A stretch of 64,000 bases of DNA. Source: Pseudoflavitalea sp. G-6-1-2 (GTDB taxonomy: Bacteria > Bacteroidota > Bacteroidia > Chitinophagales > Chitinophagaceae). Every line of letters starts with the position of its first letter. Within the stretch, counting starts at the first letter, position 1. The stretch covers positions 1,984,001-2,048,000 of the forward strand of contig NZ_JABBGB010000001.1 of NCBI RefSeq assembly GCF_012927185.1. The letters run 5' to 3'. Positions 1-64,000 of the stretch are shown one piece after another. Under the pieces are notes generated by a model. It did not search any database. It had not been told where the DNA came from and saw only the letters and a program-made list of their open reading frames with translations. The position numbers and the translations under genes are program-made.

Positions 1-1
1 T

Positions 2-178
2 GCCTTTCATATGGGTTTTCTCGTAAATGATCAGGAGACGGTGCGATCTGTTTGGAAGCGTCTAAGCAATGGTGGTGTTGTGCTGGAGCAGGAACCACGT
101 AATATGCGGGGAGTGTTTGGTTTTTATCTGCATGCTCCGGGAAATATCCTGATAGAGGTAAGTACTGTTAGTGTTTGA
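2..178 (+). CDS. C-terminal fragment of a VOC (glyoxalase/bleomycin-resistance fold) protein
   Basis: The window opens inside a gene. The first 58 codons in this frame end at TGA (176-178). The peptide carries the usual C-terminal pattern of a VOC domain: a strand beginning HMGFLVND, a helix with VWKRL, then GVFGFYLHAPG and the closing strand ILIEV. In this family the final GFYLxxPxG-xxIEV strand normally carries a metal ligand glutamate, here in IEV. Only the last half-module is visible, so the substrate cannot be named. The start lies upstream of the window. The frame is confident; family assignment is moderate because the fragment is short. Confidence 0.6.
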   Translation, partial: AFHMGFLVNDQETVRSVWKRLSNGGVVLEQEPRNMRGVFGFYLHAPGNILIEVSTVSV

Positions 179-285
179 GCAATAATGCTGGATAGTCGTT
201 GGCGGGTAAGGAATATTTCTGACCTGTGAGTTAAATCCGGTCTTCCCCTGTATCGCTGATCTGTGGGGCATTGAACAAGGGGAAC

Positions 286-996
286 TCATTGGCTGATTGC
301 CATATAATCAAAATACTCGGACCAACTGAGTCCTTCTGGTAATTGCTGATTGCTAAACTCGATATGAAGTACACGTCGGGAAGAGGTTCCGGTACTGCGC
401 CCGGAAGCATGAAGCAGCAAAGGGTGCATCAGCATTACTCCTCCGGCTGCAACTTCGCAAACATCTTCGCCATTCGACAAGGTAATATTATCTGCGCGTT
501 GAATTCCTTTCAGGTGAGAACCAGGAATTACCCGCAATGCGCCGTTTTCTTCATTCGTGTCATCCAGATGGATACGTATAGTAAAGTTGTTTTCAAGGAT
601 GGTGAGGGGAGGCTGTACAGCAAATTGATCCTGTTTCGTTGTAAATGGCCCATAACCAGGAATTGGGGCTTTTTCTTTTACAGAGATCGTGAGATCCTGA
701 TGGTAGGCTACAAACCAATTTGAGTTTGCGGGTTTGTCAAAGTAGATGGACTTTGATACGAAATATCCTTCTCCAAATTGTTCGCTGATAAGTTTTCTTA
801 GAGTGTCGTTAAAGACCACATTTGCCAGTTGTGGTATTTCCTTCAACACTTGTCTTATTGCGAACAGGTCTTTTGTTTTTCGGAATGTGGCGTTTCCTGT
901 GTCAGCTTGATTGATGAATAGCTGCATCTGCTCAATCTCATCACTGGTATATATGCAGGATTCTATGGCGTATCCGTTTTGCTTGAAATTATTCAT
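286..996 (-). CDS. Phytanoyl-CoA dioxygenase (PhyH) family Fe(II)/2-oxoglutarate oxygenase
   Basis: A 236-residue protein of usual PhyH length. The non-haem iron facial triad is visible: His99 and Asp101 in AYHQDLT, and a distal His (His196 in LLLHASGRS). A following basic residue (SRRVLHIEF, about 207-208) is suited to bind the 2-oxoglutarate carboxylate. The segment HLDDTNEENGALRVIPGSH (143-161) is the typical core of the family. Such enzymes hydroxylate or oxidise small organic substrates; the substrate here is unknown. It is cytoplasmic, with no signal peptide. The ATG at 994-996 is the only plausible start. The gene stands alone, with a convergent VOC-type gene on one side and a stretch of small orphan genes on the other. 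Confidence 0.85.
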   Translation of the reverse strand: MNNFKQNGYAIESCIYTSDEIEQMQLFINQADTGNATFRKTKDLFAIRQVLKEIPQLANVVFNDTLRKLISEQFGEGYFVSKSIYFDKPANSNWFVAYHQDLTISVKEKAPIPGYGPFTTKQDQFAVQPPLTILENNFTIRIHLDDTNEENGALRVIPGSHLKGIQRADNITLSNGEDVCEVAAGGVMLMHPLLLHASGRSTGTSSRRVLHIEFSNQQLPEGLSWSEYFDYMAISQ

Positions 997-1067
997 CTCA
1001 ATTATTTGAAAGTCTTATCTAATGTGGTTGTGCAAGTTAACCAGATTAGAAATATAAACTATAGACA

Positions 1068-1166
1068 CTATTTACCGCGTGCCAATTGAGCCAGAGCTGG
1101 TGGATTTCTGCTATCTTTTTCCAAGTAATCTTCTTCAATTTTGCGGGAACATTTCGTGAAATTCAT
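1068..1166 (-). CDS. Possible 32-residue small ORF or gene remnant
   Basis: A short open frame (ATG at 1164-1166, stop 1068-1070) encodes a charged peptide containing KIEEDYLEKDSRNPPALAQL. Composition looks protein-like (Asp/Glu/Lys rich, no odd codons), but the frame has a stop only six codons upstream of the ATG and no clear promoter or ribosome site. It may be the tail of a lost gene at the edge of the accessory islet, or not coding at all. I do not recognise a family. Confidence 0.2.
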   Translation of the reverse strand: MNFTKCSRKIEEDYLEKDSRNPPALAQLARGK

Positions 1167-1281
1167 CTGGTCTTTGTTTATTCAAAACTGTGACGGGAAA
1201 ATCAGGCCACTATTTTTATAGTCGCTCCCAGTGCGATTTCCGAGTCGTCTTCTGTGTAAATCAATGTTATTTGTATCTTGA

Positions 1282-1491
1282 AGAAATACGATTGAATTCG
1301 ATTTCTCAAAAATTCACGTTTGCGATGAATGCAAGAGCGAGTACTATGCTGAGTGTTCCAAAATGGAGCAATTGTGCCCCGAATGTTCCCATTTACTCTA
1401 TGGATGTAAAAAATGTGATCATCAGTTTGAGAATGGTAGATGCAAAAAGTGTTATTGGGATAGCAGCAAGAGCGAATTTCTGAATAAGTAA
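1282..1491 (+). pseudogene. Cysteine-rich zinc-ribbon-like small protein lacking a proper start
   Basis: The frame encodes about 69 residues with five Cys-x2-Cys style knuckles: CDEC, CPEC, CKKC and KKC, with a His-rich segment between (CSHLLYGCKKCDHQFENG). This is a convincing zinc-binding pattern and must be the true coding frame, rather than the overlapping open frames here. However the frame is closed by TGA at 1279-1281 and contains no ATG, GTG or TTG before the conserved part; only ATT or ACG are available. A TTG-initiated KKYD start exists in the frame next to it, so a one-base frameshift near 1285-1293 is likely. It may be a decayed orphan gene or contain a sequencing error. The role is unknown. 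Confidence 0.5.
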
Positions 1492-1502
1492 TTTGACCAG
1501 AG

Positions 1503-2131
1503 TTGATATTGGGCGGGTGCTTGTCCCCCCCCCAAAAAAAAAAAATAACTGACATACGTTGTAAAGCTGGAATTCATGATGGTTGGCTGGACACTGCTGA
1601 GTGCTTTATAGAGCTTGACCACAGCATTTATATTGATATTCCTGTTGGTGAAGCCAGAGAGGTATCTGAGGTAACCCCAACAGAAGAGGCCACAACTATA
1701 TTTAATGACCTTTCCGACATTCCATGTTATCATGTAAATAAAGAGGAAAATCAATTGCTGAGATACAGGAAGCGCGCAAAAAGCGAAAACTGAAAATTTT
1801 TAATCGGTTAAGAAATTATTTCTGGGGCTTTGAGCCTCTTATTAAAGAATACCAGCCTTATAAAATTGAATTTTTTGAAAATAAGCTTAAGCATATCCTT
1901 AATAGATCTATTGTGGACTATCTCTGGGATGTGGACGATTGCGAGAAGGGGTTCTTTGAGCTTGATAACGGGTATCTAATATCCGAGCAATATATGGCTC
2001 CCAGCGGGACGGGGCTTGCCGGACTTCATTATTATGATAGTTTAGAAAGCTTGAGAAAACAAAAGAACATCAATTTAGGTCGATATTCTGAGCTTAGTAA
2101 TGATTCTACTGAGTTTCGGAAAGATAACTAA
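1503..2131 (+). pseudogene. Frameshifted orphan gene (immunity-protein-like), with a C9A12 homopolymer at its start
   Basis: Two open segments in different frames read as one protein. The first (from a TTG at 1503, to TGA at 1791-1793) contains DGWLDTAECFIELDHSIYID. The second continues in another frame from about 1751 as EIQEARKKRKLKIFNRL and then EPLIKEYQPYKIEFFENKL, ending at 2131 after FELDNGYLISEQYMAPSGTG and LHYYDSLESL. The second segment has no start of its own near its beginning, so a frameshift between about 1742 and 1757 is the simplest reading. The 5' end crosses nine C followed by twelve A (1525-1545), which makes the true N terminus uncertain. Family unknown; the islet setting resembles stray toxin-immunity genes (inference). 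Confidence 0.4.
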
Positions 2132-2135
2132 AGCC

Positions 2136-2197
2136 GGTTCGAAATGTTCTGTCAACATACGAAAATAGCGACCTGATTTTCAGATCGCTATTCTCTT
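2136..2197 (+). repeat. Direct repeat copy 1 with terminator hairpin
   Basis: This 62-base segment is nearly identical to 3781-3841: one indel, two substitutions and a changed hairpin loop. It begins GGTTCGAA and contains AATAGCGACCTGA and TCAGATCGCTATT, which fold into a 13-bp stem with one mismatch. It follows directly after the broken gene ending at 2131 and could act as a bidirectional terminator. The GGTTCGAA...CTGTC start resembles a tRNA T-arm, though the T-stem does not pair properly. Confidence 0.75.
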
Positions 2198-2576
2198 GCC
2201 GGAGAGATAAGTCGGTTTTCTAACCACCTGATTGATCGAGTTTTGAATTTAGATGAGAAACGTATTTGAAACTTTATGTCTTTCTGAGCAGTAGTAATAA
2301 ATCAATCATTGTTTGGCGTCAAAAAAAAGTAATAATCCATTAATTGGACTTAAAGCTAGAGTCAATGGGACACTGCGCCATAGTATTGTATAGAATTAAA
2401 ACAAGGAATCGGCTTCAAATATTTTCACAAAATGGAAGGATGAGTTTTATAAACGCAATACCTGCAAACAAAAGGCACAATAGATTATTGTTGAATTGAA
2501 ATATTGCAGAGAAAAGGAATAAATTCGCATGATACAGCAATGCTACTGCTAGCTGTGATTTTACAGGCAATAACAA
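2198..2576. other. AT-rich intergenic stretch without a recognisable gene
   Basis: About 380 bases between the first repeat and the next gene. I find no open frame with protein-like composition on either strand, no clear TAnnTTTG promoter box, and no strong hairpin. The base composition is visibly richer in A and T than the flanking core genes, as in the neighbouring orphan genes. It may hold decayed coding sequence. Confidence 0.4.
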
Positions 2577-3104
2577 ATGAACGACAATCGGAAAATGGCG
2601 AATATCGACTTACCACATTTTGGTCAAATTGACTTGACGCAATTAAAGGAATATTATTCTGCTGAGACTGTATTGAGTGGAACTATGCTTCATCTTGACT
2701 TGAATTTTGAAAATAAGAGCATAAGCGGAGAACAAGCAATAAATATTAAAGTATTTCTTGACAACATTTCTGCCTTAGATATTCAGAACAAATCGTCAAT
2801 TGACAAAAGTTTCAATGACGGCGGAGAAGCGGCTGACTATATAAACTTTTACTTAGACGAACTTGCTGAAGAAGAACTGCGAAATATTATTGACTACGAA
2901 GACAAAGACAAATCAAAGGAGCAACAACTTCTAAGTAAGTTAAAATTGATTAGGATTGGACTTTATCCTGACGGAAAATATGGCACTGACTATTATGGAG
3001 TTTTTGACTATTCAATAGATATTGATGGAGAACCGTGTAATCAACTTTTAGTTGTTAAAACAAATGAAAATGGTGACTTAGACCATGTAACCTGGGAAAG
3101 TTGA
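2577..3104 (+). CDS. DUF2004-like protein of unknown function
   Basis: A 175-residue, acidic, probably cytoplasmic protein. The N-terminal DLPHFGQIDL pattern, the central LDLNFENKSI, and the later DELAEEELRNII, LLSKLKLIRIGLYPDG and YYGVFDYSIDI segments match what I recall of the DUF2004 family, often found near toxin-immunity loci. An internal ATG at codon 7 (2595; MANIDLPHF) is the more usual family start, and the first ATG has no better ribosome site, so either start is possible. Low GC relative to the core genes around it suggests acquisition. No catalytic motif is seen. Confidence 0.6.
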   Translation: MNDNRKMANIDLPHFGQIDLTQLKEYYSAETVLSGTMLHLDLNFENKSISGEQAINIKVFLDNISALDIQNKSSIDKSFNDGGEAADYINFYLDELAEEELRNIIDYEDKDKSKEQQLLSKLKLIRIGLYPDGKYGTDYYGVFDYSIDIDGEPCNQLLVVKTNENGDLDHVTWES

Positions 3105-3209
3105 CAACAGAAACAAAAGTCATATAACAACGGTATTTATTTCGTGCCTACTAATTATTTAAAAGCCAAATTATTATTTAAGGAAGAATTAAAATTGTGA
3201 AAATAGTTC

Positions 3210-3258
3210 AAACGAAGAAAGCCTTCAATTCATTGAATTGAAGGCTTTCTTCGTTTTG
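3210..3258. terminator. Long perfect hairpin terminator
   Basis: The arms AAACGAAGAAAGCCTTC and GAAGGCTTTCTTCGTTT extend through AATTCA/TGAATT to a near-perfect stem of over 20 bp (3210-3256), with A-rich and T-rich flanks. This can end transcription in both directions: from the DUF2004-like gene rightward and from any leftward transcript. Confidence 0.8.
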
Positions 3259-3400
3259 TCGCCCTCACTGTACAATTTCCGAACCGTTTTTTGCTTGAGC
3301 TACAAAGAATTGTATTTTTAATTATTTGAAAGCTTGGGAGATATTGCTAGATATCCCAATTAATACTAATAGATACGCCGACTAACGAATTACTTTAATA

Positions 3401-3769
3401 ATGAGCGATAATCAACAAAAGCTAGAGAGGATCTTTAGTGATCTCAGAGATTTCCCTACTAGTATAAAAAGACTATTCCTTGAAACCCTACTTTTTAATT
3501 TCACTATTACAAGTCGTGCAATCCATTCAGATGAATCACAAACAGAGAAAGAAAAACTCGATGCATTAAAATGGCTTAATGAGTTGACTCATAGAATTTG
3601 GAATATTCGTTCAACATTAGATGAAAAGCAAAGTGATGATTGCATCCTTAGGCTTGATGAAAATTTGAAATTTTATGCAGGAATGAGCAATCACCTTAAT
3701 AACAATTTAACAGCCACACTCTTCTTAACATATGAGACAACTAAAATAATTGCCGAAGATAGATTTTAA
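3401..3769 (+). CDS. Hypothetical helical protein of the accessory islet
   Basis: A 122-residue protein with no signal peptide. It appears largely helical: LERIFSDLRDFPTSIKRLF, then SQTEKEKLDALKWLNELTHRIWNIRS, then DDCILRLDENLKFYAGMSNHL. I do not recognise a family. Size, AT-rich composition, and position immediately before a repeated terminator next to a tRNA gene match the other orphan genes of this islet, which resemble immunity-type genes (inference only). The ATG at 3401 is the first in frame after upstream stops; no Shine-Dalgarno sequence is evident, as expected for this phylum. Confidence 0.6.
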   Translation: MSDNQQKLERIFSDLRDFPTSIKRLFLETLLFNFTITSRAIHSDESQTEKEKLDALKWLNELTHRIWNIRSTLDEKQSDDCILRLDENLKFYAGMSNHLNNNLTATLFLTYETTKIIAEDRF

Positions 3770-3780
3770 GAGTGCGGTAT

Positions 3781-3841
3781 GGTTCGAATGTCCTGTCACC
3801 ATACGAAAATAGCGACCTGAAAATCAGATCGCTATTCTCTT
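3781..3841 (+). repeat. Direct repeat copy 2 with terminator hairpin, beside tRNA-Pro
   Basis: Second copy of the 2136-2197 repeat, 1,645 bases downstream. The hairpin (AATAGCGACCTGA / TCAGATCGCTATT) lies two bases beyond the 3' end of the minus-strand tRNA-Pro and probably terminates that tRNA transcript, while also ending the plus-strand orphan gene. Its GGTTCGAAT-gt-CCTGTC start is an inverted near-copy of the tRNA-Pro T-arm that lies about 70 bases away. Confidence 0.75.
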
Positions 3842-3843
3842 AG

Positions 3844-3917
3844 TCGGGAAGACAGGATTCGAACCTGCGACCCCCTGGTCCCAAACCAGGTGCGCTACCG
3901 GCCTGCGCTACTTCCCG
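3844..3917 (-). tRNA. tRNA-Pro (anticodon TGG)
   Basis: The reverse complement folds into a full cloverleaf: acceptor CGGGAAG pairs with CTTCCCG, the D arm contains AGCGCAG...GGTAGCGC, the anticodon arm is CTGGT-TTGGGA-CCAG with anticodon TGG, and the T arm is GCAGG-TTCGAAT-CCTGT. The discriminator base is A and CCA is not encoded. The 74-base length is normal. Confidence 0.95.
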
Positions 3918-3955
3918 AACTTTTTAACCGGACGCAATCCGTGAATTGCGGGATG

Positions 3956-3988
3956 CAAAAGTAAGGTTTTACATCACAAAAAAACAAA
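3956..3988 (-). promoter_or_regulatory. Bacteroidota-type promoter for tRNA-Pro
   Basis: On the minus strand, TTTG (3985-3988) and TACTTTTG (3956-3963) are separated by 21 bases, fitting the Bacteroidota -33 TTTG / -7 TAnnTTTG pattern, with the tRNA 5' end about 40 bases downstream. Confidence 0.55.
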
Positions 3989-4237
3989 GAATCCGGGTTT
4001 ATTTTTTATTGAAATTGAGTCTCTTTTCTGAAACTCCCGCCAGACAAGACTTTCAGCCTAATAAAAAATTTTCTTACTCAACCCCTTCATCCTCAGTTTT
4101 CTGCGGTTACCTGCAGAATTAACTGATGTGCTTTATTTCTTCCCGGTTCATCCATTTATTTTCACCCTCCGGCCCCTCCGCCGCATCCTTCCCTCTTTTT
4201 GTCGTTTCAACACCCGCTCACCTTCTTTTATCTCAAT

Positions 4238-4245
4238 TAGGTTTG
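4238..4245 (+). promoter_or_regulatory. -7 promoter box of the YceI gene
   Basis: TAGGTTTG matches the TAnnTTTG consensus 30 bases before the YceI start codon. No clear -33 TTG is seen at the expected distance. Confidence 0.45.
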
Positions 4246-4275
4246 CATCATCAATAAACCACCAAATTAAGCATC

Positions 4276-4851
4276 ATGAAAAAGTTAACTATCCTCCCTT
4301 TCCTCACCTTTGCACTGCTCTCCTGGAAATCGACTCCAGCCGATAACTGGGCATTTGACGAATATCATGCAAAGCTCCGTTTTTCTATCACTCACCTGAT
4401 GATGGCCGAAGTGGAAGGATCCTTCAAGATCAAAGAATCGAGCATTACTTCCAACGGAAAAGATTTCTCCGATGCCGTTGTTACACTCGTTGCTGATGCA
4501 GCCAGCGTTAACACCGAAAATGAAATGCGCGATAAAAATCTCCGTGCTGCTGATTGCCTCGATACCGATAAATTTCCAACGATCAGTTTCAAATCGACAT
4601 CATTCGTAAAGAAATCAGATAATGAGTACACTGTAACCGGACCGCTCACCCTGCACGGTGTTACCAAAGTAGTATCGTTGAATGCTGTTGCCAGAAATGG
4701 CGAAAACCCTATGAACCACGCTAAGATGTGCGGATTCAAAGTAACAGGTAAGATCAATAGAAAAGATTTCGGAGTAAGCAGTTCTACTCCTGCAGCACTG
4801 TTGGGTGATGAGATCGACGTTGTTGCGAATGTGGAATATGTAAAAAAGTAG
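4276..4851 (+). CDS. YceI-family secreted lipid-binding-type protein
   Basis: A 191-residue protein with a signal peptide (MKKLTILPFLTFALLSW, cleavage near residues 19-22) and a single YceI beta-barrel domain (about 24-190). Diagnostic segments are WAFDEYHAKLRFSITHLMM, VEGSFKIKE, KFPTISFKST, LTLHGVTKVV and NRKDFGVS. YceI proteins form lipocalin-like barrels that bind isoprenoid or other lipid chains in the periplasm. The gene is monocistronic; the next gene is convergent and its stop lies only one base away (4853). The ATG at 4276 is chosen because it begins the signal peptide. Confidence 0.92.
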   Translation: MKKLTILPFLTFALLSWKSTPADNWAFDEYHAKLRFSITHLMMAEVEGSFKIKESSITSNGKDFSDAVVTLVADAASVNTENEMRDKNLRAADCLDTDKFPTISFKSTSFVKKSDNEYTVTGPLTLHGVTKVVSLNAVARNGENPMNHAKMCGFKVTGKINRKDFGVSSSTPAALLGDEIDVVANVEYVKK

Positions 4852-4852
4852 A

Positions 4853-5485
4853 TTACACCAGTCTGTCGCGGAGCGCCTTTGCCACTGCTTCGCTCTTTGA
4901 GTTTACATGCAGCTTCTCGTAGATGCTGCGGATATGACTGCGAACGGTGTCGATAGAGATATTCATTTCAGCGGCCACCATTTTGTAGCTGTTTCCATCC
5001 ACCAGTGATTGCAGTACCTGTTTTTCGCGTTGCGAGAGGGAGTAATCCGGACTTGCAGCAGGCTGCATTCCCGCGAACATTTTCAGCACTTGTGTAGCAA
5101 TGGAGGCATTCATCGGAGCGCCGCCATCCTGCGCTTCCCGGATAAATTCAATCAATTTCGCCGGGGATGTTTTCTTCAGCAAATATCCGCTGGCACCCTG
5201 ACGAATAGCTTCAAACACATTCTTGTTATCATCAAATACGGTCAGCATCAGGATCTTCACATCCGGATGCTGGCTGCGTATTTTCGCCAGTCCCTCGATG
5301 CCCGTCATGCCCGGCATATCGATATCGAGCAACACCACATCGGGTTTCAGCGTGGAGATGTCATCAACGGCGGTTTCGCAGTTGTCGAATGCTCCGGCTA
5401 CCTCGAACCCGTCGGTATTGCTGAGCAGCAGCACCAGGGTTTCTCTCATCTCTTTGGCATCATCGTACAATAAGATCCTGATCAT
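4853..5485 (-). CDS. NarL/FixJ-type two-component response regulator
   Basis: A 210-residue protein. An N-terminal receiver (1-120) has the acidic pocket Asp8/Asp9, phosphoacceptor Asp54 (VLLDIDMPG), Thr82 and Lys104 (GYLLKKT). A C-terminal LuxR-type helix-turn-helix (about 148-206) shows LSQREKQVLQSLVDG and SIDTVRSHIRSIYEKLHV. It is encoded just downstream of the large sensor kinase on the same strand (55 bases apart), so the two form a two-component pair. The output is DNA binding; targets are not visible. All phosphorylation residues are intact. Confidence 0.95.
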   Translation of the reverse strand: MIRILLYDDAKEMRETLVLLLSNTDGFEVAGAFDNCETAVDDISTLKPDVVLLDIDMPGMTGIEGLAKIRSQHPDVKILMLTVFDDNKNVFEAIRQGASGYLLKKTSPAKLIEFIREAQDGGAPMNASIATQVLKMFAGMQPAASPDYSLSQREKQVLQSLVDGNSYKMVAAEMNISIDTVRSHIRSIYEKLHVNSKSEAVAKALRDRLV

Positions 5486-5540
5486 GTGAATAGTTTGGTA
5501 TGCAAAGGTAGTTCGTTCCGGCGTCCGCAGTATCGCATGA

Positions 5541-8500
5541 TTATGCTAAAGGAATCTGCAGCACCACCGAAGCGCCGGATTGCGGCGCTGTAATGATTTC
5601 CAGTGATCCGTTCATGGCTTCTGCACGCTTGCGCATGTTTCTGAGACCATTACCGCGCAGGGAAGCCGTCTGGTCTTTGTCTGCACTGAAACCAATGCCA
5701 TTATCGGTAATGTTCATCACCAGCATATTCTTTTGTTTGCGCAGGGTGATATCCACCTGCGTTGCTTTGGCATATTTCGCAATATTGTTGATGGCTTCTT
5801 TGAACACCAGAAAAATTTCCCTTCTCCATTCCATATCGAAGGTCATTTCTTTTACGGCTTCATCCACGGTGAATGAGTATTCGATATCGCTCGCTTCGAG
5901 CACATTTCCTGCAAATTCTTTCATGCGTGCGAGGATCTTTCGCATGGAATCGTTTACGGGGTTGATGCTCCATACAATATCATCCATGGCTTCCATAATG
6001 CGGGATGAGCTGTCGCTGATTCTGCTCATGTAATCCTGACTGGTCTTTTGATCTGAGTCGATCTTCTTCGCCGCCATATTGCTGAGGATATTGATGGTAC
6101 TGAGTGTTGAACCCATATCATCATGAAGATCACGCGCGAGGCGTGTACGGATCTTTTCTACCTGCAGCAATCTGCGTATGCGGAGGCGATAGAGATAGTA
6201 CAGTGCGCCGGCAATGCAAAGCACTACCAAACCAAAGAACCAGATGGTTCTCCAGAAAGGCGGCAGTATATTTATTTTGAGCGAAGTGATATTGGGGGAA
6301 TAGTTGCCTTCTTCATTTCTTGCACGCACCATGAACGTGTATTTCCCCGGAGGAAGCAGTGTGTAGTTCACCTGCAATGGACCGTCCATCCGCTGCCAGT
6401 CGCTGTTTGCGCCTTCGAGTTTGTAGTAATAACTGAGTTTGTCGATTCGGGTAAAACTGAGCGCAGCGAAGGTTAATGTAATAGAATTTCGGTTGTATGG
6501 AAGGGTTAGTGATCCGGCTTTCATCAGTGAATCTACCGGCAGAAACTCATTGAACAGTTTGCAGCTTCCGATCAGTACATCGGGTGGTAACGATTTATCG
6601 CGATACTGCTGCGGATCGAAGGAGACGAGGTTTGAGTTGCCTGCAAATACTATCCGGCCATCGCGGAGTTTCAGACTGGTTTCCATTACAAAACTGCTGT
6701 TGTACATGGTTACCAGTCCATCCCACTGTGTAAAGCGGATAAAATGTTTTCCATCGAGATTGTATTTGTAAATGCCGTTGGCAGTGCAAAGCCATACATT
6801 GTGCTGGTCGTCTACCTGCATGGTGAGTACGGGGCCAACAGGCCATTGCTTGTATCCTGGTGCGCGCGTGATCTGGCCAGTATTGAAGTTCAGCAGATCG
6901 AGTCCGTCATCTGCAAACGCATAGATGCTGTCGTTCACCTGAAGAATATCACGAACATGATTTCCAAACAGCATATCATGGGTTATGGACGAGCTGTATT
7001 GATTTACTACCTGCCCTGTGGTCGTATTCACCACTTTCACTCCGCTGCCGGTGGTGGCTACCCACAGCAATCCTCTGCTGTCGAGCATCAGTCTGGGAAG
7101 CACCGATCCGAATTGCTGAACAACTTTGAATGCACTGTCCTGAAGTCCGGAGCCTTTGGTCCATTTCAATAATTTCCCACTTTGTGTGGTGAACCAGATA
7201 TTCCCTTGTTTGTCTTCCTCTACCTGCCTGATGGTAGAACCTCCGAATGGCGCGGGTTTCAGGTATTCCGGTTTGCTCTTAATGGTGTCGAATACCATCA
7301 GCCTGCCCGCCTGGCAGGCAAACCATATTCTGCCTGTAGACTTTTGCTGATGCATATCCCAGACGAGATCGTAGTTGTCGTCGCCTTTTGGAGGATTGGC
7401 AAATTGAGGCATTTCGAGTTTCTTGAGATTGCTTTGGCGAGGCAGGGTTCCTCTGCCCCAGGTGCCCATCCAGATATTGCCATTAACATCTTCCATCAAT
7501 GAATTGATCGACGATCGTTTGGGAGTTTGCCGCAACAGCAGATGAAGGCTATTATTCACTTTGCTCATGGAGTTGAATAATCCGTTGTCCGTTGCTACCC
7601 AAAGTATTTGTTCTCTGTCCTGAATTACTGCATTCACCCTGTTGAATACGATGCTGTATTGCGTTACGTCTTTGAATACAAAACCTCCGAAATGATCTTC
7701 CTCGCGCATGGCCATAAAGTTCAGTCCGTATGCGAGTACGGTGGTGTCTGCAAATTCAGTGAACTTATGGATCTCGTAATAGCCGTCTGATGAAACAGCT
7801 GAAAGCCCCAGTGTATCATCACTCCAGTTATTGGTTCTTTCGTCGTAACAGAAGTTGCGATAGGTGAGTGCTGCTGTATCCCAGGTAGTGAGCCAATGCC
7901 TTCTTTTTACATCGATATAAATATTGTTCACGATATGCCCCAGTCGGGGATCGGCCAGCAGAAAATGTTTGGAGGCTGATATGCCGCTGCGGTATAGTTG
8001 TTTGGTGTTTCGATCGTAGTAAGCAAGGCCGTTATTGCCTGCAAGCCAGCAACGGCCTGTTTTTACATCATCGAATATGGTATTCAGGGCAAATGAACGG
8101 GGGATGGGGAATGGCGTATTGTCTTCGCGGAATGTTGCGGATTGTTCGTCGAAATAGAACCATCCGAAACTGCGTGCTAGAAGAAATACATTTCCTTTTC
8201 CGTCCTTATCGAGGAAGATATCTGTTGCTGAAGGTATGTTGATCCCGTTTGCTACTTTAACCTGTTTGAACCGGAATGTGGCTTTGTCGAATATGCCGAT
8301 GGTTTTTCCCATGCGCAGCCACATGCGACCCATGGTATCGCATAAGATCTGATTCACGGGAAGATGAGGGAGCCGGTCGTTGTTGCCCTGATAAGGAGAG
8401 AAGAATTGATATCCGTCGTATCGCTGCAATCCGTTCTCAGTGCCGATCCAGAGATAGCCACTGGGGTCCTGCCAAAGCGCATATACGAAGTTTGATGCCA

Positions 8501-8675
8501 GTCCGTCGCGCGATGTGAGGTGATTGAAGATGAATTCCTGCGACTGTGATTTCTGCAATGAAAAGATGCATGCCAGCAGGAATGCCATAATTGATCTGAG
8601 GCGTCGGAATTCGCTGCTGATATGCAATTGGCGAGAGTTGTATAGTATGTTATCAGTTTTGTGTAGGCTGCTCAT
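5541..8675 (-). CDS. Two-component sensor histidine kinase with beta-propeller periplasmic sensor
   Basis: A 1,044-residue protein. After a signal segment (hydrophobic core starts near the internal Met30, MAFLLACIFSLQ), residues about 48-735 are repeated propeller blades with the GYLWIGTENGL and ILWVATDNGLF signatures. A Y_Y_Y-type domain follows (about 755-815; YYKLEGANSDWQ and PPGKYTFMVRARN). One membrane helix is at about 820-842 and a HisKA_3 kinase core has His851 in ARDLHDDMGS. The ATPase boxes are intact: N box EAINNIAKYAKA (about 961-972), G1 DNGIG (991-995), G2 GNGLRNM. It probably phosphorylates the NarL-type regulator downstream. Ligand unknown. The 8675 start lies about 29 bases after a predicted transcription start. 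Confidence 0.92.
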   Translation of the reverse strand: MSSLHKTDNILYNSRQLHISSEFRRLRSIMAFLLACIFSLQKSQSQEFIFNHLTSRDGLASNFVYALWQDPSGYLWIGTENGLQRYDGYQFFSPYQGNNDRLPHLPVNQILCDTMGRMWLRMGKTIGIFDKATFRFKQVKVANGINIPSATDIFLDKDGKGNVFLLARSFGWFYFDEQSATFREDNTPFPIPRSFALNTIFDDVKTGRCWLAGNNGLAYYDRNTKQLYRSGISASKHFLLADPRLGHIVNNIYIDVKRRHWLTTWDTAALTYRNFCYDERTNNWSDDTLGLSAVSSDGYYEIHKFTEFADTTVLAYGLNFMAMREEDHFGGFVFKDVTQYSIVFNRVNAVIQDREQILWVATDNGLFNSMSKVNNSLHLLLRQTPKRSSINSLMEDVNGNIWMGTWGRGTLPRQSNLKKLEMPQFANPPKGDDNYDLVWDMHQQKSTGRIWFACQAGRLMVFDTIKSKPEYLKPAPFGGSTIRQVEEDKQGNIWFTTQSGKLLKWTKGSGLQDSAFKVVQQFGSVLPRLMLDSRGLLWVATTGSGVKVVNTTTGQVVNQYSSSITHDMLFGNHVRDILQVNDSIYAFADDGLDLLNFNTGQITRAPGYKQWPVGPVLTMQVDDQHNVWLCTANGIYKYNLDGKHFIRFTQWDGLVTMYNSSFVMETSLKLRDGRIVFAGNSNLVSFDPQQYRDKSLPPDVLIGSCKLFNEFLPVDSLMKAGSLTLPYNRNSITLTFAALSFTRIDKLSYYYKLEGANSDWQRMDGPLQVNYTLLPPGKYTFMVRARNEEGNYSPNITSLKINILPPFWRTIWFFGLVVLCIAGALYYLYRLRIRRLLQVEKIRTRLARDLHDDMGSTLSTINILSNMAAKKIDSDQKTSQDYMSRISDSSSRIMEAMDDIVWSINPVNDSMRKILARMKEFAGNVLEASDIEYSFTVDEAVKEMTFDMEWRREIFLVFKEAINNIAKYAKATQVDITLRKQKNMLVMNITDNGIGFSADKDQTASLRGNGLRNMRKRAEAMNGSLEIITAPQSGASVVLQIPLA

Positions 8676-8710
8676 GTTGATGCAATGATGTCGGTGTTCG
8701 GGTATTGTTG

Positions 8711-8739
8711 CAAATGTACAACTGATGCAATCTGTTCAA
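8711..8739 (-). promoter_or_regulatory. Promoter of the sensor kinase/regulator operon
   Basis: On the minus strand TTG (8737-8739), 18 bases, then TACATTTG (8711-8718) matches the -33/-7 pattern. Transcription would start about 30 bases before the kinase ATG. Confidence 0.5.
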
Positions 8740-8772
8740 TTAATTCAACTATTCATTAGCATGTTTATGCGA

Positions 8773-8803
8773 TTGAGTAGCATGGTCGACCAATGTAGTT
8801 TTG
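8773..8803 (+). promoter_or_regulatory. Promoter of the OmpA-like/TPR gene pair
   Basis: TTG (8773-8775), 20 bases, then TAGTTTTG (8796-8803), followed by the ATG at 8822. This is a good match to the Bacteroidota promoter and gives a very short 5' leader. Confidence 0.55.
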
Positions 8804-8821
8804 CCTCCGTAAATCCTAGTT

Positions 8822-10114
8822 ATGAAAAAGTTCGTCATTTTATGCATGTTCGTCGCACCGGTTGTTGCGGAGGCTCAGTTGAAATCTTTACTGAACAGAG
8901 CGAAGGACAAGGTTAAGCAAAAACTGGAAAATAAAGCAGATAAAGAAATAGATAAAGCGCTGGATCCATCTGAAAATAAGGAAAAAACCAAAGAGGAAGA
9001 ATCCGGCAAATCTGAAGAAAAACAACAGGGTGGCGCTTCCAGAAGCCCTATTGCCGCCTACTCGAAATACGATTTCATTCCCGGAGAAAAAGTGATGTTC
9101 GCGGATGATTTCGCAAAGGATAACGACGGAGAACTGCCACTGGGCTGGAATACACGCGGAAAAGGAGAACTGGTTACCCTCGAAAATCAATCGGGAAAAT
9201 GGCTGAGGCTTTTCCCCGGAACAACCTACCTCACCGGCAACAGCAAGGCTTTCGGAGAAAACTATACCATCGAATTCGATCTCATTGTTGATGGCTCTAC
9301 CCCCAAAGGAACCAGATTTTTCCCTTCGTTTCAATTTGGCATGTTCTCCAGCGGAAATAAGAAAGCTACTGATAAATCGCTCTTCGTAGAATCTGAATGG
9401 GTGGGAAGAAACAGATTGGAGATCAGCGCCAAACCCAATGTAGACGCCATCTCCAAGATGGAGCTCAGCAGCCGTGCGAGCGGTGGCGCCGGTTTTAGTT
9501 CCGAACCGCAGACATTCGCTGCCTTCAGCGGAACGTTCTACAAACCTGCTCACTACGCCATTCAGGTGCAAAAAACAAGGTTGCGTTTCTGGGTCAACGG
9601 ACAAAAAGTATTCGATATGCCCGATGCTGTGATCACCAGCGGCAACCCTCTCAACAATCTTTTCTTCGCTGTGGCTGATTATGTGTTCTACAACGAAAGC
9701 AATTTCGGACTGTATGTGTCTAACCTGAAAGTAGCCACCGGCCTTCCCGATACGCGCCATAAATTATTGGAAGAAGGAAAATTCTCCACCACGGGCATCC
9801 TCTTCGATCTCAACAGTGCGGGAATCAAACCAGAGTCGTTCAGCGTGTTGAAAGAGATAGGCAACGTGCTGAAAGAAAACGCCGATCTGAAAATCAAGAT
9901 CGTTGGACATACCAGCAGCGACGGCGATGATGCCGCCAATCTCGAACTCTCCAAAAAACGTGCTGCCGCCATCAAAGATGCGCTGGTAAAGGATTTTAAG
10001 ATAGAAGAAGCCCGTATTCAAACCGAAGGCAAAGGAGAAACTCAACCTGTTGCCGATAACAAAACAAAAGAAGGACAGGCACAGAACCGTCGTGTTGAAT
10101 TCATAAAAATTTGA
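8822..10114 (+). CDS. OmpA-family envelope protein with central LamG-like region
   Basis: A 430-residue secreted protein. The signal peptide ends near AEA-Q (18/19). A strongly charged Lys/Glu segment follows (about 20-68), then a beta-rich region (about 80-300) containing FADDFAKDNDGELPLGWNT, YTIEFDLIVDG and RLRFWVNGQKVFDMPDA, which reads like a concanavalin/LamG-type fold. The C-terminal OmpA-like peptidoglycan-binding domain (about 315-430) has KIKIVGHTSSDGDD, LSKKRAAAIKDAL and NRRVEFI. It probably anchors an outer-membrane or periplasmic assembly to peptidoglycan. It is followed by a TPR protein only 20 bases downstream, so the two are probably co-transcribed. No N-terminal barrel is present. 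Confidence 0.88.
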   Translation: MKKFVILCMFVAPVVAEAQLKSLLNRAKDKVKQKLENKADKEIDKALDPSENKEKTKEEESGKSEEKQQGGASRSPIAAYSKYDFIPGEKVMFADDFAKDNDGELPLGWNTRGKGELVTLENQSGKWLRLFPGTTYLTGNSKAFGENYTIEFDLIVDGSTPKGTRFFPSFQFGMFSSGNKKATDKSLFVESEWVGRNRLEISAKPNVDAISKMELSSRASGGAGFSSEPQTFAAFSGTFYKPAHYAIQVQKTRLRFWVNGQKVFDMPDAVITSGNPLNNLFFAVADYVFYNESNFGLYVSNLKVATGLPDTRHKLLEEGKFSTTGILFDLNSAGIKPESFSVLKEIGNVLKENADLKIKIVGHTSSDGDDAANLELSKKRAAAIKDALVKDFKIEEARIQTEGKGETQPVADNKTKEGQAQNRRVEFIKI

Positions 10115-10134
10115 TCAGGATTACGTATAGCATC

Positions 10135-12234
10135 ATGAAATACATTTGGATATTAATGCTGGCGCTGCTTTCGGGCAGCGCTTTTGCTCAGGAGGAAATG
10201 TCGGAGAAGCAGTTGGAAGAACTGATCCGAAAAGCTGAGAAAATGGCCGATAAAGCAAGGAGGGACCCGCGCTTCAAACAGGCGATGGCCGAAGAGATCG
10301 AAGAAGAGAATCGTCCAAAAAGGTTTCCTGCAAAAGACAATGCGCTCTTTGCAAATCTTTCTCCCACCCCCATGAACAATAATGGACTCAGTGGGTATCT
10401 GCAAAAATTATACACGGCATACAAAACAAAACTGCCAATCGGGGCAGTGGAGGCTGCACAGAAAGCCAGTGCCGAACTGAACGGAAATGCAGACAAGATG
10501 GGCATTGCAGGCATTGCTGCCTGGTACAATGGTGCAAAATCCGAAGGGCTGTTGCTGATGTTGCAGGCCGGAGCTAAAAAACCGGAAGATGGATTGCTGC
10601 TCAACAATGTGAGCGCTCTGCTCAATATTGGCGGCGCGCCGCGACATTCACTGCCTGTGCTGCGCACACTGGTGCAGCGCTATCCGGAGAGTGCGATGGT
10701 GCTGAACAATATCGGTCAGGCATATGCGGGAGCAGGTGAGCTGGATACCGCGATGAAATACTTCACCCGCTGCCTCAAAAAATCTCCGCAGCATCCGGAG
10801 GCCAATAACACTGCCGGACAAATCGAAAAGCAGCGGGGCCACAATGCTGAAGCGATTCGTTATTTTCAGGAGGCATTGAAAGGAGCGCATCATCCCGAAG
10901 CATTGGAAGGATTGCGTGAACTCACCGGCGATTCTTACTACCAGAAACTTCCCGCGCTTCGCGCACCTGTTGATCTTCCTTATTTCAATGAATTCAAATA
11001 CAAACTGCCGAAACAGTGTACAGGCCCTGCTGATGCGCCTTTCATTAAACAGGAGCACGAAGACTTTGTGAATTTCGTGGAGAAGATGCAGGTGGCCTAT
11101 TCCGAAGCTGCACGCCATGAAGAACAACAAGGGAATGCCATCATAGAGAAAGATTCGGAGAAGCTGATGAAGAAAATGAGGGAAGCGCTGGAATCCGGCG
11201 TGCCATTAACTTCTCCGCCAACGATGGGGAGTCCCATCAATCTCGCAGCAATGCGCAAGATCACTGATATGAGCATGCAGCTGCAGGCAAAGATGGGCCC
11301 GGAGCACGACAGACAAATGATGAAACTGGATTCTACCTATCAACGACTCATCAGAAAATACAAAGCCGATCAGCAAAAGATCAGCGACGATTATGCTGAG
11401 AAAAGAAAACAGTACGATTGTGGCGAAGGTCGTGGTGCAGACTGTGCAGCATTGCAAAAACTGGCGAAAGAAGAATGTGAGGCGCATGTTCAACTTGGCA
11501 ACGTAGCGCAACAGTCGATCTCTGCTGCTAAGGTAGATATCCAGAATGAACGCCTGCGTTTCATTCGCTGGCAGCTGAACAATTTCGGTTACTACGGCTA
11601 TCTGGCAGGATTCAATGAACATAGCGCCCGTGCTGCATTCTACAGTGCTGCATCCCGCTATCTCAATGATCTGAAAGTGCTGGCTTACGATCCGTTTGTA
11701 TGTGCCGGTCAACGATGCGACGATAAATCTTTCGAGACAAGCCCGAAAGAAGAATCGGACAACACCAAAGAAATGGATTGCCCGATCGATATCAGCGTGC
11801 CTTTCATCATCGGCAAACTTTCTCTCAACTGTGAGAAGTTCGTATTCACAGCAGGGGAAGGACTGGTATTCACGATGGAGAAAAATTTCAAAACCAAACA
11901 ATCCACCATGAGCATTGGGGCCGGACTTCAGTTTCAGGCATCGAAGCAATGGGAGATATTTTCGGGAGAGATCAGCGGCAGCGCTTCACAATCTTTCTAC
12001 ATCGTTTGGGATAAAGATGATAAGATCATCGACGCAGGGCTGGCCCTCAAAGCCGAAGGTTCTATCAAAGGAGAAGCCAAGATTGAGATGCCCGGTGGCA
12101 TCGGAAAAGAATATCTCGAAAAAGAAATAAAAGCAGAAGGTGAATTCGGATACACGCTGGGAGTGAGCTCCGGCTGGAACTTCAACGATGGCACGTTGAA
12201 CAAAATAGCCAAATCCATGGGATGGTTTAAATAG
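10135..12234 (+). CDS. Secreted TPR-repeat protein, partner of the OmpA-like protein
   Basis: A 699-residue protein starting at the ATG with a clean signal peptide (MKYIWILMLALLSGSAFA). An in-frame TTG 24 bases upstream gives a worse N terminus. Residues about 20-75 are charged and helical. TPR motifs occupy about 145-270, with YPESAMVLNNIGQAYAGAGE and PEANNTAGQIEKQRGHNAEA. A long charged helical part (about 300-470) follows, and the end (about 545-699) is beta-rich with alternating Gly/Ser patterns such as LKAEGSIKGEAKIEMPGG. It probably acts as a periplasmic scaffold with the upstream OmpA-like protein. No enzyme motif is visible. A terminator follows at 12259-12294. Confidence 0.8.
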   Translation: MKYIWILMLALLSGSAFAQEEMSEKQLEELIRKAEKMADKARRDPRFKQAMAEEIEEENRPKRFPAKDNALFANLSPTPMNNNGLSGYLQKLYTAYKTKLPIGAVEAAQKASAELNGNADKMGIAGIAAWYNGAKSEGLLLMLQAGAKKPEDGLLLNNVSALLNIGGAPRHSLPVLRTLVQRYPESAMVLNNIGQAYAGAGELDTAMKYFTRCLKKSPQHPEANNTAGQIEKQRGHNAEAIRYFQEALKGAHHPEALEGLRELTGDSYYQKLPALRAPVDLPYFNEFKYKLPKQCTGPADAPFIKQEHEDFVNFVEKMQVAYSEAARHEEQQGNAIIEKDSEKLMKKMREALESGVPLTSPPTMGSPINLAAMRKITDMSMQLQAKMGPEHDRQMMKLDSTYQRLIRKYKADQQKISDDYAEKRKQYDCGEGRGADCAALQKLAKEECEAHVQLGNVAQQSISAAKVDIQNERLRFIRWQLNNFGYYGYLAGFNEHSARAAFYSAASRYLNDLKVLAYDPFVCAGQRCDDKSFETSPKEESDNTKEMDCPIDISVPFIIGKLSLNCEKFVFTAGEGLVFTMEKNFKTKQSTMSIGAGLQFQASKQWEIFSGEISGSASQSFYIVWDKDDKIIDAGLALKAEGSIKGEAKIEMPGGIGKEYLEKEIKAEGEFGYTLGVSSGWNFNDGTLNKIAKSMGWFK

Positions 12235-12258
12235 CTGTTTTTACTTGAGACGTTTACA

Positions 12259-12294
12259 CAGCGAAGCGACTGGGGCAACTCAGTCGCTTTTTTC
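12259..12294 (+). terminator. Rho-independent terminator after the OmpA/TPR pair
   Basis: AGCGACT and AGTCGCT form a stem around a ten-base loop (ggggcaactc), followed by six T. It lies 30 bases after the TPR gene stop. Confidence 0.8.
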
Positions 12295-12339
12295 GTAAAT
12301 TCACACGTATTCAGGATACCCGTTTTTACAAAACAGCAG

Positions 12340-12579
12340 ATGGAAACGCAGGACGCACCTTTTGAAATTGTTTATCAGCAGCATACGCTGAAAGTGGAAA
12401 CACTCCGCATAGGAAAGAGTGTGCTGTACAAGATCACCAATGAGCAGAAACCAGGCGTGTTCGTCGTTACAAGGGCAAAGGATGCGGAAGGCCATTTCTT
12501 CTGGACCTCTGTTCCTGAAGGTAAACCCGATCTCGCTGCCGCCATCGGCAGTCTGATCGAAGAACAGATTAAACCATAA
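12340..12579 (+). CDS. Small hypothetical protein preceding the SRAP gene
   Basis: A 79-residue soluble protein with strands such as FEIVYQQHTLKVETLRIG, VLYKITNEQKPGVFVVTRAKD and HFFWTSVPEG, and a C-terminal helix LAAAIGSLIEEQI. I do not recognise a named family. It ends nine bases before the SRAP gene and is almost certainly co-transcribed with it, which hints at a role near DNA-damage handling, but no motif shows this. The ATG at 12340 is the natural start just after the preceding terminator. Confidence 0.65.
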   Translation: METQDAPFEIVYQQHTLKVETLRIGKSVLYKITNEQKPGVFVVTRAKDAEGHFFWTSVPEGKPDLAAAIGSLIEEQIKP

Positions 12580-12588
12580 TTGAATCCT

Positions 12589-13389
12589 ATGTGCTACTAT
12601 AATGGAGTTAAAGTAACCCACTCAGAATTTATCCGGTTGAAGCAACTGGAGAAGGCCATTGCACAACTCGATTTCCTCAACAGACCATTGCTGATCGGTT
12701 TCGATTACAGTGATGCGCCGGTGATCAAGGCCGTTGCGGGAAAAGTAGATTTTGAGGTAACACAGATGGAGTGGGGCTTCATCCCGCCTTATCTGAAAAA
12801 TCGCGAAGCGGTAGATAAGTTCCGGAATGGTTACAAAGATGCGAACGGGAAATTCCATCCTCCCATCACCACCCTCAATGCTGTTGGTGAAGAAATGTTA
12901 CTGCCCGGAAAAATGTATCGCGATGCTGCACTGCATCGTCGCTGCCTTGTGCTCAGTTCTGGTTTCTACGAATGGAGGCATGTGCATCCCATGGGCAAAC
13001 AAGGCAAGCCATTGAAGACTGCTGTAAAATATCCCTATCATATTTCGGTAACCGGAAAAGAGGTTTTTTTCATGGCGGGCATCTGGCAACCATGGACAGA
13101 CAAAGAGACCGGTGAAGTGATCGAAACCTTCGCCATCGTTACCACTGCTGCGAATAAACTGATGCAGCAGATCCACAATTCAAAAATGCGCATGCCGGTG
13201 ATACTGAGCGAAGATCTTGCATGGGACTGGCTGTTCAAAGACCTGAGTGAAGAAGAGATCACGCGCATCGCTACTTCACAGTTCCCAACGGAGCAAATGT
13301 CGGCGCATACTATCGCCAAAGATTTCAGAGCGATGCCGGAACCTGCTGCACCGTTTGAGTATGCGGAACTGACTCCTGTTGAGAACTGA
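12589..13389 (+). CDS. SRAP-domain protein (YedK/HMCES family, abasic-site crosslinking)
   Basis: The ATG is followed at once by TGC, giving Met-Cys: in this family the Met is removed and Cys2 crosslinks to abasic sites in single-stranded DNA. This decides the start at 12589, since an upstream in-frame TTG would bury the catalytic cysteine. Other family landmarks are WGFIPPYL, TLNAVGEEML, RRCLVLSSGFYEWRH (Glu in GFYEW), FFMAGIWQPW, FAIVTTAAN and HNSKMRMPVIL (His of the active site). Length 266 residues is usual. It is convergent with dinB (17-base gap), and together with DinB and DnaE suggests a DNA-damage tolerance cluster. Confidence 0.93.
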   Translation: MCYYNGVKVTHSEFIRLKQLEKAIAQLDFLNRPLLIGFDYSDAPVIKAVAGKVDFEVTQMEWGFIPPYLKNREAVDKFRNGYKDANGKFHPPITTLNAVGEEMLLPGKMYRDAALHRRCLVLSSGFYEWRHVHPMGKQGKPLKTAVKYPYHISVTGKEVFFMAGIWQPWTDKETGEVIETFAIVTTAANKLMQQIHNSKMRMPVILSEDLAWDWLFKDLSEEEITRIATSQFPTEQMSAHTIAKDFRAMPEPAAPFEYAELTPVEN

Positions 13390-13405
13390 TCGATAGCGTA
13401 TCTGT

Positions 13406-14596
13406 TTATCGGCCGGGACGATGCTGATTGCGCCCCTGCAATGTTTCCAATCCTTTTGCGCGTACCAGCAAACCCTCGCCGAATCTGTGTTTGATGTGAT
13501 CGATACTCTGGTAGAGCTTTATCATCTCCTGTGTATCTTCAAACAGATTGATCTGATAGTTTCCCGGTACCAGGTGCGTGAACCGAATGCCGATCAATCG
13601 CACCAGCATCCTCCTTTCATATAATTTATCGAACAACTCCTTCGCGGTTTTCAGCAGAATATGATCGGCTGCCGTGTAAGGAATGGTGAGTTGTTTGGTG
13701 ACCGTGTCGAAATTGGAGTAGCGCAATTTCACCGTTACACATCCTGCCAGTTTGTTTTGTTCGCGCATCTGGAAGGCGATCTTCTCCGTCATGCGTACGA
13801 GAGTAGAGTGAAGGAATTCCACATCGATGGTATCCTGCTGAAAAGTGTTTTCCGTGGAGATCGATTTCTGCTCGTGATAGGGGATCACGGGTGTTTCGTC
13901 GATGCCATTGGCTTTTCGCCAGATATCGATACCGCTTTTTCCGAGAAGGTTGCGCATCATGTCCATCGGAATTTCACTGAGCACTTTCACTGTTTCCACG
14001 CCCATGCGCATCAGCAGGAAGGCCGTTTCTTTTCCTACTCCCGGTATCTTGGCAACGTTCAATGGAGCGAGATAAGATTTTTCGGTGCCGAATGGAATCT
14101 CGATCTGCCCGTTTGGTTTTACTTCGTTGGTGGCCACTTTGCTGATCAGTTTGTTGCTGGCCAGCGCGTAGGAAACGGGCAGTCCGCTTTCGCGGATCAC
14201 TTTCTGCCGCAGCTCGGTGGTGAACTGATTGCAGCCGAAATATTTGTCCATTCCCGTTAGGTCTACATAGAATTCGTCTACGGAGGCTTTTTCGAAGAGT
14301 GGAACGGTATCGCGGATAACATCGGTAACGAGTCGTGAATATTTGCTGTAAGATTCCATGTCTCCCTGAAGGATGATCGCATGTGGACAGAGCCTTTTGG
14401 CCAGTTTCATCGGCATGGCTGAGTGAATGCCGAAGGCACGGGCTTCATAGCTGCAAGCGGCTACAACACCTCTGTCACTGCTGCCACCTACGATCAAAGG
14501 TTTTCCTTTCAGGGAGCTATTTTTCAAACACTCTACAGATACAAAAAATGCGTCGAGGTCGAGATGGGCAATATGCCTCTCATTGTTGAGTAACAT
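13406..14596 (-). CDS. dinB: DNA polymerase IV (Y-family, DinB)
   Basis: A 396-residue Y-family translesion polymerase. Catalytic metal ligands are Asp13 (HLDLDAFFVSVE) and Asp107/Glu108 (ASVDEFYVDLTG); the steric gate is Phe18. CSYEARAFGIHSAMP is the fingers signature. The thumb has the helix-hairpin-helix segment VAKIPGVGKETAFLL, and the little-finger domain fills about 240-345. The C terminus, after about residue 370, is basic (GRNQHRPGR) and has no obvious clamp-binding QLxLF-type motif; NLFE at about 350 is a weak alternative. It lies nine bases downstream of the DnaE-type gene on the same strand, so the two are co-transcribed, as in mutasome cassettes. Confidence 0.93.
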   Translation of the reverse strand: MLLNNERHIAHLDLDAFFVSVECLKNSSLKGKPLIVGGSSDRGVVAACSYEARAFGIHSAMPMKLAKRLCPHAIILQGDMESYSKYSRLVTDVIRDTVPLFEKASVDEFYVDLTGMDKYFGCNQFTTELRQKVIRESGLPVSYALASNKLISKVATNEVKPNGQIEIPFGTEKSYLAPLNVAKIPGVGKETAFLLMRMGVETVKVLSEIPMDMMRNLLGKSGIDIWRKANGIDETPVIPYHEQKSISTENTFQQDTIDVEFLHSTLVRMTEKIAFQMREQNKLAGCVTVKLRYSNFDTVTKQLTIPYTAADHILLKTAKELFDKLYERRMLVRLIGIRFTHLVPGNYQINLFEDTQEMIKLYQSIDHIKHRFGEGLLVRAKGLETLQGRNQHRPGR

Positions 14597-14605
14597 AACA
14601 TAGGC

Positions 14606-17587
14606 TTAAAGGTTTGCGTATTGTCTTTCTTTATAACCGGTCTTCTGCATGTGATCAACTTCTACGCTGTACACGCCGAAGTCCTGTACTACTTTTCCAC
14701 GGATACGATAAAAACCTTTTCCTTTCAGAGGGTGCCTTCGGAGTGAATCCGGAAAATGAACAGTATCTACCCAATTGAGATTGGCATCGATGAATGTGCC
14801 GAAGCTCATCAGGTCTTTATTTTTAGTTGGTACGGCTTTGTAGTCTATGAAATAGAGCTGCATGGTCACCGGTTTGCCCAGGTAATTCGGAAGATCTCCG
14901 GCGAGCAGGGTGGACTCATCCCGCTCTACCAGATCGAAAGGATTACGCAGCGGGAAGCCCAGCAGCTCTATTTCATCATGAAGGTCGTCCAGAGGATTGT
15001 CGCACAGCTCAGGCAACTGAAACTGCATCGGTGGTTCCTGGAACAAACGGTGACCAATATGCGGTTCTGTATTTTTCTTCTGCAGGAAATTAGATTCCCA
15101 CAGCAATCTTTTTTTATTCTTTCCGGTAAAGCGCAGTGCGCCTGCTCTCACCAGTATATTCAGTTGTTCTGCGCCGATGCGGGTTCGTTCGATGAAATCC
15201 TGCAGGTGCTCGAAAGGCCCATGCAGTGAGCGTTCCAGCAGAATGGTTTCGATCATTTGCCGTTCGAGTCCTTTGAGATGAACAAATCCCACATGCACAT
15301 CGGTACCGTGAATATTGGTGAGATAATCACTGTTGTTAACACAGGGAAGATGGATGGTGGCGCCAGTTTTCCGCAACTCCAGAAAATAGAGCTCCTGCGA
15401 ATAAAATCCCCCGAAGTTATTCAGCACACCTACCATGAACTCCATAGGATAATACGTCTTCAGGTATAAATCCTGGAAGCTCTCGACAGCGAAACTGGCG
15501 GAGTGTGCTTTACAGAAGCTGTACCCGGCAAAGGATTCCATCTGACGCCAAACCTCTGCACTCAGCGCATCCGGATATCCTTTTTCCCTGCAGCTGCGTG
15601 TGAACTTTTCCTTCATTTCGGCGAAGCGGTTATGGCTGCGGTATTTGCCACTCATGGCCCTCCGCAATACATCAGCCTCGCCCATGGACAGTCCACCAAA
15701 AAAGTGCGCCACCTTAATCACATCTTCCTGAAATACCATTACACCGAATGTGTCTTTCAGCAGTTCGCCCATCACTGGATGGAGATGCTGAACGGTGTCT
15801 GGATGATGATATCTGTTTATGTATTCGCGCATCATGCCACTGCTGGCAACGCCCGGCCTGATGATGCTGCTGGCCGATACCAGTGTGAGATAATCGCGGC
15901 ATTTGAGTTTGTTGAGCAGCTGCCGCATGGCGGGGCTCTCCACATAAAAACATCCGATGGTGTTTACGTTCTGCAACTGATCCTGCACTTTGGGATCGTT
16001 CTTGAACTTCTCCACTTCGTCTATCTGGATGCTGATATTCCGGTTCTCTTTTACCAGCCGCACTGTCTCTTTGATATGCCCAAGGCCGCGCTGCGACAGC
16101 ACGTCGAATTTGTAGAGACCTACATCTTCTGCGAGATGCATATCAATTTGTGTGGTGGCAAAACCTTTGGGCGGCATCCAGGTGGCCGTGTAAGCATGTA
16201 TCGGTTGTTCGCTGATGAGCATGCCTCCGGCATGGATGCTGAGATGGCTCGGAAAATTATTGAGCAGTTTGCCGTACTGCATAATCAGTGAATGATACTG
16301 ATCGCTCTGCGGCACATTGAATTTCTCTTTGCGGCTTTCTCCATAATAGCCGGTGCGGGTGCCGAGTTCATCGATCTCCTTGGCAGGCAGGCCAAACACT
16401 TTGCCCAGCTCGCGTATCACGGAATTGTATTGGAATGTTACGTAACAGCCCATCAGCGCTACGTGTTGTTCGCCGTATCTTTTGAAGATGTAGTCGATGA
16501 TCTCATCGCGGTCGAGCCAGCTGAAATCGATGTCGAAATCGGGTGGGGACGTGCGTTCCGAATTGAGGAACCGTTCGAAGAACAGATTCAGTTCGAGCGG
16601 GTCCACATCCGTAATCTTGAGGCAATAGGCTACGATTGAATTGGCGCCGCTGCCGCGACCCACGTGAAAGAAACCGCGGCTGAAAGCGTAGCGCAGGAAA
16701 TCCCAGGTGATGAGAAAATACGCGGTGAAGCCGAGCTCTTCTATCACCTGCAATTCCTTGTTTACGCGGTCGAGGGCTTTGGTGTTGTTGCCATAACGGA
16801 TGCGATAACCGTCGTAGGCCAGCTTTCGCAACAACTGCACATCGTCTTTTTTACTGGCGGTAAAAAATTTCTTGTTCTTGTCTTTGCCAAACTCCATTTC
16901 AATATTGCACATATCGATGAGGCGGAAAGTATTGGTAACAATGAACGGGTATTGCATGAATGCTTCGAACAGTTTGGACGGATGAACAAACTGTTCTGTG
17001 GTTGCACAGATAGCTTCTGATTCGAGTTTCGAGAGAATTACGTTTTTGTCAACGGCCCGCAACAGGCGGTGTACGTTGTGGTACTTCTTATTTTGTACCG
17101 TTACGGGTTGACGAATGATAAATTTTTCTTTGTACTGATTGCCCATTCCGAAGAGTTTATTGACCTCTTCGGGTTGAACGCCGATCAGTTCATTCGGCAG
17201 CAGTTCTTCTACTGCCTTGTTACCCAATGGATAGATCACGTAGCCATCCCACAGATCCCGGAAAAATGGCTCCTGTCCGGCCTTTTCGGGAAAAGGCTTA
17301 TTGGTTGAAAGGTGGCCGGACAGGAACGCATTGATCCAGGTGAGTCCGTTGTTGTTGGCAGCCAGTAAGATATACATCAACCTGTTGCCATTGCGGACTT
17401 CCGCACCAAGGATAGGTTTGATACCCGATTCTTTGCAATGGGAAACAAATTCCCAGGCATCACAGGTGTTATTTATATTGGTGAGTGCCAATGCTGTAGC
17501 TCCCATGTCAGCGCCTGCCTTCACTAAATCTGCCGTGCTGTAAGTACCATAATGGAAGCTGAAATATGTTTTGCAATTCAAATACAT
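14606..17587 (-). CDS. dnaE: DnaE-type DNA polymerase III alpha subunit, short second-copy type (mutasome partner)
   Basis: A 993-residue C-family polymerase. The palm acids are present: Asp350 and Asp352 in PPDFDIDFSW and Asp496 in GLYKFDVLSQRGLGHI. HVGRGSGANSIVAY (308-321), HAGGMLIS (453-460), FGVMVFQEDVIKVA and YSFCKAHSASFA are standard core motifs. The N-terminal PHP domain starts NCKTYFSFHYGTYS instead of the usual HxH metal motif, so its exonuclease site is probably dead. At under 1,000 residues it lacks most of the C-terminal region of a replicative DnaE. Operon position just before dinB, near an SRAP gene, suggests the error-prone DnaE2/ImuC-like role rather than the replicase (inference). 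Confidence 0.85.
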   Translation of the reverse strand: MYLNCKTYFSFHYGTYSTADLVKAGADMGATALALTNINNTCDAWEFVSHCKESGIKPILGAEVRNGNRLMYILLAANNNGLTWINAFLSGHLSTNKPFPEKAGQEPFFRDLWDGYVIYPLGNKAVEELLPNELIGVQPEEVNKLFGMGNQYKEKFIIRQPVTVQNKKYHNVHRLLRAVDKNVILSKLESEAICATTEQFVHPSKLFEAFMQYPFIVTNTFRLIDMCNIEMEFGKDKNKKFFTASKKDDVQLLRKLAYDGYRIRYGNNTKALDRVNKELQVIEELGFTAYFLITWDFLRYAFSRGFFHVGRGSGANSIVAYCLKITDVDPLELNLFFERFLNSERTSPPDFDIDFSWLDRDEIIDYIFKRYGEQHVALMGCYVTFQYNSVIRELGKVFGLPAKEIDELGTRTGYYGESRKEKFNVPQSDQYHSLIMQYGKLLNNFPSHLSIHAGGMLISEQPIHAYTATWMPPKGFATTQIDMHLAEDVGLYKFDVLSQRGLGHIKETVRLVKENRNISIQIDEVEKFKNDPKVQDQLQNVNTIGCFYVESPAMRQLLNKLKCRDYLTLVSASSIIRPGVASSGMMREYINRYHHPDTVQHLHPVMGELLKDTFGVMVFQEDVIKVAHFFGGLSMGEADVLRRAMSGKYRSHNRFAEMKEKFTRSCREKGYPDALSAEVWRQMESFAGYSFCKAHSASFAVESFQDLYLKTYYPMEFMVGVLNNFGGFYSQELYFLELRKTGATIHLPCVNNSDYLTNIHGTDVHVGFVHLKGLERQMIETILLERSLHGPFEHLQDFIERTRIGAEQLNILVRAGALRFTGKNKKRLLWESNFLQKKNTEPHIGHRLFQEPPMQFQLPELCDNPLDDLHDEIELLGFPLRNPFDLVERDESTLLAGDLPNYLGKPVTMQLYFIDYKAVPTKNKDLMSFGTFIDANLNWVDTVHFPDSLRRHPLKGKGFYRIRGKVVQDFGVYSVEVDHMQKTGYKERQYANL

Positions 17588-17622
17588 CCGGGGCTATTTT
17601 CTTTTTCAAACCTACAACATCT

Positions 17623-17664
17623 GCTAATAATTTTAGCATGATGAATACTAAGGAAATTAGTATT
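17623..17664. promoter_or_regulatory. Two tandem operator-like inverted repeats upstream of the dnaE-dinB operon
   Basis: Site 1 has TGCTAA and TTAGCA around five bases (17622-17638). Site 2 has AATACTAA and TTAGTATT around five bases (17644-17664). Both share the core CTAA-N5-TTAG, and their centres (17630 and 17654) are 24 bases apart. They lie 35-77 bases upstream of the dnaE start, where a repressor would cover the promoter. Paired symmetric sites of this size suit a dimeric HTH regulator; the divergent HTH-like gene at 17874 is a candidate. Confidence 0.6.
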
Positions 17665-17873
17665 TTTGTTTTGGAAGCAGGCACAGAAAAAATGGAAGTA
17701 GTTAAAAAATGCCCCTGAAAGTGAAGTGTGATGAGGGTTTTGGAAAGAGCAAGTTTTGAGAGGAGAAAAATATAAGAACGGGGTCGGTTCAAAAAAGGTG
17801 GATTAATTACTTTTTAAAAGAACTAGTGCAGGCGATAACAGGTAACATTCAAATGAAAGTTTTTTTTTTGATT

Positions 17874-18158
17874 ATGGTGGACGATCCAAGATATATTGCC
17901 GCGAAAAGAATGGTTGAACAAGGTGATATTAATACATTCAACCAACTGTTTTCGATTATCCCTAAGAGTATTGTTGCAGCGGATCTCGGAACTCAGAATG
18001 TGCGCTTCACAACATTGATGAATCACATAGAGCGTTTTACGCTGCAGGAATTATTCATGCTGAGCAAACTGTTTTCATTGGATGAAAAGGCGATCCTTGA
18101 ACTGGCTTACAATCAGTACACGGAGCAAAAGAGAAGCAAATCAGGAAAAACCCAGTAA
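17874..18158 (+). CDS. Small XRE/HTH-like protein, candidate regulator of the mutasome operon
   Basis: A 94-residue protein from the ATG at 17874 (MVDDPRYIAAKRMVEQGD). Alternative in-frame starts at 17853 and 17826 add a hydrophobic, less likely N terminus across a run of ten T. The middle reads like an HTH of the XRE class: SIVAADLGTQNVRFTTLM as the recognition unit, then FTLQELFMLSKLFSLDEKAI as the following helices, similar to the LxxLAxxLGVSxxxL pattern. It is divergent from dnaE-dinB with the tandem inverted repeats between. No S24/LexA protease domain is present, so it is not a self-cleaving SOS repressor. Family and binding are inferred. Confidence 0.6.
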   Translation: MVDDPRYIAAKRMVEQGDINTFNQLFSIIPKSIVAADLGTQNVRFTTLMNHIERFTLQELFMLSKLFSLDEKAILELAYNQYTEQKRSKSGKTQ

Positions 18159-18253
18159 GCCTTCGGGCGATGCTATATATCATTGCAGCATTACCCTTAT
18201 CCATTCTTAAAATCCAATACCGGGGGAACCGGCAAAAGCACTGATCATTTTTA

Positions 18254-18288
18254 AAGAGCCATCATCTCAGCGATGGCTCTTTTTTTAT
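18254..18288 (+). terminator. Terminator after the small HTH-like gene
   Basis: AGAGCCATC and GATGGCTCT pair around an eight-base loop, followed by seven T. Confidence 0.85.
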
Positions 18289-18289
18289 T

Positions 18290-18335
18290 TAAAAAAATAA
18301 CCGTGCATTCACAGGCAGGGCCGGAATGCACGGTT
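18290..18335 (-). terminator. Terminator of the SusCD/ABC operon (minus strand)
   Basis: AACCGTGCATTC (18299-18310) and GAATGCACGGTT (18324-18335) form a perfect 12-bp stem. On the minus strand it is followed by a T-rich run, so it ends leftward transcription after the DUF4857 gene. Confidence 0.8.
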
Positions 18336-18376
18336 GGCTACATCAGAACTAAAACCTAAAACCGGTTGAGCAATCG

Positions 18377-19612
18377 TTAGTATTGTTTGTTGGGTATGAT
18401 GTGCACGGCGAGGAATCCGAAGATGCCCGTAAGTGCTACGATCAGCAGATCGGGGATGCCTCTGGAAATTTTCTTTCCTTCTCTGCGCATGAGCACAACT
18501 GTGAGTACAACAAATAAAAGATTCAGCAGTATCCATGCCCATGTATTGCTTGCGTCGAAATGCATGCGCAGAAATTCTGTGTAAGGCGATGCGATTTCGA
18601 GCTGAAAAGGGAACATGGCTGCGGCAACTTTTCCGATGGTCATTTCTGATTTCAGTGGCAGCGGATGATTGTGTTTATCGATCAGTTTGTAGTCTCTGTT
18701 GAAAGTGAACAGCTGCAATCCTTTCTCTGCGTTTACGATCACGGTACGGTTGAACATGCTTCCCTGGATGGCCAGTTTCATGTTGGCGGCGTTGTATCCT
18801 TCGATCGGTATTTTGATGAAGCTGTAATCTTTTTTCCTGAGAATCAGCAACTGATTGTCTGTGGTAACAATGGTTGCATAGAATTCATCTGCATCAAAAT
18901 CGTTGGCCAGTACATATTTGAAATGCAGTCCGGCAGGAACCGGTACTTTTCTTACAAAGGGAGCGCCTTTGATCATTTTGAGATGGAAGAACTGTTCTTT
19001 GCTGTCTACGATAAACCAGCCTTCGTCGCGTTTCTTCATGAGGGTAGGCAATCCGGCCTGAATGGTTGCGGGATAGCTGAATCCTTCGGCATCGAGCGCT
19101 GCAGTGAACTGTTTGCTTTTCTCCTGATTCAGCTGATTAGTTTTTGCATCGATGAATTCGATGCGGTGCGTGATGCGGAAATAATCCTTTGAAAAAGTGA
19201 GGCCGAATTCGGGTTGTGATTCAAACAGTGCATTGAGCTTGTAATCCGGGATATCCAGTCTTTCCGGCTCTACGCTCTGAAAGAAAGATTCCTGCTGCAA
19301 TTGTTGCGGTATCAGTTTTACTCCGGCGAAACTATCGGGGAATGTGCCTTTGGATAAATGATAGTAGAAGTTTTCGAGGGGTGTTTTGTCCATGAACTCC
19401 TGCTGTGTGTATACTTTCCCTTTTCTGTCTGTGAAAACTGTTTTACCATCGCGTTGTCCGTAAGTGTAGTATTCGCCTTCGCTGGTGCTGTAAGCGATAT
19501 ACGGGGTATCAATTCTTGTATCGAACAAAGTGTGATAGATATTTGGCAGCACGTAGCTGAGTGTGATTATTGTGAGTGCTACCAGCAGGTAGCGGCTTAA
19601 TTTGGGTATCAT
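18377..19612 (-). CDS. DUF4857-like membrane protein of an ABC-transporter set
   Basis: A 411-residue protein with one N-terminal membrane helix (about 7-26, LLVALTIITLSYVLPNIY), a large probably extracytoplasmic domain (about 30-345) rich in beta strands, and two C-terminal helices (about 353-373, WAWILLNLLFVVLTVVLM, and about 385-404). This architecture and the IDTPYIAYSTSEGEYYTYG start match the DUF4857 family as I recall it, which accompanies ABC exporters in Bacteroidota. It follows the membrane protein upstream by one base, so it is the last gene of the operon. Function is unknown; it may be an accessory sensing or substrate-contact subunit. Confidence 0.7.
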   Translation of the reverse strand: MIPKLSRYLLVALTIITLSYVLPNIYHTLFDTRIDTPYIAYSTSEGEYYTYGQRDGKTVFTDRKGKVYTQQEFMDKTPLENFYYHLSKGTFPDSFAGVKLIPQQLQQESFFQSVEPERLDIPDYKLNALFESQPEFGLTFSKDYFRITHRIEFIDAKTNQLNQEKSKQFTAALDAEGFSYPATIQAGLPTLMKKRDEGWFIVDSKEQFFHLKMIKGAPFVRKVPVPAGLHFKYVLANDFDADEFYATIVTTDNQLLILRKKDYSFIKIPIEGYNAANMKLAIQGSMFNRTVIVNAEKGLQLFTFNRDYKLIDKHNHPLPLKSEMTIGKVAAAMFPFQLEIASPYTEFLRMHFDASNTWAWILLNLLFVVLTVVLMRREGKKISRGIPDLLIVALTGIFGFLAVHIIPNKQY

Positions 19613-19613
19613 A

Positions 19614-20282
19614 TTACATTTCTCCTTTTCTGAATCGGTAAATAGAAAACAGTGATGAAATACTGGCCATTATTACGCAGAGCAACAGGGGCAGCAGAAT
19701 GGGCTGATACGCGCCGGCTGCATTGCTCTTGTAGAATAATGTAATGAATGCGCCACCGGTGAGGATGTAGAGTATGCGGTATTTCCAGATTGGTTCCAGC
19801 ACCACAAATGAGGCGAGGAAGTAAGTGGCCAGTCCGGAAAAGAGCCATGGCAGCACGGTTACAGCTGTTTTCTGCATCAGCTCTACAGGAAAGTACACGA
19901 GGCCCCACATATAGATCGCTCCAAAGAGCAGCAGAAATGAAGTGAGCACAACTGTTGTTCCGATGCCGAGCATCTTCAGTACCACTTCTTCTTCATTGAT
20001 GGGGAGATGCAGAGAGAGTTTGATTCGTTTTTCTACGGTTTCAGGTACAAATTGTGCAAGCCCGATCAGTAATCCGGCTACAAGCGGCATGAATTTGAAG
20101 ATGTTGAAATAGATCATCTTCTGATAAACGATATCGTACCAGTACAGCTCTGCATCTTTCAGCAGCAGATCGTGACGTACGGTGAGGTAGATGCCTGCAA
20201 TCAGCAGCAGGCCAACGGCGGTAAGGAGTATGGCTATCCTTCCGATCTTAATCCATTCTTTATAAAAAATTGATCGCAGCAT
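19614..20282 (-). CDS. ABC transporter permease-like membrane protein
   Basis: A 222-residue hydrophobic protein with about six membrane helices, including IAILLTAVGLLLIAGIYLTV (16-35), MPLVAGLLIGLAQFV, LTSFLLLFGAIYMWGLVYF, VLPWLFSGLATYFLASFVV and LLPLLLCVIMASISSLF. It lies between an ABC ATPase gene (four bases upstream) and the DUF4857 gene (one base downstream). The small ABC2-type permease layout fits an exporter or lipid/antibiotic-handling ABC complex. No substrate clue is visible. Confidence 0.75.
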   Translation of the reverse strand: MLRSIFYKEWIKIGRIAILLTAVGLLLIAGIYLTVRHDLLLKDAELYWYDIVYQKMIYFNIFKFMPLVAGLLIGLAQFVPETVEKRIKLSLHLPINEEEVVLKMLGIGTTVVLTSFLLLFGAIYMWGLVYFPVELMQKTAVTVLPWLFSGLATYFLASFVVLEPIWKYRILYILTGGAFITLFYKSNAAGAYQPILLPLLLCVIMASISSLFSIYRFRKGEM

Positions 20283-20286
20283 GTTT

Positions 20287-21174
20287 TTAATATTTTCCGG
20301 TTAAACCAATAAATGCGTCTTCGAGGCTCATCTGCATAGGTCTGAAATTCTGATAGGGAATACCCTGTGCATCGAGGTAGCTTCGAACTTCTTCTTCTTT
20401 TGCATATGAGTAGAGCTCTACGGTGTTCTTCACTCTTTCGTGATTTACAACCGGACCATCCTTCCCGAATTTGAGATCGGTGGCAGTGGTATCGAAATTG
20501 TACTGACGGAAGCTGCTCATGAATTGCTCCAGCGGCATATAGGCCAGTACACGGTTATAGTCCATCACCATTACATCGTCGATCAGGCGTTCCATATCCT
20601 GAATAATGTGTGAGGTGGTGAAAATGGTTTTGTTCTCCGATTTCGCATACTCCCGCAGGTAATCGATGAAGAGGCGGCGGTAGCCGGGATCGAGACCGAG
20701 CGTGAAATCGTCGAGTACCAGCAGTTCGGGGTCCTGCGCCAGAATGAGGCCCAGCGCTACTTGCGAGCGTTGTCCGCAACTCATGGTGCTGATCTTTTGC
20801 TTAGGCGTTACTTTCAGTTTAGACATGAGGTCGAAGTAGGCATCTCTTTTCCAGTTGGGATAGAAGCCCGAATAGAATTTTTCGATCTGATAGATGTTCA
20901 TGAAGGAATACTGAATATGCCCTTCGATGAGAAATCCGATCTTGGCTTTCACGGCAGGAGAGAGGCTGCGCGAATTCTCTCCGAGGATGATGCATTCTCC
21001 GCTTCGCGGCGTAAGAAATCCATTGATGATGTTGATGGTGGTGGTTTTGCCTGCTCCGTTCTTTCCCAATAATCCGAGGATGCTTCCCCGGCGGATATTG
21101 AAGCTGAGGTTTTCATACACCAGTTTCTTCCCATAGTAGTGGGTAAGGTTTCGGCATTCTACAATATTGTCCAT
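20287..21174 (-). CDS. ABC transporter ATP-binding protein with altered catalytic motifs
   Basis: A 295-residue ATPase from the ATG at 21174 (MDNIVECRNLTHYYGKK); an upstream in-frame ATG at 21252 gives an unlikely 26-residue lead. Walker A is GKNGAGKT (37-44). The signature is degenerate: MSCGQRSQ at 131-138 instead of LSGGQ. Walker B is LLVLDDFT (151-158), where Asp156 replaces the usual catalytic Glu of DEPT. The D-loop GLD and switch His (TTSHIIQDMERL) are normal. The C-terminal 70 residues form an accessory domain. It powers the adjacent membrane protein. Asp in place of Glu may slow hydrolysis. Confidence 0.85.
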   Translation of the reverse strand: MDNIVECRNLTHYYGKKLVYENLSFNIRRGSILGLLGKNGAGKTTTINIINGFLTPRSGECIILGENSRSLSPAVKAKIGFLIEGHIQYSFMNIYQIEKFYSGFYPNWKRDAYFDLMSKLKVTPKQKISTMSCGQRSQVALGLILAQDPELLVLDDFTLGLDPGYRRLFIDYLREYAKSENKTIFTTSHIIQDMERLIDDVMVMDYNRVLAYMPLEQFMSSFRQYNFDTTATDLKFGKDGPVVNHERVKNTVELYSYAKEEEVRSYLDAQGIPYQNFRPMQMSLEDAFIGLTGKY

Positions 21175-21297
21175 AATAATTGATGATGTGGGCGAGGCCC
21201 GTATTGAATGAATCACCATGGCATGTGCGGGCAGGCGCGGAGCTGCCGGCATAAACGGGGTTGCCGGGCTCCGCGAGCCGCACTATAGGGTCTGGTG

Positions 21298-22701
21298 TTA
21301 TTGTCTCTTGTCTCTGGGGTTTTGTTCTATCAGTTTGTTCAGTTGCAACACACGCTGAGGAATGGCCACTACATAGTTGTTGCTTTCGGGCGTGAGCGTA
21401 ATGGTTTCGGTTCCCCAGGTTCTGGTGATATTGTGTTTGAAACGCGGATCGAGATTCAGGCGTTTGAGATCGAACAGGCGCCATGCTTCGGTGAAGCATT
21501 CTTTTCTGCGTTCGTTGAGTGCCAGCACCAATGCTTCGTCGGGCGTTTTGTTGTGAGGGATGTCTGCATAATCGGCAGTGTTGATCCTCTTCTTACGGAG
21601 CATGTTCAGATCGTCGATGGCTGCATTGGCTTCATTGAGCCTTGCACGGCTTTCGGCACGGATGAGCAGAATGTCGGGAATGCCGATGCCTGAACGGTAC
21701 TGTCTTTCTTTCGGCCAGATATTCGGACCATAGAGATTGGCGCCGAAGGGTGCCTGATCGATCACTGTGAGATAAAGTCTGCGATCGCCTTTTTCGTACA
21801 GTGCCTTGTGTTCGGCCGTCATGTAAGTGGCGATGGAATAGAGCAGGGGATTGGTGGCCTGCTTGTGCAGCAGCACTTCGCGGTTGTCGAGCATTCTGTT
21901 CACGAAGCCTGTAGTGCCCATCCACTGCGGCATTCCGGGCATGAAGTCGATGCCGTTGTAGTCGTACAGAAAGCTGGTGATATCGAGTGCTGATGTTGCA
22001 TTGGCTCTTGCCTGTTCGTACTTTCCCTGATAGAGATACATTTTGGCAAGCTGTCCGTATGTGCTTGCCTTGCTGGGATGTGCATTGATGGTGGCAGTTG
22101 ACGGCAGCAGCGGAACAGCAGTAGTGAGGTCTTTTTCTATTTGCTCGTATACCGCTTTCACCGATGCTCTTGCATTAGCGGCATTGATATCGGCTTCGAG
22201 ATACAGCGGCACTCCGGGGTCTTTGTCGGCGCTGGCGGGATTGTAGTGCTTCGCATAAGTATTCACCAGCATAAAGTAGCAGTAGGCGCGTTGTGCCAGC
22301 GCTTCTCCTTTGGCTTTGTTGCGAAGCGACTGATCGCTGCCTTTTGCTTTGTCGATATTGTCCAGTACCACATTGGCTTTGTAGATGGCTTTGTACCAGT
22401 TGTTCCAGTCGGGGTCGTTATCCTGTGTGTTCACATAGATGAAATCTTTCCAGAGGTATCCGTTCTCGAATATGTTTGCTCCGAAGAAGATGCGGTTGAT
22501 CTCATCTTTGGGTACGTGTATTTCATCGTTCATGTAAAACACGTTGGTGGCGCTGAGCATGAAAGCCGAATTGTCTGAGATGATATCGTAGTAGTCGTCT
22601 ACGGTAGTGGGGATCACTTTCCCTTTTTCATCGATGTCGATGAATTTGTTGCAGCTGCTCAGGAGAGCGGCTGATATAAGTATGGTGGTTAATTTTTTCA
22701 T
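21298..22701 (-). CDS. SusD/RagB-family nutrient-binding lipoprotein
   Basis: A 467-residue lipoprotein. The signal peptide ends in the lipobox LLSSC with lipid-acceptor Cys17. Typical SusD features follow: a helical TPR-like framework with NVVLDNIDKAKGSD, RNKAKGEALAQRAYCYFMLVNTYAKHYN (the conserved A.R.Y.F..L...Y helix), YGQLAKMYLYQGKYEQARANATSAL, and the C-terminal LLIRAESRARLNEANAAIDDLNMLRKKR and ALNERRKECFTEAWRLFDLKRL. SusD proteins sit on the cell surface as lids of SusC transporters and bind the glycan or peptide ligand. It lies 30 bases after the SusC stop. No polysaccharide-degrading enzyme is nearby, so the ligand may not be a glycan. Confidence 0.93.
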   Translation of the reverse strand: MKKLTTILISAALLSSCNKFIDIDEKGKVIPTTVDDYYDIISDNSAFMLSATNVFYMNDEIHVPKDEINRIFFGANIFENGYLWKDFIYVNTQDNDPDWNNWYKAIYKANVVLDNIDKAKGSDQSLRNKAKGEALAQRAYCYFMLVNTYAKHYNPASADKDPGVPLYLEADINAANARASVKAVYEQIEKDLTTAVPLLPSTATINAHPSKASTYGQLAKMYLYQGKYEQARANATSALDITSFLYDYNGIDFMPGMPQWMGTTGFVNRMLDNREVLLHKQATNPLLYSIATYMTAEHKALYEKGDRRLYLTVIDQAPFGANLYGPNIWPKERQYRSGIGIPDILLIRAESRARLNEANAAIDDLNMLRKKRINTADYADIPHNKTPDEALVLALNERRKECFTEAWRLFDLKRLNLDPRFKHNITRTWGTETITLTPESNNYVVAIPQRVLQLNKLIEQNPRDKRQ

Positions 22702-22731
22702 TTGTAACGCAGTTTTGGATTCACCAATCGG

Positions 22732-25700
22732 TTAGAAGTCGAGTTTCAGCTCCAGCGTGAATGTTTTTGCTTCAGGAAACCATACCTCACCATATCGTCT
22801 GTCGATTGCTTCGGGATCGATATTCATGCTGTTGTTGTTCCAGAGGAAAAGATTGGTGCCTTGTGCGGCCAGTTGAACATTCTTGAAAATATTGCCGGTC
22901 CATCTTGCAGGAAGCTGATACATCAGGCTCAGTGTTCTCAGTCTGATGAAATCTGCGCTGGCCACTTTGTTGTTGCTCATGGCATATGCCTGTCTTCTCT
23001 TGTAAGGTTCATTGGCGTTTACATACAGTGCAGGGATGTCTGTAAAGTTCTCATCGCCGGGCTTACGCCATCTTTTGTCGATGTCTTCTGTAATCGGACT
23101 GGTTGCTCTCAGGTAAGTCACCGGCAGTCTCATCTTCGCTCCGAACTGGAAGGTGAAGATGGGAGTGAGTGAAAAACCTTTGTAGGAGAAAGTATTGAGG
23201 AAAGAGCCAAAGAACTTGGGTATGGTGGTTCCTGAATATTCCAGCCAGCCGAGTGTAGGAGTTTCAGCGGTATTGTGTGGAACCTTCTCGCCTTTTTCGT
23301 TGTAGATGGTGGGTTCGCCGGTATTGTCGAGTCCTCCCCATTTGTAACTGTATAAATAATCGATGGGTTTTCCTTCAACCTCTCTGTCTTTTCCTCCGAT
23401 GAGCCAGTTGTCTACATTGTCGTAGGGAGTGAACACTTTGGTTACTTTGTTTTGATTGTAACTCAGGTTGAGTGTGCTGCTCCAGTTGAATTTGGAATTG
23501 GTAAGGATGTTGGTGCTGATGCTCAGATCGAGACCTGTATTGCGTACTTCGGCTGTGTTCTTGTATACTGTTGCAAAACCAACTGAAGGGTCAGCAGGTA
23601 CATAGCCCAGCAGGTCGAAACTCTTTCTTACATAATAATCTGCAGAAATATTGATTCGATTGTTGAGCAGTCCGAGATCGAGTCCGAGATTGGTGCTGCG
23701 TGTGCTTTCCCAGCGAAGCTTATTGTTGGCCGGATACTGAATTTCGAGATAATCTTCTCCGGTATACCAGTCGTTGCGCGGAATTCCTACGAGTACTTTG
23801 CTGGTTCTTTTGTCTACGTTTCCGTTGAGGCCGGTGGTTGCACGAACACGGAGGTTGCTGATGGCGTTAACATCGAAGAAAGATTCGCGGCTTACATTCC
23901 AGGCCAGGCCGAAGCTGTAGAGCGGCGTCATCTTATCGTTGGTGGTTGCTCCGAAGAGATTCGATTTGTCGATACGGCCGCTGAATGAGAAAACATATTT
24001 GTCGTTGTACGTGTAAGATCCATTGGCGTACATGGAGAATTGTCTTGTCTGGCCCTCTCTAACGGGCTGGAACATGGGCATCAGTGAGTAGATCTGTCCG
24101 TCCCATCCCGTAACTCCTTTTCCTAAGGTCTCGGCATCGATAGAAGAATAAGTGAGGCGGCTTTTGTCGTAGTTGAAAAAGCGGTCGTTCTGTCCGGTGC
24201 TGAGTGTTCTTACCAGTTCTGTACCTGCGATGAAATTCACGCGGTGCAGTGTTCCGTTGAATTCTTTATCGAATCTGAGCTGGTTGCGCCATGATGTGCT
24301 CTGAATCTGACTGCTCGATTTGTAGTAAACGGTTCCGTTGGGGAGCTGGTATTTCAGTTTTCCATCTTCGATGATGGTGAGCTGATTGATGCTTCTCCGG
24401 GTATCGTACAATTCGGTATTCTGATAATCGTCGAACCGGTATTCATTTCTTTCGAACTGGAATTTTGTTTCGAGTACAAGCGGTTTGGCTACATTCCAGC
24501 TAAGTCCAAAATTGATGCGGGGTGAAAAGCTTGTCCAGCTTTTATCGTAGTTGTCGGCTTCGCGTTTGAGGTTGAAGTTCCAGTCGTGATAGCCTTTGTC
24601 CATGTACTCCTGATTCCTTTCCATGGAAATGTATGGTCCATATTGCGGCACGTAATTTCCATTGGCATCCACAAACATTTCGTAAGGTCTTTGTTTTACG
24701 AAACCATCTGTTGAAACGCCATTGCTGTTTCCTTTGGAATAGGCCAGATTGAGGTCTGCATCGAAGCGCAGTTTGGGAACAATCTGATAACTGTTCTTCA
24801 CCAGCAGGTTCATGCGTTTGAAGTCATCGCCGCGGGTGCTGTTCTGGTTATCCTGGTAGTTCATTGAAATGTAGTACCGGTTCTGAGTGGTAGCGCCTGC
24901 GATGGAAAGATTGTACTGAGAGTAAATGCCTGTGCGGAAGAAGAGATCATCCTGATCGAAAGCATTGTTCTTTCTGAGCAGATCGTATTGTTTGTTGGCT
25001 TCATCCTGATTGATGATCCCCTTTTTTTGTTTTGCGTAGATCTCGTACACTTTGGAGTAACCGAGATTGTTCTCAGGGTTGTTGAGGTTGAACCAGTTTT
25101 TGTCGAGTGTTTCGAGTTCGGCATCGATCACCTGCGCAGAATTAGGCATTCTGAGTGCGCTGATATCGGGCCTGGGCTGGAATTTCACCGATGAGGTGAA
25201 GTTGAAAGTGGGAGGACCGTTTTGTCTTTTGCCCGATTTGGTGGTGATCACAATCACTCCGTTGGAAGCGCGCGCACCCCAGATGGAGGCTGCGGCTGCA
25301 TCGCGAAGCACTGTAATACTTTCAACGTCATTCGGATTAATGGAACCGTATCCGAGCTCAGAAGCAAAGCCATCGATTACTACGAGTGGGCTCTGTGCTG
25401 CATTGATGGAGCTTTTGCCGCGAACAAGCGGAGTTCCGTTATTCATGAGCACGCTGGGCAGCATGGTGGCGAACTTTTCGGTGATGTCCGATACACCGAT
25501 CTGTTTTTCGAGTGTAGCGCTGCTTACAAAACCGAATGAGCCGGTAGCGCGTTCTTTGGCGATGGTCTGGTAACCGGTGTTAACGATGGTAACAACGGCC
25601 GAGTCCATCACATTGGTTTTTATTTTCAGGGTAATTACGAGGTTTACTTTAGGCGTAAGTTTTATCTCCTGCGTTTCGAATCCTACGGCGCTGATCAGCA

Positions 25701-26295
25701 GTACATCGCCTTCATTGGCGTTGATGGAGAACAATCCGGAATTATTGCTCACAACACCTATGTTCTTTCCTTTGATCTGGATATTAACGCCGGGAATGGG
25801 TTGTCCTTTTGGGTCGAAGATCATGCCCTGATAGATGGTGGCTGGATCTTCCCAGAGGGTTATAGGGAGAGGGGCGGGTTTGGGTTGGATGATGATGTTC
25901 TTCTCGTCGATGGTCCAGGTGAAGTCGATTCTGCTGAAACAAAGGTCCAGTGCGGTTTTTAGTGGAACGTTCTGCAGCTGCAGAGTAACCGGAGGCATTT
26001 TCTCGATGTCTTTGCTGAACACGATGAAAGTAAAACCGGTTTGCACTTCGATGCTTCGCATCACCTTTTCAATAGGTGCTTTGTTCACCGAAATGGTGAT
26101 GGTTTGACCAACTCCCCGTGCGGAAACCTGTAAGAATCCGGCGAGCATAAAAAACATTACCAGCCTCATAATTCGCAGTGTTTGATTTATCCGTGGGGGC
26201 CAGCTGGTTGGGTTTGGGGTGCCAGACGCCTGCGGCGCTCCAGGTAATTGAATGGAATGCAGGGGCATGCCCGCATTCATACAAGTTAAATGCAT
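22732..26295 (-). CDS. SusC/RagA TonB-linked outer-membrane transporter with STN signalling domain
   Basis: A protein of about 1,187 residues. I choose the ATG at 26295 (MHLTCMNAGMPL), which gives the N-terminal extension usual in Chitinophagaceae SusC proteins before the signal peptide (LVMFFMLAGFLQVSARG). An STN domain follows (APIEKVMRSIEVQTGFTFIVF to IIIQPKP), then a CarboxypepD_reg domain (GMIFDPKGQPIPGVNIQIKGKN), the plug (VRGKSSINAAQSPLVVIDGF, then VLRDAAAASIWGARASNGVIVITTKSGK), and a 22-strand barrel ending ...FTLELKLDF with C-terminal Phe. The STN domain can contact the FecR anti-sigma factor upstream, so import of the ligand may induce its own operon. Confidence 0.93.
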   Translation of the reverse strand: MHLTCMNAGMPLHSIQLPGAPQASGTPNPTSWPPRINQTLRIMRLVMFFMLAGFLQVSARGVGQTITISVNKAPIEKVMRSIEVQTGFTFIVFSKDIEKMPPVTLQLQNVPLKTALDLCFSRIDFTWTIDEKNIIIQPKPAPLPITLWEDPATIYQGMIFDPKGQPIPGVNIQIKGKNIGVVSNNSGLFSINANEGDVLLISAVGFETQEIKLTPKVNLVITLKIKTNVMDSAVVTIVNTGYQTIAKERATGSFGFVSSATLEKQIGVSDITEKFATMLPSVLMNNGTPLVRGKSSINAAQSPLVVIDGFASELGYGSINPNDVESITVLRDAAAASIWGARASNGVIVITTKSGKRQNGPPTFNFTSSVKFQPRPDISALRMPNSAQVIDAELETLDKNWFNLNNPENNLGYSKVYEIYAKQKKGIINQDEANKQYDLLRKNNAFDQDDLFFRTGIYSQYNLSIAGATTQNRYYISMNYQDNQNSTRGDDFKRMNLLVKNSYQIVPKLRFDADLNLAYSKGNSNGVSTDGFVKQRPYEMFVDANGNYVPQYGPYISMERNQEYMDKGYHDWNFNLKREADNYDKSWTSFSPRINFGLSWNVAKPLVLETKFQFERNEYRFDDYQNTELYDTRRSINQLTIIEDGKLKYQLPNGTVYYKSSSQIQSTSWRNQLRFDKEFNGTLHRVNFIAGTELVRTLSTGQNDRFFNYDKSRLTYSSIDAETLGKGVTGWDGQIYSLMPMFQPVREGQTRQFSMYANGSYTYNDKYVFSFSGRIDKSNLFGATTNDKMTPLYSFGLAWNVSRESFFDVNAISNLRVRATTGLNGNVDKRTSKVLVGIPRNDWYTGEDYLEIQYPANNKLRWESTRSTNLGLDLGLLNNRINISADYYVRKSFDLLGYVPADPSVGFATVYKNTAEVRNTGLDLSISTNILTNSKFNWSSTLNLSYNQNKVTKVFTPYDNVDNWLIGGKDREVEGKPIDYLYSYKWGGLDNTGEPTIYNEKGEKVPHNTAETPTLGWLEYSGTTIPKFFGSFLNTFSYKGFSLTPIFTFQFGAKMRLPVTYLRATSPITEDIDKRWRKPGDENFTDIPALYVNANEPYKRRQAYAMSNNKVASADFIRLRTLSLMYQLPARWTGNIFKNVQLAAQGTNLFLWNNNSMNIDPEAIDRRYGEVWFPEAKTFTLELKLDF

Positions 26296-26459
26296 AACTT
26301 CGTTTAGTTTTGGGTTAATCAAATGCAGTTGTAACAGGTTTGTCAAATGGTTGCCCGAATTGCCGGAGGCGAGTACCAGTCGTCTTCGACCGCCCGACAG
26401 TTGATCGCTGCCGGGCTTTTTTATGGGCTTGATTTTTTTAGTTCATCAGCAGTCTGAGT

Positions 26460-27659
26460 TTAGCGGGTTACTGTAATTTTTTTTCCATCGATTGAAAAAT
26501 GCAGGTGTCCTGTAAGACTTAGTTTGTGCATCAGTTTTGAAATGGGCATATCGCGGGAGAGGTTGGCCATAATGCCTTCGCGGCCTATATCTCCTTTGAT
26601 GGTCACTTCTACATTATACCAGCGTTCGATCTGTCGCATGGCATTGGCAAGGCTTGTGTTGGTGAACATAAAGCTGTTGCGCGTCCAGGCAATTACCGGT
26701 TCTGTATCGATGCTGCGAATTTCTATCTTCTGGCTTTTCACCTGTTCTTCCATCGGGTGCGGATAAGTTACTTGTTGGCCGGGTTTCAGAACAATCGGTT
26801 GTTGTAAGTTGTTAGTGGTTAGGCTCACCTTTCCGCTGATGAGTGTTGTGCTCACTACCGGCTCATTGGAATAGGCATTCACATTGAAGCTGGTGCCGAG
26901 TACATTTATTTCACCGGCGGGTGTTTTCACTTTAAAGGGGAGTTTGGAGTTGGAAGCAATTTCGAAATAGGCTTCTCCCGTGATCTCCACACTTCGCTGT
27001 GTGTTGCTGAATGCAGCAGGGTAACGGATGCTGGATGCTGCGTTGAGCCAAACCCGGCTTCCGTCGGGAAGGGTCAGGCGATATTGTCCTCCCCGCGGAG
27101 TAGACAGCATATTGATCATTGAAGCAGATGCGGCATCGCCCTGTTGTACCTGATAGTTGAGCTTTCCGTCGGCTTCTTTGATGATGCGGATGCCTCCCTG
27201 GCTGGCGATATTGCCATTGGAACTGCTGTCGAGCGTTATTCTCGTGCCGTCGGCCAGTGTGAGAACGGCCAGATCCTGACCGGGAGGTATATCGTTCGAT
27301 GATGCAACAGTAGGAGGTAATGAATTGTCATTCGACTTCGGAAGCAAAAGGTAGATTGCGGAGGCTGCCACCAACAGCACAGCAGCTGCCACAGCCACGC
27401 GTCGGTAGGGAAAGAGTTTTCTTACGGGAATGCTTGCCTGCTCTGAGCCGGTGATCTTCTCATACAGTTCATCCCAGCTGATTTTTTCGGCGGCAGCGCC
27501 CGGTGAGATATTAGCATAGAGAACGTCCATGTAGGGATGGAGATCCTCTGCATTCATATGCCGGAGATGCCCGAACAACTCCTGCAGTTCATCCTGCGTA
27601 CACTGGTTAGTGGTGTATCGCGAAAAAAGATAATGAAACCTGTCATTTGATGGCAGCAT
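26460..27659 (-). CDS. FecR-family anti-sigma factor
   Basis: A 399-residue protein. The N-terminal cytoplasmic region (1-85; FSRYTTNQCTQDELQELFGHL) would hold the sigma factor. One membrane helix is at about 88-107 (VAVAAAVLLVAASAIYLLL). The periplasmic FecR domain contains TPRGGQYRLTLPDGSRVWLNA, SIRYPAAF and RSVEITGEAYFEIASN, followed by a DUF4974-like C-terminal domain (SLANAMRQIERWYNVEVTIKG, MPISKLMHKLSLTGHLHF). It reads the STN domain of the SusC protein downstream and releases the ECF sigma factor encoded upstream. The gene order sigma-FecR-SusC-SusD is the classical one, except for a divergent small gene between sigma and FecR. Confidence 0.93.
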   Translation of the reverse strand: MLPSNDRFHYLFSRYTTNQCTQDELQELFGHLRHMNAEDLHPYMDVLYANISPGAAAEKISWDELYEKITGSEQASIPVRKLFPYRRVAVAAAVLLVAASAIYLLLPKSNDNSLPPTVASSNDIPPGQDLAVLTLADGTRITLDSSSNGNIASQGGIRIIKEADGKLNYQVQQGDAASASMINMLSTPRGGQYRLTLPDGSRVWLNAASSIRYPAAFSNTQRSVEITGEAYFEIASNSKLPFKVKTPAGEINVLGTSFNVNAYSNEPVVSTTLISGKVSLTTNNLQQPIVLKPGQQVTYPHPMEEQVKSQKIEIRSIDTEPVIAWTRNSFMFTNTSLANAMRQIERWYNVEVTIKGDIGREGIMANLSRDMPISKLMHKLSLTGHLHFSIDGKKITVTR

Positions 27660-27752
27660 AGATTTTGGTTTGCCGTGGTAGAATAAGGCATGGTTCTATT
27701 ACTGACGAATGCCGAACGGGGTAATAACCGGATCAGAAAAGAAAAATCGGGG

Positions 27753-27775
27753 AAAATGTAGCATCGTTACATTTT
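27753..27775. promoter_or_regulatory. Inverted repeat between FecR and the RHH gene
   Basis: AAAATGTA and TACATTTT flank seven bases; the outer GG/CC extend the symmetry with one extra T. It lies between the divergent FecR (start 27659) and RHH (start 27808) genes and may be an operator for either. Confidence 0.45.
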
Positions 27776-27807
27776 TCCGTTCTCAGTCACATTGAAAAAA
27801 GGATTTT

Positions 27808-28047
27808 ATGGAAATCAGATTAACGGTAGATGATGATTTTATGGACAGGCTCAAAGAGGAATCCGGAATCGAAAACTCTACTCAGCTGGTATCGGAAGCT
27901 TTGTCTTTGCTGAAGTTTGCAGTAGCGGAAGCCCGCAAGGGGAGAGTGCTGATTTCTGCAGATGAAGATGGGGAGAATGTAAAACGGATTGTGATCCCAT
28001 CACTGGAACCGAGCCTGCAGGCTAAATTCAATGGCTCTGAGAATTAG
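27808..28047 (+). CDS. Ribbon-helix-helix (CopG/MetJ-type) small DNA-binding protein
   Basis: A 79-residue protein whose first 45 residues match the RHH fold: a strand MEIRLTVDD, helix A DFMDRLKEESGI, the turn NSTQ, and helix B LVSEALSLLKFAVAEARKG. A short C-terminal strand pair follows (GRVLISADEDGENVKRIVIPSLE). RHH proteins bind DNA as dimers through the N-terminal ribbon and are often autoregulatory or antitoxin-like; no toxin gene is adjacent. It lies on the plus strand inside the gap between the minus-strand sigma and FecR genes. An inverted repeat (27753-27775) sits 33 bases upstream. Confidence 0.75.
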   Translation: MEIRLTVDDDFMDRLKEESGIENSTQLVSEALSLLKFAVAEARKGRVLISADEDGENVKRIVIPSLEPSLQAKFNGSEN

Positions 28048-28070
28048 CCGCTTTGCGGCTTCCCGAAGGA

Positions 28071-28673
28071 TCACCTGAATTGTTCGCAGGTCCAGATAAG
28101 GAAAGCTGCCCCGAATTCTCCGGAATGTTTGTCCAGATGCAGTTTGATGAATTTCAGGGTCTCCGTGAGAATATTGTTCACCCTGCTTTTGGACAGGCCG
28201 GTGATTCTGGCAATTTCCTCATGAGAGCAATCCTGTTCCCTGCTCAGGCGGTAAACCTGTTGCTTTTGGGGAGATAGTTGTTCCAGTGCCTGATTGATCA
28301 GTTGCTGATATTCTCTGGAGAGGATGAAGTCTTCGAGGGAGCGATCGGGCTCCGAGATATTGCTCCAGACCTGATTGATGAGTTTTTGTTCCCTTGAAAT
28401 TTTGCGGAGATGATCGATGGTGCAGTTGCGCACGATGCGGTAGAGCCATGCTTCGGGTAACTGAATATTCGTGAGGGTGTGGCGTTGAACCCAAACGCGG
28501 GTAAAACATTCCTGAATAATTTCCTCGGCGTCGGCGGAAGATTTGGTCATGGCCAGTGCGAAAGAAAAGAGGCGTTTGCTGTACAGATCGAATAATTGCC
28601 TGAATGCAGGCTCATTGCCTGCAGCGATCCGGGTAACCAGATCTCTGGCGGTATCAGGGGAAGGTGTAACCAA
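28071..28673 (-). CDS. ECF RNA polymerase sigma factor (SusCD-linked)
   Basis: A 200-residue ECF sigma factor. Region 2 (about 15-85) contains FDLYSKRLFSFALAMTKSSADAEEIIQECFTRVWV, the core-binding and -10 recognition part. Region 4 (about 125-185) contains LSPQKQQVYRLSREQDCSHEEIARITGLSKSRVNNILTETL, the HTH that reads the -35 element. It heads the sigma-FecR-SusC-SusD-ABC array on the minus strand and should be sequestered by the FecR protein until the SusC STN domain signals. The start at 28673 is the only ATG-type start giving full region 2. Confidence 0.93.
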   Translation of the reverse strand: MVTPSPDTARDLVTRIAAGNEPAFRQLFDLYSKRLFSFALAMTKSSADAEEIIQECFTRVWVQRHTLTNIQLPEAWLYRIVRNCTIDHLRKISREQKLINQVWSNISEPDRSLEDFILSREYQQLINQALEQLSPQKQQVYRLSREQDCSHEEIARITGLSKSRVNNILTETLKFIKLHLDKHSGEFGAAFLIWTCEQFR

Positions 28674-28724
28674 TCAGAGTGCCTTTGTTACCGATAAAGT
28701 TCCTGAAAAAATCGATAGGATACT

Positions 28725-28760
28725 ATAAAAAAAAGATCCCCGGCAAGAATACCAGGGATG
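28725..28760 (-). terminator. Terminator of the sigma-region-2 gene (minus strand)
   Basis: On the minus strand ATCCCTGG and CCGGGGAT pair with one mismatch around an eight-base loop, followed by a run of T. It lies 54 bases after the stop of the gene at 28814. Confidence 0.7.
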
Positions 28761-28813
28761 GTTTACTAATCATTTCCATTAACACATTAACCCTTATCCT
28801 AAAAAAAACTTAA

Positions 28814-29278
28814 TTACTTTTTTTGAGCGGAGTTGTCTGCTGCGTAGTACTGGTGTAAAATTTTACGGGCCATAGGCGGCAGATTGGTAGCCGGATTGTA
28901 GGGAATCGCTCTGGGTGGCCTGGGTCTGCTCAACTCTTTTTCCATGAACTGAGTGGCTTCTCTCCAGGCGAACTGATTCATTGCTTCGTCGTGCGCTCCC
29001 TGCGGATGGCTTTCAATCAAACTCAAGCTGGCATCTCTCACATTTCTGTATAAAAAGGCCTTGATGGCCGACCAGCTGTCCATTTGCTGATGTAAACTCC
29101 AAAGATCTATGAAGGCGTTCTCTACAATTTTTTCCGCCTGTCTCGGCTTGTCTAAGATCCTCTTGGCGAAAAAACATATTTCCAGATAAAATTGGTGAAA
29201 TACCAATGCAAAAGTCTCTGCTTTGCCTTCCTTAAAATGTAGTACGATCTCTGCGGTGTTGGGATCCTGGTAGTTCAT
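28814..29278 (-). CDS. Sigma-70 region 2-like protein without region 4
   Basis: A 154-residue protein. Residues about 5-85 look like ECF sigma region 2: LHFKEGKAETFALVFHQFYLEICFFAKRILDKPRQAEKIVENAFIDLWSLHQQM, then SAIKAFLYRNVRDASL. The usual DAEDxxQExF box is weakened (QAEKIVENAF). Instead of a linker and HTH region 4, the last 60 residues are Pro-rich (SRPRPPRAIPYNPATNLPP) and then charged. It therefore cannot recognise a -35 element in the normal way. It might be a decayed sigma factor, a core-RNAP-binding modulator, or an anti-FecR decoy. It has its own terminator and is divergent from the sensor kinase at 29456. Confidence 0.7.
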   Translation of the reverse strand: MNYQDPNTAEIVLHFKEGKAETFALVFHQFYLEICFFAKRILDKPRQAEKIVENAFIDLWSLHQQMDSWSAIKAFLYRNVRDASLSLIESHPQGAHDEAMNQFAWREATQFMEKELSRPRPPRAIPYNPATNLPPMARKILHQYYAADNSAQKK

Positions 29279-29371
29279 GTGAACAAATTTAAGGACTACC
29301 TGGTTGGGGACTGTTTCGCGTTTGTTGCGGAACGATTACAATGTAAACTTACGCAGCTCAGTAATTTATAG

Positions 29372-29393
29372 ATTGTAGTATTTTCACTACAAT
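29372..29393. promoter_or_regulatory. Perfect inverted repeat in a divergent promoter region
   Basis: ATTGTAGT and ACTACAAT flank six bases, between the divergent sigma-like gene (29278) and the sensor kinase (29456). It is a candidate operator; T-rich tail absent, so not a terminator. Confidence 0.45.
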
Positions 29394-29455
29394 TCGCGGA
29401 ATTCAACTATATTCATTTGAACATTAACCAGAACCACGTTGCCATTTACCTTTCT

Positions 29456-32400
29456 ATGAAGCCTGTAACCACAAGCATCTTCCCCATACTGCTGCTGTTT
29501 TTGTTGTTTAGTGTACGCATTGATGTTAGTGCACAACAACCGTCTTCGCGCGATGCCTATCTTTTGGTAGATATGCTCAACGATAACAGTGGGCTTCCTC
29601 AGAATTCCATCATCAGTCAATACATCGATACCAGCTCGGGCATGCTTTGGCTGGCTACCTTCGGTGGCCTCGCCAGATACAATGGCATCGCCGTAAAATC
29701 TTTCGATCATCAGCTGAACGAATCGCTGCTCACCAACCGAATGGTGAATCTTTTCAAAACCACCGGTGGTGATGTGTATGCGATGAATGTGCATTCTCAA
29801 TTGCTGCAGATAAGACAGCAGGATATTGCCGTGAATCAGGCCTATACCTGGATCTGGCAGCAATACGGCATCTTCGTATGGTTCAAGGGCATTCTTCATT
29901 CACTGGATGAGATCCCGAAAATGGGCACACTTAATTTCAATCGCCCCTCTTATTATCCGGAGCAGAGCCAATGGGCTGTCGGCGATTACAATTATTATCC
30001 TGTTGCCATTTCCAATGGGCGTTTTGCCGTGGTGAGTCAGCAAAACGAACTGCTTATTTACAAAGATGCACAGCTGCTTCACCGTTATGCTTTGCCGGTT
30101 CACTGGAAGCAGGCTCAGCTTTTCCATTCCAATGGCCTGCTCTATGTGCTCGATCATCATCTGAACGGTGTTTGTTACGATGTGAGCGGCAATGAGCCGC
30201 GGCTTATGCCGGCTGCATTGCAGCGGGTGGAACGCCTGCATAACACGGAGGCGCCTACCACACTGTATTACAACGAACTCAACGATCAGGCGGTGATCGC
30301 ATCCGGAAGAACCATCATTGTGCTGGGCTCCGATGCATCCGGATTATTCATCAGCAAAGAACTGGTGATCGATGAGCTGCCGAAAAGCATCAACAATATC
30401 CTGTTCTATCCTCGTCACAATACCTTGTTCATCGGTACTACCACCGATGGATTGTATGTTTTCAGAAAGAACAATTTCAGCCAGCTGCTGGCGCCCGATC
30501 TTGCTACCAATGTAAACAGCAATTATGCGCAGCTGCTGCTGCCCGGCGACCGGCTTCGTACCAACAGAGGCGTTACCTACGATCTGAATAGTGGCAATGC
30601 CGGTTTTCTGCAGGTGGACAAAAGCCTTGAAATGGCCATGTACTCTCCATTCAGCAAAGACAGTTCGGGAGGATATTATTACTGCAATGAAGAAAGGGTA
30701 ATGTACACCGCGCCCAATGGAACGGTGAAGGTGATCTATGAAAATCAACTGAAAAAAACGAAGGATAATGCCATCAGCTTTGTGTGGCTCGATTCTACAA
30801 CCGGCAAAGTATGGATACTCGAATCTTTCCGGTGGGGGTATCTGAAAAACGGCGTCTATACCGTTGCGGTAGATTCTCCGAAAGAAAAACTGCCCAAGCC
30901 ATATAACTTCACCCGTAAGGAGAATTTCATTTATCTGGCTACGGAACGCGGGCTGGTGATACTGAACGAGCCGAAGGCCAAATGGAGGTTCGCACCCGGA
31001 ACCAACAATATGGAAGTAAGATTTGTGTCAATGGACAATCAGCAACCTATCTGCTGGTTCGGTACTTATGGGCATGGATTCGGAGCATATCTTCCGGAAC
31101 GCGACAGCGCTTATTTCTTTCCGCAGGATCCCAATCACCACCTCGCATCTACACATGCATTGATCGAAGACAGCAGCCGGAATTTCTGGGTGCCTACCAA
31201 TAAAGGACTTTTCAGAATCAGCAAATCGCAACTGCTGCATCTCATCGATGATCCGCTGAGGCAGAGCAAAGTATTGCACTACGATTACTTCGATCGTAAA
31301 GACGGACTGCCTACCAATGAATTCAACGGAGGAGCACAGCCTATCTGGAATCAGTGGCAGGGAGAATACCTGCTTTCGTCCATCAATGGCATACTGCGGT
31401 TCAACCCGGCAGGCATTTCTTCTGCAGATTGGATTGAGCCTGTGTTCGTAGATCATGTGGAAGTGAAAGACAGGCCCGATCTGCCGGCTCCGGCAGCAGG
31501 GCAACCCTGGCAATTTGGGAAAGACGACAGAAATGTAAGATGGGCTATCAACAATGCTTACTGGGCTAACCCGTATTCACTGCGTATAGAGTACCGCCTC
31601 GATGATCAGCCCAACTGGAAACCAATTGAAGGAAAGGAGCTGTTCACCGGATGGGAAATACTCGATGCGGGTGCGCATGTGCTGCATCTTCGTCAATTCT
31701 CTGCCGATAAAGCCACGTATCGCGAAACCAATATTCCCTTTTCTGTAAAGCTTTACTGGTACGAAACCTTTTGGGTGCAGGCATTGGCAGCGGTGCTGTT
31801 TCTGATTCTGTTTATCTGGGGCTCTACCTATTTTTATCGTCAGGGCAAACTCCGTAAGGCCGCGAAGCAAAAAGATGAAGTGATATCAGAGACATACGAA
31901 ATGATGGAAGAAGACAATGCCCTGATCGAAGCTTCCAATCTCTACCGGTCGAAAATGGTATATGTGCTGATGCACGATGTTACAGTGCCGGTAGCAAGCA
32001 TGGAAAAAGTATCTGGAATGATCTACCGCAACTTCGATAAAGTAAGGCCGGAAACCATGAAAGAAGTGATGAGAGAGATCAACGATGCGGCGAGAAATCT
32101 GCTCATACTCAGCGATCAGCTGGTGCAGTGGAGCAATATTCTCGATACAGACTACACCACTGTAATGGAGGCTACCTACATGCATGGCCTTGTTGAAGAG
32201 ATACGGGAAGAACTGGGCGATCGTTTTCAGCTGCGCAACAATCAGCTGCTGAATCTGGTGCCCGATGACATAGAAGTAGTGAACAAGCAGAACCTGCTGC
32301 ATTTACTGCTTTTCAACCTCATTCTGAATGCCAATAAGAATATGAATGATGGGGTGATTCAGGTAGAAGCTTCCCAGACGCCTGAACATACCATGCTGGT

Positions 32401-32653
32401 GATAAAAGATGATGCTTCGCGGATGGATGATTACATCCGTGAGCAGCTCATCACGGCCTCTGCATCCAACGACCCTTCTGCGGTGTACTCCGGCCTCAAG
32501 CTCTGGCATATCAGTTATCAGATCATTTTCGATCTGGTGAAACAGATGAAAGGCGAAATACAGATCCGTTCAGACGAGGATGGCACCAGTCTGGTAGTGG
32601 CGGTAACGCTTCCGCCGGCAGATGCATTCGAAGGTGATCAGATAAAATTATGA
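29456..32653 (+). CDS. Propeller-type sensor kinase with degenerate ATP-binding lid
   Basis: About 1,065 residues from the ATG at 29456, which opens a signal peptide (TSIFPILLLFLLFSVRIDVSAQ). Beta-propeller sensor repeats follow (GMLWLATFGGLARYNG, NFWVPTNKGLFRIS), then a Y_Y_Y-like region (LRIEYRLDDQPNWKPIEG), a membrane helix (about 776-796, LAAVLFLILFIWGSTYFY), a coiled linker and a HisKA-type dimerisation domain with His840 (YVLMHDVTVPVASM). The N box HLLLFNLILNANKN is present. The G1 box is DDASRMD rather than DxGxG and G2 is SGLKLWHI rather than GLGL. Catalysis may be weak or lost; phosphatase or trans-phosphorylation roles are possible. It is convergent with a response regulator and overlaps its end by 16 bases. 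Confidence 0.85.
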   Translation: MKPVTTSIFPILLLFLLFSVRIDVSAQQPSSRDAYLLVDMLNDNSGLPQNSIISQYIDTSSGMLWLATFGGLARYNGIAVKSFDHQLNESLLTNRMVNLFKTTGGDVYAMNVHSQLLQIRQQDIAVNQAYTWIWQQYGIFVWFKGILHSLDEIPKMGTLNFNRPSYYPEQSQWAVGDYNYYPVAISNGRFAVVSQQNELLIYKDAQLLHRYALPVHWKQAQLFHSNGLLYVLDHHLNGVCYDVSGNEPRLMPAALQRVERLHNTEAPTTLYYNELNDQAVIASGRTIIVLGSDASGLFISKELVIDELPKSINNILFYPRHNTLFIGTTTDGLYVFRKNNFSQLLAPDLATNVNSNYAQLLLPGDRLRTNRGVTYDLNSGNAGFLQVDKSLEMAMYSPFSKDSSGGYYYCNEERVMYTAPNGTVKVIYENQLKKTKDNAISFVWLDSTTGKVWILESFRWGYLKNGVYTVAVDSPKEKLPKPYNFTRKENFIYLATERGLVILNEPKAKWRFAPGTNNMEVRFVSMDNQQPICWFGTYGHGFGAYLPERDSAYFFPQDPNHHLASTHALIEDSSRNFWVPTNKGLFRISKSQLLHLIDDPLRQSKVLHYDYFDRKDGLPTNEFNGGAQPIWNQWQGEYLLSSINGILRFNPAGISSADWIEPVFVDHVEVKDRPDLPAPAAGQPWQFGKDDRNVRWAINNAYWANPYSLRIEYRLDDQPNWKPIEGKELFTGWEILDAGAHVLHLRQFSADKATYRETNIPFSVKLYWYETFWVQALAAVLFLILFIWGSTYFYRQGKLRKAAKQKDEVISETYEMMEEDNALIEASNLYRSKMVYVLMHDVTVPVASMEKVSGMIYRNFDKVRPETMKEVMREINDAARNLLILSDQLVQWSNILDTDYTTVMEATYMHGLVEEIREELGDRFQLRNNQLLNLVPDDIEVVNKQNLLHLLLFNLILNANKNMNDGVIQVEASQTPEHTMLVIKDDASRMDDYIREQLITASASNDPSAVYSGLKLWHISYQIIFDLVKQMKGEIQIRSDEDGTSLVVAVTLPPADAFEGDQIKL

Positions 32654-33306
32654 TGGCGGGCCATCTCGTGCAATTCGATGATATTGCGCGCATTCACCTT
32701 TTCGAGCAGGCGATGCTTGTAGGTGGCGATGGTGCTTTGTTTTACGCCGATATCGAAAGAGATATCTTTCAGTCGCTGACCTCCCAGCAATTGCCGCAAT
32801 ACCTGCTGCTCTCTTTTGGATAATGAAAGGAAAGGATTGTCTTCCTGCGCAGGCGTGAGCTTGCCGTCGCTGGCATTCAGTGCGCGGTGCTGCCTAACGA
32901 GTTTGGGCTCGTAGATGAGACCGGAAAGAATGGTCTGAATGGCGTTCAGGATCTCCGTTTCCATAGATTCCTTTACCAGAAATCCACGGATACCGGCAGC
33001 ATAGAGCTGGTTAACGTACTTCAGTTTATTCTTGGTGGTAACAATGAGAATGTACATGCCTGGGAACCGCTTCACGGTTTCTGCTACAAACTCGATGTTC
33101 TGGGCAAGGTCTTCGTCCATCAGTTCAAGGTCCCAGATGGCGAACGTAAAGCGGGTTCCCTGTTGTTCGAGGATCTCTTTGAGATCTCTCATGGTCTTTA
33201 CGATTTTGTAGCTGCTGTCGCGAAAGTGAAGATCCATGAATAAGGTATACCCCATATTAGTCAGACCATGATCTTCAGCAATCAAAAAATATTCAGAAGT
33301 AGGCAT
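32638..33306 (-). CDS. LuxR-type response regulator convergent with the sensor kinase
   Basis: About 222 residues from the ATG at 33306 (MPTSEYFLIAEDHGLTN); an in-frame ATG at 33348 adds 14 residues. The receiver has the acidic pair in AEDH, a phosphoacceptor region FAIWDLELMDED and Lys in GFLVKES. The usual LLDxxMP motif is changed to WDLELMDED, so the receiver is somewhat divergent. The C terminus is a LuxR HTH (LSKREQQVLRQLLGGQRLKDI, then KQSTIATYKHRLLEKVN). Its stop overlaps the 3' end of the kinase gene on the other strand by 16 bases, which suggests a functional pair but also antisense interference between the transcripts. Confidence 0.88.
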   Translation of the reverse strand: MPTSEYFLIAEDHGLTNMGYTLFMDLHFRDSSYKIVKTMRDLKEILEQQGTRFTFAIWDLELMDEDLAQNIEFVAETVKRFPGMYILIVTTKNKLKYVNQLYAAGIRGFLVKESMETEILNAIQTILSGLIYEPKLVRQHRALNASDGKLTPAQEDNPFLSLSKREQQVLRQLLGGQRLKDISFDIGVKQSTIATYKHRLLEKVNARNIIELHEMARHHNFI

Positions 33307-33622
33307 AGCATTTTGATTTAAGAAGCTGGCGTAAAAACCAGTCTGCATTTCTTTTTGTGGAGCCTTAGGGCAACCCCGGCATCGGGAGCTGCTTATCTTA
33401 AAGATATAAAAAATTATAAGTTACAACACTGGAAATTCCGGGAAAAATACCCTCCCTGTGTTGAACTTCAAACGCGGGGTAGCGGATATTGTTTGGAGGC
33501 CCTGCCGGGTTAAGTGACTGTAAAGCTACAATTCAGCTACAAACTTATGTTGTTGAAAATAGTATATTTAGGAGTAATATGAAACCGGGACATTTTTATT
33601 GAAAAATCAAAATCACCGAATT

Positions 33623-34123
33623 ATGAAAAAATGGATGGCTATTTTGGCGACCACGATGTTAGTATTTGTCGCCCTTCAATCATGTAAGAGCAAACCCAAG
33701 GATGCGGATCTGCAGCAGGCTGCAACAGCAGCTGTAGCGAAGATCACCGATATGGGACCCACCCCCATGATCTCCGTTCAGAACGGCGTAGCAACCTTAA
33801 CCGGTGAAGTAAAAGACGAGAGCGCCAAAACGGCTTTCGCCACTGCAGTAGGCGCAGTGAAAGGAATTACGGAAGTGAATAACCAGCTTTCTGTGATGCC
33901 ACCGCCTCCACCCACAACAGCTCCTGTAACAGTAACAGCTGACGATGCTCTCAACACAGCTGTGGCCGGCGTGCTGAAAGATTTCAACACCGCAAAAGCC
34001 GAAGTAAAAGACGGCGTGGTAACACTCACCGGTAATCTCAAGAAAACCGATCTGCCCAAATTGATGATGGCCCTCAATGCACTGAAGCCAAAAAAGATCG
34101 AGAACAAACTTACCATTCAATAA
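33623..34123 (+). CDS. BON-domain lipoprotein
   Basis: A 166-residue lipoprotein from the ATG at 33623 (an upstream TTG in frame is less likely). The lipobox is VALQSC with Cys21. Two BON domains are seen: about 35-90 (MISVQNGVATLTGEVKDESA, GITEVNNQLSV) and about 110-166 (AEVKDGVVTLTGNLKKTDL), joined by a Pro/Thr linker (MPPPPPTTAPVTV). BON domains bind phospholipids or membranes and maintain envelope integrity. A TATATTTA -7-like box is about 50 bases upstream (33566-33573). The following SH3 protein is 24 bases away and likely co-transcribed. Confidence 0.9.
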   Translation: MKKWMAILATTMLVFVALQSCKSKPKDADLQQAATAAVAKITDMGPTPMISVQNGVATLTGEVKDESAKTAFATAVGAVKGITEVNNQLSVMPPPPPTTAPVTVTADDALNTAVAGVLKDFNTAKAEVKDGVVTLTGNLKKTDLPKLMMALNALKPKKIENKLTIQ

Positions 34124-34147
34124 CCAAACAGAGGGAGGACCCATTTT

Positions 34148-34570
34148 ATGGCACTACAGGACAAATACAAAGAACTGGTAGACGCGGCCAATGCCGGCGG
34201 AGCTACCAATCTGCAGGTGAGAGAGCAGGATAATGTTTTGTATATCGATGGCGATGTTCCTAACGGAGCAGCCAAAGATAAACTCTGGGACATCTATTCG
34301 AAGCTCGATCCTGATTTCAGATCAGGCGATCTCATCATGAACCTCAATGTAACTTCCATGGCGCCGGGCGCCAAAGCGAAAGTGACCACTACCTCCTCAA
34401 ACCTTAACATCCGCAGTGGACCCGGTACAGACCAGCCCATTGTTGGCAAAGCTGCACACCACGAAATAGTAACCCTCGTAAACAAGGGTGAAGGCCAGTG
34501 GTGGCAGATCAAAACAGATAAAGGTGTGGAAGGTTATGCCGCCGCACAATATCTCACTCCCGTAGATTAA
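34148..34570 (+). CDS. SH3b-domain protein with BON-like N terminus
   Basis: A 140-residue protein without a signal peptide. The N-terminal part (1-72; YKELVDAANAGGATNLQVREQDNVLYIDGDVPNGAAKDKLWDIY) resembles the LysM/BON-containing small proteins found beside BON lipoproteins. The C-terminal part (about 78-140) is a bacterial SH3 domain with LNIRSGPGTDQPIVGKA, GQWWQIKTDKGVEGYAAAQYL. SH3b domains often bind peptidoglycan peptides, but without a signal the protein may act in the cytoplasm or be exported another way. It follows the BON lipoprotein by 24 bases. A long hairpin lies downstream (34621-34676). Confidence 0.8.
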   Translation: MALQDKYKELVDAANAGGATNLQVREQDNVLYIDGDVPNGAAKDKLWDIYSKLDPDFRSGDLIMNLNVTSMAPGAKAKVTTTSSNLNIRSGPGTDQPIVGKAAHHEIVTLVNKGEGQWWQIKTDKGVEGYAAAQYLTPVD

Positions 34571-34620
34571 GCTCCGAAGGCAGTGTTTGTTGCAGGGCAA
34601 CAAAACGATGCGCATACATA

Positions 34621-34676
34621 TTTGCAGGCAGCTGATGGCCTGTTGAAATGAACAGTCATCAGCTGCTTACTGCAAA
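34621..34676. other. Long intergenic hairpin
   Basis: TTTGCAG and GCAGCTGATG pair with CATCAGCTGC and CTGCAAA, giving 17 paired bases with a three-base bulge and a 19-base loop region that itself can pair (CTGTT/AACAG). No T run follows. It lies between the SH3 gene and the L,D-transpeptidase gene and may be an mRNA-stabilising end or processing site. Confidence 0.5.
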
Positions 34677-34753
34677 TACTCCCCTTGCATACTCCGTGGT
34701 ATCCCCGGTTCCAGCTAACCAATCACATTTGTAATTGACCTATTTTCGCACCT

Positions 34754-36352
34754 ATGAACAGAATTTTACAATACCTAACGGTAACGGCTATTCTTTTTTC
34801 TGCGTGTAAGGGTGGTGATAAAAAAAATACTCCGGCGGTAGCTCCCCGCGATACCACCATCAATACCAAAAATTCTTACAGCGGCCTGTTCTTCGACAGT
34901 ACCACCATGGAAAAATTTCTCGGTCAGGAGAAAATTCCCGATTCCATGGCCGACCGCATCCGCAGCTTCTACAATGCCCGGAACTACCAGTACGCCTGGT
35001 TTCTGGACGGCAGCATTGCAGAATATGTGCCCACCTTCATCGAAATGCAGAATAGCTATATTGCCTACTCCGGCGACAGCTCTATCTACGATCCCAAACT
35101 TTCAGTGGTGGTCGACAGCATCAAAAACGGAAAAGATTCTTTCAATGTAAAGAGCCCGCTGATGGTGAACACAGAACTGAACCTTACCAAACAGTTCTTC
35201 CGCTTCGCCAACAGAGCATGGGCAGGCAGCAACGAACAGCCGAAAGATCTGGAGTGGTTCATTCCACGCAAGAAGATCAATGTTGCTTCTCTGCTCGATT
35301 CCCTGATCCAAAACAAAGGGAAAGATGTGAGCAGATATGAGCCGGTTAATCGACAATACAATCTGCTGAAAGAATATTTGCTGAAGTCTTACGAAATCGA
35401 AAAGGCAGGCGGATGGCCGGCTATTCCTGCCATTGCAAAGAAAGTACTGAAGCAGGGAGATTCAACGATAGAAATAGTAAATATCAAAAAGCGCTTATTT
35501 GTATCCGGAGACCTGAAAGAAAATGATTCTTCTCAGCTGTTCACCTCCGCACTTACCGATGCTGTGAAAAATTTTCAGACACGTTATGGATTTACAGCCG
35601 ATGGCAAGGTGAATAATAAACTGGTTACCGAAATGAACCGGCCGATAGGAGAGCGCATCCGTCAGATATTGGTGAATATGGAGCGTATCCGCTGGGTGCC
35701 TGCCGAGCCTCCGCCGAATTATCTGCTCATCAATATTCCGGAGTATCGCATGCACGTGTATGAGAACGGAAACCTCATGTGGGATATGGGCGTTGTGGTG
35801 GGAACACCTGCGCATAACACCGTGATCTTCTCCGGCGATCTCAAATACGTAGTGTTCAGTCCGTACTGGAATGTTCCTCCCGGCATTCTGAAAAACGAAG
35901 TGCTGCCTGGCATCAAACGTAATCCGAATTATCTCGCACGCCATCATATGGAGTGGAATGGCAAAGCGGTTCGGCAGTTGCCCGGCCCCTGGAACTCGTT
36001 GGGAGGTGTGAAATTCCTCTTCCCCAACTCTTACAATATTTATCTGCACGATACGCCCTCGCGCAGTCTCTTCGACAGAGATCAGCGTGCATTCAGTCAC
36101 GGATGCATCCGCTTGCACGAACCGGCGAAGCTGGCACAATACCTGCTGCGCAACGATCCCAAGTGGGACAGTACCAAAATCGCAGCAGCCATGAAACAGG
36201 GCAAAGAGCAGTATGTAACATTAAAAGAAACAGTGCCGGTATACATCGGTTATTTCACTGCATGGGTAGATCGCGCAGGGCGACTGAATTTCAGAGAAGA
36301 TGTTTATGGTCATGATAAGAAAATGGATCAGCATCTGCTGGCAATGAAGTAA
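34754..36352 (+). CDS. L,D-transpeptidase (YkuD/YcbB-like) lipoprotein
   Basis: A 532-residue lipoprotein (lipobox LFSAC, Cys18). A scaffold domain occupies about 40-270, a peptidoglycan-binding domain about 255-300 (DAVKNFQTRYGFTADGKVNNKLVTEMN), and the catalytic YkuD domain about 320-475. The active site SHGCIRLHEP contains His449 and Cys451, and RMHVYENGNLMWDMGVVVGTP begins the fold. The order and size match YcbB/LdtD-type enzymes, which make 3-3 peptidoglycan crosslinks or attach proteins in the periplasm. A TATTTTCG -7-like box ends six bases before the ATG, so the transcript would have almost no leader. Confidence 0.93.
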   Translation: MNRILQYLTVTAILFSACKGGDKKNTPAVAPRDTTINTKNSYSGLFFDSTTMEKFLGQEKIPDSMADRIRSFYNARNYQYAWFLDGSIAEYVPTFIEMQNSYIAYSGDSSIYDPKLSVVVDSIKNGKDSFNVKSPLMVNTELNLTKQFFRFANRAWAGSNEQPKDLEWFIPRKKINVASLLDSLIQNKGKDVSRYEPVNRQYNLLKEYLLKSYEIEKAGGWPAIPAIAKKVLKQGDSTIEIVNIKKRLFVSGDLKENDSSQLFTSALTDAVKNFQTRYGFTADGKVNNKLVTEMNRPIGERIRQILVNMERIRWVPAEPPPNYLLINIPEYRMHVYENGNLMWDMGVVVGTPAHNTVIFSGDLKYVVFSPYWNVPPGILKNEVLPGIKRNPNYLARHHMEWNGKAVRQLPGPWNSLGGVKFLFPNSYNIYLHDTPSRSLFDRDQRAFSHGCIRLHEPAKLAQYLLRNDPKWDSTKIAAAMKQGKEQYVTLKETVPVYIGYFTAWVDRAGRLNFREDVYGHDKKMDQHLLAMK

Positions 36353-36479
36353 CTGTTAAAAGTCACATCTTTGCGGTTGCAAATACCCTCCTGTGAAATT
36401 GGTCCATAGTTTTCTTAACATATGGTAAAAAACGAGTGGCTGGGGATAGCGGAAATTTGCATCCATAAATCAAACAGTT

Positions 36480-36809
36480 ATGAATTGGATCATTCTCGTA
36501 ATCGCCGGATTGTTTGAAGTAGCCTTCACAACCTGCCTTGGAAAAGCTAAAGAATCCACCGGAGCAGCTGCAACGGGTTGGTGGATAGGATTCGTAATAA
36601 CCGTAACAATGAGTATGTACCTGCTGTATCGTGCCACACAAACATTGCCGCTGGGAACCGCATACGCAGTATGGACGGGCATTGGCGCAGTAGGAACCGT
36701 GCTGATGGGCATTTTCTTTTTCAGGGAGCCCGCTACCTTTTGGAGACTGTTTTTTATTTTCCTCCTAATTGGTTCAATTATAGGCCTCAAGGTTGTGAGC
36801 AAACATTAA
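36480..36809 (+). CDS. sugE: SMR-family transporter, SugE/Gdx type
   Basis: A 109-residue protein with four membrane helices. The essential glutamate is Glu13 in IAGLFEVAFTTCLGKA. TLPLGTAYAVWTGIGAVGTVLMGI is the SugE/Gdx signature rather than that of EmrE-like drug pumps; Gdx proteins export guanidinium in exchange for protons. I looked upstream for a guanidine riboswitch and did not find one. The gene is monocistronic, following the transpeptidase gene by about 130 bases. The exact substrate is an inference from family. Confidence 0.88.
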   Translation: MNWIILVIAGLFEVAFTTCLGKAKESTGAAATGWWIGFVITVTMSMYLLYRATQTLPLGTAYAVWTGIGAVGTVLMGIFFFREPATFWRLFFIFLLIGSIIGLKVVSKH

Positions 36810-36868
36810 TAAAAGTTTTTTAACAAGATAGTCCACCCGCTCTGTAGGAATTGTCAGTTATTTCCTAT

Positions 36869-36876
36869 TATATTTG
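36869..36876 (+). promoter_or_regulatory. -7 promoter box of the cysteine operon
   Basis: TATATTTG matches TAnnTTTG. A transcript starting about 36883 would begin roughly 13 bases before the Cys-rich leader peptide. The -33 element is not clear (TTG at 36851-36853 is 15 bases away, a little close). Confidence 0.5.
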
Positions 36877-36895
36877 TAGAGAAATGAATTAACCG

Positions 36896-36991
36896 ATGCT
36901 GAATACTCACACAAATAAATCTTGTTGTTGCTGTTGTTGTAAAACACACGCCAGGGTTATTTGGGTGGGCTGTAGCCTTGGATTAAGTTAG
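36896..36991 (+). CDS. Cysteine leader peptide (attenuator ORF) with six consecutive Cys codons
   Basis: A 31-codon open frame (ATG 36896-36898, TAG 36989-36991). The peptide includes NKSCCCCCCKTHA, with six Cys codons at 36923-36940 (five TGT, one TGC), and another Cys near the end. It precedes a terminator (37020-37047) and a cysteine biosynthesis operon. Stalling of the ribosome on the Cys run when charged tRNA-Cys is scarce would free the segment GGTGGGCT (36964-36971) to pair with the 5' arm of the terminator and allow read-through. The codon run, its place after a promoter box, and the competing pairings are all visible; the mechanism is inferred by analogy to his/trp/ilv leaders. Confidence 0.85.
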   Translation: MLNTHTNKSCCCCCCKTHARVIWVGCSLGLS

Positions 36992-37019
36992 TGCAAAATA
37001 TATACGCATCAACATATTG

Positions 37020-37047
37020 AGCTCCACCGATGGTGGGGCTTTTTTTT
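37020..37047 (+). terminator. Attenuator terminator of the cysteine operon
   Basis: AGCTCCACC (37020-37028) and GGTGGGGCT (37032-37040) pair (nine pairs, one G-U) around GAT, followed by a run of T. The 5' arm can alternatively pair with GGTGGGCT at 36964-36971 (eight pairs with T37023 bulged), inside the leader ORF. The terminator lies 51 bases before the first gene of the operon. Confidence 0.85.
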
Positions 37048-37098
37048 GTGCCCTCCCGTCTGATCCGACCCTCACTCATAACAACAAAAATTGCTGAT

Positions 37099-38046
37099 AT
37101 GTCTGTTACAACAGCCGGAACAACGTCAGAGCGCTCGCTGCTTGACTCTGTACAACAACTTGGGAACCAGATAGGGCGCACGCCGCTTCATGAGATTACG
37201 CAGCTCTTCAATAAAACCGGCGTAAAGTTATACGCCAAGAAAGAATGGGAGCAGTTATCGGGAAGCGTAAAAGCCAGAGCGGCTTACAATATCTTCAAAC
37301 ATGCCATCGAACATGGACAACTCTCCCGAAAGATCTCACTGCTCGATGCCACCAGCGGAAATACCGGCATCGCCTACGCGAAGATCGGCCACCTGCTGAA
37401 TATCCCCGTTACACTTTTTCTTCCGGAGAATGCAAGCAAGGAAAGGAAAGAAATTCTGCAGTCGCTTGGCGCCAGAATAGTGTTCACATCGCGCTTTGAA
37501 GGAACCGATGGCGCACAGGCCGCAGCGCTGGAACTGGCCACCAGCAAGCCTTCGGAATACTTCTACGCAGATCAGTACAAGAATCCCAATAACTGGAAAG
37601 CGCATTATCACGGCACAGCTCTTGAAATCAAAGAAGCATTGCCATCCCTCACGCATTTTGTATCAGCCCTCGGCACTACCGGAACCTTTGTAGGAACGGG
37701 CCGCAGACTGAAAGAACTCGACCCTGCGGTTCAATTGATCTCACTCCAGCCCGATAATCCATTGCATGGACTGGAAGGGTGGAAACATCTCGAAACCGCC
37801 CTCGTGCCCGGTATTTACGACCCAACTGTGGCCGATGAAAACCATGAAGTAGGAACCGAAGAAGCATGGAGCATCATGCGCGATGCCTGGAAATACGAAG
37901 GCCTGCAACTCAGTCCCAGTGCGGCCGCGAATCTCGCCGGCGCCATCCGCGTAGCGGAGAAACTGGAAAGCGGCACGGTAGTAACCATCTTCCCCGACAA
38001 TGCAGACAAATACAGTGAAGTAGTTTCTAAACTCAACATAGTATGA
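37099..38046 (+). CDS. cysM: CysM-type PLP cysteine synthase (sulfur-carrier-dependent type likely)
   Basis: A 315-residue beta-family PLP enzyme; the ATG at 37099 (MSVTTAGTTSERS) is preferred because an upstream frame start would lie within the terminator hairpin. The PLP lysine is Lys58 in QLSGSVKARAA; TSGNTGIAYA is the substrate loop and SALGTTGTFVGTGRRLKE the phosphate-binding loop. NPNNWKAHYHGTALEIKEALPSLTHFV and the general layout recall mycobacterial CysM, which uses thiocarboxylated CysO as sulfur donor. The gene overlaps the JAMM peptidase gene by four bases and is followed by a sulfur carrier and its activating enzyme, which supports this chemistry over free sulfide. It is expected to be controlled by the upstream Cys attenuator. 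Confidence 0.85.
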   Translation: MSVTTAGTTSERSLLDSVQQLGNQIGRTPLHEITQLFNKTGVKLYAKKEWEQLSGSVKARAAYNIFKHAIEHGQLSRKISLLDATSGNTGIAYAKIGHLLNIPVTLFLPENASKERKEILQSLGARIVFTSRFEGTDGAQAAALELATSKPSEYFYADQYKNPNNWKAHYHGTALEIKEALPSLTHFVSALGTTGTFVGTGRRLKELDPAVQLISLQPDNPLHGLEGWKHLETALVPGIYDPTVADENHEVGTEEAWSIMRDAWKYEGLQLSPSAAANLAGAIRVAEKLESGTVVTIFPDNADKYSEVVSKLNIV

Positions 38047-38483
38047 TCATCATAGACACACAAGCCAGAGCAGCATTGCTCAAAGATGCAGTAGCCGCCT
38101 TCCCCGACGAATGTTGCGGTTTCCTCTTCGGCAAAGAGGACGAAAACGGCCTTCGTGCCATCACAGAAATTCAGGTAGTAAACAATGCGAAAGAAGGCGA
38201 TAAACGCCGCCGCTTTGTAATTGCACCACTCGATTATATCCGTGCAGAAGAATATGCAGATGAAAATCAGTTGCAGTTGCTGGGCGTGTATCATTCGCAT
38301 CCGAACCATCCTGCCATTCCTTCGGAACACGACAGGGTAGCGGCACAGCCCTGGTTCAGTTACATCATCGTTTCGGTACTCGATGGAAAGCCCGATGCGC
38401 TTCGTTCCTGGAGGCTCAACGACGACAGTCGATTCGAAGAAGAAAACGTTGGCATCGTAGCCAATTCATATACAAATTCATAA
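38043..38483 (+). CDS. mec: JAMM/M67-type metallopeptidase (Mec-like, releases cysteine from the carrier)
   Basis: A 146-residue zinc peptidase. The complete JAMM motif is visible: Glu23 (PDECCGFLFG), then H84-S-H86-P, six residues, S94-x-x-D97. In mycobacteria the Mec enzyme hydrolyses the CysO-cysteine adduct to release cysteine and the carrier. In the related Qbs and Hcy systems JAMM enzymes trim residues after the carrier Gly-Gly. Either or both jobs are possible here, because the carrier encoded next ends in Gly-Gly-Val-Ala. The start overlaps the cysM stop (ATGA), indicating translational coupling. Confidence 0.9.
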   Translation: MIIIDTQARAALLKDAVAAFPDECCGFLFGKEDENGLRAITEIQVVNNAKEGDKRRRFVIAPLDYIRAEEYADENQLQLLGVYHSHPNHPAIPSEHDRVAAQPWFSYIIVSVLDGKPDALRSWRLNDDSRFEEENVGIVANSYTNS

Positions 38484-38500
38484 ATCAATAAATAACAACT

Positions 38501-38779
38501 ATGGCAACAGTGATTATTCCCACTCCGCTGCGCAAGTTCACCAATAATACCGCCAGACTGGAAGTGACAGCAGATACCATCGACAAAACAGTGAACGAAC
38601 TCACACTGAACTTCCCTGATCTGAAGAAACACCTGCTCGATGAACAAGGACAGATCCGTTCTTTCGTGAACATCTTCGTTGGCAACGACGATATCAGGAA
38701 CCTGCAACAGGGACAAACTGCCGTGAAAGCCGATACCGTTATCAGTATCGTACCAGCCATTGCCGGTGGTGTGGCATAA
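38501..38779 (+). CDS. cysO: MoaD/ThiS-like sulfur carrier protein (CysO-like) ending GG-VA
   Basis: A 92-residue ubiquitin-fold protein. MATVIIPTPLRKFTNN begins the fold, DKTVNELTLNFPDLKKHLLDEQG is the helix, and VNIFVGNDDIR and VKADTVISIVPAIAGG complete it. Activation needs a free C-terminal Gly-Gly for adenylation and thiocarboxylation, but here Val91-Ala92 follow Gly89-Gly90. A processing step is therefore expected, most simply by the neighbouring JAMM peptidase. It would carry sulfur from the MoeB-rhodanese protein to the CysM-like synthase. It lies 17 bases after the peptidase gene. Confidence 0.9.
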   Translation: MATVIIPTPLRKFTNNTARLEVTADTIDKTVNELTLNFPDLKKHLLDEQGQIRSFVNIFVGNDDIRNLQQGQTAVKADTVISIVPAIAGGVA

Positions 38780-38808
38780 CAGTAACCAACAAACTAAATC
38801 ATCATCCC

Positions 38809-39972
38809 ATGAGCAACAATAACTCAGTAACTTTTTCTAAAGAGGAACTGGCCAGGTACAACCGGCACATCATTATCCCTGAATTTGGATTGGAGGCGCA
38901 ACAGAAACTGAAGGCTGCGAAAGTGCTGATCGTAGGATCGGGCGGCCTGGGAAGTCCGGCCCTGCTGTATCTTGCGGCTGCAGGCGTTGGAACCATCGGC
39001 ATCGTAGATTTCGATGTGGTAGACGACAGCAACCTGCAACGTCAGGTATTGTTTGGAGTGGAAGCCATCGGTAAACCCAAAGTAGAAGAAGCGAAAAAGA
39101 GACTCGAAGCGCTGAACCCGCATATCAAAATCATTCTGCACAATACACAGCTCACTTCACAGAATGCATTGGAGATTCTGAAAGATTATGATGTGGTGGC
39201 AGACGGAACAGATAATTTCCCTACGCGTTATCTCGTGAACGATGCCACTGTATTGCTCGGCATTCCGAATGTATTTGCATCCATCTTTCAGTTCGAGGGG
39301 CAGGTGTCTGTTTTCAATCAGCGCAATGAGAAAGGAGAGTTGGGGCCCAACTACCGCGATCTCTATCCAACACCGCCACCGCCCGGACTGGTGCCCAGTT
39401 GCGCCGAAGGCGGCGTGTTAGGCGTATTGCCCGGCATCATCGGAAGTTTGCAGGCGCTCGAAACCATCAAGGTGATCACCGGAGTGGGAGATACGCTCAA
39501 CGGAAGATTCTATCACTTCGATGCACTCACATTCGAGAGTCGCACTTTCAATATCTCGCGCAGAGATGATAACCCCATCAATGGCAAGAATCCCACCATC
39601 ACTGCACTCATCGATTACGAGCAGTTCTGCGGAGTGAAAGCCGTTGAGAAACCCATCAAAGAAATTACTCCTGAAGAGTTGTACAATTTACAGGTGAAGG
39701 GTGAAGCCTATCAGATCATCGATGTACGTGAGCAGAGTGAGTATGATATCGTGAACATCGGTGCAGAGCTGATTCCGCTGAGTACTGTTTCTGCGAATGC
39801 CGATCGCATCAGCAGAGACCAGAAAGTGATTGTGCATTGTAAGATGGGAGGCCGTAGTGCCAAAGCCATCCGGGAGCTGGAGGAGAAATTCGGTTTCGAT
39901 AATTTATATAATCTTAAAGGAGGCATTCTGGCCTGGATCGATCAGGTTCAGCCGGAGCTGACGAAATACTGA
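38809..39972 (+). CDS. moeB: MoeB/ThiF-type adenylyltransferase fused to a rhodanese domain
   Basis: A 387-residue E1-like enzyme. The nucleotide loop is VGSGGLGSPALLYLA (42-56), RQVLFG and DGTDNFPTRY are further family motifs, and the crossover-type segment is PSCAEGGVLGVLPG. The C-terminal rhodanese domain (about 283-385) has the active-site loop HCKMGGRS with Cys344, and IIDVREQSEYD. The first half would adenylate the carrier C terminus; the rhodanese half would deliver persulfide sulfur to form the thiocarboxylate, as MoeZ does in mycobacteria. It ends the operon. It may also serve molybdopterin or thiamine carriers encoded elsewhere. Confidence 0.9.
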   Translation: MSNNNSVTFSKEELARYNRHIIIPEFGLEAQQKLKAAKVLIVGSGGLGSPALLYLAAAGVGTIGIVDFDVVDDSNLQRQVLFGVEAIGKPKVEEAKKRLEALNPHIKIILHNTQLTSQNALEILKDYDVVADGTDNFPTRYLVNDATVLLGIPNVFASIFQFEGQVSVFNQRNEKGELGPNYRDLYPTPPPPGLVPSCAEGGVLGVLPGIIGSLQALETIKVITGVGDTLNGRFYHFDALTFESRTFNISRRDDNPINGKNPTITALIDYEQFCGVKAVEKPIKEITPEELYNLQVKGEAYQIIDVREQSEYDIVNIGAELIPLSTVSANADRISRDQKVIVHCKMGGRSAKAIRELEEKFGFDNLYNLKGGILAWIDQVQPELTKY

Positions 39973-40078
39973 TACTTTTTCATACAGCAACACTGAGCCG
40001 ATATTCAGAACAAAGGCCGGTTGCAGAGCAGCGTTGAACTACAGGCTTGTCGTAGCAGGAAGCCAAGTGGTAATCAAC

Positions 40079-41641
40079 CTACTCTTCAACCGCCTTTCTT
40101 TTTGATTGCTGTAAGAATTTATGCCTGATCACTTCCTGCACCGGAACATTATCGATTTTGCTTTCGAGCCAGGAGATGATATCCAGATACATGAAGGCGC
40201 GGGTTTCGTACCGGTTGCGCTGATGCTGCTTCAGTTTGTTGAGCAGTTTCTCGAATTCTGTTTTCAGGTTCCTCGGCGTTATATGGAATGATCTTCTCAA
40301 AAACCGGAAGATCTCTTCTTCCACCACACTAAGGTTTTCCATCTTCGACATAAAGCGATACACACTTTTGAAGAGATATTCGAGCAGATCGAAATTCTTC
40401 AGCTCGTAATGCGCTATGAGGTGCAGCAGACGGCTGTATGCCTGCAGGTCTGTGCGCAGATCCACTTTCCAGTTGATGATCTTGTTGAGATAATCGATGG
40501 CTTTCTCGTATTGCCCACTGCCGAAGTACAGTGATGCGAACTTGTAGTAAAATACGAGAATCCGGTGCCTGTCGAGATACAGCGTATATTCTGTGAGCTT
40601 TTCTTCTATTACGGGAACCATTTTGCATCCCTCGGTGAACGTACCTTCCATGAAATACTTGTTGATGCGCTGGAGGTTGAGGTATACGAAGGTTTGAATA
40701 TTGTTGTTGTGATTGTGCAGTACGATTTTCGATTGGGAGAATTGCTCGAACGTATCGAGCACTTCGTTGAATTTCTGAAAATTCTGCAGATCGAGATGCG
40801 CGGTGAGCAGGTTGTGCAGGCCTTTGATGTAGTGCGCTGTTTCCACTTCCACCATATGTTTTTCCTTGCTGAAGAGGTCTACCCATTTTTGTGTGTAACG
40901 ATAATAAGTGAGCAGGTCCTGCCTGATGAATCCGTACCAGCAATAACATTGGTAGCGGTACAGTCTTTCGTAGAATCCTTTGGCGTCTTCCGCTTCTTTG
41001 GGAAAATGTTTTTCGAAGAAGTTGGTAACTGATACTTCATCCTTTTCATTGCGTGCATGACCGTTGCGGATGTACCAGCTGTAGAGTTGCAGCGCGAGGT
41101 TGCTGAGCTTGCTGGTGATATCGAGGCGCTTGTTCACTTCTTCCACTTCGGTGGTGAGGCGGTCGGCGCGATCCTGCATGCTTCGTGTGATGTGCAGGGC
41201 TTCGATCTTCTTCTCGAAGAAGAGTACCTGCAATAAATAGGTGAACTGGTTGTATTCGCGGGCCAGTTCTTTCATGCGGTCCAGTACTTTGAGGCTTTGC
41301 AGATAGAGGCCTTTATTGTAGAGGATACGGGCATGGTCCATTTGCTCGCGGAGCTGGATATCGATATTCTCATCGTCCTTGATCAGGCGAAGGGAGCTCA
41401 GGATCTGTTTATACAGGTGTGCCTTGATATTGGAGAGCTGCTGTTTCTTCAGGTCTTTGTTTTTCTTCAGAATCAGGGCTTCGTCGTATTCCTCCATTTT
41501 ATCCATGGCATCGAACAACTGAACCACTTTCAGGTCTTCACCCGAAGAATTCCGGGTCACATACAGCTTAAAATTCCGCTTTTCTGACTTTTCCAGGGAG
41601 TGGATCAGTTGAAATAACGCGTCTGTTGATCTATTGGGCAT
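40079..41641 (-). CDS. Large helical (TPR-like) protein of unknown function
   Basis: A 520-residue, almost entirely helical cytoplasmic protein. Paired helices such as LKVLDRMKELAREYNQFTYLL and YFGSGQYEKAIDYLNKIINW suggest TPR-like repeats. The N terminus (TDALFQLIHSLEKSEKRNFKLYV) is a pattern I associate with conserved Bacteroidota proteins of unknown role. No catalytic motif, signal peptide or membrane segment is present. The gene is convergent with the cysteine operon and divergent from leuA, standing alone between the two amino-acid loci. I cannot assign a function. Confidence 0.7.
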   Translation of the reverse strand: MPNRSTDALFQLIHSLEKSEKRNFKLYVTRNSSGEDLKVVQLFDAMDKMEEYDEALILKKNKDLKKQQLSNIKAHLYKQILSSLRLIKDDENIDIQLREQMDHARILYNKGLYLQSLKVLDRMKELAREYNQFTYLLQVLFFEKKIEALHITRSMQDRADRLTTEVEEVNKRLDITSKLSNLALQLYSWYIRNGHARNEKDEVSVTNFFEKHFPKEAEDAKGFYERLYRYQCYCWYGFIRQDLLTYYRYTQKWVDLFSKEKHMVEVETAHYIKGLHNLLTAHLDLQNFQKFNEVLDTFEQFSQSKIVLHNHNNNIQTFVYLNLQRINKYFMEGTFTEGCKMVPVIEEKLTEYTLYLDRHRILVFYYKFASLYFGSGQYEKAIDYLNKIINWKVDLRTDLQAYSRLLHLIAHYELKNFDLLEYLFKSVYRFMSKMENLSVVEEEIFRFLRRSFHITPRNLKTEFEKLLNKLKQHQRNRYETRAFMYLDIISWLESKIDNVPVQEVIRHKFLQQSKRKAVEE

Positions 41642-41766
41642 CGTAGTTTATAATCGTTAAAATGCTTGATGGACAAGGCTTTGAGGGTATTCCGGATACC
41701 CTAAGAAGCGTAAAATAGGTACAATTTTGATTTCCTTCCCCAAATTAATGGGAATAATTTCGGTAA

Positions 41767-41823
41767 AGCAGGTTGTTTTATCGGTTATCTATAGCAAGCA
41801 ACACAAAAATAAAGCAACCTGCT
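41767..41823 (+). promoter_or_regulatory. Long stem-loop in the leuA 5' leader
   Basis: AGCAGGTTGTTTTAT (41767-41781) and ATAAAGCAACCTGCT (41809-41823) pair over 15 bases with one G-U, enclosing 27 bases. It lies 40 bases before leuA. No Leu-rich leader ORF is present and no good T run follows, so it is not an obvious attenuator; it may regulate by another route. Confidence 0.45.
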
Positions 41824-41863
41824 ATTTTAAATTCCTAAAACTAAATCCACCTATAGAACAGTT

Positions 41864-43027
41864 ATGCCGGATAATAAGATCTTAATATTCGACACCACGC
41901 TCAGAGATGGTGAGCAGGTACCGGGGTGCAAGCTGAACACTACAGAAAAGATTGAGCTGGCACTGGCCCTGGAAGACCTGGGAGTAGATATCATTGAAGC
42001 CGGTTTCCCGATTTCTTCACCTGGAGATTTTCAGAGTGTGGAAGAGATTTGTAAAGTGGTGAAAAATGCCACTATCTGTGCATTGAGCCGCAGCGTTCAG
42101 CAGGATATCGAAGTGGCGGGAGCCGCATTGAAGAAAGCCAAAAGAGGCCGTATCCACACGGGTATCGGCACTTCTGATTTTCATATCAAGAGTAAGTTCA
42201 ACAGCAATCGCGAAGACATTCTCGCGAGGGCTGTACAGGCCGTTAAATGGGCCCGCAACTTTACTGATGATATCGAATTCTATGCGGAAGATGCAGGCCG
42301 TACCGAGAACGATTATCTCGCCCGTGTGATAGAGGCGGTGATCGCAGCAGGAGCCACCACGGTGAATATCCCCGATACCACCGGGTATTGTCTTCCCCAC
42401 CAGTATGGCGAAAAAATTGCATACCTTGTAAACAACGTACCTAATATAGATAAGGCTGTGATCAGCTGCCATTGTCATAATGATCTTGGCCTGGCTACTG
42501 CAAACTCCATTGCGGGTGTGATCAATGGCGCAAGGCAGATCGAGTGTACCATCAATGGTCTCGGTGAGCGCGCCGGAAATACATCGCTCGAAGAAGTGGT
42601 GATGATCATCAAACAACACCATGCGCTGGGATTCCATACCAGCGTGAAAGCTCAGCAACTGAACCCTCTCAGCAGACTGGTAGCCGACACTATGCGGATG
42701 CCGGTTCAACCCAATAAAGCCATCGTAGGAAGCAATGCGTTTTCACATTCATCAGGTATTCACCAGGATGGATTTTTGAAAGATGCACTTACTTACGAGA
42801 TAATCAGTCCCGATGAAGTAGGAGCCGAAGGAAGCAAGATTGTACTCACCGCCCGCAGCGGACGCAGTGCTCTGGCGCACAGATTCCACAAGCTCGGATT
42901 CCAGTACACACGCAACGACATTGATGTGTTGTACGCGCAATTCCTCAATGTGGCAGATGGCAAAAAAGAAGTTACCGATGAGGATCTGCACGCAATGGCC
43001 AACGAATATCAGGCCGTAACAGTGTGA
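41864..43027 (+). CDS. leuA: 2-isopropylmalate synthase, short form without regulatory domain
   Basis: A 387-residue enzyme that condenses 2-ketoisovalerate with acetyl-CoA, the first step of leucine synthesis. The TIM barrel shows [13 protein letters not shown] (Asp10, Arg14, Glu17), the metal ligands His203 and His205 in [11 protein letters not shown], and [13 protein letters not shown]. The protein stops soon after the linker region ([21 protein letters not shown]), so the C-terminal LeuA allosteric domain of about 130 residues is absent and leucine feedback by that domain is impossible. Citramalate or homocitrate synthase are alternatives by sequence, but the leuCDB neighbours support leuA. 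It starts the leu-ilv array. Confidence 0.88.
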
Positions 43028-43064
43028 GCAGTATTTTCTCATAATCATGTAGTTTTTGTTTTAT

Positions 43065-43090
43065 GCGTGGCGCGTCTGCGCCACGCTTTC
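43065..43090 (+). other. GC-rich hairpin between leuA and leuC
   Basis: GCGTGGCGC and GCGCCACGC form a perfect nine-bp stem with the tetraloop GTCT, followed by TTTCTTC. It lies 21 bases before leuC. It may be a weak terminator or an mRNA end-protecting element that sets the leuA to leuCDB expression ratio. Confidence 0.6.
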
Positions 43091-43106
43091 TTCACAAAAA
43101 GAAAAA

Positions 43107-44504
43107 ATGGCTAAAACATTATTTGAAAAGATCTGGGACAAGCACGTTGTACAGAACATCGACGGCGGACCCTCAGTGTTGTATATCGACCGACACTTCA
43201 TCCATGAAGTAACCAGCCCACAGGCATTTCAGGGAATCGAAAAAAGAGGCATGAAAGTTTTCCGCCCTGCACAGATCGTAGCAACAGCGGATCATAACGT
43301 ACCCACTTTACAGCAACACCTCCCCATCAAAGACGAGCTCTCCCGTGTACAGGTGCAGCAGCTCATTGCCAACTGCAAGAATCATAACATCGAATTATAC
43401 GGATTGGGTCATCCATTCCAGGGTATCGTTCACGTGATAGGACCGGAACTGGGCGTAACACAGCCCGGCATGACCATTGTGTGCGGCGACAGCCACACAT
43501 CTACCCACGGTGCATTCGGAGCCATTGCCTTCGGCATTGGTACCAGCGAAGTGGAAATGGTGATGGCAACTCAGTGCCTGATGCAATCTAAACCAAAGCT
43601 CATGCGTATCAATGTAGAAGGCACATTGAACAAAGGAGTGGTATCTAAGGACATTATTCTCTACATTATCGCTCAGATCTCAGCATCAGGCGCTACCGGT
43701 TATTTTGTTGAATATGCAGGTTCTGCCATCCGCAGCCTCAGCATGGAAGGCCGCATGACCATCTGCAACATGAGCATCGAGATGGGCGCACGCGGAGGCA
43801 TGATCGCTCCCGATGAAATCACTTTCGAGTACATCAAAGGCCGTCAGTTTGCTCCCGGCAATGGCCAGTGGGATGCGAAACTCGCCGCATGGAAAGAACT
43901 TTACTCCGATGAAGGAGCCACCTTCGACAAAGAGATCAACATCCGCGCGGAAGATATCGAACCAATGATCACCTACGGAACCAACCCCGGAATGGGCGTG
44001 AGTGTTGCAGGGAATATCCCCGGAGTAACCGATATCGATGAGAAGGAGAAACCTTCTTTCCTCAAATCGCTCGACTACATGGGCCTTCAGCCCGGTGCGA
44101 AGATCAAAGGAAAGAAAGTGGATTACGTATTCATCGGCAGCTGTACCAACAGCCGCATCGAAGACCTTCGTCTCGTTGCCTCTTTCGTAAAAGGAAAGAA
44201 GAAAGCAGAAGATGTGGAAGTATGGATCGTACCCGGTTCCAAGCAGGTGGAGAAACAAGCCATCGCAGAAGGAATCGATAAGATCTTTGAAGAAGCAGGC
44301 TTTCAGCTTCGTCAGCCCGGTTGCTCTGCATGCCTGGGTATGAATGAAGACAAGATCCCTGCAGGCAAGTACTGCGTGTCTACCTCCAACAGAAACTTTG
44401 AAGGAAGACAGGGGCCGAATGCCAGAACCTTCCTCGTTAGTCCGCTGACAGCAGCAGTGGCGGCCATCACCGGAGAAGTAGGAGACGTAAGAGAGTTTAT
44501 CTAA
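43107..44504 (+). CDS. leuC: 3-isopropylmalate dehydratase large subunit
   Basis: A 465-residue aconitase-family subunit from the ATG at 43107 ([15 protein letters not shown]); an upstream in-frame start would cross the intergenic hairpin. The [4Fe-4S] cluster ligands lie in [14 protein letters not shown] and in [14 protein letters not shown] (two Cys). [26 protein letters not shown] and the closing [19 protein letters not shown] are standard. With LeuD it isomerises 2- to 3-isopropylmalate. It lies 17 bases before leuD. Confidence 0.96.
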
Positions 44505-44521
44505 CAAACAATCAAACAACA

Positions 44522-45118
44522 GTGAGTAAAGCAATCAATATAGTTTCAAGCAGGGCGGTTCCGCTGAATATCCAGAACGTGGATACCGATCAGATCATTC
44601 CTGCACGTTTTCTGAAAGCTACGAGCCGTGCGGGTTTCGGAAAGAATCTATTTCGCGACTGGAGATATGAAAATGATGATGAAGCGCAACCGCGTGCAGA
44701 CTTCGTTCTCAACAATCCGCGCTACAGTGGTAAAGTGCTGGTGGCAGGAAAGAACTTCGGATGCGGATCATCGCGCGAGCATGCAGCATGGGCCATCAAA
44801 GATGCCGGCTTCGATGTGGTAGTGAGCAGCTTCTTTGCAGACATCTTCCGCAACAATGCACTCAACAACTTTCTGGTGCCTGTTCAGGTTACTGATGAGT
44901 TTCTCGACGCGATGTTTGCGGCAATCGAAAAAGATCCTGCAACGGAGATCGTAGTGAATGTGGAAGCACAGACCATCAGCGTACCGGCAGCCGGATTGCA
45001 AAGCAGTTTCGATGTAAACAATTACAAGAAAACCTGTCTGCTCAATGGATATGATGATATCGACTATCTGATCAGTATCAAACCAGCCATTGAAGCATTT
45101 GAGCAACAATACAAGTAA
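44522..45118 (+). CDS. leuD: 3-isopropylmalate dehydratase small subunit
   Basis: A 198-residue swivel-domain subunit of the leucine-pathway isomerase. The GTG at 44522 is the only start that keeps the N-terminal [20 protein letters not shown] intact. [41 protein letters not shown] is the conserved core, with the [15 protein letters not shown] substrate loop. It forms a heterodimer with the LeuC protein encoded 17 bases upstream. Length is usual for the family. Confidence 0.96.
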
Positions 45119-45153
45119 GTTAATCCCCCTGAAACCCTGAAACGCATTAGACT

Positions 45154-46269
45154 ATGGAAAAGAATATAGTAGTTATAGAAGGAGACGGTATCGGTCCGGA
45201 AGTGACCCGCCAATCCGTGAAAGTATTGAATGCCATTGCCGAGCAGTTCGGTCATACATTCCATTACTCCTATCATCTGATGGGTGCAGATGCCATCGAT
45301 AAAACAGGCAATCCATTGCCCGATGAAACCATCGAAGCCTGCCTCAACAGCGATGCCATCTTATTCGGGGCCATCGGCCATCCAAAATACGACAACGACC
45401 CTACTGCCAAAGTAAGGCCGGAGCAGGGTTTGCTGAAACTGCGCAAGAGTCTCCAGCTGTTTGCGAATATCAGACCTGTAACAACATACGAATCACTGCA
45501 TCACCTGAGCCCGCTGAAAACGAAGAACATCGAAGGCGTAGACTTCGTGATCTTCCGCGAACTCACCGGTGGCATTTACTTCGGAAAGAAAGAAGTGAAT
45601 GAAGAAAGAACGCAGGCTTCGGACGATTGCGTGTACACGCGTGAAGAGATCGAACGCGTTACACATCTCGCTTTTCAATATGCACAACAACGCAGAAAGA
45701 AACTCACGCTGGTTGATAAAGCCAACGTGCTCGAAACATCGCGCCTCTGGCGTAAAGTGGTGCAGGAGATTGCAGCACAGTATGCAGATGTAACCGTTGA
45801 TTTTCTGTTTGTAGACAATGCAGCGATGCAGATCATTCTGAATCCCAAACAATTCGATGTGGTGCTCACGGAGAATATGTTCGGAGATATCATCAGCGAC
45901 GAAGCGAGTGTGATCAGCGGATCACTTGGGCTGTTGCCATCGGCCAGCATTGGCAAAGGCGCTGCATTGTTCGAGCCGATCCACGGTTCTTATCCGCAGG
46001 CTGCCGGAAAAGATATTGCTAATCCATTGGGTTCCATTCTGTCGGCAGCAATGCTGTTAGATCACCTGGGACTCGCCCGGGAAGCGGCACTGGTACGCGA
46101 AGCAGTTGAGTGGACACTCAGCAACAGCTTCGTAACCAAAGACATCGATCCTGTTAATTTTTACTTCACCAGTACAATCGGAGAACTGATCTGTGATTAC
46201 GTGAGTAATCGTGTACCGGGTGGTATCAATAAAGCGAATATTGAGTTGAGGAAATCAACCATTATTTAA
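45154..46269 (+). CDS. leuB: 3-isopropylmalate dehydrogenase
   Basis: A 371-residue NAD-dependent decarboxylating dehydrogenase. VIEGDGIGPEV opens the fold; GAIGHPKYD and RPEQGLLKLRKSLQLFANIRP are the substrate segment with the conserved arginines; DNAAMQIILNPKQFDVVLTENMFGDIISDEAS carries the metal-binding aspartates; and LFEPIHGSYPQAAGKDIANP is the cofactor loop. It converts 3-isopropylmalate to 2-ketoisocaproate. It is the last gene before the ilv attenuator; 77 bases separate its stop from the leader peptide ATG. Confidence 0.96.
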   Translation: MEKNIVVIEGDGIGPEVTRQSVKVLNAIAEQFGHTFHYSYHLMGADAIDKTGNPLPDETIEACLNSDAILFGAIGHPKYDNDPTAKVRPEQGLLKLRKSLQLFANIRPVTTYESLHHLSPLKTKNIEGVDFVIFRELTGGIYFGKKEVNEERTQASDDCVYTREEIERVTHLAFQYAQQRRKKLTLVDKANVLETSRLWRKVVQEIAAQYADVTVDFLFVDNAAMQIILNPKQFDVVLTENMFGDIISDEASVISGSLGLLPSASIGKGAALFEPIHGSYPQAAGKDIANPLGSILSAAMLLDHLGLAREAALVREAVEWTLSNSFVTKDIDPVNFYFTSTIGELICDYVSNRVPGGINKANIELRKSTII

Positions 46270-46321
46270 GATTTTTTCGAAAGAGTTGCTTGCTACAGTT
46301 CTTTTTATCGATCGGCGGGTG

Positions 46322-46329
46322 TATATTCG
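46322..46329 (+). promoter_or_regulatory. Probable -7 box of the ilv promoter
   Basis: TATATTCG is one base from TAnnTTTG and lies 17 bases before the leader peptide ATG at 46347. A distinct -33 box was not found. Confidence 0.4.
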
Positions 46330-46346
46330 CAGTACATCTACTCTCT

Positions 46347-46448
46347 ATGTTCAAGAGCGGAATTCAAAATATCACTTCTGTTGTCATTGCAATTATTATT
46401 GTGGTGGTGGTGATTATTATTCCCTGCTCAAACGGAGGTGGACTATAG
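46347..46448 (+). CDS. ilvL: ilv leader peptide (Ile/Val-rich attenuator ORF)
   Basis: A 33-codon open frame (ATG 46347, TAG 46446-46448). It holds 15 Ile or Val codons, 13 of them in the run VVIAIIIVVVVIII (46380-46421). Leu occurs only as the last residue, so it should sense isoleucine and valine rather than leucine. Near its end it contains GGAGGTGG (46434-46441), which can pair with the 5' arm of the following terminator. Stalling on Ile/Val codons leaves this segment free; termination at the stop codon, five bases downstream, covers it. This geometry is a textbook attenuator, read from sequence only. Confidence 0.88.
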   Translation: MFKSGIQNITSVVIAIIIVVVVIIIPCSNGGGL

Positions 46449-46472
46449 CGAACAGTAAATAATCAAAATACT

Positions 46473-46511
46473 AAGCGACCCGCCTCCAAAAAGGCGGGTC
46501 GCTTTTTTTTG
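46473..46511 (+). terminator. Attenuator terminator of the ilv operon
   Basis: AAGCGACCCGCCT and AGGCGGGTCGCTT form a perfect 13-bp stem (46473-46485 / 46492-46504) around CCAAAA, followed by eight T. The antiterminator alternative pairs 46434-46441 with 46480-46487 (eight pairs, one G-U). It also serves as terminator for leu transcripts. Confidence 0.9.
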
Positions 46512-46543
46512 CGCCTATTCCGATCAACAAAAAACCTGAAGTC

Positions 46544-47434
46544 ATGTCAACTTATTACAACCAGAACACCATTCTCTATTATAATGGAGAATACCTGAAA
46601 GCTGCCGATGCCCGCATCGACCTGTATAGCCAGACCTTCCACTACGGGTATGGCGTATTTGAAGGCATCCGCTCGTATCGCACGGAGAGTGGGGATACAA
46701 AGATCTTCAAAGCTGTTGAGCATTACGATCGCCTGCGCGCCTCTGCTGAAGCGCTCAACATGCCTTACCACTGGAGTGCAGAAGAACTGATTGATGCCAC
46801 TTATGAGGTGTTGAAACAGAACAACCTGCAGAATGCGTATATCCGTCCGCTGGTGTTTGCTCCGGCAAACATGGGCTTTAATAAGAATACCGAATCGCAT
46901 ATCGTGATCGCCGTTTGGGAAATGGGATTGTTTCTCGGAGAGAAGAATCTCCGCGTAATGACTTCCCCCTGGCAAAGGCCCAACCCGCTTGGGTTTAAGA
47001 TCCATGCGAAAGCAACCGGACACTATGTGAACTCCATCCTCGCCAGTCAGGATGCAAAAGCAAAAGGCTTCGACGAAGCATTGCTGATAGACATGAATGG
47101 CCATGTGGCTGAAGGCCCCGGCGCCAATATGTTCTATGAAAAAGACGGCGTAGTGTATACGCCATCGTTAGGAAATATCCTGCCCGGAATTACCCGTGCA
47201 ACTGTGATCGAACTCTGTGAAGAACTCGGCATTGAACTCGTAGAAAAACATTTTACACCTGCAGAACTGAAAACGGCCGACAGTGCATTCTTCTGCGGCA
47301 CTGCGGCTGAAGTAGTAGGCTTTGAATCGCTCGATGATTATACGTTCCCGCAACCCTGGGAAAATTCTATCGGAAAGAAATTGCAAAAAATATATAAGGC
47401 TAAAGTTACCGAAGCTGGTGTAGCCGTCAGCTGA
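46544..47434 (+). CDS. ilvE: Branched-chain amino-acid aminotransferase
   Basis: A 296-residue class-IV PLP transaminase. FHYGYGVFEGIRSYRTESG (33-51) is the N-terminal signature, the PLP lysine is Lys156 in HAKATGHYVNSILASQDAKAKGFDEALLID, and ANMFYEKDGVVYTPSLGNILPGITRATVIEL, FFCGTAAEVVGFESLDDY complete the fold. It makes or degrades isoleucine, valine and leucine with glutamate. It is the first gene after the ilv attenuator, 33 bases past the terminator T run. Confidence 0.95.
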   Translation: MSTYYNQNTILYYNGEYLKAADARIDLYSQTFHYGYGVFEGIRSYRTESGDTKIFKAVEHYDRLRASAEALNMPYHWSAEELIDATYEVLKQNNLQNAYIRPLVFAPANMGFNKNTESHIVIAVWEMGLFLGEKNLRVMTSPWQRPNPLGFKIHAKATGHYVNSILASQDAKAKGFDEALLIDMNGHVAEGPGANMFYEKDGVVYTPSLGNILPGITRATVIELCEELGIELVEKHFTPAELKTADSAFFCGTAAEVVGFESLDDYTFPQPWENSIGKKLQKIYKAKVTEAGVAVS

Positions 47435-47536
47435 AAGTGAAGGCGTGTTTCTTCGCCAGAGGCGAGTGACTTATATGAAAGAGGGCCTCCGGCCCGATAT
47501 CAACGATTACAAGAAATAAAAAGCATAACCAACACA

Positions 47537-49216
47537 ATGGCACTCAACAAATATTCGCGCACCATTACTCAGGACGTAACGCAACCCGCGGCACAGGCAA
47601 TGTTATATGGCATCGGATTGACTGATGAAGATCTTGCAAAAGCGCAGGTGGGCATCGTAAGCATGGGCTATGATGGCAATACCTGCAACATGCACCTCAA
47701 CGATCTCGCAAAGATCGTGAAAGGCGGTGTGTGGGATAATCAACTGGTAGGCCTCATCTTCAATACCATCGGCGTGAGCGATGGTATCAGCAACGGAACA
47801 GAAGGCATGCGTTACTCGCTCGTTAGCCGCGACATCATCGCGGATTCCATCGAAGCGGTTTGCGGTGCGCAATATTATGATGGAGTGATCGCCATCCCCG
47901 GTTGCGATAAAAATATGCCCGGATCGATCATTGCAATGGGACGACTGAACCGTCCGGCTATTATGGTGTATGGCGGAACTATCGCTCCCGGCCACTACAA
48001 AGGTCAGGATCTGAACATCGTTTCAGCGTTCGAAGCCTTAGGGCAGAAACTCGCAGGAACCTTGTCTGATGCGGATTTCAAAGGCATCGTTCAGCATTCT
48101 TGTCCGGGTGCAGGCGCCTGCGGCGGCATGTACACAGCCAACACCATGGCATCTGCGATCGAAGCGCTGGGCATGAGCCTTCCTTATTCTTCTTCCAATC
48201 CGGCACTCAGCGAAGAGAAGAAAGCAGAGTGTATCGCAGCAGGAAAAGCTATCCGCAATCTCCTCGAAAAAGACATCAAGCCTTCTGATATCATGACGCG
48301 CAAAGCGTTTGAAAACGCCATCACCGTAATAATGGTGTTGGGTGGAAGCACCAACGCAGTGCTGCACCTCATCGCCATGTCAAAGAGTGTAGGCGTAACC
48401 GTTACACAGGACGATTTCCAGGCCATCAGCAACAGAGTACCTGTACTTGCCGATTTCAAGCCAAGCGGAAAATACCTGATGCAGGATCTTCATCAGCACG
48501 GAGGTGTTCCTTCTGTGATGAAATACCTGCTGCAACAGGGATTGCTGCATGGAGACTGTCTCACTGTAACCGGCAAAACATTGGCGGAGAATCTGTCTGA
48601 AGTGCCGGATCTCGATTTCGATGCGCAGAAGATCATCCTTCCGCTGGAGACGCCGATCAAAGCAACAGGTCACCTGCAGATCCTGTACGGCAACCTTGCA
48701 TCGGGTGGCAGCGTGGCAAAGATCAGCGGAAAAGAAGGCGAGTTCTTCGCAGGACCAGCACGTGTATTCGACGGAGAGTTTGAACTGATTGCCGGCATCA
48801 ACAGCGGTAAGATCAAACACGGAGATGTAGTAGTGATCCGTAATGTAGGTCCGAAGGGAGCACCCGGCATGCCGGAGATGCTGAAACCCACATCAGCACT
48901 GATTGGTGCGGGATTGGGCAAAAGCATCGCACTCATCACCGACGGCAGATTCAGCGGAGGCACACACGGATTTGTAGTAGGCCATATTACGCCGGAAGCA
49001 TATGAAGGCGGACTGATCGCACTGGTACAGGATGATGATCCCATTGAACTGGATGCAGTAAAAAATACCATCACGCTCAAAGTAAGCGACGAAGAGTTGG
49101 CGAAGCGCAAAGCTGCGTGGAAACAACCCGATCTGAAAGTAACCAAAGGAATCTTATTCAAATACGCGAAGAGTGTTAAGAACGCAGCTGAAGGATGTGT
49201 AACTGACGAAGCATAA
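47537..49216 (+). CDS. ilvD: Dihydroxy-acid dehydratase
   Basis: A 559-residue Fe-S dehydratase of the valine/isoleucine pathway. Cluster cysteines are Cys50 (GNTCNMHL), Cys123 (PGCDKNMPG) and Cys195 ([14 protein letters not shown]). This three-cysteine set matches the [2Fe-2S] type in the family. [41 protein letters not shown] are further signatures. It converts 2,3-dihydroxy-isovalerate and -methylvalerate to keto acids. It lies about 100 bases after ilvE with only a short GC hairpin between (47484-47500), and 33 bases before ilvB. Confidence 0.95.
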
Positions 49217-49249
49217 TCACCTTAACCCTTCCATTCAAAAAAAATAATT

Positions 49250-50995
49250 ATGAGCACAACAACGGCAGCGCCCGCACAGTCTACGGAGGAGAAAAAAGCC
49301 AGCACCACAACAGTGAGTGGTTCGGTGGCTGTGCTGGAAGCGATTCTGGCAGAGGGCGTGAACACCATCTTCGGATATCCGGGTGGAGCCATCATGCCTA
49401 TTTACGATGCACTGTATGATTATCAGGAAACACTGAAACATATTCTCGTTCGTCATGAGCAAGGTGGAATTCACGCTGCACAAGGGTTTGCGAGAACATC
49501 CGGAAATGTGGGTGTGGTGTTTGCCACGAGTGGCCCAGGCGCTACCAATCTGGTGACCGGTCTCGCAGATGCGATGATCGACAGTACTCCGGTTGTTGCA
49601 ATAACCGGTCAGGTGTTTGCTCACCTGCTGGGTACAGATGCTTTTCAGGAAACGGATGTGATCAATATCACCACACCTGTTACCAAATGGAATTATCAGG
49701 TAACGGATGCAACGGAGATCCCTGCCGTGATGGCGAAGGCTTTCTACATTGCGCGTACCGGCCGTCCTGGTCCGGTGCTGATCGATATCACCAAGAATGC
49801 GCAGCTGCAGAAGTTTGAATATGAAGGATACAAAAAATGTGAGCATATCCGCAGCTATCGTCCGAAACCAATCGTGAGAAAAGAATACGTGAAGCAGGCG
49901 GCAGAGCTGATCAATGCAGCAGAGAAGCCGTTCGTGTTGTTTGGTCAGGGTGTGATACTGGGAAAGGCAGAACAGGAGTTTAAGAAGTTCCTCGAAAAGA
50001 GTGGAATCCCTGCAGCCGCTACCATCATGGGTTTGAGCTCACTGCCTACGGATCATCCGCAGCATGTGGGTATGCTGGGCATGCACGGAAACTATGGTCC
50101 GAATGTACTCACCAATGAGTGCGATGTGCTGATCGCCATCGGTATGCGATTCGATGATCGTGTTACGGGAAGGCTCGACAAATATGCGAAGCAGGCGAAA
50201 GTGATTCACCTCGATATTGATCCGGCTGAGATAGACAAGAACGTAAAAGCAGAAGTGCCTGTTTGGGGAGATTGCAAAGAAACATTGCCGATGCTCACCG
50301 AACTGATAGAACCAAAAGTATATCCGCAGTGGTTGCAGAAGTTCCGCGACTTCGAACAGCAGGAGCAGGAACAATGCATTCAGCCTGAATTGCATCCTGC
50401 ATCGGACATTCTCACCATGGGTGAAGTGATCCGTGTGCTCAATGAGCTCACCGGCGGAGATGCAGTGGTGGTAACGGATGTAGGCCAGCATCAGATGGTA
50501 GCCTGCCGTTATGCGAAGTTCACGCAGAGCCGCAGCAATATAACCAGCGGTGGTCTCGGAACTATGGGCTTTGCGCTGCCGGCAGCGATAGGCGCCAAGT
50601 TCGGAGCTCCCGACAGAACAGTGGTTGCAGTGATTGGCGATGGTGGATTTCAAATGACTTTGCAGGAACTGGGCACTATCATGCAGAGCGGAATCGATGT
50701 AAAGATCCTGATTCTGAACAATGAGTTCTTAGGCATGGTACGTCAGTGGCAGCAGCTCTTCCACGACAAACGATATTCTTTCGTTGATATCACCAGTCCG
50801 GATTTTGTAGCGTTGGCGAAAGCTTACTACATCGATGGTCAGCGTATCAGTGAGCGTGCTCAACTGCAGGCTGCACTGAAACAGATGCTCGATCACAAAG
50901 GATCTTATCTGCTCGAAGTGAAGGTAGGCAAGGAGAACAACGTGTTTCCGATGGTGCCGCAGGGATGCAGCGTAGCTGAGATCAGGCTGAAGTAA
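49250..50995 (+). CDS. ilvB: Acetolactate synthase large (catalytic) subunit
   Basis: A 581-residue thiamine-diphosphate enzyme. The catalytic glutamate is in HILVRHEQGGIHAAQGFAR, the FAD/ThDP domains show TSGPGATNLVTGLADAMIDSTPVVAITGQV, and the ThDP motif is GDGGFQMTLQELGTIMQSG followed by LILNNEFLGMVRQWQ. It condenses pyruvate with pyruvate or 2-ketobutyrate in the common valine/isoleucine step. The first 20 residues are an Ala/Thr-rich extension. The regulatory subunit gene ilvN follows 18 bases downstream. Confidence 0.95.
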   Translation: MSTTTAAPAQSTEEKKASTTTVSGSVAVLEAILAEGVNTIFGYPGGAIMPIYDALYDYQETLKHILVRHEQGGIHAAQGFARTSGNVGVVFATSGPGATNLVTGLADAMIDSTPVVAITGQVFAHLLGTDAFQETDVINITTPVTKWNYQVTDATEIPAVMAKAFYIARTGRPGPVLIDITKNAQLQKFEYEGYKKCEHIRSYRPKPIVRKEYVKQAAELINAAEKPFVLFGQGVILGKAEQEFKKFLEKSGIPAAATIMGLSSLPTDHPQHVGMLGMHGNYGPNVLTNECDVLIAIGMRFDDRVTGRLDKYAKQAKVIHLDIDPAEIDKNVKAEVPVWGDCKETLPMLTELIEPKVYPQWLQKFRDFEQQEQEQCIQPELHPASDILTMGEVIRVLNELTGGDAVVVTDVGQHQMVACRYAKFTQSRSNITSGGLGTMGFALPAAIGAKFGAPDRTVVAVIGDGGFQMTLQELGTIMQSGIDVKILILNNEFLGMVRQWQQLFHDKRYSFVDITSPDFVALAKAYYIDGQRISERAQLQAALKQMLDHKGSYLLEVKVGKENNVFPMVPQGCSVAEIRLK

Positions 50996-51013
50996 AAGCG
51001 ATATCGATCGCAA

Positions 51014-51628
51014 GTGTCAACTCAAAAAATCAACCAAATGTCAAAGCAGGAATTTACAGTAACAGTATACACCGAAAACCAGATAGGGTTGCTCAACCGC
51101 ATCGCCATCATGTTTTCGCGCAGAAAAATAAATGTGGAGAGCCTGAACACTTCACCGAGTGAAGTGGATGGCATCCATCGCTTCACCATCGTGATCAACG
51201 AAGTGGAAGACGTGGTGAAGAAACTGGTTCGCCAGATAGAGAAGCAGGTTGAAGTGCTGCGTGCTTACTACAACACAGGCGAGGAGATCGTTTGGCAGGA
51301 ACTGGCGATGTACAAGGTTCCTACGGATGAGATCGCTGAAAAAGTAAAAGTAGAAAGGCTGCTCCGCGAATACGGCGCACGCGCTGTAGTGATCCGTAAA
51401 GACTATACCATATTCGAAACAACGGGTCATCGCGAAGAGACCGATAAGCTTATCAGTGTGCTGGAGCCATACGGACTGATCGAATTCGTTCGCAGTGCAC
51501 GTGTGGCTATCATCAAGGCCAGTGCAGGCTTCCACGAAAAACTGAAGGAGTTCGAAGAGAATATCCCTTCGGAAGAAGTGATCGAAAATGAATTCCTGAA
51601 CAGAAAGGACGAAGTGTTCAGCATGTAA
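51014..51628 (+). CDS. ilvN: Acetolactate synthase small (regulatory) subunit
   Basis: A 204-residue protein from a GTG at 51014, or 196 residues from the ATG at 51038 (MSKQEFTVTVYTENQIG), which starts directly at the ACT domain and is also good. Residues about 9-85 form the ACT domain (GLLNRIAIMFSRRKINVESLNTSPSEVDGIHRFTIVI) that binds valine for feedback inhibition; a second, ACT-like domain occupies about 95-175 (LREYGARAVVIRKDYTIFETTGH). It binds the IlvB protein. Thus the pathway combines enzyme feedback here with the attenuator upstream. Confidence 0.93.
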   Translation: MSTQKINQMSKQEFTVTVYTENQIGLLNRIAIMFSRRKINVESLNTSPSEVDGIHRFTIVINEVEDVVKKLVRQIEKQVEVLRAYYNTGEEIVWQELAMYKVPTDEIAEKVKVERLLREYGARAVVIRKDYTIFETTGHREETDKLISVLEPYGLIEFVRSARVAIIKASAGFHEKLKEFEENIPSEEVIENEFLNRKDEVFSM

Positions 51629-51675
51629 TCAATAAATACAACCAAACTTTTTTACAACCATAAACAATTACGACA

Positions 51676-52752
51676 ATGGCAAAACTCAATTTCGGCGGTG
51701 TTGAAGAAAATGTAGTAACCCGCGAAGAATTTCCACTGGCCAAAGCACAGGCAATATTAAAGGATGAAGTAGTAGCTGTGATCGGTTACGGTGTGCAAGG
51801 TCCTGGCCAGGCGCTCAATCAGAAAGACAATGGCGTTAACGTGATAGTTGGTCAGCGCAAAAATTCTAAAAGCTGGGATAAAGCCGTTCGTGATGGATTT
51901 GTTCCTGGTGAAAGCCTTTTCGATATCGAAGAAGCGCTGGAGCGCGGAACCATCATCTGCTACCTGTTGAGCGATGCTGCACAGATTCAGCTGTGGCCAA
52001 CAGTGAAGAAACATCTTACAGCCGGCAAAGCCCTGTATTTCTCTCATGGCTTCGGCATCACATACAACGATCAGACAGGCATTGTTCCTCCTGCTGATGT
52101 AGACGTATTCCTCGTTGCACCAAAAGGTTCAGGTACATCACTCCGCAGAATGTTTTTGCAGGGCCGTGGTCTGAACAGTTCTTATGCAATTTTCCAGGAT
52201 GCAACAGGTCGTGCATTTGAAAGAGTAGCGGCGCTCGGTATCGCTATCGGCAGCGGCTACCTCTTCGAAACAGATTTCAGAAAAGAAGTGTATTCCGATC
52301 TCAGCGGAGAGCGCGGAACACTGATGGGAGCTATTCAGGGCATCTTTGCAGCTCAGTACGAAGTGCTGCGCAAAAAAGGACACTCACCTTCCGAAGCATT
52401 CAACGAAACCGTTGAAGAGCTTACACAATCACTGATGCCACTGGTAGCAGAGAATGGAATGGACTGGATGTATGCCAACTGTTCAACAACAGCACAGCGT
52501 GGTGCACTCGACTGGTGGAAGAAGTTCCGCGATGCTACACTGCCTGTATTCACCGAACTGTATGAGAGCGTAGCTGCAGGAAAAGAAGCTGCACGTTCTA
52601 TCGCATCTAACAGCCAGGTAGATTACCGTGAGAAGCTGGAAGCAGAACTGAAAGAACTGCGCGACAGCGAGCTCTGGCAGGCAGGTAAGACTGTACGCAG
52701 TCTGCGTCCTGAAAATCAGGCGGTACAGCCAGCGAAAGCAACAGCTAACTAA
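51676..52752 (+). CDS. ilvC: Ketol-acid reductoisomerase
   Basis: A 358-residue class-I NADPH enzyme. The Rossmann loop is VIGYGVQGPGQALN, with GQRKNSKSW as the NADPH phosphate-binding part. The metal-binding helices include TDFRKEVYSDLSGERGTLMGAIQGIFAAQYEVL and FNETVEELTQSLMPLVAENGMDWMYANCSTTAQRGALDW. It isomerises and reduces acetolactate and acetohydroxybutyrate. The glycine-rich loop has VQGPGQ where SQGHAH is commoner. It lies 47 bases after ilvN. Confidence 0.95.
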   Translation: MAKLNFGGVEENVVTREEFPLAKAQAILKDEVVAVIGYGVQGPGQALNQKDNGVNVIVGQRKNSKSWDKAVRDGFVPGESLFDIEEALERGTIICYLLSDAAQIQLWPTVKKHLTAGKALYFSHGFGITYNDQTGIVPPADVDVFLVAPKGSGTSLRRMFLQGRGLNSSYAIFQDATGRAFERVAALGIAIGSGYLFETDFRKEVYSDLSGERGTLMGAIQGIFAAQYEVLRKKGHSPSEAFNETVEELTQSLMPLVAENGMDWMYANCSTTAQRGALDWWKKFRDATLPVFTELYESVAAGKEAARSIASNSQVDYREKLEAELKELRDSELWQAGKTVRSLRPENQAVQPAKATAN

Positions 52753-52990
52753 TAATTTTTTGCAAGGGTTATGCGGCGGCTGCCTGTGCGCAGTCTGCGG
52801 AATTGGGAAAGCTTCAGATCTCAGTACTGCTGTGCTGTTCACGGCAGACCTCCGCAACGCCACTGCAAAAAAGACTACAGGTAAGATGGATTACCGGAAG
52901 CTCCGGCCTGTTGATTAAATAACAACCTTCTGATCCGTAGTCAGATGCTCTTTTAAAAAAGGCGTGCAGGCGCCCATCCTGCAAAAACAA

Positions 52991-54247
52991 ATGAACACAT
53001 CCACAAATCTGAGCACCAACCTTGAATTTCACAAAGCTGCCATGCGGCTTAGAAAGGTGGTGAACAGAACACCTCTTCAGTACTCGCATACGCTAAGCCG
53101 AAAGTACGAAGCTGAGATTTACCTGAAGCGCGAAGACCTTCAGGTAGTACGCAGCTACAAACTCCGCGGCGCTTACAATATGATGAGCAGCCTGCCACCT
53201 GAAGAACTGGCCAAAGGCGTGGTATGCGCCAGTGCCGGCAATCACGCGCAGGGCTTTGCTTTCAGCTGCAAGAAGTTGAATGTAAAAGGAGTAGTGTTCA
53301 TGCCCATTATCACTCCCAATCAAAAGGTGAAGCAAACCAAAATGTTCGGGGAAGATTTTATCGAGATACGCCTTGTGGGCGATACTTTCGACGACTGCGC
53401 AGCCGCAGCCCGTTCATACACGGTTGAACACAATATGACCTTCATCCCTCCATTCGATGATCTCCGCATCATTGAAGGTCAGGGTACGGTAGCGCTCGAA
53501 ATTCTCGAAGATCAGAGCGAGATCGATTACCTGTTTGTGCCTGTTGGCGGCGGCGGACTCGCCTCCGGCGTAGGCAGTTACTTCAGAACTTATTCCCCCA
53601 AAACATCAATAGTAGGCGTAGAGCCGGAAGGGGCTCCTTCCATGAAACGCGCACTGGAAGCCGGTGAGCCCGTAACGCTCGACAATATCGAGCGGTTCGT
53701 GGATGGCGCAGCCGTGAAGCGTGTAGGCGATCTTACCTTCGCTATCTGCAAAGAAGTGCTCAACGAAATGCACCTGGTGCCCGAGGGAAAAGTATGCTCT
53801 ACCATCCTTAAGCTGTACAACGAAGATGCGATCGTAGTGGAACCTGCCGGCGCACTTACCATTGCAGCCCTCGACGATTTTGCTGCACAGATCAAAGGCA
53901 AAACGGTGGTATGTGTGGTGAGCGGAAGCAATAACGATATCGACCGCATGCAGGAGATCAAAGAACGCAGCCTTCAGTACGAAGGACTGAAACATTATTT
54001 CCTGGTTCGGTTTGCCCAGCGCCCCGGAGCCCTGAAAGAATTTGTGAACCATGTGCTCGGTCCTGAAGATGATATTACAAGGTTTGAGTATATGCAAAAG
54101 CATAACAAAGAAACCGGTCCGGCATTGGTGGGCATCGAACTGAAACGCGCCGAAGACTACAATGCGCTGCTGAAGAACATGCAGCAGTACCAGATCAATT
54201 ATACGGAACTGAACAAGAATGATAACCTCTACGGATACTTAGTGTAA
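52991..54247 (+). CDS. ilvA: Threonine dehydratase (biosynthetic)
   Basis: A 418-residue PLP enzyme from the ATG at 52991 (MNTSTNLSTNLEFHKAAMRL); an in-frame GTG at 52964 gives an unlikely lead. The PLP lysine is Lys57 (VVRSYKLRGAYN), SAGNHAQGFAF is the substrate loop, and VGGGGLASGVGSYF is the phosphate loop. The C-terminal part (about 330-418; FLVRFAQRPGALKEFVNHVLGPEDDITRFEY) is a single ACT-like regulatory domain that in the family binds isoleucine. It supplies 2-ketobutyrate for isoleucine. It is the last gene of the ilv operon, after a 238-base spacer with no ORF or terminator I could recognise. Confidence 0.94.
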   Translation: MNTSTNLSTNLEFHKAAMRLRKVVNRTPLQYSHTLSRKYEAEIYLKREDLQVVRSYKLRGAYNMMSSLPPEELAKGVVCASAGNHAQGFAFSCKKLNVKGVVFMPIITPNQKVKQTKMFGEDFIEIRLVGDTFDDCAAAARSYTVEHNMTFIPPFDDLRIIEGQGTVALEILEDQSEIDYLFVPVGGGGLASGVGSYFRTYSPKTSIVGVEPEGAPSMKRALEAGEPVTLDNIERFVDGAAVKRVGDLTFAICKEVLNEMHLVPEGKVCSTILKLYNEDAIVVEPAGALTIAALDDFAAQIKGKTVVCVVSGSNNDIDRMQEIKERSLQYEGLKHYFLVRFAQRPGALKEFVNHVLGPEDDITRFEYMQKHNKETGPALVGIELKRAEDYNALLKNMQQYQINYTELNKNDNLYGYLV

Positions 54248-54333
54248 CAAAGTAGGGTGTGCATAATATTAAGTGTGCTATCCACACAATAAAAAAATAT
54301 CCGGGCAAGTTATGTTTCACGGATATTCATGTA

Positions 54334-54341
54334 TATATTTG
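54334..54341 (+). promoter_or_regulatory. -7 promoter box of the SAM riboswitch RNA
   Basis: TATATTTG matches TAnnTTTG, 20 bases before the aptamer P1 helix. Just upstream is an inverted repeat, AATATCCG (54296-54303) and CGGATATT (54320-54327), overlapping the -33 area and possibly an operator. Confidence 0.5.
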
Positions 54342-54360
54342 CCCAGTTCTAAGAGGAATA

Positions 54361-54499
54361 ACTTATCAAGAAAGGCAGAGGGAAACGGGCCCGATGACGC
54401 CTTGACAACCTTCTATCTTATGAACAGGCTGGCTGTACCCTGCCTGTAAGCGAGATAGAAAAGGTGCCAATTCCTGCCCCAGATGGGGGAGAGATAAGT
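54361..54499 (+). ncRNA. SAM-I (S-box) riboswitch aptamer
   Basis: All landmarks are present: P1 ACTTATC (54361) with GATAAGT (54493-54499); the AGAGGGAAACGGGCCCGATGA core with kink-turn; GACAACC; a P3 helix TTCTATCT/AGATAGAA with an inserted ACAGGC/GCCTGT hairpin; the conserved GGTGCCAATTCC; and P4 TGCCCC-AGAT-GGGG followed by GAGATAAG. It binds S-adenosylmethionine. Unusually, no methionine or sulfur gene lies downstream. Confidence 0.95.
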
Positions 54500-54550
54500 C
54501 AGAGTATAGCTTAAGATTGTAAAATGCCATAGGGCATTCTTATATAATTG

Positions 54551-54583
54551 AAGCTCACCTGACGCAATCGGGTGAGCTTTTTT
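54551..54583 (+). terminator. Riboswitch expression-platform terminator
   Basis: AAGCTCACC and GGTGAGCTT pair around an 11-base loop, followed by T. It lies about 50 bases after the aptamer and would end the RNA when SAM is bound. Confidence 0.88.
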
Positions 54584-54665
54584 GTTGCACTGAACTGAAT
54601 CAGTGGTGGTGCACAAAGCATGATTGTTTAATAGTAGATTTTCTCATGTGACCGTTTGGTCTAAC

Positions 54666-54698
54666 CAGGGATTGTTTTCACTTTCCCTGCTTTTTTTT
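54666..54698 (+). terminator. Second terminator downstream of the riboswitch
   Basis: CAGGGA and TCCCTG pair around 12 bases, followed by C and eight T. It lies 83 bases past the first terminator and 107 before the RteC-like gene. Confidence 0.6.
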
Positions 54699-54804
54699 CA
54701 CATCGATTCTACCGGTTGATGGTATTACGCTTTGGTCAGGGTAATACTTGTTTTGAATAGGCGGAACATCTGGCAATTGCACATTGCTTTTAATTGTCTG
54801 AGCT

Positions 54805-55398
54805 ATGAAAGAACAATATCGCCAACTGTTTGATAAGATGCTGGTTGAAATGGAAGATTGCGGAAAGCGCATGGGTTCCGAGAAGGAGCAGATCGAATGC
54901 TGCTTTCAAACCTGTGAGCGTAACTGGAATGATCTGCAGCAATTGCTGGATTACAGGTTATTCAAGGATCTTCACGATGAGATCTGGTTCTTCAAAACTG
55001 TGAAGCCTGCCTTTACCGGCATGCTCGAATATTTTGCACTCGTGTATAAGGCTGCGCTGTTTCATCCCGATTCGGGCAGCAATATTGCAGAGGTGCGCAA
55101 CTTCTGGCATAAGGAGCTGCACCATGCAGAAAAGTTCCTGCTCGAAAACGAACAATACTATCAGTACTACAAAACCGGCAGAACTGAGATGGACGAAGTA
55201 TACTTCGCCAGGGCCGGCAACAACGATCCCTCCAATTCACCCGTATACCGGAGCCATTATTCCGGGGTGAGTTTCCGCCACCATACTTCGCACGACGGAT
55301 TATTTGCCGCCATTCAGGCGCGCGATAAATATCTTCGTTATGTGCTGGAAAAAATTGAAACCGTTGAGATTCAAACGGTTTTAAAAATAACAGGATAA
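54805..55398 (+). CDS. RteC-domain protein
   Basis: A 197-residue soluble protein. HDEIWFFKTVKPAFTGMLEYFALVYKAALF, LHHAEKFLLENEQYYQYYKTGRTEMDEVYFARAG and FRHHTSHDGLFAAIQARDKYLRYVLEKIE match the RteC family as I recall it (the regulator of excision in tetracycline-inducible conjugative transposons of Bacteroides). Chromosomal RteC homologues unlinked to any mobile element are common in this phylum and of unknown role. No transfer or integrase gene is seen here. It is the first gene after the orphan SAM riboswitch, separated by two terminators. Confidence 0.82.
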   Translation: MKEQYRQLFDKMLVEMEDCGKRMGSEKEQIECCFQTCERNWNDLQQLLDYRLFKDLHDEIWFFKTVKPAFTGMLEYFALVYKAALFHPDSGSNIAEVRNFWHKELHHAEKFLLENEQYYQYYKTGRTEMDEVYFARAGNNDPSNSPVYRSHYSGVSFRHHTSHDGLFAAIQARDKYLRYVLEKIETVEIQTVLKITG

Positions 55399-55513
55399 TT
55401 TTCTTTCAAACTTTATTTTAGCCATAGGGGTAAGGCATTTCCCGGTTGTCATATAAAACAAAAGGCAATTGGGCGAAGCAGCTATATTTGGAGGCAGAAC
55501 ACAACATCTACGA

Positions 55514-56074
55514 ATGGCCACATCGGAAGCGGGAACCACGCATCTGCTGGGAACAGCATTTGAAAAGGTTTTTAAAAGTCATTTTAAAAGCCTTCATTCT
55601 TATGCCTACACCATTGTGAAAGATGATGCACTCGCCGAAGAAATGGTTCAGAACGTCTTCTGCAAGATCTGGGAAAGAAAGGGGCAGCTGGCAATTGAAA
55701 CATCCCTCACAGCTTATCTGTACAGGGCGGTTTACAATGAAAGCCTCAACTACATCAAACACCAGAAAGTGCGGATGGCCTATCAGGCCCACGCCACTTA
55801 CCAGATGAGCCATCAAACAGATTCAGCCTCCAAAAAAGTATTACTGGGCGACCTCGAACAACAGCTGCGGAAAGCGATGAGCGAACTGCCGGAGCAGTGC
55901 CGTACCATTTTCCAGATGAGCCGCTTTGAAGAATTGAAGTACCAGGAGATTGCCGATCGGCTGGGCATCTCCCCAAAAACCGTAGAAAATCAAATGGGTA
56001 AGGCCCTGAAATTGCTGAGAAGCAAACTGGTTGATTTCTTACCCCTGTTACTGATAATCCTCACAAACCTCTAA
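55514..56074 (+). CDS. ECF RNA polymerase sigma factor
   Basis: A 186-residue ECF sigma factor from the ATG at 55514; an in-frame TTG at 55469 is less likely. Region 2 (about 12-80) has FEKVFKSHFKSLHSYAYTIVKDDALAEEMVQNVFCKIWE and region 4 (about 120-175) has LPEQCRTIFQMSRFEELKYQEIADRLGISPKTVENQMGKALKLL. The final segment VDFLPLLLIILTNL is hydrophobic, as in several Bacteroidota ECF sigmas. It starts a sigma-FecR-surface protein triad; the FecR gene begins 32 bases after its stop. Confidence 0.93.
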   Translation: MATSEAGTTHLLGTAFEKVFKSHFKSLHSYAYTIVKDDALAEEMVQNVFCKIWERKGQLAIETSLTAYLYRAVYNESLNYIKHQKVRMAYQAHATYQMSHQTDSASKKVLLGDLEQQLRKAMSELPEQCRTIFQMSRFEELKYQEIADRLGISPKTVENQMGKALKLLRSKLVDFLPLLLIILTNL

Positions 56075-56106
56075 AAAGAAACTGATTGAACGCCGGATTG
56101 TACAAT

Positions 56107-57123
56107 ATGAGTGATGACCTGCTGGTGAAATACCTGCTGGGCGAGGCGTCTGCCAGTGAGAGGAAGGAGGTGGAGACCTGGATAAGCGCAGACACCGATC
56201 ATTACCGCTACTACGAGAACTTCAAATTCATCTGGGACGAAAGCCAGCAACTCGCTGCCCGGAGTACCGTAAATGAAAATGATGCGTGGAAGCGGTTTCA
56301 GCAACGTATCGCAGAAGCTGAGTCGGATGCTGACGCAGACGATGAGCATGGGAGCCCGGTAATGACCGTGGTTAAGCCCGAGCGCATCAGGTGGTACGAA
56401 ACCCGCGTTGCTGCCAGCATCATCATGCTGCTGGGCGTTGCTGGCCTGTTATTCTACATTCTTGTTCCTTTTAAAAGCAATCACTCCGGCAATGCTGTTG
56501 TTGTAGCCACTACCACTGCATCTAAAGCCGAAACACTTTCCGATGGTTCAATAGTTACACTCAATAAGAATTCTGCAATCAGTTTCGAGAAAGGGTTTAC
56601 AGACGATAAACGGGTTGTTTCTCTCAAGGGAGAAGCCTTCTTCCAGATTCAGCCGGATAAATCCAAACCATTTATCGTTACAGTGAACGATGTAACCATC
56701 ACTGTTCTCGGAACATCCTTCAATGTAAAAAGCATCAATGGCAAAACTGAAGTGATCGTTGAGTCCGGCATGGTGAAAGTAGATCGCGCCAATCAGTCTG
56801 TGCAGTTGAAGCAGAAAGAAAAACTGGAGATAGAAAAGAAAGACAGTGTACTGGAGAAAGTCCCGGTTACCGATCAGTTGTATAAATTCTACCGTACCCG
56901 CGAATTCGTTTGCGATGCTACTCCGCTCTGGAAACTGGTCGATGCCATCAACAGCGCTTACGGAGTGAACATTGTTTTAGAAAAACCATCTCTGAAGAAC
57001 GCTACTATATCGGGAGAGTACTACGATCTGCCACTCGATGATCTGTTGGATCTGATTGTAAATACTTACAACGAAGAAAATATAGTGATAGAAAGAAAGG
57101 ACTCGCTCATTATCCTGAAATAG
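56107..57123 (+). CDS. FecR-family anti-sigma factor
   Basis: A 338-residue protein from the ATG at 56107 (MSDDLLVKYLLGEASASERKEVETW); an in-frame TTG at 56086 adds seven residues. The cytoplasmic part (1-90) includes an acidic patch (AEAESDADADDEHG). One membrane helix is at about 98-117 (VAASIIMLLGVAGLLFYILV). The periplasmic FecR domain (DGSIVTLNKNSAISFEKGF, GEAFFQIQPDKSKPFIV, VTVLGTSFNV-like segment) and a C-terminal DUF4974 domain (PLWKLVDAINSAYGVNIVLEK, ISGEYYDLPLDDLLDLIVNTY) complete it. It would hold the upstream sigma and receive the signal of the STN domain in the next gene, 19 bases downstream. Confidence 0.92.
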   Translation: MSDDLLVKYLLGEASASERKEVETWISADTDHYRYYENFKFIWDESQQLAARSTVNENDAWKRFQQRIAEAESDADADDEHGSPVMTVVKPERIRWYETRVAASIIMLLGVAGLLFYILVPFKSNHSGNAVVVATTTASKAETLSDGSIVTLNKNSAISFEKGFTDDKRVVSLKGEAFFQIQPDKSKPFIVTVNDVTITVLGTSFNVKSINGKTEVIVESGMVKVDRANQSVQLKQKEKLEIEKKDSVLEKVPVTDQLYKFYRTREFVCDATPLWKLVDAINSAYGVNIVLEKPSLKNATISGEYYDLPLDDLLDLIVNTYNEENIVIERKDSLIILK

Positions 57124-57142
57124 GCATTAGTACAGACGCAGC

Positions 57143-59203
57143 ATGACTACAATAACCAATGTGAACAACAAAGGCCTTCGCGCTTTTTTTACCATCTTAT
57201 CTTTTTTGCTATCCTTTACTGCAGTAAAGGCACAAACTCCATTAAACAGAATTGTATCGCTGGAGATCAGCCGCCAGCAACTGGGACATACACTCGAAAT
57301 TCTCAGCAATAAAGGAGACTTCTTCTTTTCTTACAACTCAAGAATAGTGAAACGCGACAGTCTTGTGTCTCTGAGCGAACGCAACAGAAGCGTAAACTAT
57401 GTGCTCGACCTGCTTTTCAATGCAGGATACGAATTCAAGGAAAGCGGCAATTATATCATCATCCGCAAAAAGCCAATACAGGTACCATTGGTTACCACGC
57501 AGGCGGCCAGTGAGGAAAGCCAGTACTATGTAACCGGCTACATCATCGACGATCAAACAGGTGAGCGTGTGGTGAATGCTTCTGTATTCGAGAAAGATCA
57601 GCTGGCTTATGCTGCTACCAATTCAGACGGGTATTTCAAACTCAGACTGAAAAGCAAATACAAGCAGGCAAGCATCACGGTGAGCAAGCAATATTACGAA
57701 GACACTACCATTACCATCACACCGAAATACAATCAGCAACTCAATGTTACGGTTGTGCCGGTAGCGATCTCTGAGAATACCACTATTATTGGTCCGTATA
57801 CATTCGAGGCGCCTGATTCCATTGTGGTGGCCGTTCGCAGTCCGGACAGCACGCACTGGCTCTACACCTACCGTAAATCAGATTCAGTGATGGTGGTGGA
57901 AAAGACAATGCTGGCGAAATTTTTCCTCAGCACCATGCAGCAGATACAAACACTCAACCTGAAGAAATTCTTTACAGCAAGACCTTATCAGATGAGCCTT
58001 GTGCCGGGCATCAGTTCCAACGGTAAACTCAATGGTCAGGTTGTCAACAATATCTCACTCAACTTGCTCGGTGGTTACAGCGCGGGTGTGAACGGAGTGG
58101 AAGTAGGCGGTTTGTTCAATATCGCCAAGAAAGATGTGAAATACGTGCAGATAGCGGGTTTAACCAATATGGACGGAGCTAATGTGCGCGGGGTGCAGAT
58201 CGCTGGCATCACCAATACGGTACTCGATACCATGGACGGTGTGCAGATCGGTGGTATCGGCAACTTTGTAAAACGCAATGCCAAAGGATGGCAGATCGGC
58301 GGTGTGTTCAATACCACCGGCGGAAAGTTCGAAGGCTTTCAGTTAAGCGGCTTCGCCAACTATGCAGGAAAAGAATTCAAAGGCATGCAGGGCAGTGGCA
58401 ATTACAATGTGGCCATCGGTTCTTTCAGGGGTGCACAAATAAGTGGGTGGGGCAACTTCGCCAAAGGTAATACCAATGGTGTTCAGATTGGAGGTAATGT
58501 GAATGTGAACTGGAAAGATCTGACAGGTGCGCAGCTCAGCGGCATACTCAATTTCAATGGAGGCCATATCAAAGGAGCGCAGATAGCAGGCATTCTGAAC
58601 GTGGCTGGCGGAACCACCAATGGAGTACAGATCTCCAGCATCTTCAACTATACCAAAAAGCTCAGAGGTGTTCAGTTTGGATTGTTGAATATCGCCGATA
58701 CTTCAGACGGATACAGCATTGGATTGATCAATATCGTTTATACTGGTATTCATAAACTAAGTGTGTATGCCAACGAAGTGATGCCTTTCAACGCTGCCTT
58801 CAAAACCGGTAATGCAAAACTGTACAGCATTCTGCTGGCGGGTGTAACTGAAGGATATGGGAATGATTCCGTTGATAAGACCTGGAGCTTCGGTTATGGC
58901 ATCGGCCGTGAATTCTCCTTCACCAAAAAGTGGGGATTGAATGCGGAGCTCACCACACAGCATTTTTACATGGGCGACTGGAATCACGTGAACCTGCTCA
59001 GCAGAGTAAATCTCCACGCACATTTCAAGTTCAATAAATTCATCAGTGTCTTTGCCGGTCCTGCTTACTCATTCTACTACTCCGATCAAACGGTTAAGAA
59101 CCCAGGGTACAGAATGGATATCGCTCCGGGTAATGCCACTTCGCTGGGTAATCCCCAATGGAAAGGCTGGTTTGGATTCAATGCAGGTATCGAGTTCTTC
59201 TGA
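57143..59203 (+). CDS. STN-domain outer-membrane protein with surface repeats
   Basis: A 686-residue secreted protein. The signal region ends near AVKAQ (about 30). An STN domain (about 35-108; LEISRQQLGHTLEILSNKGDFFFSYNS, YEFKESGNYIIIRKKP) can contact FecR. A CarboxypepD_reg-like beta domain (about 128-205; VTGYIIDDQTGERVVNASV) follows. Residues about 310-533 hold about 14 repeats of the form GxQIxGxxN, and the last 140 residues are amphipathic strands ending GIEFF, as for an outer-membrane barrel. There is no TonB-receptor plug. The repeats recall the LA_2272-type surface-repeat family. It would be both sensor and target of the sigma/FecR pair upstream. Confidence 0.82.
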   Translation: MTTITNVNNKGLRAFFTILSFLLSFTAVKAQTPLNRIVSLEISRQQLGHTLEILSNKGDFFFSYNSRIVKRDSLVSLSERNRSVNYVLDLLFNAGYEFKESGNYIIIRKKPIQVPLVTTQAASEESQYYVTGYIIDDQTGERVVNASVFEKDQLAYAATNSDGYFKLRLKSKYKQASITVSKQYYEDTTITITPKYNQQLNVTVVPVAISENTTIIGPYTFEAPDSIVVAVRSPDSTHWLYTYRKSDSVMVVEKTMLAKFFLSTMQQIQTLNLKKFFTARPYQMSLVPGISSNGKLNGQVVNNISLNLLGGYSAGVNGVEVGGLFNIAKKDVKYVQIAGLTNMDGANVRGVQIAGITNTVLDTMDGVQIGGIGNFVKRNAKGWQIGGVFNTTGGKFEGFQLSGFANYAGKEFKGMQGSGNYNVAIGSFRGAQISGWGNFAKGNTNGVQIGGNVNVNWKDLTGAQLSGILNFNGGHIKGAQIAGILNVAGGTTNGVQISSIFNYTKKLRGVQFGLLNIADTSDGYSIGLINIVYTGIHKLSVYANEVMPFNAAFKTGNAKLYSILLAGVTEGYGNDSVDKTWSFGYGIGREFSFTKKWGLNAELTTQHFYMGDWNHVNLLSRVNLHAHFKFNKFISVFAGPAYSFYYSDQTVKNPGYRMDIAPGNATSLGNPQWKGWFGFNAGIEFF
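58072..58740 (+). repeat. Coding tandem repeats (GxQIxGxxN surface repeats)
   Basis: About 14 degenerate units of 13-21 residues, each with a hydrophobic nonapeptide, for example GVQIAGITN, GVQIGGIGN, GFQLSGFAN, GAQISGWGN, GAQLSGILN and GVQISSIFN. The fixed Gly, Gln, Gly and Asn suggest stacked beta-turns, such as a beta-solenoid or barrel-lining rings. Confidence 0.8.
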
Positions 59204-59310
59204 TAATTTGCCATTATTATCAACAATTGACCTTTCAGCAATGAATAGGGCCATTCAGCCCGCATGCGTTTCGCTAACCAAATATTAACAATTCGGTTGT
59301 TTGAATTTCA

Positions 59311-59318
59311 TAATTTTG
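59311..59318 (+). promoter_or_regulatory. -7-like box right before the AraC gene
   Basis: TAATTTTG matches TAnnTTTG and ends four bases before the ATG at 59323. If used, the transcript would be leaderless or nearly so. Confidence 0.35.
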
Positions 59319-59322
59319 GCAT

Positions 59323-60237
59323 ATGCCAAGAAGTGAGTCGATACTGGAGTTCCACCAACGTCACAATGTGGAGCCGAAAACACTGATCTGGCCGGGAGGT
59401 CAGCGCAGTGCAGGGCAAATAAATGTTTACCGCCGCAGCGATTTTGCATGCCGCTCGGCAACGCCCTACAACCGCCGTGATTTCTACAAGATCTCCCTCG
59501 TGCTTGGAACCGGCATGCTTTATTATGCAGATAAAAGCATCATGATAGACAGAGATGCACTGCTCTTTTCCAATCCGAATATTCCCTACAGCTGGCAGGC
59601 GATCTCAGAAAAACAGTGTGGTTATTTCACGCTCTTTACACAGGATTTTATGAATAAATCCGAAAGCATTCAGGAGTCTCCGTTGTTCAAAATAGGAAGC
59701 GATCCCATCATCTTCATCGATGATGCACAGAGAGAATTCTTCAAAGACATTTTCCTTAGAATGCTTGCTGAGATTGAATCTGAGTATGTTCACAAATACG
59801 ATCTGCTGCGCAATTATGTAAACCTGATTCTGCACGAAGCCATGAAATCGCAGCGCGATAATCCATGGGAGAAACAGATCAATGCTTCCACGCGCATTGC
59901 ATCGCTTTTTATTGAACTGCTCGAAAGACAGTTCCCCATCGATTCGCAGGAGCATGTGCTGAAACTGAAAACAGCCAGCGATTATGCCACGCATATGAGC
60001 ATACATGCCAATCACCTGAACCGCGCGGTGAAAGAAGTTACCGGAAAAACAACCACCGAACATATTGCGGAACGCATCACAAAAGAAGCTAAAGCATTAC
60101 TGAAACATACACGGTGGAATATCTCCGAAATAGCCTATACGCTCAGCTTCGACCAGCCTGCCTACTTCACCAATTTTTTCAAGAAGCAGACAGGTGAGAG
60201 CCCCAATCACTTCCGGGCGGCAAACGTCATTGTTTGA
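59323..60237 (+). CDS. AraC-family transcriptional regulator
   Basis: A 304-residue regulator. The N-terminal cupin-like sensor (about 25-150) has GTGMLYYADKSIMIDRDALLFSNPNIPYSW. The C-terminal double HTH (about 200-300) has DYATHMSIHANHLNRAVKEVTGKTTTEHI and WNISEIAYTLSFDQPAYFTNFFKKQTGESPNHFR, the standard AraC signature. It precedes a TolC/RND efflux set on the same strand by 288 bases and is a likely regulator of it (inference). No membrane segments. Confidence 0.93.
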   Translation: MPRSESILEFHQRHNVEPKTLIWPGGQRSAGQINVYRRSDFACRSATPYNRRDFYKISLVLGTGMLYYADKSIMIDRDALLFSNPNIPYSWQAISEKQCGYFTLFTQDFMNKSESIQESPLFKIGSDPIIFIDDAQREFFKDIFLRMLAEIESEYVHKYDLLRNYVNLILHEAMKSQRDNPWEKQINASTRIASLFIELLERQFPIDSQEHVLKLKTASDYATHMSIHANHLNRAVKEVTGKTTTEHIAERITKEAKALLKHTRWNISEIAYTLSFDQPAYFTNFFKKQTGESPNHFRAANVIV

Positions 60238-60525
60238 TTTTTATAATTATTTGTTTGAAAAGTACAACTGAGGTTTTCTGAACACATTGTACTTTTACAT
60301 TTCAAAATACTCCGGCGCTTTACACCAACTTACCGCGCAGCTCCTGACTCCTTCTGAAGCAGGCTCCCAGCGTTGCTGACGGTAAGGCCGGAAAAGGTGA
60401 GCATCTTGCCATCGTTGCATCCATTTTAGAAAGGGTAAAATACTGTAGTCCTGTATGGGCCTGAATTGCAATGTGCGTCCTGCATTCAGTTTCTGCCGGG
60501 CTCTAACCATCAATTGTTTCACCGC

Positions 60526-61920
60526 ATGTCAGCCAAACACCTGAAGTACCTTGCCGGAGCGATGCTGCTGTTGAACGGCGCAGCACAGTCGCAGGCACAA
60601 ACCATCACACTCAAAGACGCTGTTCAAACGGCCATGAAGAACTATGGCTCCATCAAAGCAAAGGAGCAATATGTGAAAGCATCTAAGTCGGCCGTTAACC
60701 AAAGTTCCAAAGAATACCTGCCTGATCTGAGCGTAAGCTTTCAACAGGATTATGGTACCGTAAACGGGCAAACCGGTCCACTTTACGGCTATCGTGGATT
60801 GAGCACTGCATCATCCGGACCAGCATTGCCCGAACAGAATTACAACGCCGCATTCGGAGCGCTGTATCTCGCCAACATCAACTGGGATTTCTTTTCTTTC
60901 GGCAGGGCCAAAGAAAAGATAGAGATCTCCAAAGCCGCGCTGGCGCGCGATGAGAGCGATTATCAGCAGGAGCAGTTTCAGCACAGCATCCGCGTAGCGG
61001 GCGCTTATCTCAATCTGCTGGCGGCACAACGCCTCACCGGATCGTGGCAACGCAATCTCGAACGCGCCTCACAGATCCGCGAAGTGGTGCTGAACCGCGC
61101 ACGAAACGGATTGAATGCCGGCGTAGATTCATCACTCGCCAATGCAGAAGTTTCCAACGCCAAAATGGCCCTCACACGCGCGAAAGATTATGAGCAGGAG
61201 CAGGGCAATATACTCGCCAGATTTCTGGGCATCCCTGCCCAGGAGTTTGTTTTGGATACGCTCTTCATTGCACGCATACCCGCTGCATTGTACCAGCAGC
61301 CTGCATCTGCACAACACCCGTTGCTGAACTTCTATCAGAAAAAGATAGACCTCAGCACAGAGCAGGAGAAGTATTTGAAAACCTTCAACTATCCTACTTT
61401 CTCTGTATTCGGTGTATTTCAGGGACGCGGATCGGGTTTCAAAAATACCTATGGCCTGCAGGATATGAATGCTTACTCGAAGAGCTACTTCAAAGGCATC
61501 GATCCTTCGCGCATCAATTACCTGATGGGAGTTGGCATGGTCTGGAACCTTACCAGCCCATTGCGTGTGCGCGAGCAGGTTAGTTCGCAGAAATTCATCT
61601 CCAATGCATTGAAAGCGGAATACGAACTGGCAGACCAGCAACTGAAAGCACAGCTGAGTTTATCGGATACGCGCATTGCCAATTCGCTCGACAATTACAA
61701 AGAAGTTCCTGTACAGCTCAAAGCGGCAAGCGATGCTTACCTGCAGAAATCGGTACTGTACAGAAATGGATTGACCAATATGGTGGATGTTCAGCAGGCG
61801 CTGTATGCGCTGAACCGCGCGGAAACCGACAGGGATATCGCCTACAGCAACGTATGGCAGGCCTTGTTGCTGAAATCCGCCGCCAGCGGCGATCTTGGCT
61901 TATTTATGAATGAATTCTAA
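60526..61920 (+). CDS. TolC-family outer-membrane efflux protein
   Basis: A 464-residue protein from the ATG at 60526 (MSAKHLKYLAGAMLLLNGAAQSQAQ signal peptide); an in-frame ATG at 60466 gives a poor N terminus. Two internal repeats of the TolC type are seen: long helices LKDAVQTAMKNYGSIKAKEQYVKASKSAV and QLKAASDAYLQKSVLYRNGLTNMVDVQQAL, with strands such as LPDLSVSFQQDYG. It forms the trimeric outer-membrane exit channel for the RND pump encoded 33 bases downstream. A periplasmic adaptor gene is not present between them and may follow the permease outside the window. Confidence 0.92.
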   Translation: MSAKHLKYLAGAMLLLNGAAQSQAQTITLKDAVQTAMKNYGSIKAKEQYVKASKSAVNQSSKEYLPDLSVSFQQDYGTVNGQTGPLYGYRGLSTASSGPALPEQNYNAAFGALYLANINWDFFSFGRAKEKIEISKAALARDESDYQQEQFQHSIRVAGAYLNLLAAQRLTGSWQRNLERASQIREVVLNRARNGLNAGVDSSLANAEVSNAKMALTRAKDYEQEQGNILARFLGIPAQEFVLDTLFIARIPAALYQQPASAQHPLLNFYQKKIDLSTEQEKYLKTFNYPTFSVFGVFQGRGSGFKNTYGLQDMNAYSKSYFKGIDPSRINYLMGVGMVWNLTSPLRVREQVSSQKFISNALKAEYELADQQLKAQLSLSDTRIANSLDNYKEVPVQLKAASDAYLQKSVLYRNGLTNMVDVQQALYALNRAETDRDIAYSNVWQALLLKSAASGDLGLFMNEF

Positions 61921-61953
61921 TTTCACAATTGCACTGATCAACAATACTAATCT

Positions 61954-64000
61954 ATGGGCCTAATCAGAAGCGGACTCAGAAAACCCATCTCGGTGCTGGT
62001 GATAGTAGCCGGACTGATTTTCTTCGGAGTCAGCGCCGTGAAAAAGATCAAGGTAGACATCTTCCCTCAGATGAATCTTCCCGTGATCTATCTCTCGCAC
62101 CCATACGGAGGATTCACTCCTTCGCAGATGGAAGCATATTTCGGAAAACAATATATCAATGTACTGTTGTATGTGAATGGTGTTAAAGCCATCGAGACCA
62201 AGAATATCTCCGGTCTCACATTGATGAAAATATCTTTTTATCCCGGTACCAATATGGCGCAGGCAGCAGCGGAGCTGAGTGCATTCAGCAATCGCGCGCA
62301 GGCCATCTTCCCTCCGGGGTCGCAACCTCCGTTCATCATCCGCTTCGATGCATCCACGCTTCCTGTTGGGCAGCTGGTACTGCGAAGCGATGTTCGGTCG
62401 AATAACGAACTGATGGATCTGGCGAACGTGTATGTGCGATCTGCCTTTACCTCCATTCCAGGTCTGGTTGGTTCTCCTCCTTTTGGCGGAAACCTCCGAA
62501 CCATTGTGATAAAGGCCGATCCTGAACTGATGCGATCACATAACCTTACACCAGATCAGCTGGTGGAATCGCTGCGGCTGAACAACCAGGCAACTCCTTC
62601 GGGCAACGTGAGAATAGGAGACTACAACTATTTCACGCCCAGCAATACCACTGTTAAGAACATCAAAGATTTCGAGAACATTCCTTTGTTCAAAGGCAGT
62701 GCACATAACCTGTTTCTGCGCGATGTTGCTACTGTGGAAGATGGTGCTGATATCACCATGGGGTATGCACAGGTGAACGGCAAACGATCTGTGTACATCA
62801 GCATTGGAAAATCCGCCGATGCGAGCACATGGGAAGTGGTGCAGAAACTGAAAGCCAACCTCCCGAAATTTCAGGCACAGCTGCCGGAAGATGTGCACCT
62901 CAGTTATGAATTCGATCAGAGCGTATATGTGATCAATGCCGTGAAGAGCCTGATCAGCGAAGGCATCATCGGCGCCATTCTTACCGGCCTGATGGTGTTA
63001 CTCTTCCTCGGAGACTCGCGCGGGGCGCTGATTGTAATTCTTACCATTCCTACATCGATCATATCTGGTGTGTTGTTTCTGCAACTGTTTGGACAAACCA
63101 TCAATATCATGACGTTGAGTGGCCTTTCACTCGCCATCGGCATATTGGTGGATGAGAGTACGGTAACCATAGAAAATATTCACCAGCATCTAGATATGGG
63201 CAAGCCGAAATCGCTCGCCATCTGGGATGCGTGTAAGGAGATCGCCTTTCCCAAACTGCTGATCCTGCTCTGTATTCTCGCGGTGTTTGCACCGGCGCTG
63301 AGCATGGACGGCATTCCGGGTTCGCTCTTCCTGCCGCTCTCACTCGCGATCGGTTTCTCCATGATCACCAGCTATATTCTGAGCCAGACTTTCGTACCCG
63401 TGATGGCCAACTGGCTGATGAAGTCACACGCACACGGACCGAAGAAAAAGAAAAACAAAAAGGGAAAGCAAGCCATGACGGAAGATGAAGCCGCGTTTGC
63501 AGCAGCAGACCTCAGTGCAGCTTCGGAATCCGATACCTGGGATCAGAAAAAAGTATTGGTGGAACGTGAAGACAGCAACCGCGACGGAAAGATCAGTGTG
63601 TTCGAAAGATTCCGCGCACGCTTCCTTCGGTTTATCGACAGATTGCTGCCTGTGCGCAAACCCGTAGTGGGACTGTATCTGATACTGGTGCTTGGTGGCG
63701 CCTGGTTAATGCTGAACGGAATCGGAAGAGATGTATTGCCGAAAGTGAACGGAAGTCAGTTTCAGGTTCGCTTCCGTGCACCGGACGGAACAAGAATTGA
63801 ACGCACAGAAGAGAAGGTGGTGAAGGCTCAGGCAATACTGGCCGAAATGGTAGGAAAAGAAAATATCGGCATCACTTCTGCATTCATCGGACAACACCCG
63901 GGCCTGTTTTCGATTGCGCCTATCTATCTGTTCATGGGTGGTCCGCATGAAGCGGTATTGCAGGTGAGTTTGCGCGAAGGTTATCATGTGAATATGGATC
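61954..64000 (+). CDS. RND efflux permease (AcrB/MdtB-like), truncated by the window end
   Basis: The first 682 residues of an inner-membrane RND permease. The first helix is PISVLVIVAGLIFFGVSAV. The periplasmic pore/docking domains span about 35-325, then helices GIIGAILTGLMVLLFLG and VILTIPTSIISGVLFLQLF follow. The proton-relay segment is LAIGILVDESTVTIENIH, in which Asp-Glu replaces the usual Asp-Asp. The cytoplasmic loop after helix 6 (about 490-555) is long and unusual: a Lys-rich stretch (PKKKKNKKGK), an acidic Ala-rich stretch, and DSNRDGKISVFE (residues 540-551), a full EF-hand-like calcium loop. Substrate is unknown. No stop occurs before 64000. Confidence 0.92.
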   Translation, partial: MGLIRSGLRKPISVLVIVAGLIFFGVSAVKKIKVDIFPQMNLPVIYLSHPYGGFTPSQMEAYFGKQYINVLLYVNGVKAIETKNISGLTLMKISFYPGTNMAQAAAELSAFSNRAQAIFPPGSQPPFIIRFDASTLPVGQLVLRSDVRSNNELMDLANVYVRSAFTSIPGLVGSPPFGGNLRTIVIKADPELMRSHNLTPDQLVESLRLNNQATPSGNVRIGDYNYFTPSNTTVKNIKDFENIPLFKGSAHNLFLRDVATVEDGADITMGYAQVNGKRSVYISIGKSADASTWEVVQKLKANLPKFQAQLPEDVHLSYEFDQSVYVINAVKSLISEGIIGAILTGLMVLLFLGDSRGALIVILTIPTSIISGVLFLQLFGQTINIMTLSGLSLAIGILVDESTVTIENIHQHLDMGKPKSLAIWDACKEIAFPKLLILLCILAVFAPALSMDGIPGSLFLPLSLAIGFSMITSYILSQTFVPVMANWLMKSHAHGPKKKKNKKGKQAMTEDEAAFAAADLSAASESDTWDQKKVLVEREDSNRDGKISVFERFRARFLRFIDRLLPVRKPVVGLYLILVLGGAWLMLNGIGRDVLPKVNGSQFQVRFRAPDGTRIERTEEKVVKAQAILAEMVGKENIGITSAFIGQHPGLFSIAPIYLFMGGPHEAVLQVSLREGYHVNMD
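63571..63606 (+). other. EF-hand-like loop coded within the RND permease
   Basis: Codons 540-551 read DSNRDGKISVFE, matching DxNxDGxIxxxE with Asp, Asn, Asp, Gly, Ile and Glu at positions 1, 3, 5, 6, 8 and 12. It lies in the predicted cytoplasmic loop between membrane helices 6 and 7. Confidence 0.6.

Follow-up and report, generated by a model that had tools for sequence, protein, structure and literature searches.

A candidate cysteine-sensing transcription attenuator upstream of a cysM-mec-cysO-moeB operon in Chitinophagaceae

The cysM operon and its leader region

The window analysed here is a 64,000 bp stretch of the genome of Pseudoflavitalea sp. G-6-1-2. Its forward strand, on which all window features described below lie, includes a run of four genes that encode a cysM-like cysteine synthase (PALP; 37099-38046), a mec-like JAB protease (38043-38483), a cysO-like ThiS/MoaD sulfur carrier with the C-terminus GGVA (38501-38779) and a moeB/moeZ-like ThiF-rhodanese activating enzyme (38809-39972). 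Profile matches were to PALP/CysM, Prok-JAB, ThiS and ThiF-rhodanese, respectively. As no NCBIfam equivalog cut-off was reached by these proteins, with only a MoeB subfamily model passed (285 versus 266 bits), the names cysM, mec, cysO and moeB are assigned by homology. The closest CysM in a scan of named sequences is that of Pseudoflavitalea rhizosphaerae (84%), and the window genome is of the Chitinophagaceae type.

The available part of PMC3227635 describes a mycobacterial CysO pathway in which CysM, Mec, CysO and MoeZ produce cysteine via a CysO thiocarboxylate. The window operon corresponds to the same four activities but, unlike the mycobacterial pathway as presented in that part, has the homologues of all four in one gene run behind a terminator-type Cys leader. 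CysO C-termini were parsed in 76 loci, including the window and other phyla; one to three residues follow GG in 45 and the protein ends at GG in 10, while 15 were classed as other, some of them misparsed. From these ends, it looks as if many CysO homologues are made as precursors.

Upstream of cysM, the sequence TATATTTG (36869-36876) fits TAnnTTTG, which we take to be the Bacteroidota -7 consensus and on that basis call a promoter box. Relatives have TATATTTG or close variants at the equivalent position. A possible -33 TTG (36851-36853) is separated from the box by 15 bases, presumably less than the consensus spacer. A promoter scanner that models only sigma-70 made no call at the TATATTTG site. 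The box is followed by an ORF of 31 codons plus stop (36896-36991; translation MLNTHTNKSCCCCCCKTHARVIWVGCSLGLS) that includes six adjacent Cys codons (36923-36940), also present in relatives and the proposed sensor, and a seventh at 36971-36973. The run and the stop codon are 48 nt apart. The short ORF thus has consecutive codons for the amino acid that the operon downstream would supply.

The remaining elements are pairing segments. Segment 1 (36906-36920), just 5' of the Cys run, is able to pair with segment 2 and could serve as an anti-antiterminator. Segment 2 is the candidate antiterminator arm GGTGGGCT (36964-36971), which lies within the leader ORF and in the loop of a possible local hairpin, GGTTA/TAGCC (36955-36977). 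Segment 3 (37019-37028) is the 5' arm of an intrinsic terminator (3:4; 37019-37049) located between the leader ORF and the first gene, and consisting of a hairpin (37019-37041) with an energy of -15.4 kcal/mol followed by a T run. GGTGGGCT can form 8 bp with AGCTCCACC, with one bulge. The promoter box, Cys ORF, GGTGGGCT, terminator and cysM operon are found in the expected order. A preliminary description of this DNA had listed the same elements, with a 31-codon Cys6 ORF, and each was recovered in its place. Its spacing of GGTGGGCT, which starts 24 bases beyond the end of the Cys run and finishes 18 bases short of the stop codon, also agrees with a direct reading.

Conservation of the leader and terminator

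Five consecutive TGY triplets are not rare in themselves: the 6.1-Mb genome contains 43 overlapping matches on both strands, and such tracts are the antisense of poly-Gln codons. Among 25 distinct tracts examined, the window tract is the only one with both an ATG-started ORF and a six-T run within 170 nt. Chance antisense of poly-Gln was rejected as the source of the Cys tract, as the 24 other tracts lack this combination and conservation excludes it.

CysM loci were collected from a scan of named sequences (32 loci), from 394 genomes of the phylum (41 genomes, E≤1e-70) and from 244 genomes of the family (20 genomes, E≤1e-90), with the window genome counted in both genome sets. The genome sets contributed 53 stretches, and 79 loci were left after removal of repeated upstream regions and of L030, which has 15 nt upstream. 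A locus was classed as an operon locus if mec and cysO were on the cysM strand, and a Cys leader was defined as an ORF with ≥4 Cys in nine residues within 330 nt. Of the 63 deduplicated operon loci, which are not independent as several share a genus, 54 have a short Cys-dense ORF before cysM, as do all five other genomes of the window's genus that were sampled. Such an ORF was found in 0/9 CysM-like loci without mec and cysO, and in 0/7 loci from other phyla, although four of these seven have mec and cysO. In controls, the same search returned 2/79 antisense regions and 6/1,580 shuffles. Because the leader accompanies the operon (54/63 versus 0/9 and 0/7), we conclude that the Cys leader before cysM is not due to chance.

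Nine operon loci were missed by this search. A wider search found a CCC leader in three of them (L020, L026 and L107), and L108 has a Cys-rich frame by eye. No Cys leader was found in the other five (L019, L085, L094, L096 and L100). L026 is on a contig labelled as a gammaproteobacterial MAG, and has the operon preceded by a short Cys leader and a terminator; either horizontal transfer or mis-binning would account for it.

Across the leaders, the longest Cys run varies from three to eight and interruptions are tolerated, as in CCCTCCC and CRCWCRCC. This bears on the idea that the poly-Cys nascent chain itself senses thiol redox state or a metal, with stalling independent of tRNA charging. The unusual chemistry of six or more neighbouring Cys residues would suit such a role, but a run of varying length with interruptions fits the counting of codons better than a fixed peptide motif, and we give a nascent-chain sensor scarcely any credence.

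An intrinsic terminator was detected in 46 of 53 distinct leaders, compared with 20/1,060 shuffles. Homologues without the Cys run or the terminator, which the preliminary description had named as evidence that would count against it, were looked for in the same loci; most operon loci keep the former (54/63) and most distinct leaders the latter (46/53). The terminator finder returned none in the remaining seven distinct leaders (L087-L092 and L111); L096, judged not to be a leader, was excluded from the count. In an alignment of 20 Chitinophagaceae rows, 99.4% of cells in the terminator stem are paired and four pairs have two-sided changes, a result equalled in 0/500 shuffles; the covariation that the preliminary description had proposed to look for is therefore present in the terminator. 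We rejected the reading in which the hairpin does no more than terminate an upstream SMR gene, as it is kept with cysM across clades.

Two variants of the arrangement were seen. In the genus that includes L087-L092 (g133), the cysM leaders have the Cys run near the stop codon and no intrinsic terminator was found, representing another leader type at the same operon. In Splendidivirga (L022), the Cys leader is separated from cysM by what by eye are two tandem hairpins, of which the second has a T run.

When a family RNA model, built from sequences that include some of the cysM sites, was used to search the 244 family genomes, 95 returned matches at E≤0.01. The 17 best matches are at cysM and, with L172, account for 18 of the 20 family genomes that have cysM. 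Twelve further model loci were read. Of these, L170 is a Cys leader, L176 and L182 are Trp leaders, and the others resemble unrelated hairpins by eye, although L174 may have a Trp leader on the opposite strand.

Pairing between the leader and the terminator

In the family alignment, 97.5% of antiterminator cells are paired, but the arm is nearly invariant and carries no covariation (327/500 shuffles). The antiterminator covariation that the preliminary description had proposed to look for is thus not seen within the family; between clades, the pairing is genome-specific. With 18 hand-picked clade representatives permuted within GC classes, the mean energy of each representative's own 2:3 pairing is -17.9 versus -14.7 kcal/mol for permuted pairs, and 0/20,000 permutations were as good. 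The corresponding figures for 3'-arm and reversed-arm controls are 723/20,000 and 8,474/20,000. Leader and terminator differ together between clades: ACCGAAGcGGCT is paired with AGCCCTTCGGT in Saprospiraceae, AAGTGGGAGGaGCCT with GGGCCTTTCCACTT in Splendidivirga, where the arm was taken manually from the first of the two tandem hairpins, and GGGAAGGCCTT with AGGGCCTTTCT in the MAG labelled gammaproteobacterial. L113, L097 and L021 run counter to the trend. In an earlier swap test with automatic grouping, which merged most clades into five groups, 35 to 115 of 5,000 permutations were as good. For the window alone, shuffles pair almost as well (p 0.05; z -1.1), and for many leaders of Chitinophagaceae, including that of the window, a test by shuffling within one genome is weak.

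Complementarity between the sequences that flank the Cys run on either side (1:2), with the Cys codons left out, is also genome-specific, with 3/20,000 permutations as good and 6,061/20,000 for the reversed control. A 1:2 helix as in trp is therefore possible on sequence grounds, though the exact helix of the window has 55.5% of cells paired in the family and no covariation. The local hairpin at 36955-36977 has 93% of cells paired, a percentage reached by 37/500 shuffles, and covariation supports it weakly.

The arm begins a median of 20 nt after the Cys run (46 pairs). The front edge of a stalled ribosome's footprint is less than 20 nt past the run, and the arm would therefore lie beyond it. 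The distance from arm to stop codon varies widely in relatives (median 13.5 nt). The preliminary description had been concerned that the arm of the window, ending 18 bases before the stop codon, might not be masked by a terminating ribosome; the spacing stands, and possible 1:2 pairing eases the concern.

The window was then considered under nested folding. In the absence of a ribosome, 1:2 (P=0.79) and 3:4 are predicted to form, and with the terminator complete the probability of 3:4 is 1.00 in each of the eight states folded. Before the 3' arm is made, and with the whole 5' side blocked, 2:3 is predicted for a stall at Cys6 (P=0.94) and hardly at all for stalls at Cys1-Cys5 (P=0.02-0.05); at Cys1 and Cys3 the competitor is a local hairpin, with the arm mostly in its loop. 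If only a 30-nt footprint is blocked, 2:3 has P=0.00-0.02 at all six Cys positions, and at Cys6 its value is 0.00 with 1:2 re-formed (P=0.79). With the ribosome at the stop codon 2:3 is 0.59, the opposite of what the model expects. The earlier claim that the arm stays free on stalling consequently holds for Cys6 with the 5' side blocked, and fails for Cys1-Cys5 and for Cys6 with a 30-nt footprint. Exclusion between the antiterminator arm and the terminator is thus indicated by the clade-specific complementarity, while folding of the window mostly disfavours arm pairing. As nested folding is mostly without the antiterminator, the switch, if it works as proposed, would be kinetic or pseudoknotted, and a pseudoknot between the hairpin loop and the terminator arm is possible.

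Read together, the elements look like a classical ribosome-driven switch that would turn the operon on when cysteine is short. RNA polymerase would start right after TATATTTG, and a ribosome would enter the 31-codon leader. With Cys-tRNA plentiful, the ribosome would pass through the Cys run, and segment 2 (GGTGGGCT) would be covered by the moving ribosome or later re-paired with segment 1. With segment 2 occupied, the 3:4 terminator would form and transcription would end before cysM. With Cys-tRNA scarce, the ribosome would stall in the Cys run and mask segment 1, leaving segment 2 to pair with newly made segment 3. This would block the terminator, and cysM-mec-cysO-moeB would be transcribed. 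We infer translation of the leader, stalling on uncharged tRNA-Cys, control of read-through, and formation of 2:3 either by kinetics or in a pseudoknot that involves the local hairpin.

Control might instead be exerted at cysM translation, with stalling exposing the cysM start and the hairpin of little weight as a terminator. Mycobacterial cysteine genes are described as controlled by translation attenuation in the available part of PMC13236596, the six g133 loci keep a cysM Cys leader without an intrinsic terminator, and nested folding supports 2:3 in the window weakly. A terminator that lies between leader and gene in most distinct leaders, with a stem that covaries in the family, and a leader that matches the terminator 5' arm clade by clade argue against it, and we regard control at translation as unlikely. 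The element is, with good probability, a transcription attenuator of the trp/his type that is ribosome-mediated and specific for cysteine.

Other cysteine leaders and a shared promoter motif

A second Cys leader is found in the window's own genome. The cysH sulfate-assimilation operon (G000:C1:234153-234866, reverse strand; loci L216 and L218, with relatives L219-L247) has a leader ORF, MLSMPHIIKHNSCCCCNACYSC, 72 nt upstream of cysH. The cysH gene is present in 148 of the 244 family genomes, and in 21 of the best 30 family cysH loci an ORF with Cys codons at its stop lies upstream, compared with 0/30 antisense regions and 0/600 shuffles. A Cys codon directly adjoins the stop in 19 of these 21 leaders, C exceeds G in the stretch after the stop in 20, and the terminator finder returned none in any (0/21). 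This C-rich, G-poor stretch would suit a Rho-loading site.

Further leaders were seen in the family. L170 (genus g7), the next RNA-model match after the 17 best, encodes MYNPSSICCCMCCCISLRGRKLYCN and has a terminator before what by eye are SUMT- and CysJ-like ORFs; the leaders of L183 and L184, from the same genus, are related to it. In L185, L186 and L191, leaders ending in CCLCCC or CCACCC at the stop precede SUMT- or cysH-like ORFs. The Trp leaders of L176 and L182 (WWW or WW) have terminators and lie upstream of a TrpE-like ORF by eye.

Comparison of the two promoters revealed an operator-like motif, AGTCYAC-N7-GTRGRAAT, at both cysM (window 36830-36851) and the cysH operon (G000:C1:235062-235083, reverse strand). 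The genome has no other exact match, though the motif was defined by eye from these promoters and its presence there is partly circular. A third site with one mismatch (G000:C1:1366673) is just 5' of an ORF that appears thioredoxin-like by eye. We treat the motif as a lead to a shared regulator site. A transcription factor at such an operator could itself set the cysteine response, with the leader adding constitutive partial termination, and the motif is found within two mismatches in 12 of 46 cysM and 14 of 30 cysH upstream regions. However, the other 34 cysM leaders have no match at that level and still keep the Cys leader, and at one mismatch the genome has three matches versus two for a reversed-pattern control. 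As a factor would also leave the Cys run and the genome-specific 2:3 pairing unexplained, we think it very unlikely to be the whole account; it may act in addition to the proposed attenuator.

Taken jointly, these observations would be consistent with a two-mode cysteine regulon working through leader peptides in Chitinophagaceae, a reading to which we give even odds. In it, the CysO-pathway operon would be under a Cys-run leader with an intrinsic terminator, and cysH-cysD-cysN...cysJ under a leader with Cys codons abutting the stop and no terminator. The terminator-less cysH leader and its C-rich stretch would fit tnaC-like Rho-dependent attenuation, and one operator at both promoters would let initiation as well as elongation follow cysteine supply.

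Relationship to known attenuators

An Rfam scan of 601 bases returned five matches at E≤5, none at the gathering score (Phe_leader scored 17.3 versus 55 bits), and a known Rfam leader, riboswitch or T-box was rejected for that region. Actinobacterial poly-Cys leader ORFs were reportedly treated by Canestrari in 2020. In the actinobacterial cys leaders covered by the available part of Seliverstov 2005 (PMC1262725), the Cys codons are close to the stop and there is no conserved terminator hairpin. The window leader resembles these in that cysteine genes are preceded by a short ORF containing a Cys run, but, unlike them, its run ends well before the stop (48 nt) and an intrinsic terminator follows, so that it does not belong to the actinobacterial type; the cysH-type leader of the same genome is closer to the leaders described in that part of PMC1262725. 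Mycobacterial cys leaders are presented as translation attenuators in the part of PMC13236596 available.

Within the phylum, the available part of PMC9723704 gives candidate leader peptides that precede amino-acid operons of Flavobacterium psychrophilum, for which attenuation was inferred as it is here; unlike the window element, the candidates named in that part do not include cysteine. For Bacteroides thetaiotaomicron, the available part of PMC7366714 mentions sORFs reminiscent of leader peptides. Among the literature matches listed, none describes a cysteine attenuator in Bacteroidota, and a prior description may exist.

The cysteine leaders previously described in the parts of the sources available are from Actinobacteria and lack a clear terminator. 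If the proposed attenuator is real, a terminator-type cysteine attenuator would be present across much of Bacteroidota, and ribosome-mediated attenuation there would extend to cysteine. It would also offer a natural read-out of Cys-tRNA charging, and terminator-type and terminator-less leaders sensing the same amino acid would be paired in one cell.

Classical leader-peptide transcription attenuators are those of trp, his, ilv, phe and thr. The window element shares with them a short ORF with codons for the product, mutually exclusive antiterminator and terminator arms, and a possible 1:2 anti-antiterminator, and differs in that it would sense cysteine and has a Bacteroidota promoter. We therefore file it as a cysteine-specific variant of this known attenuator type.
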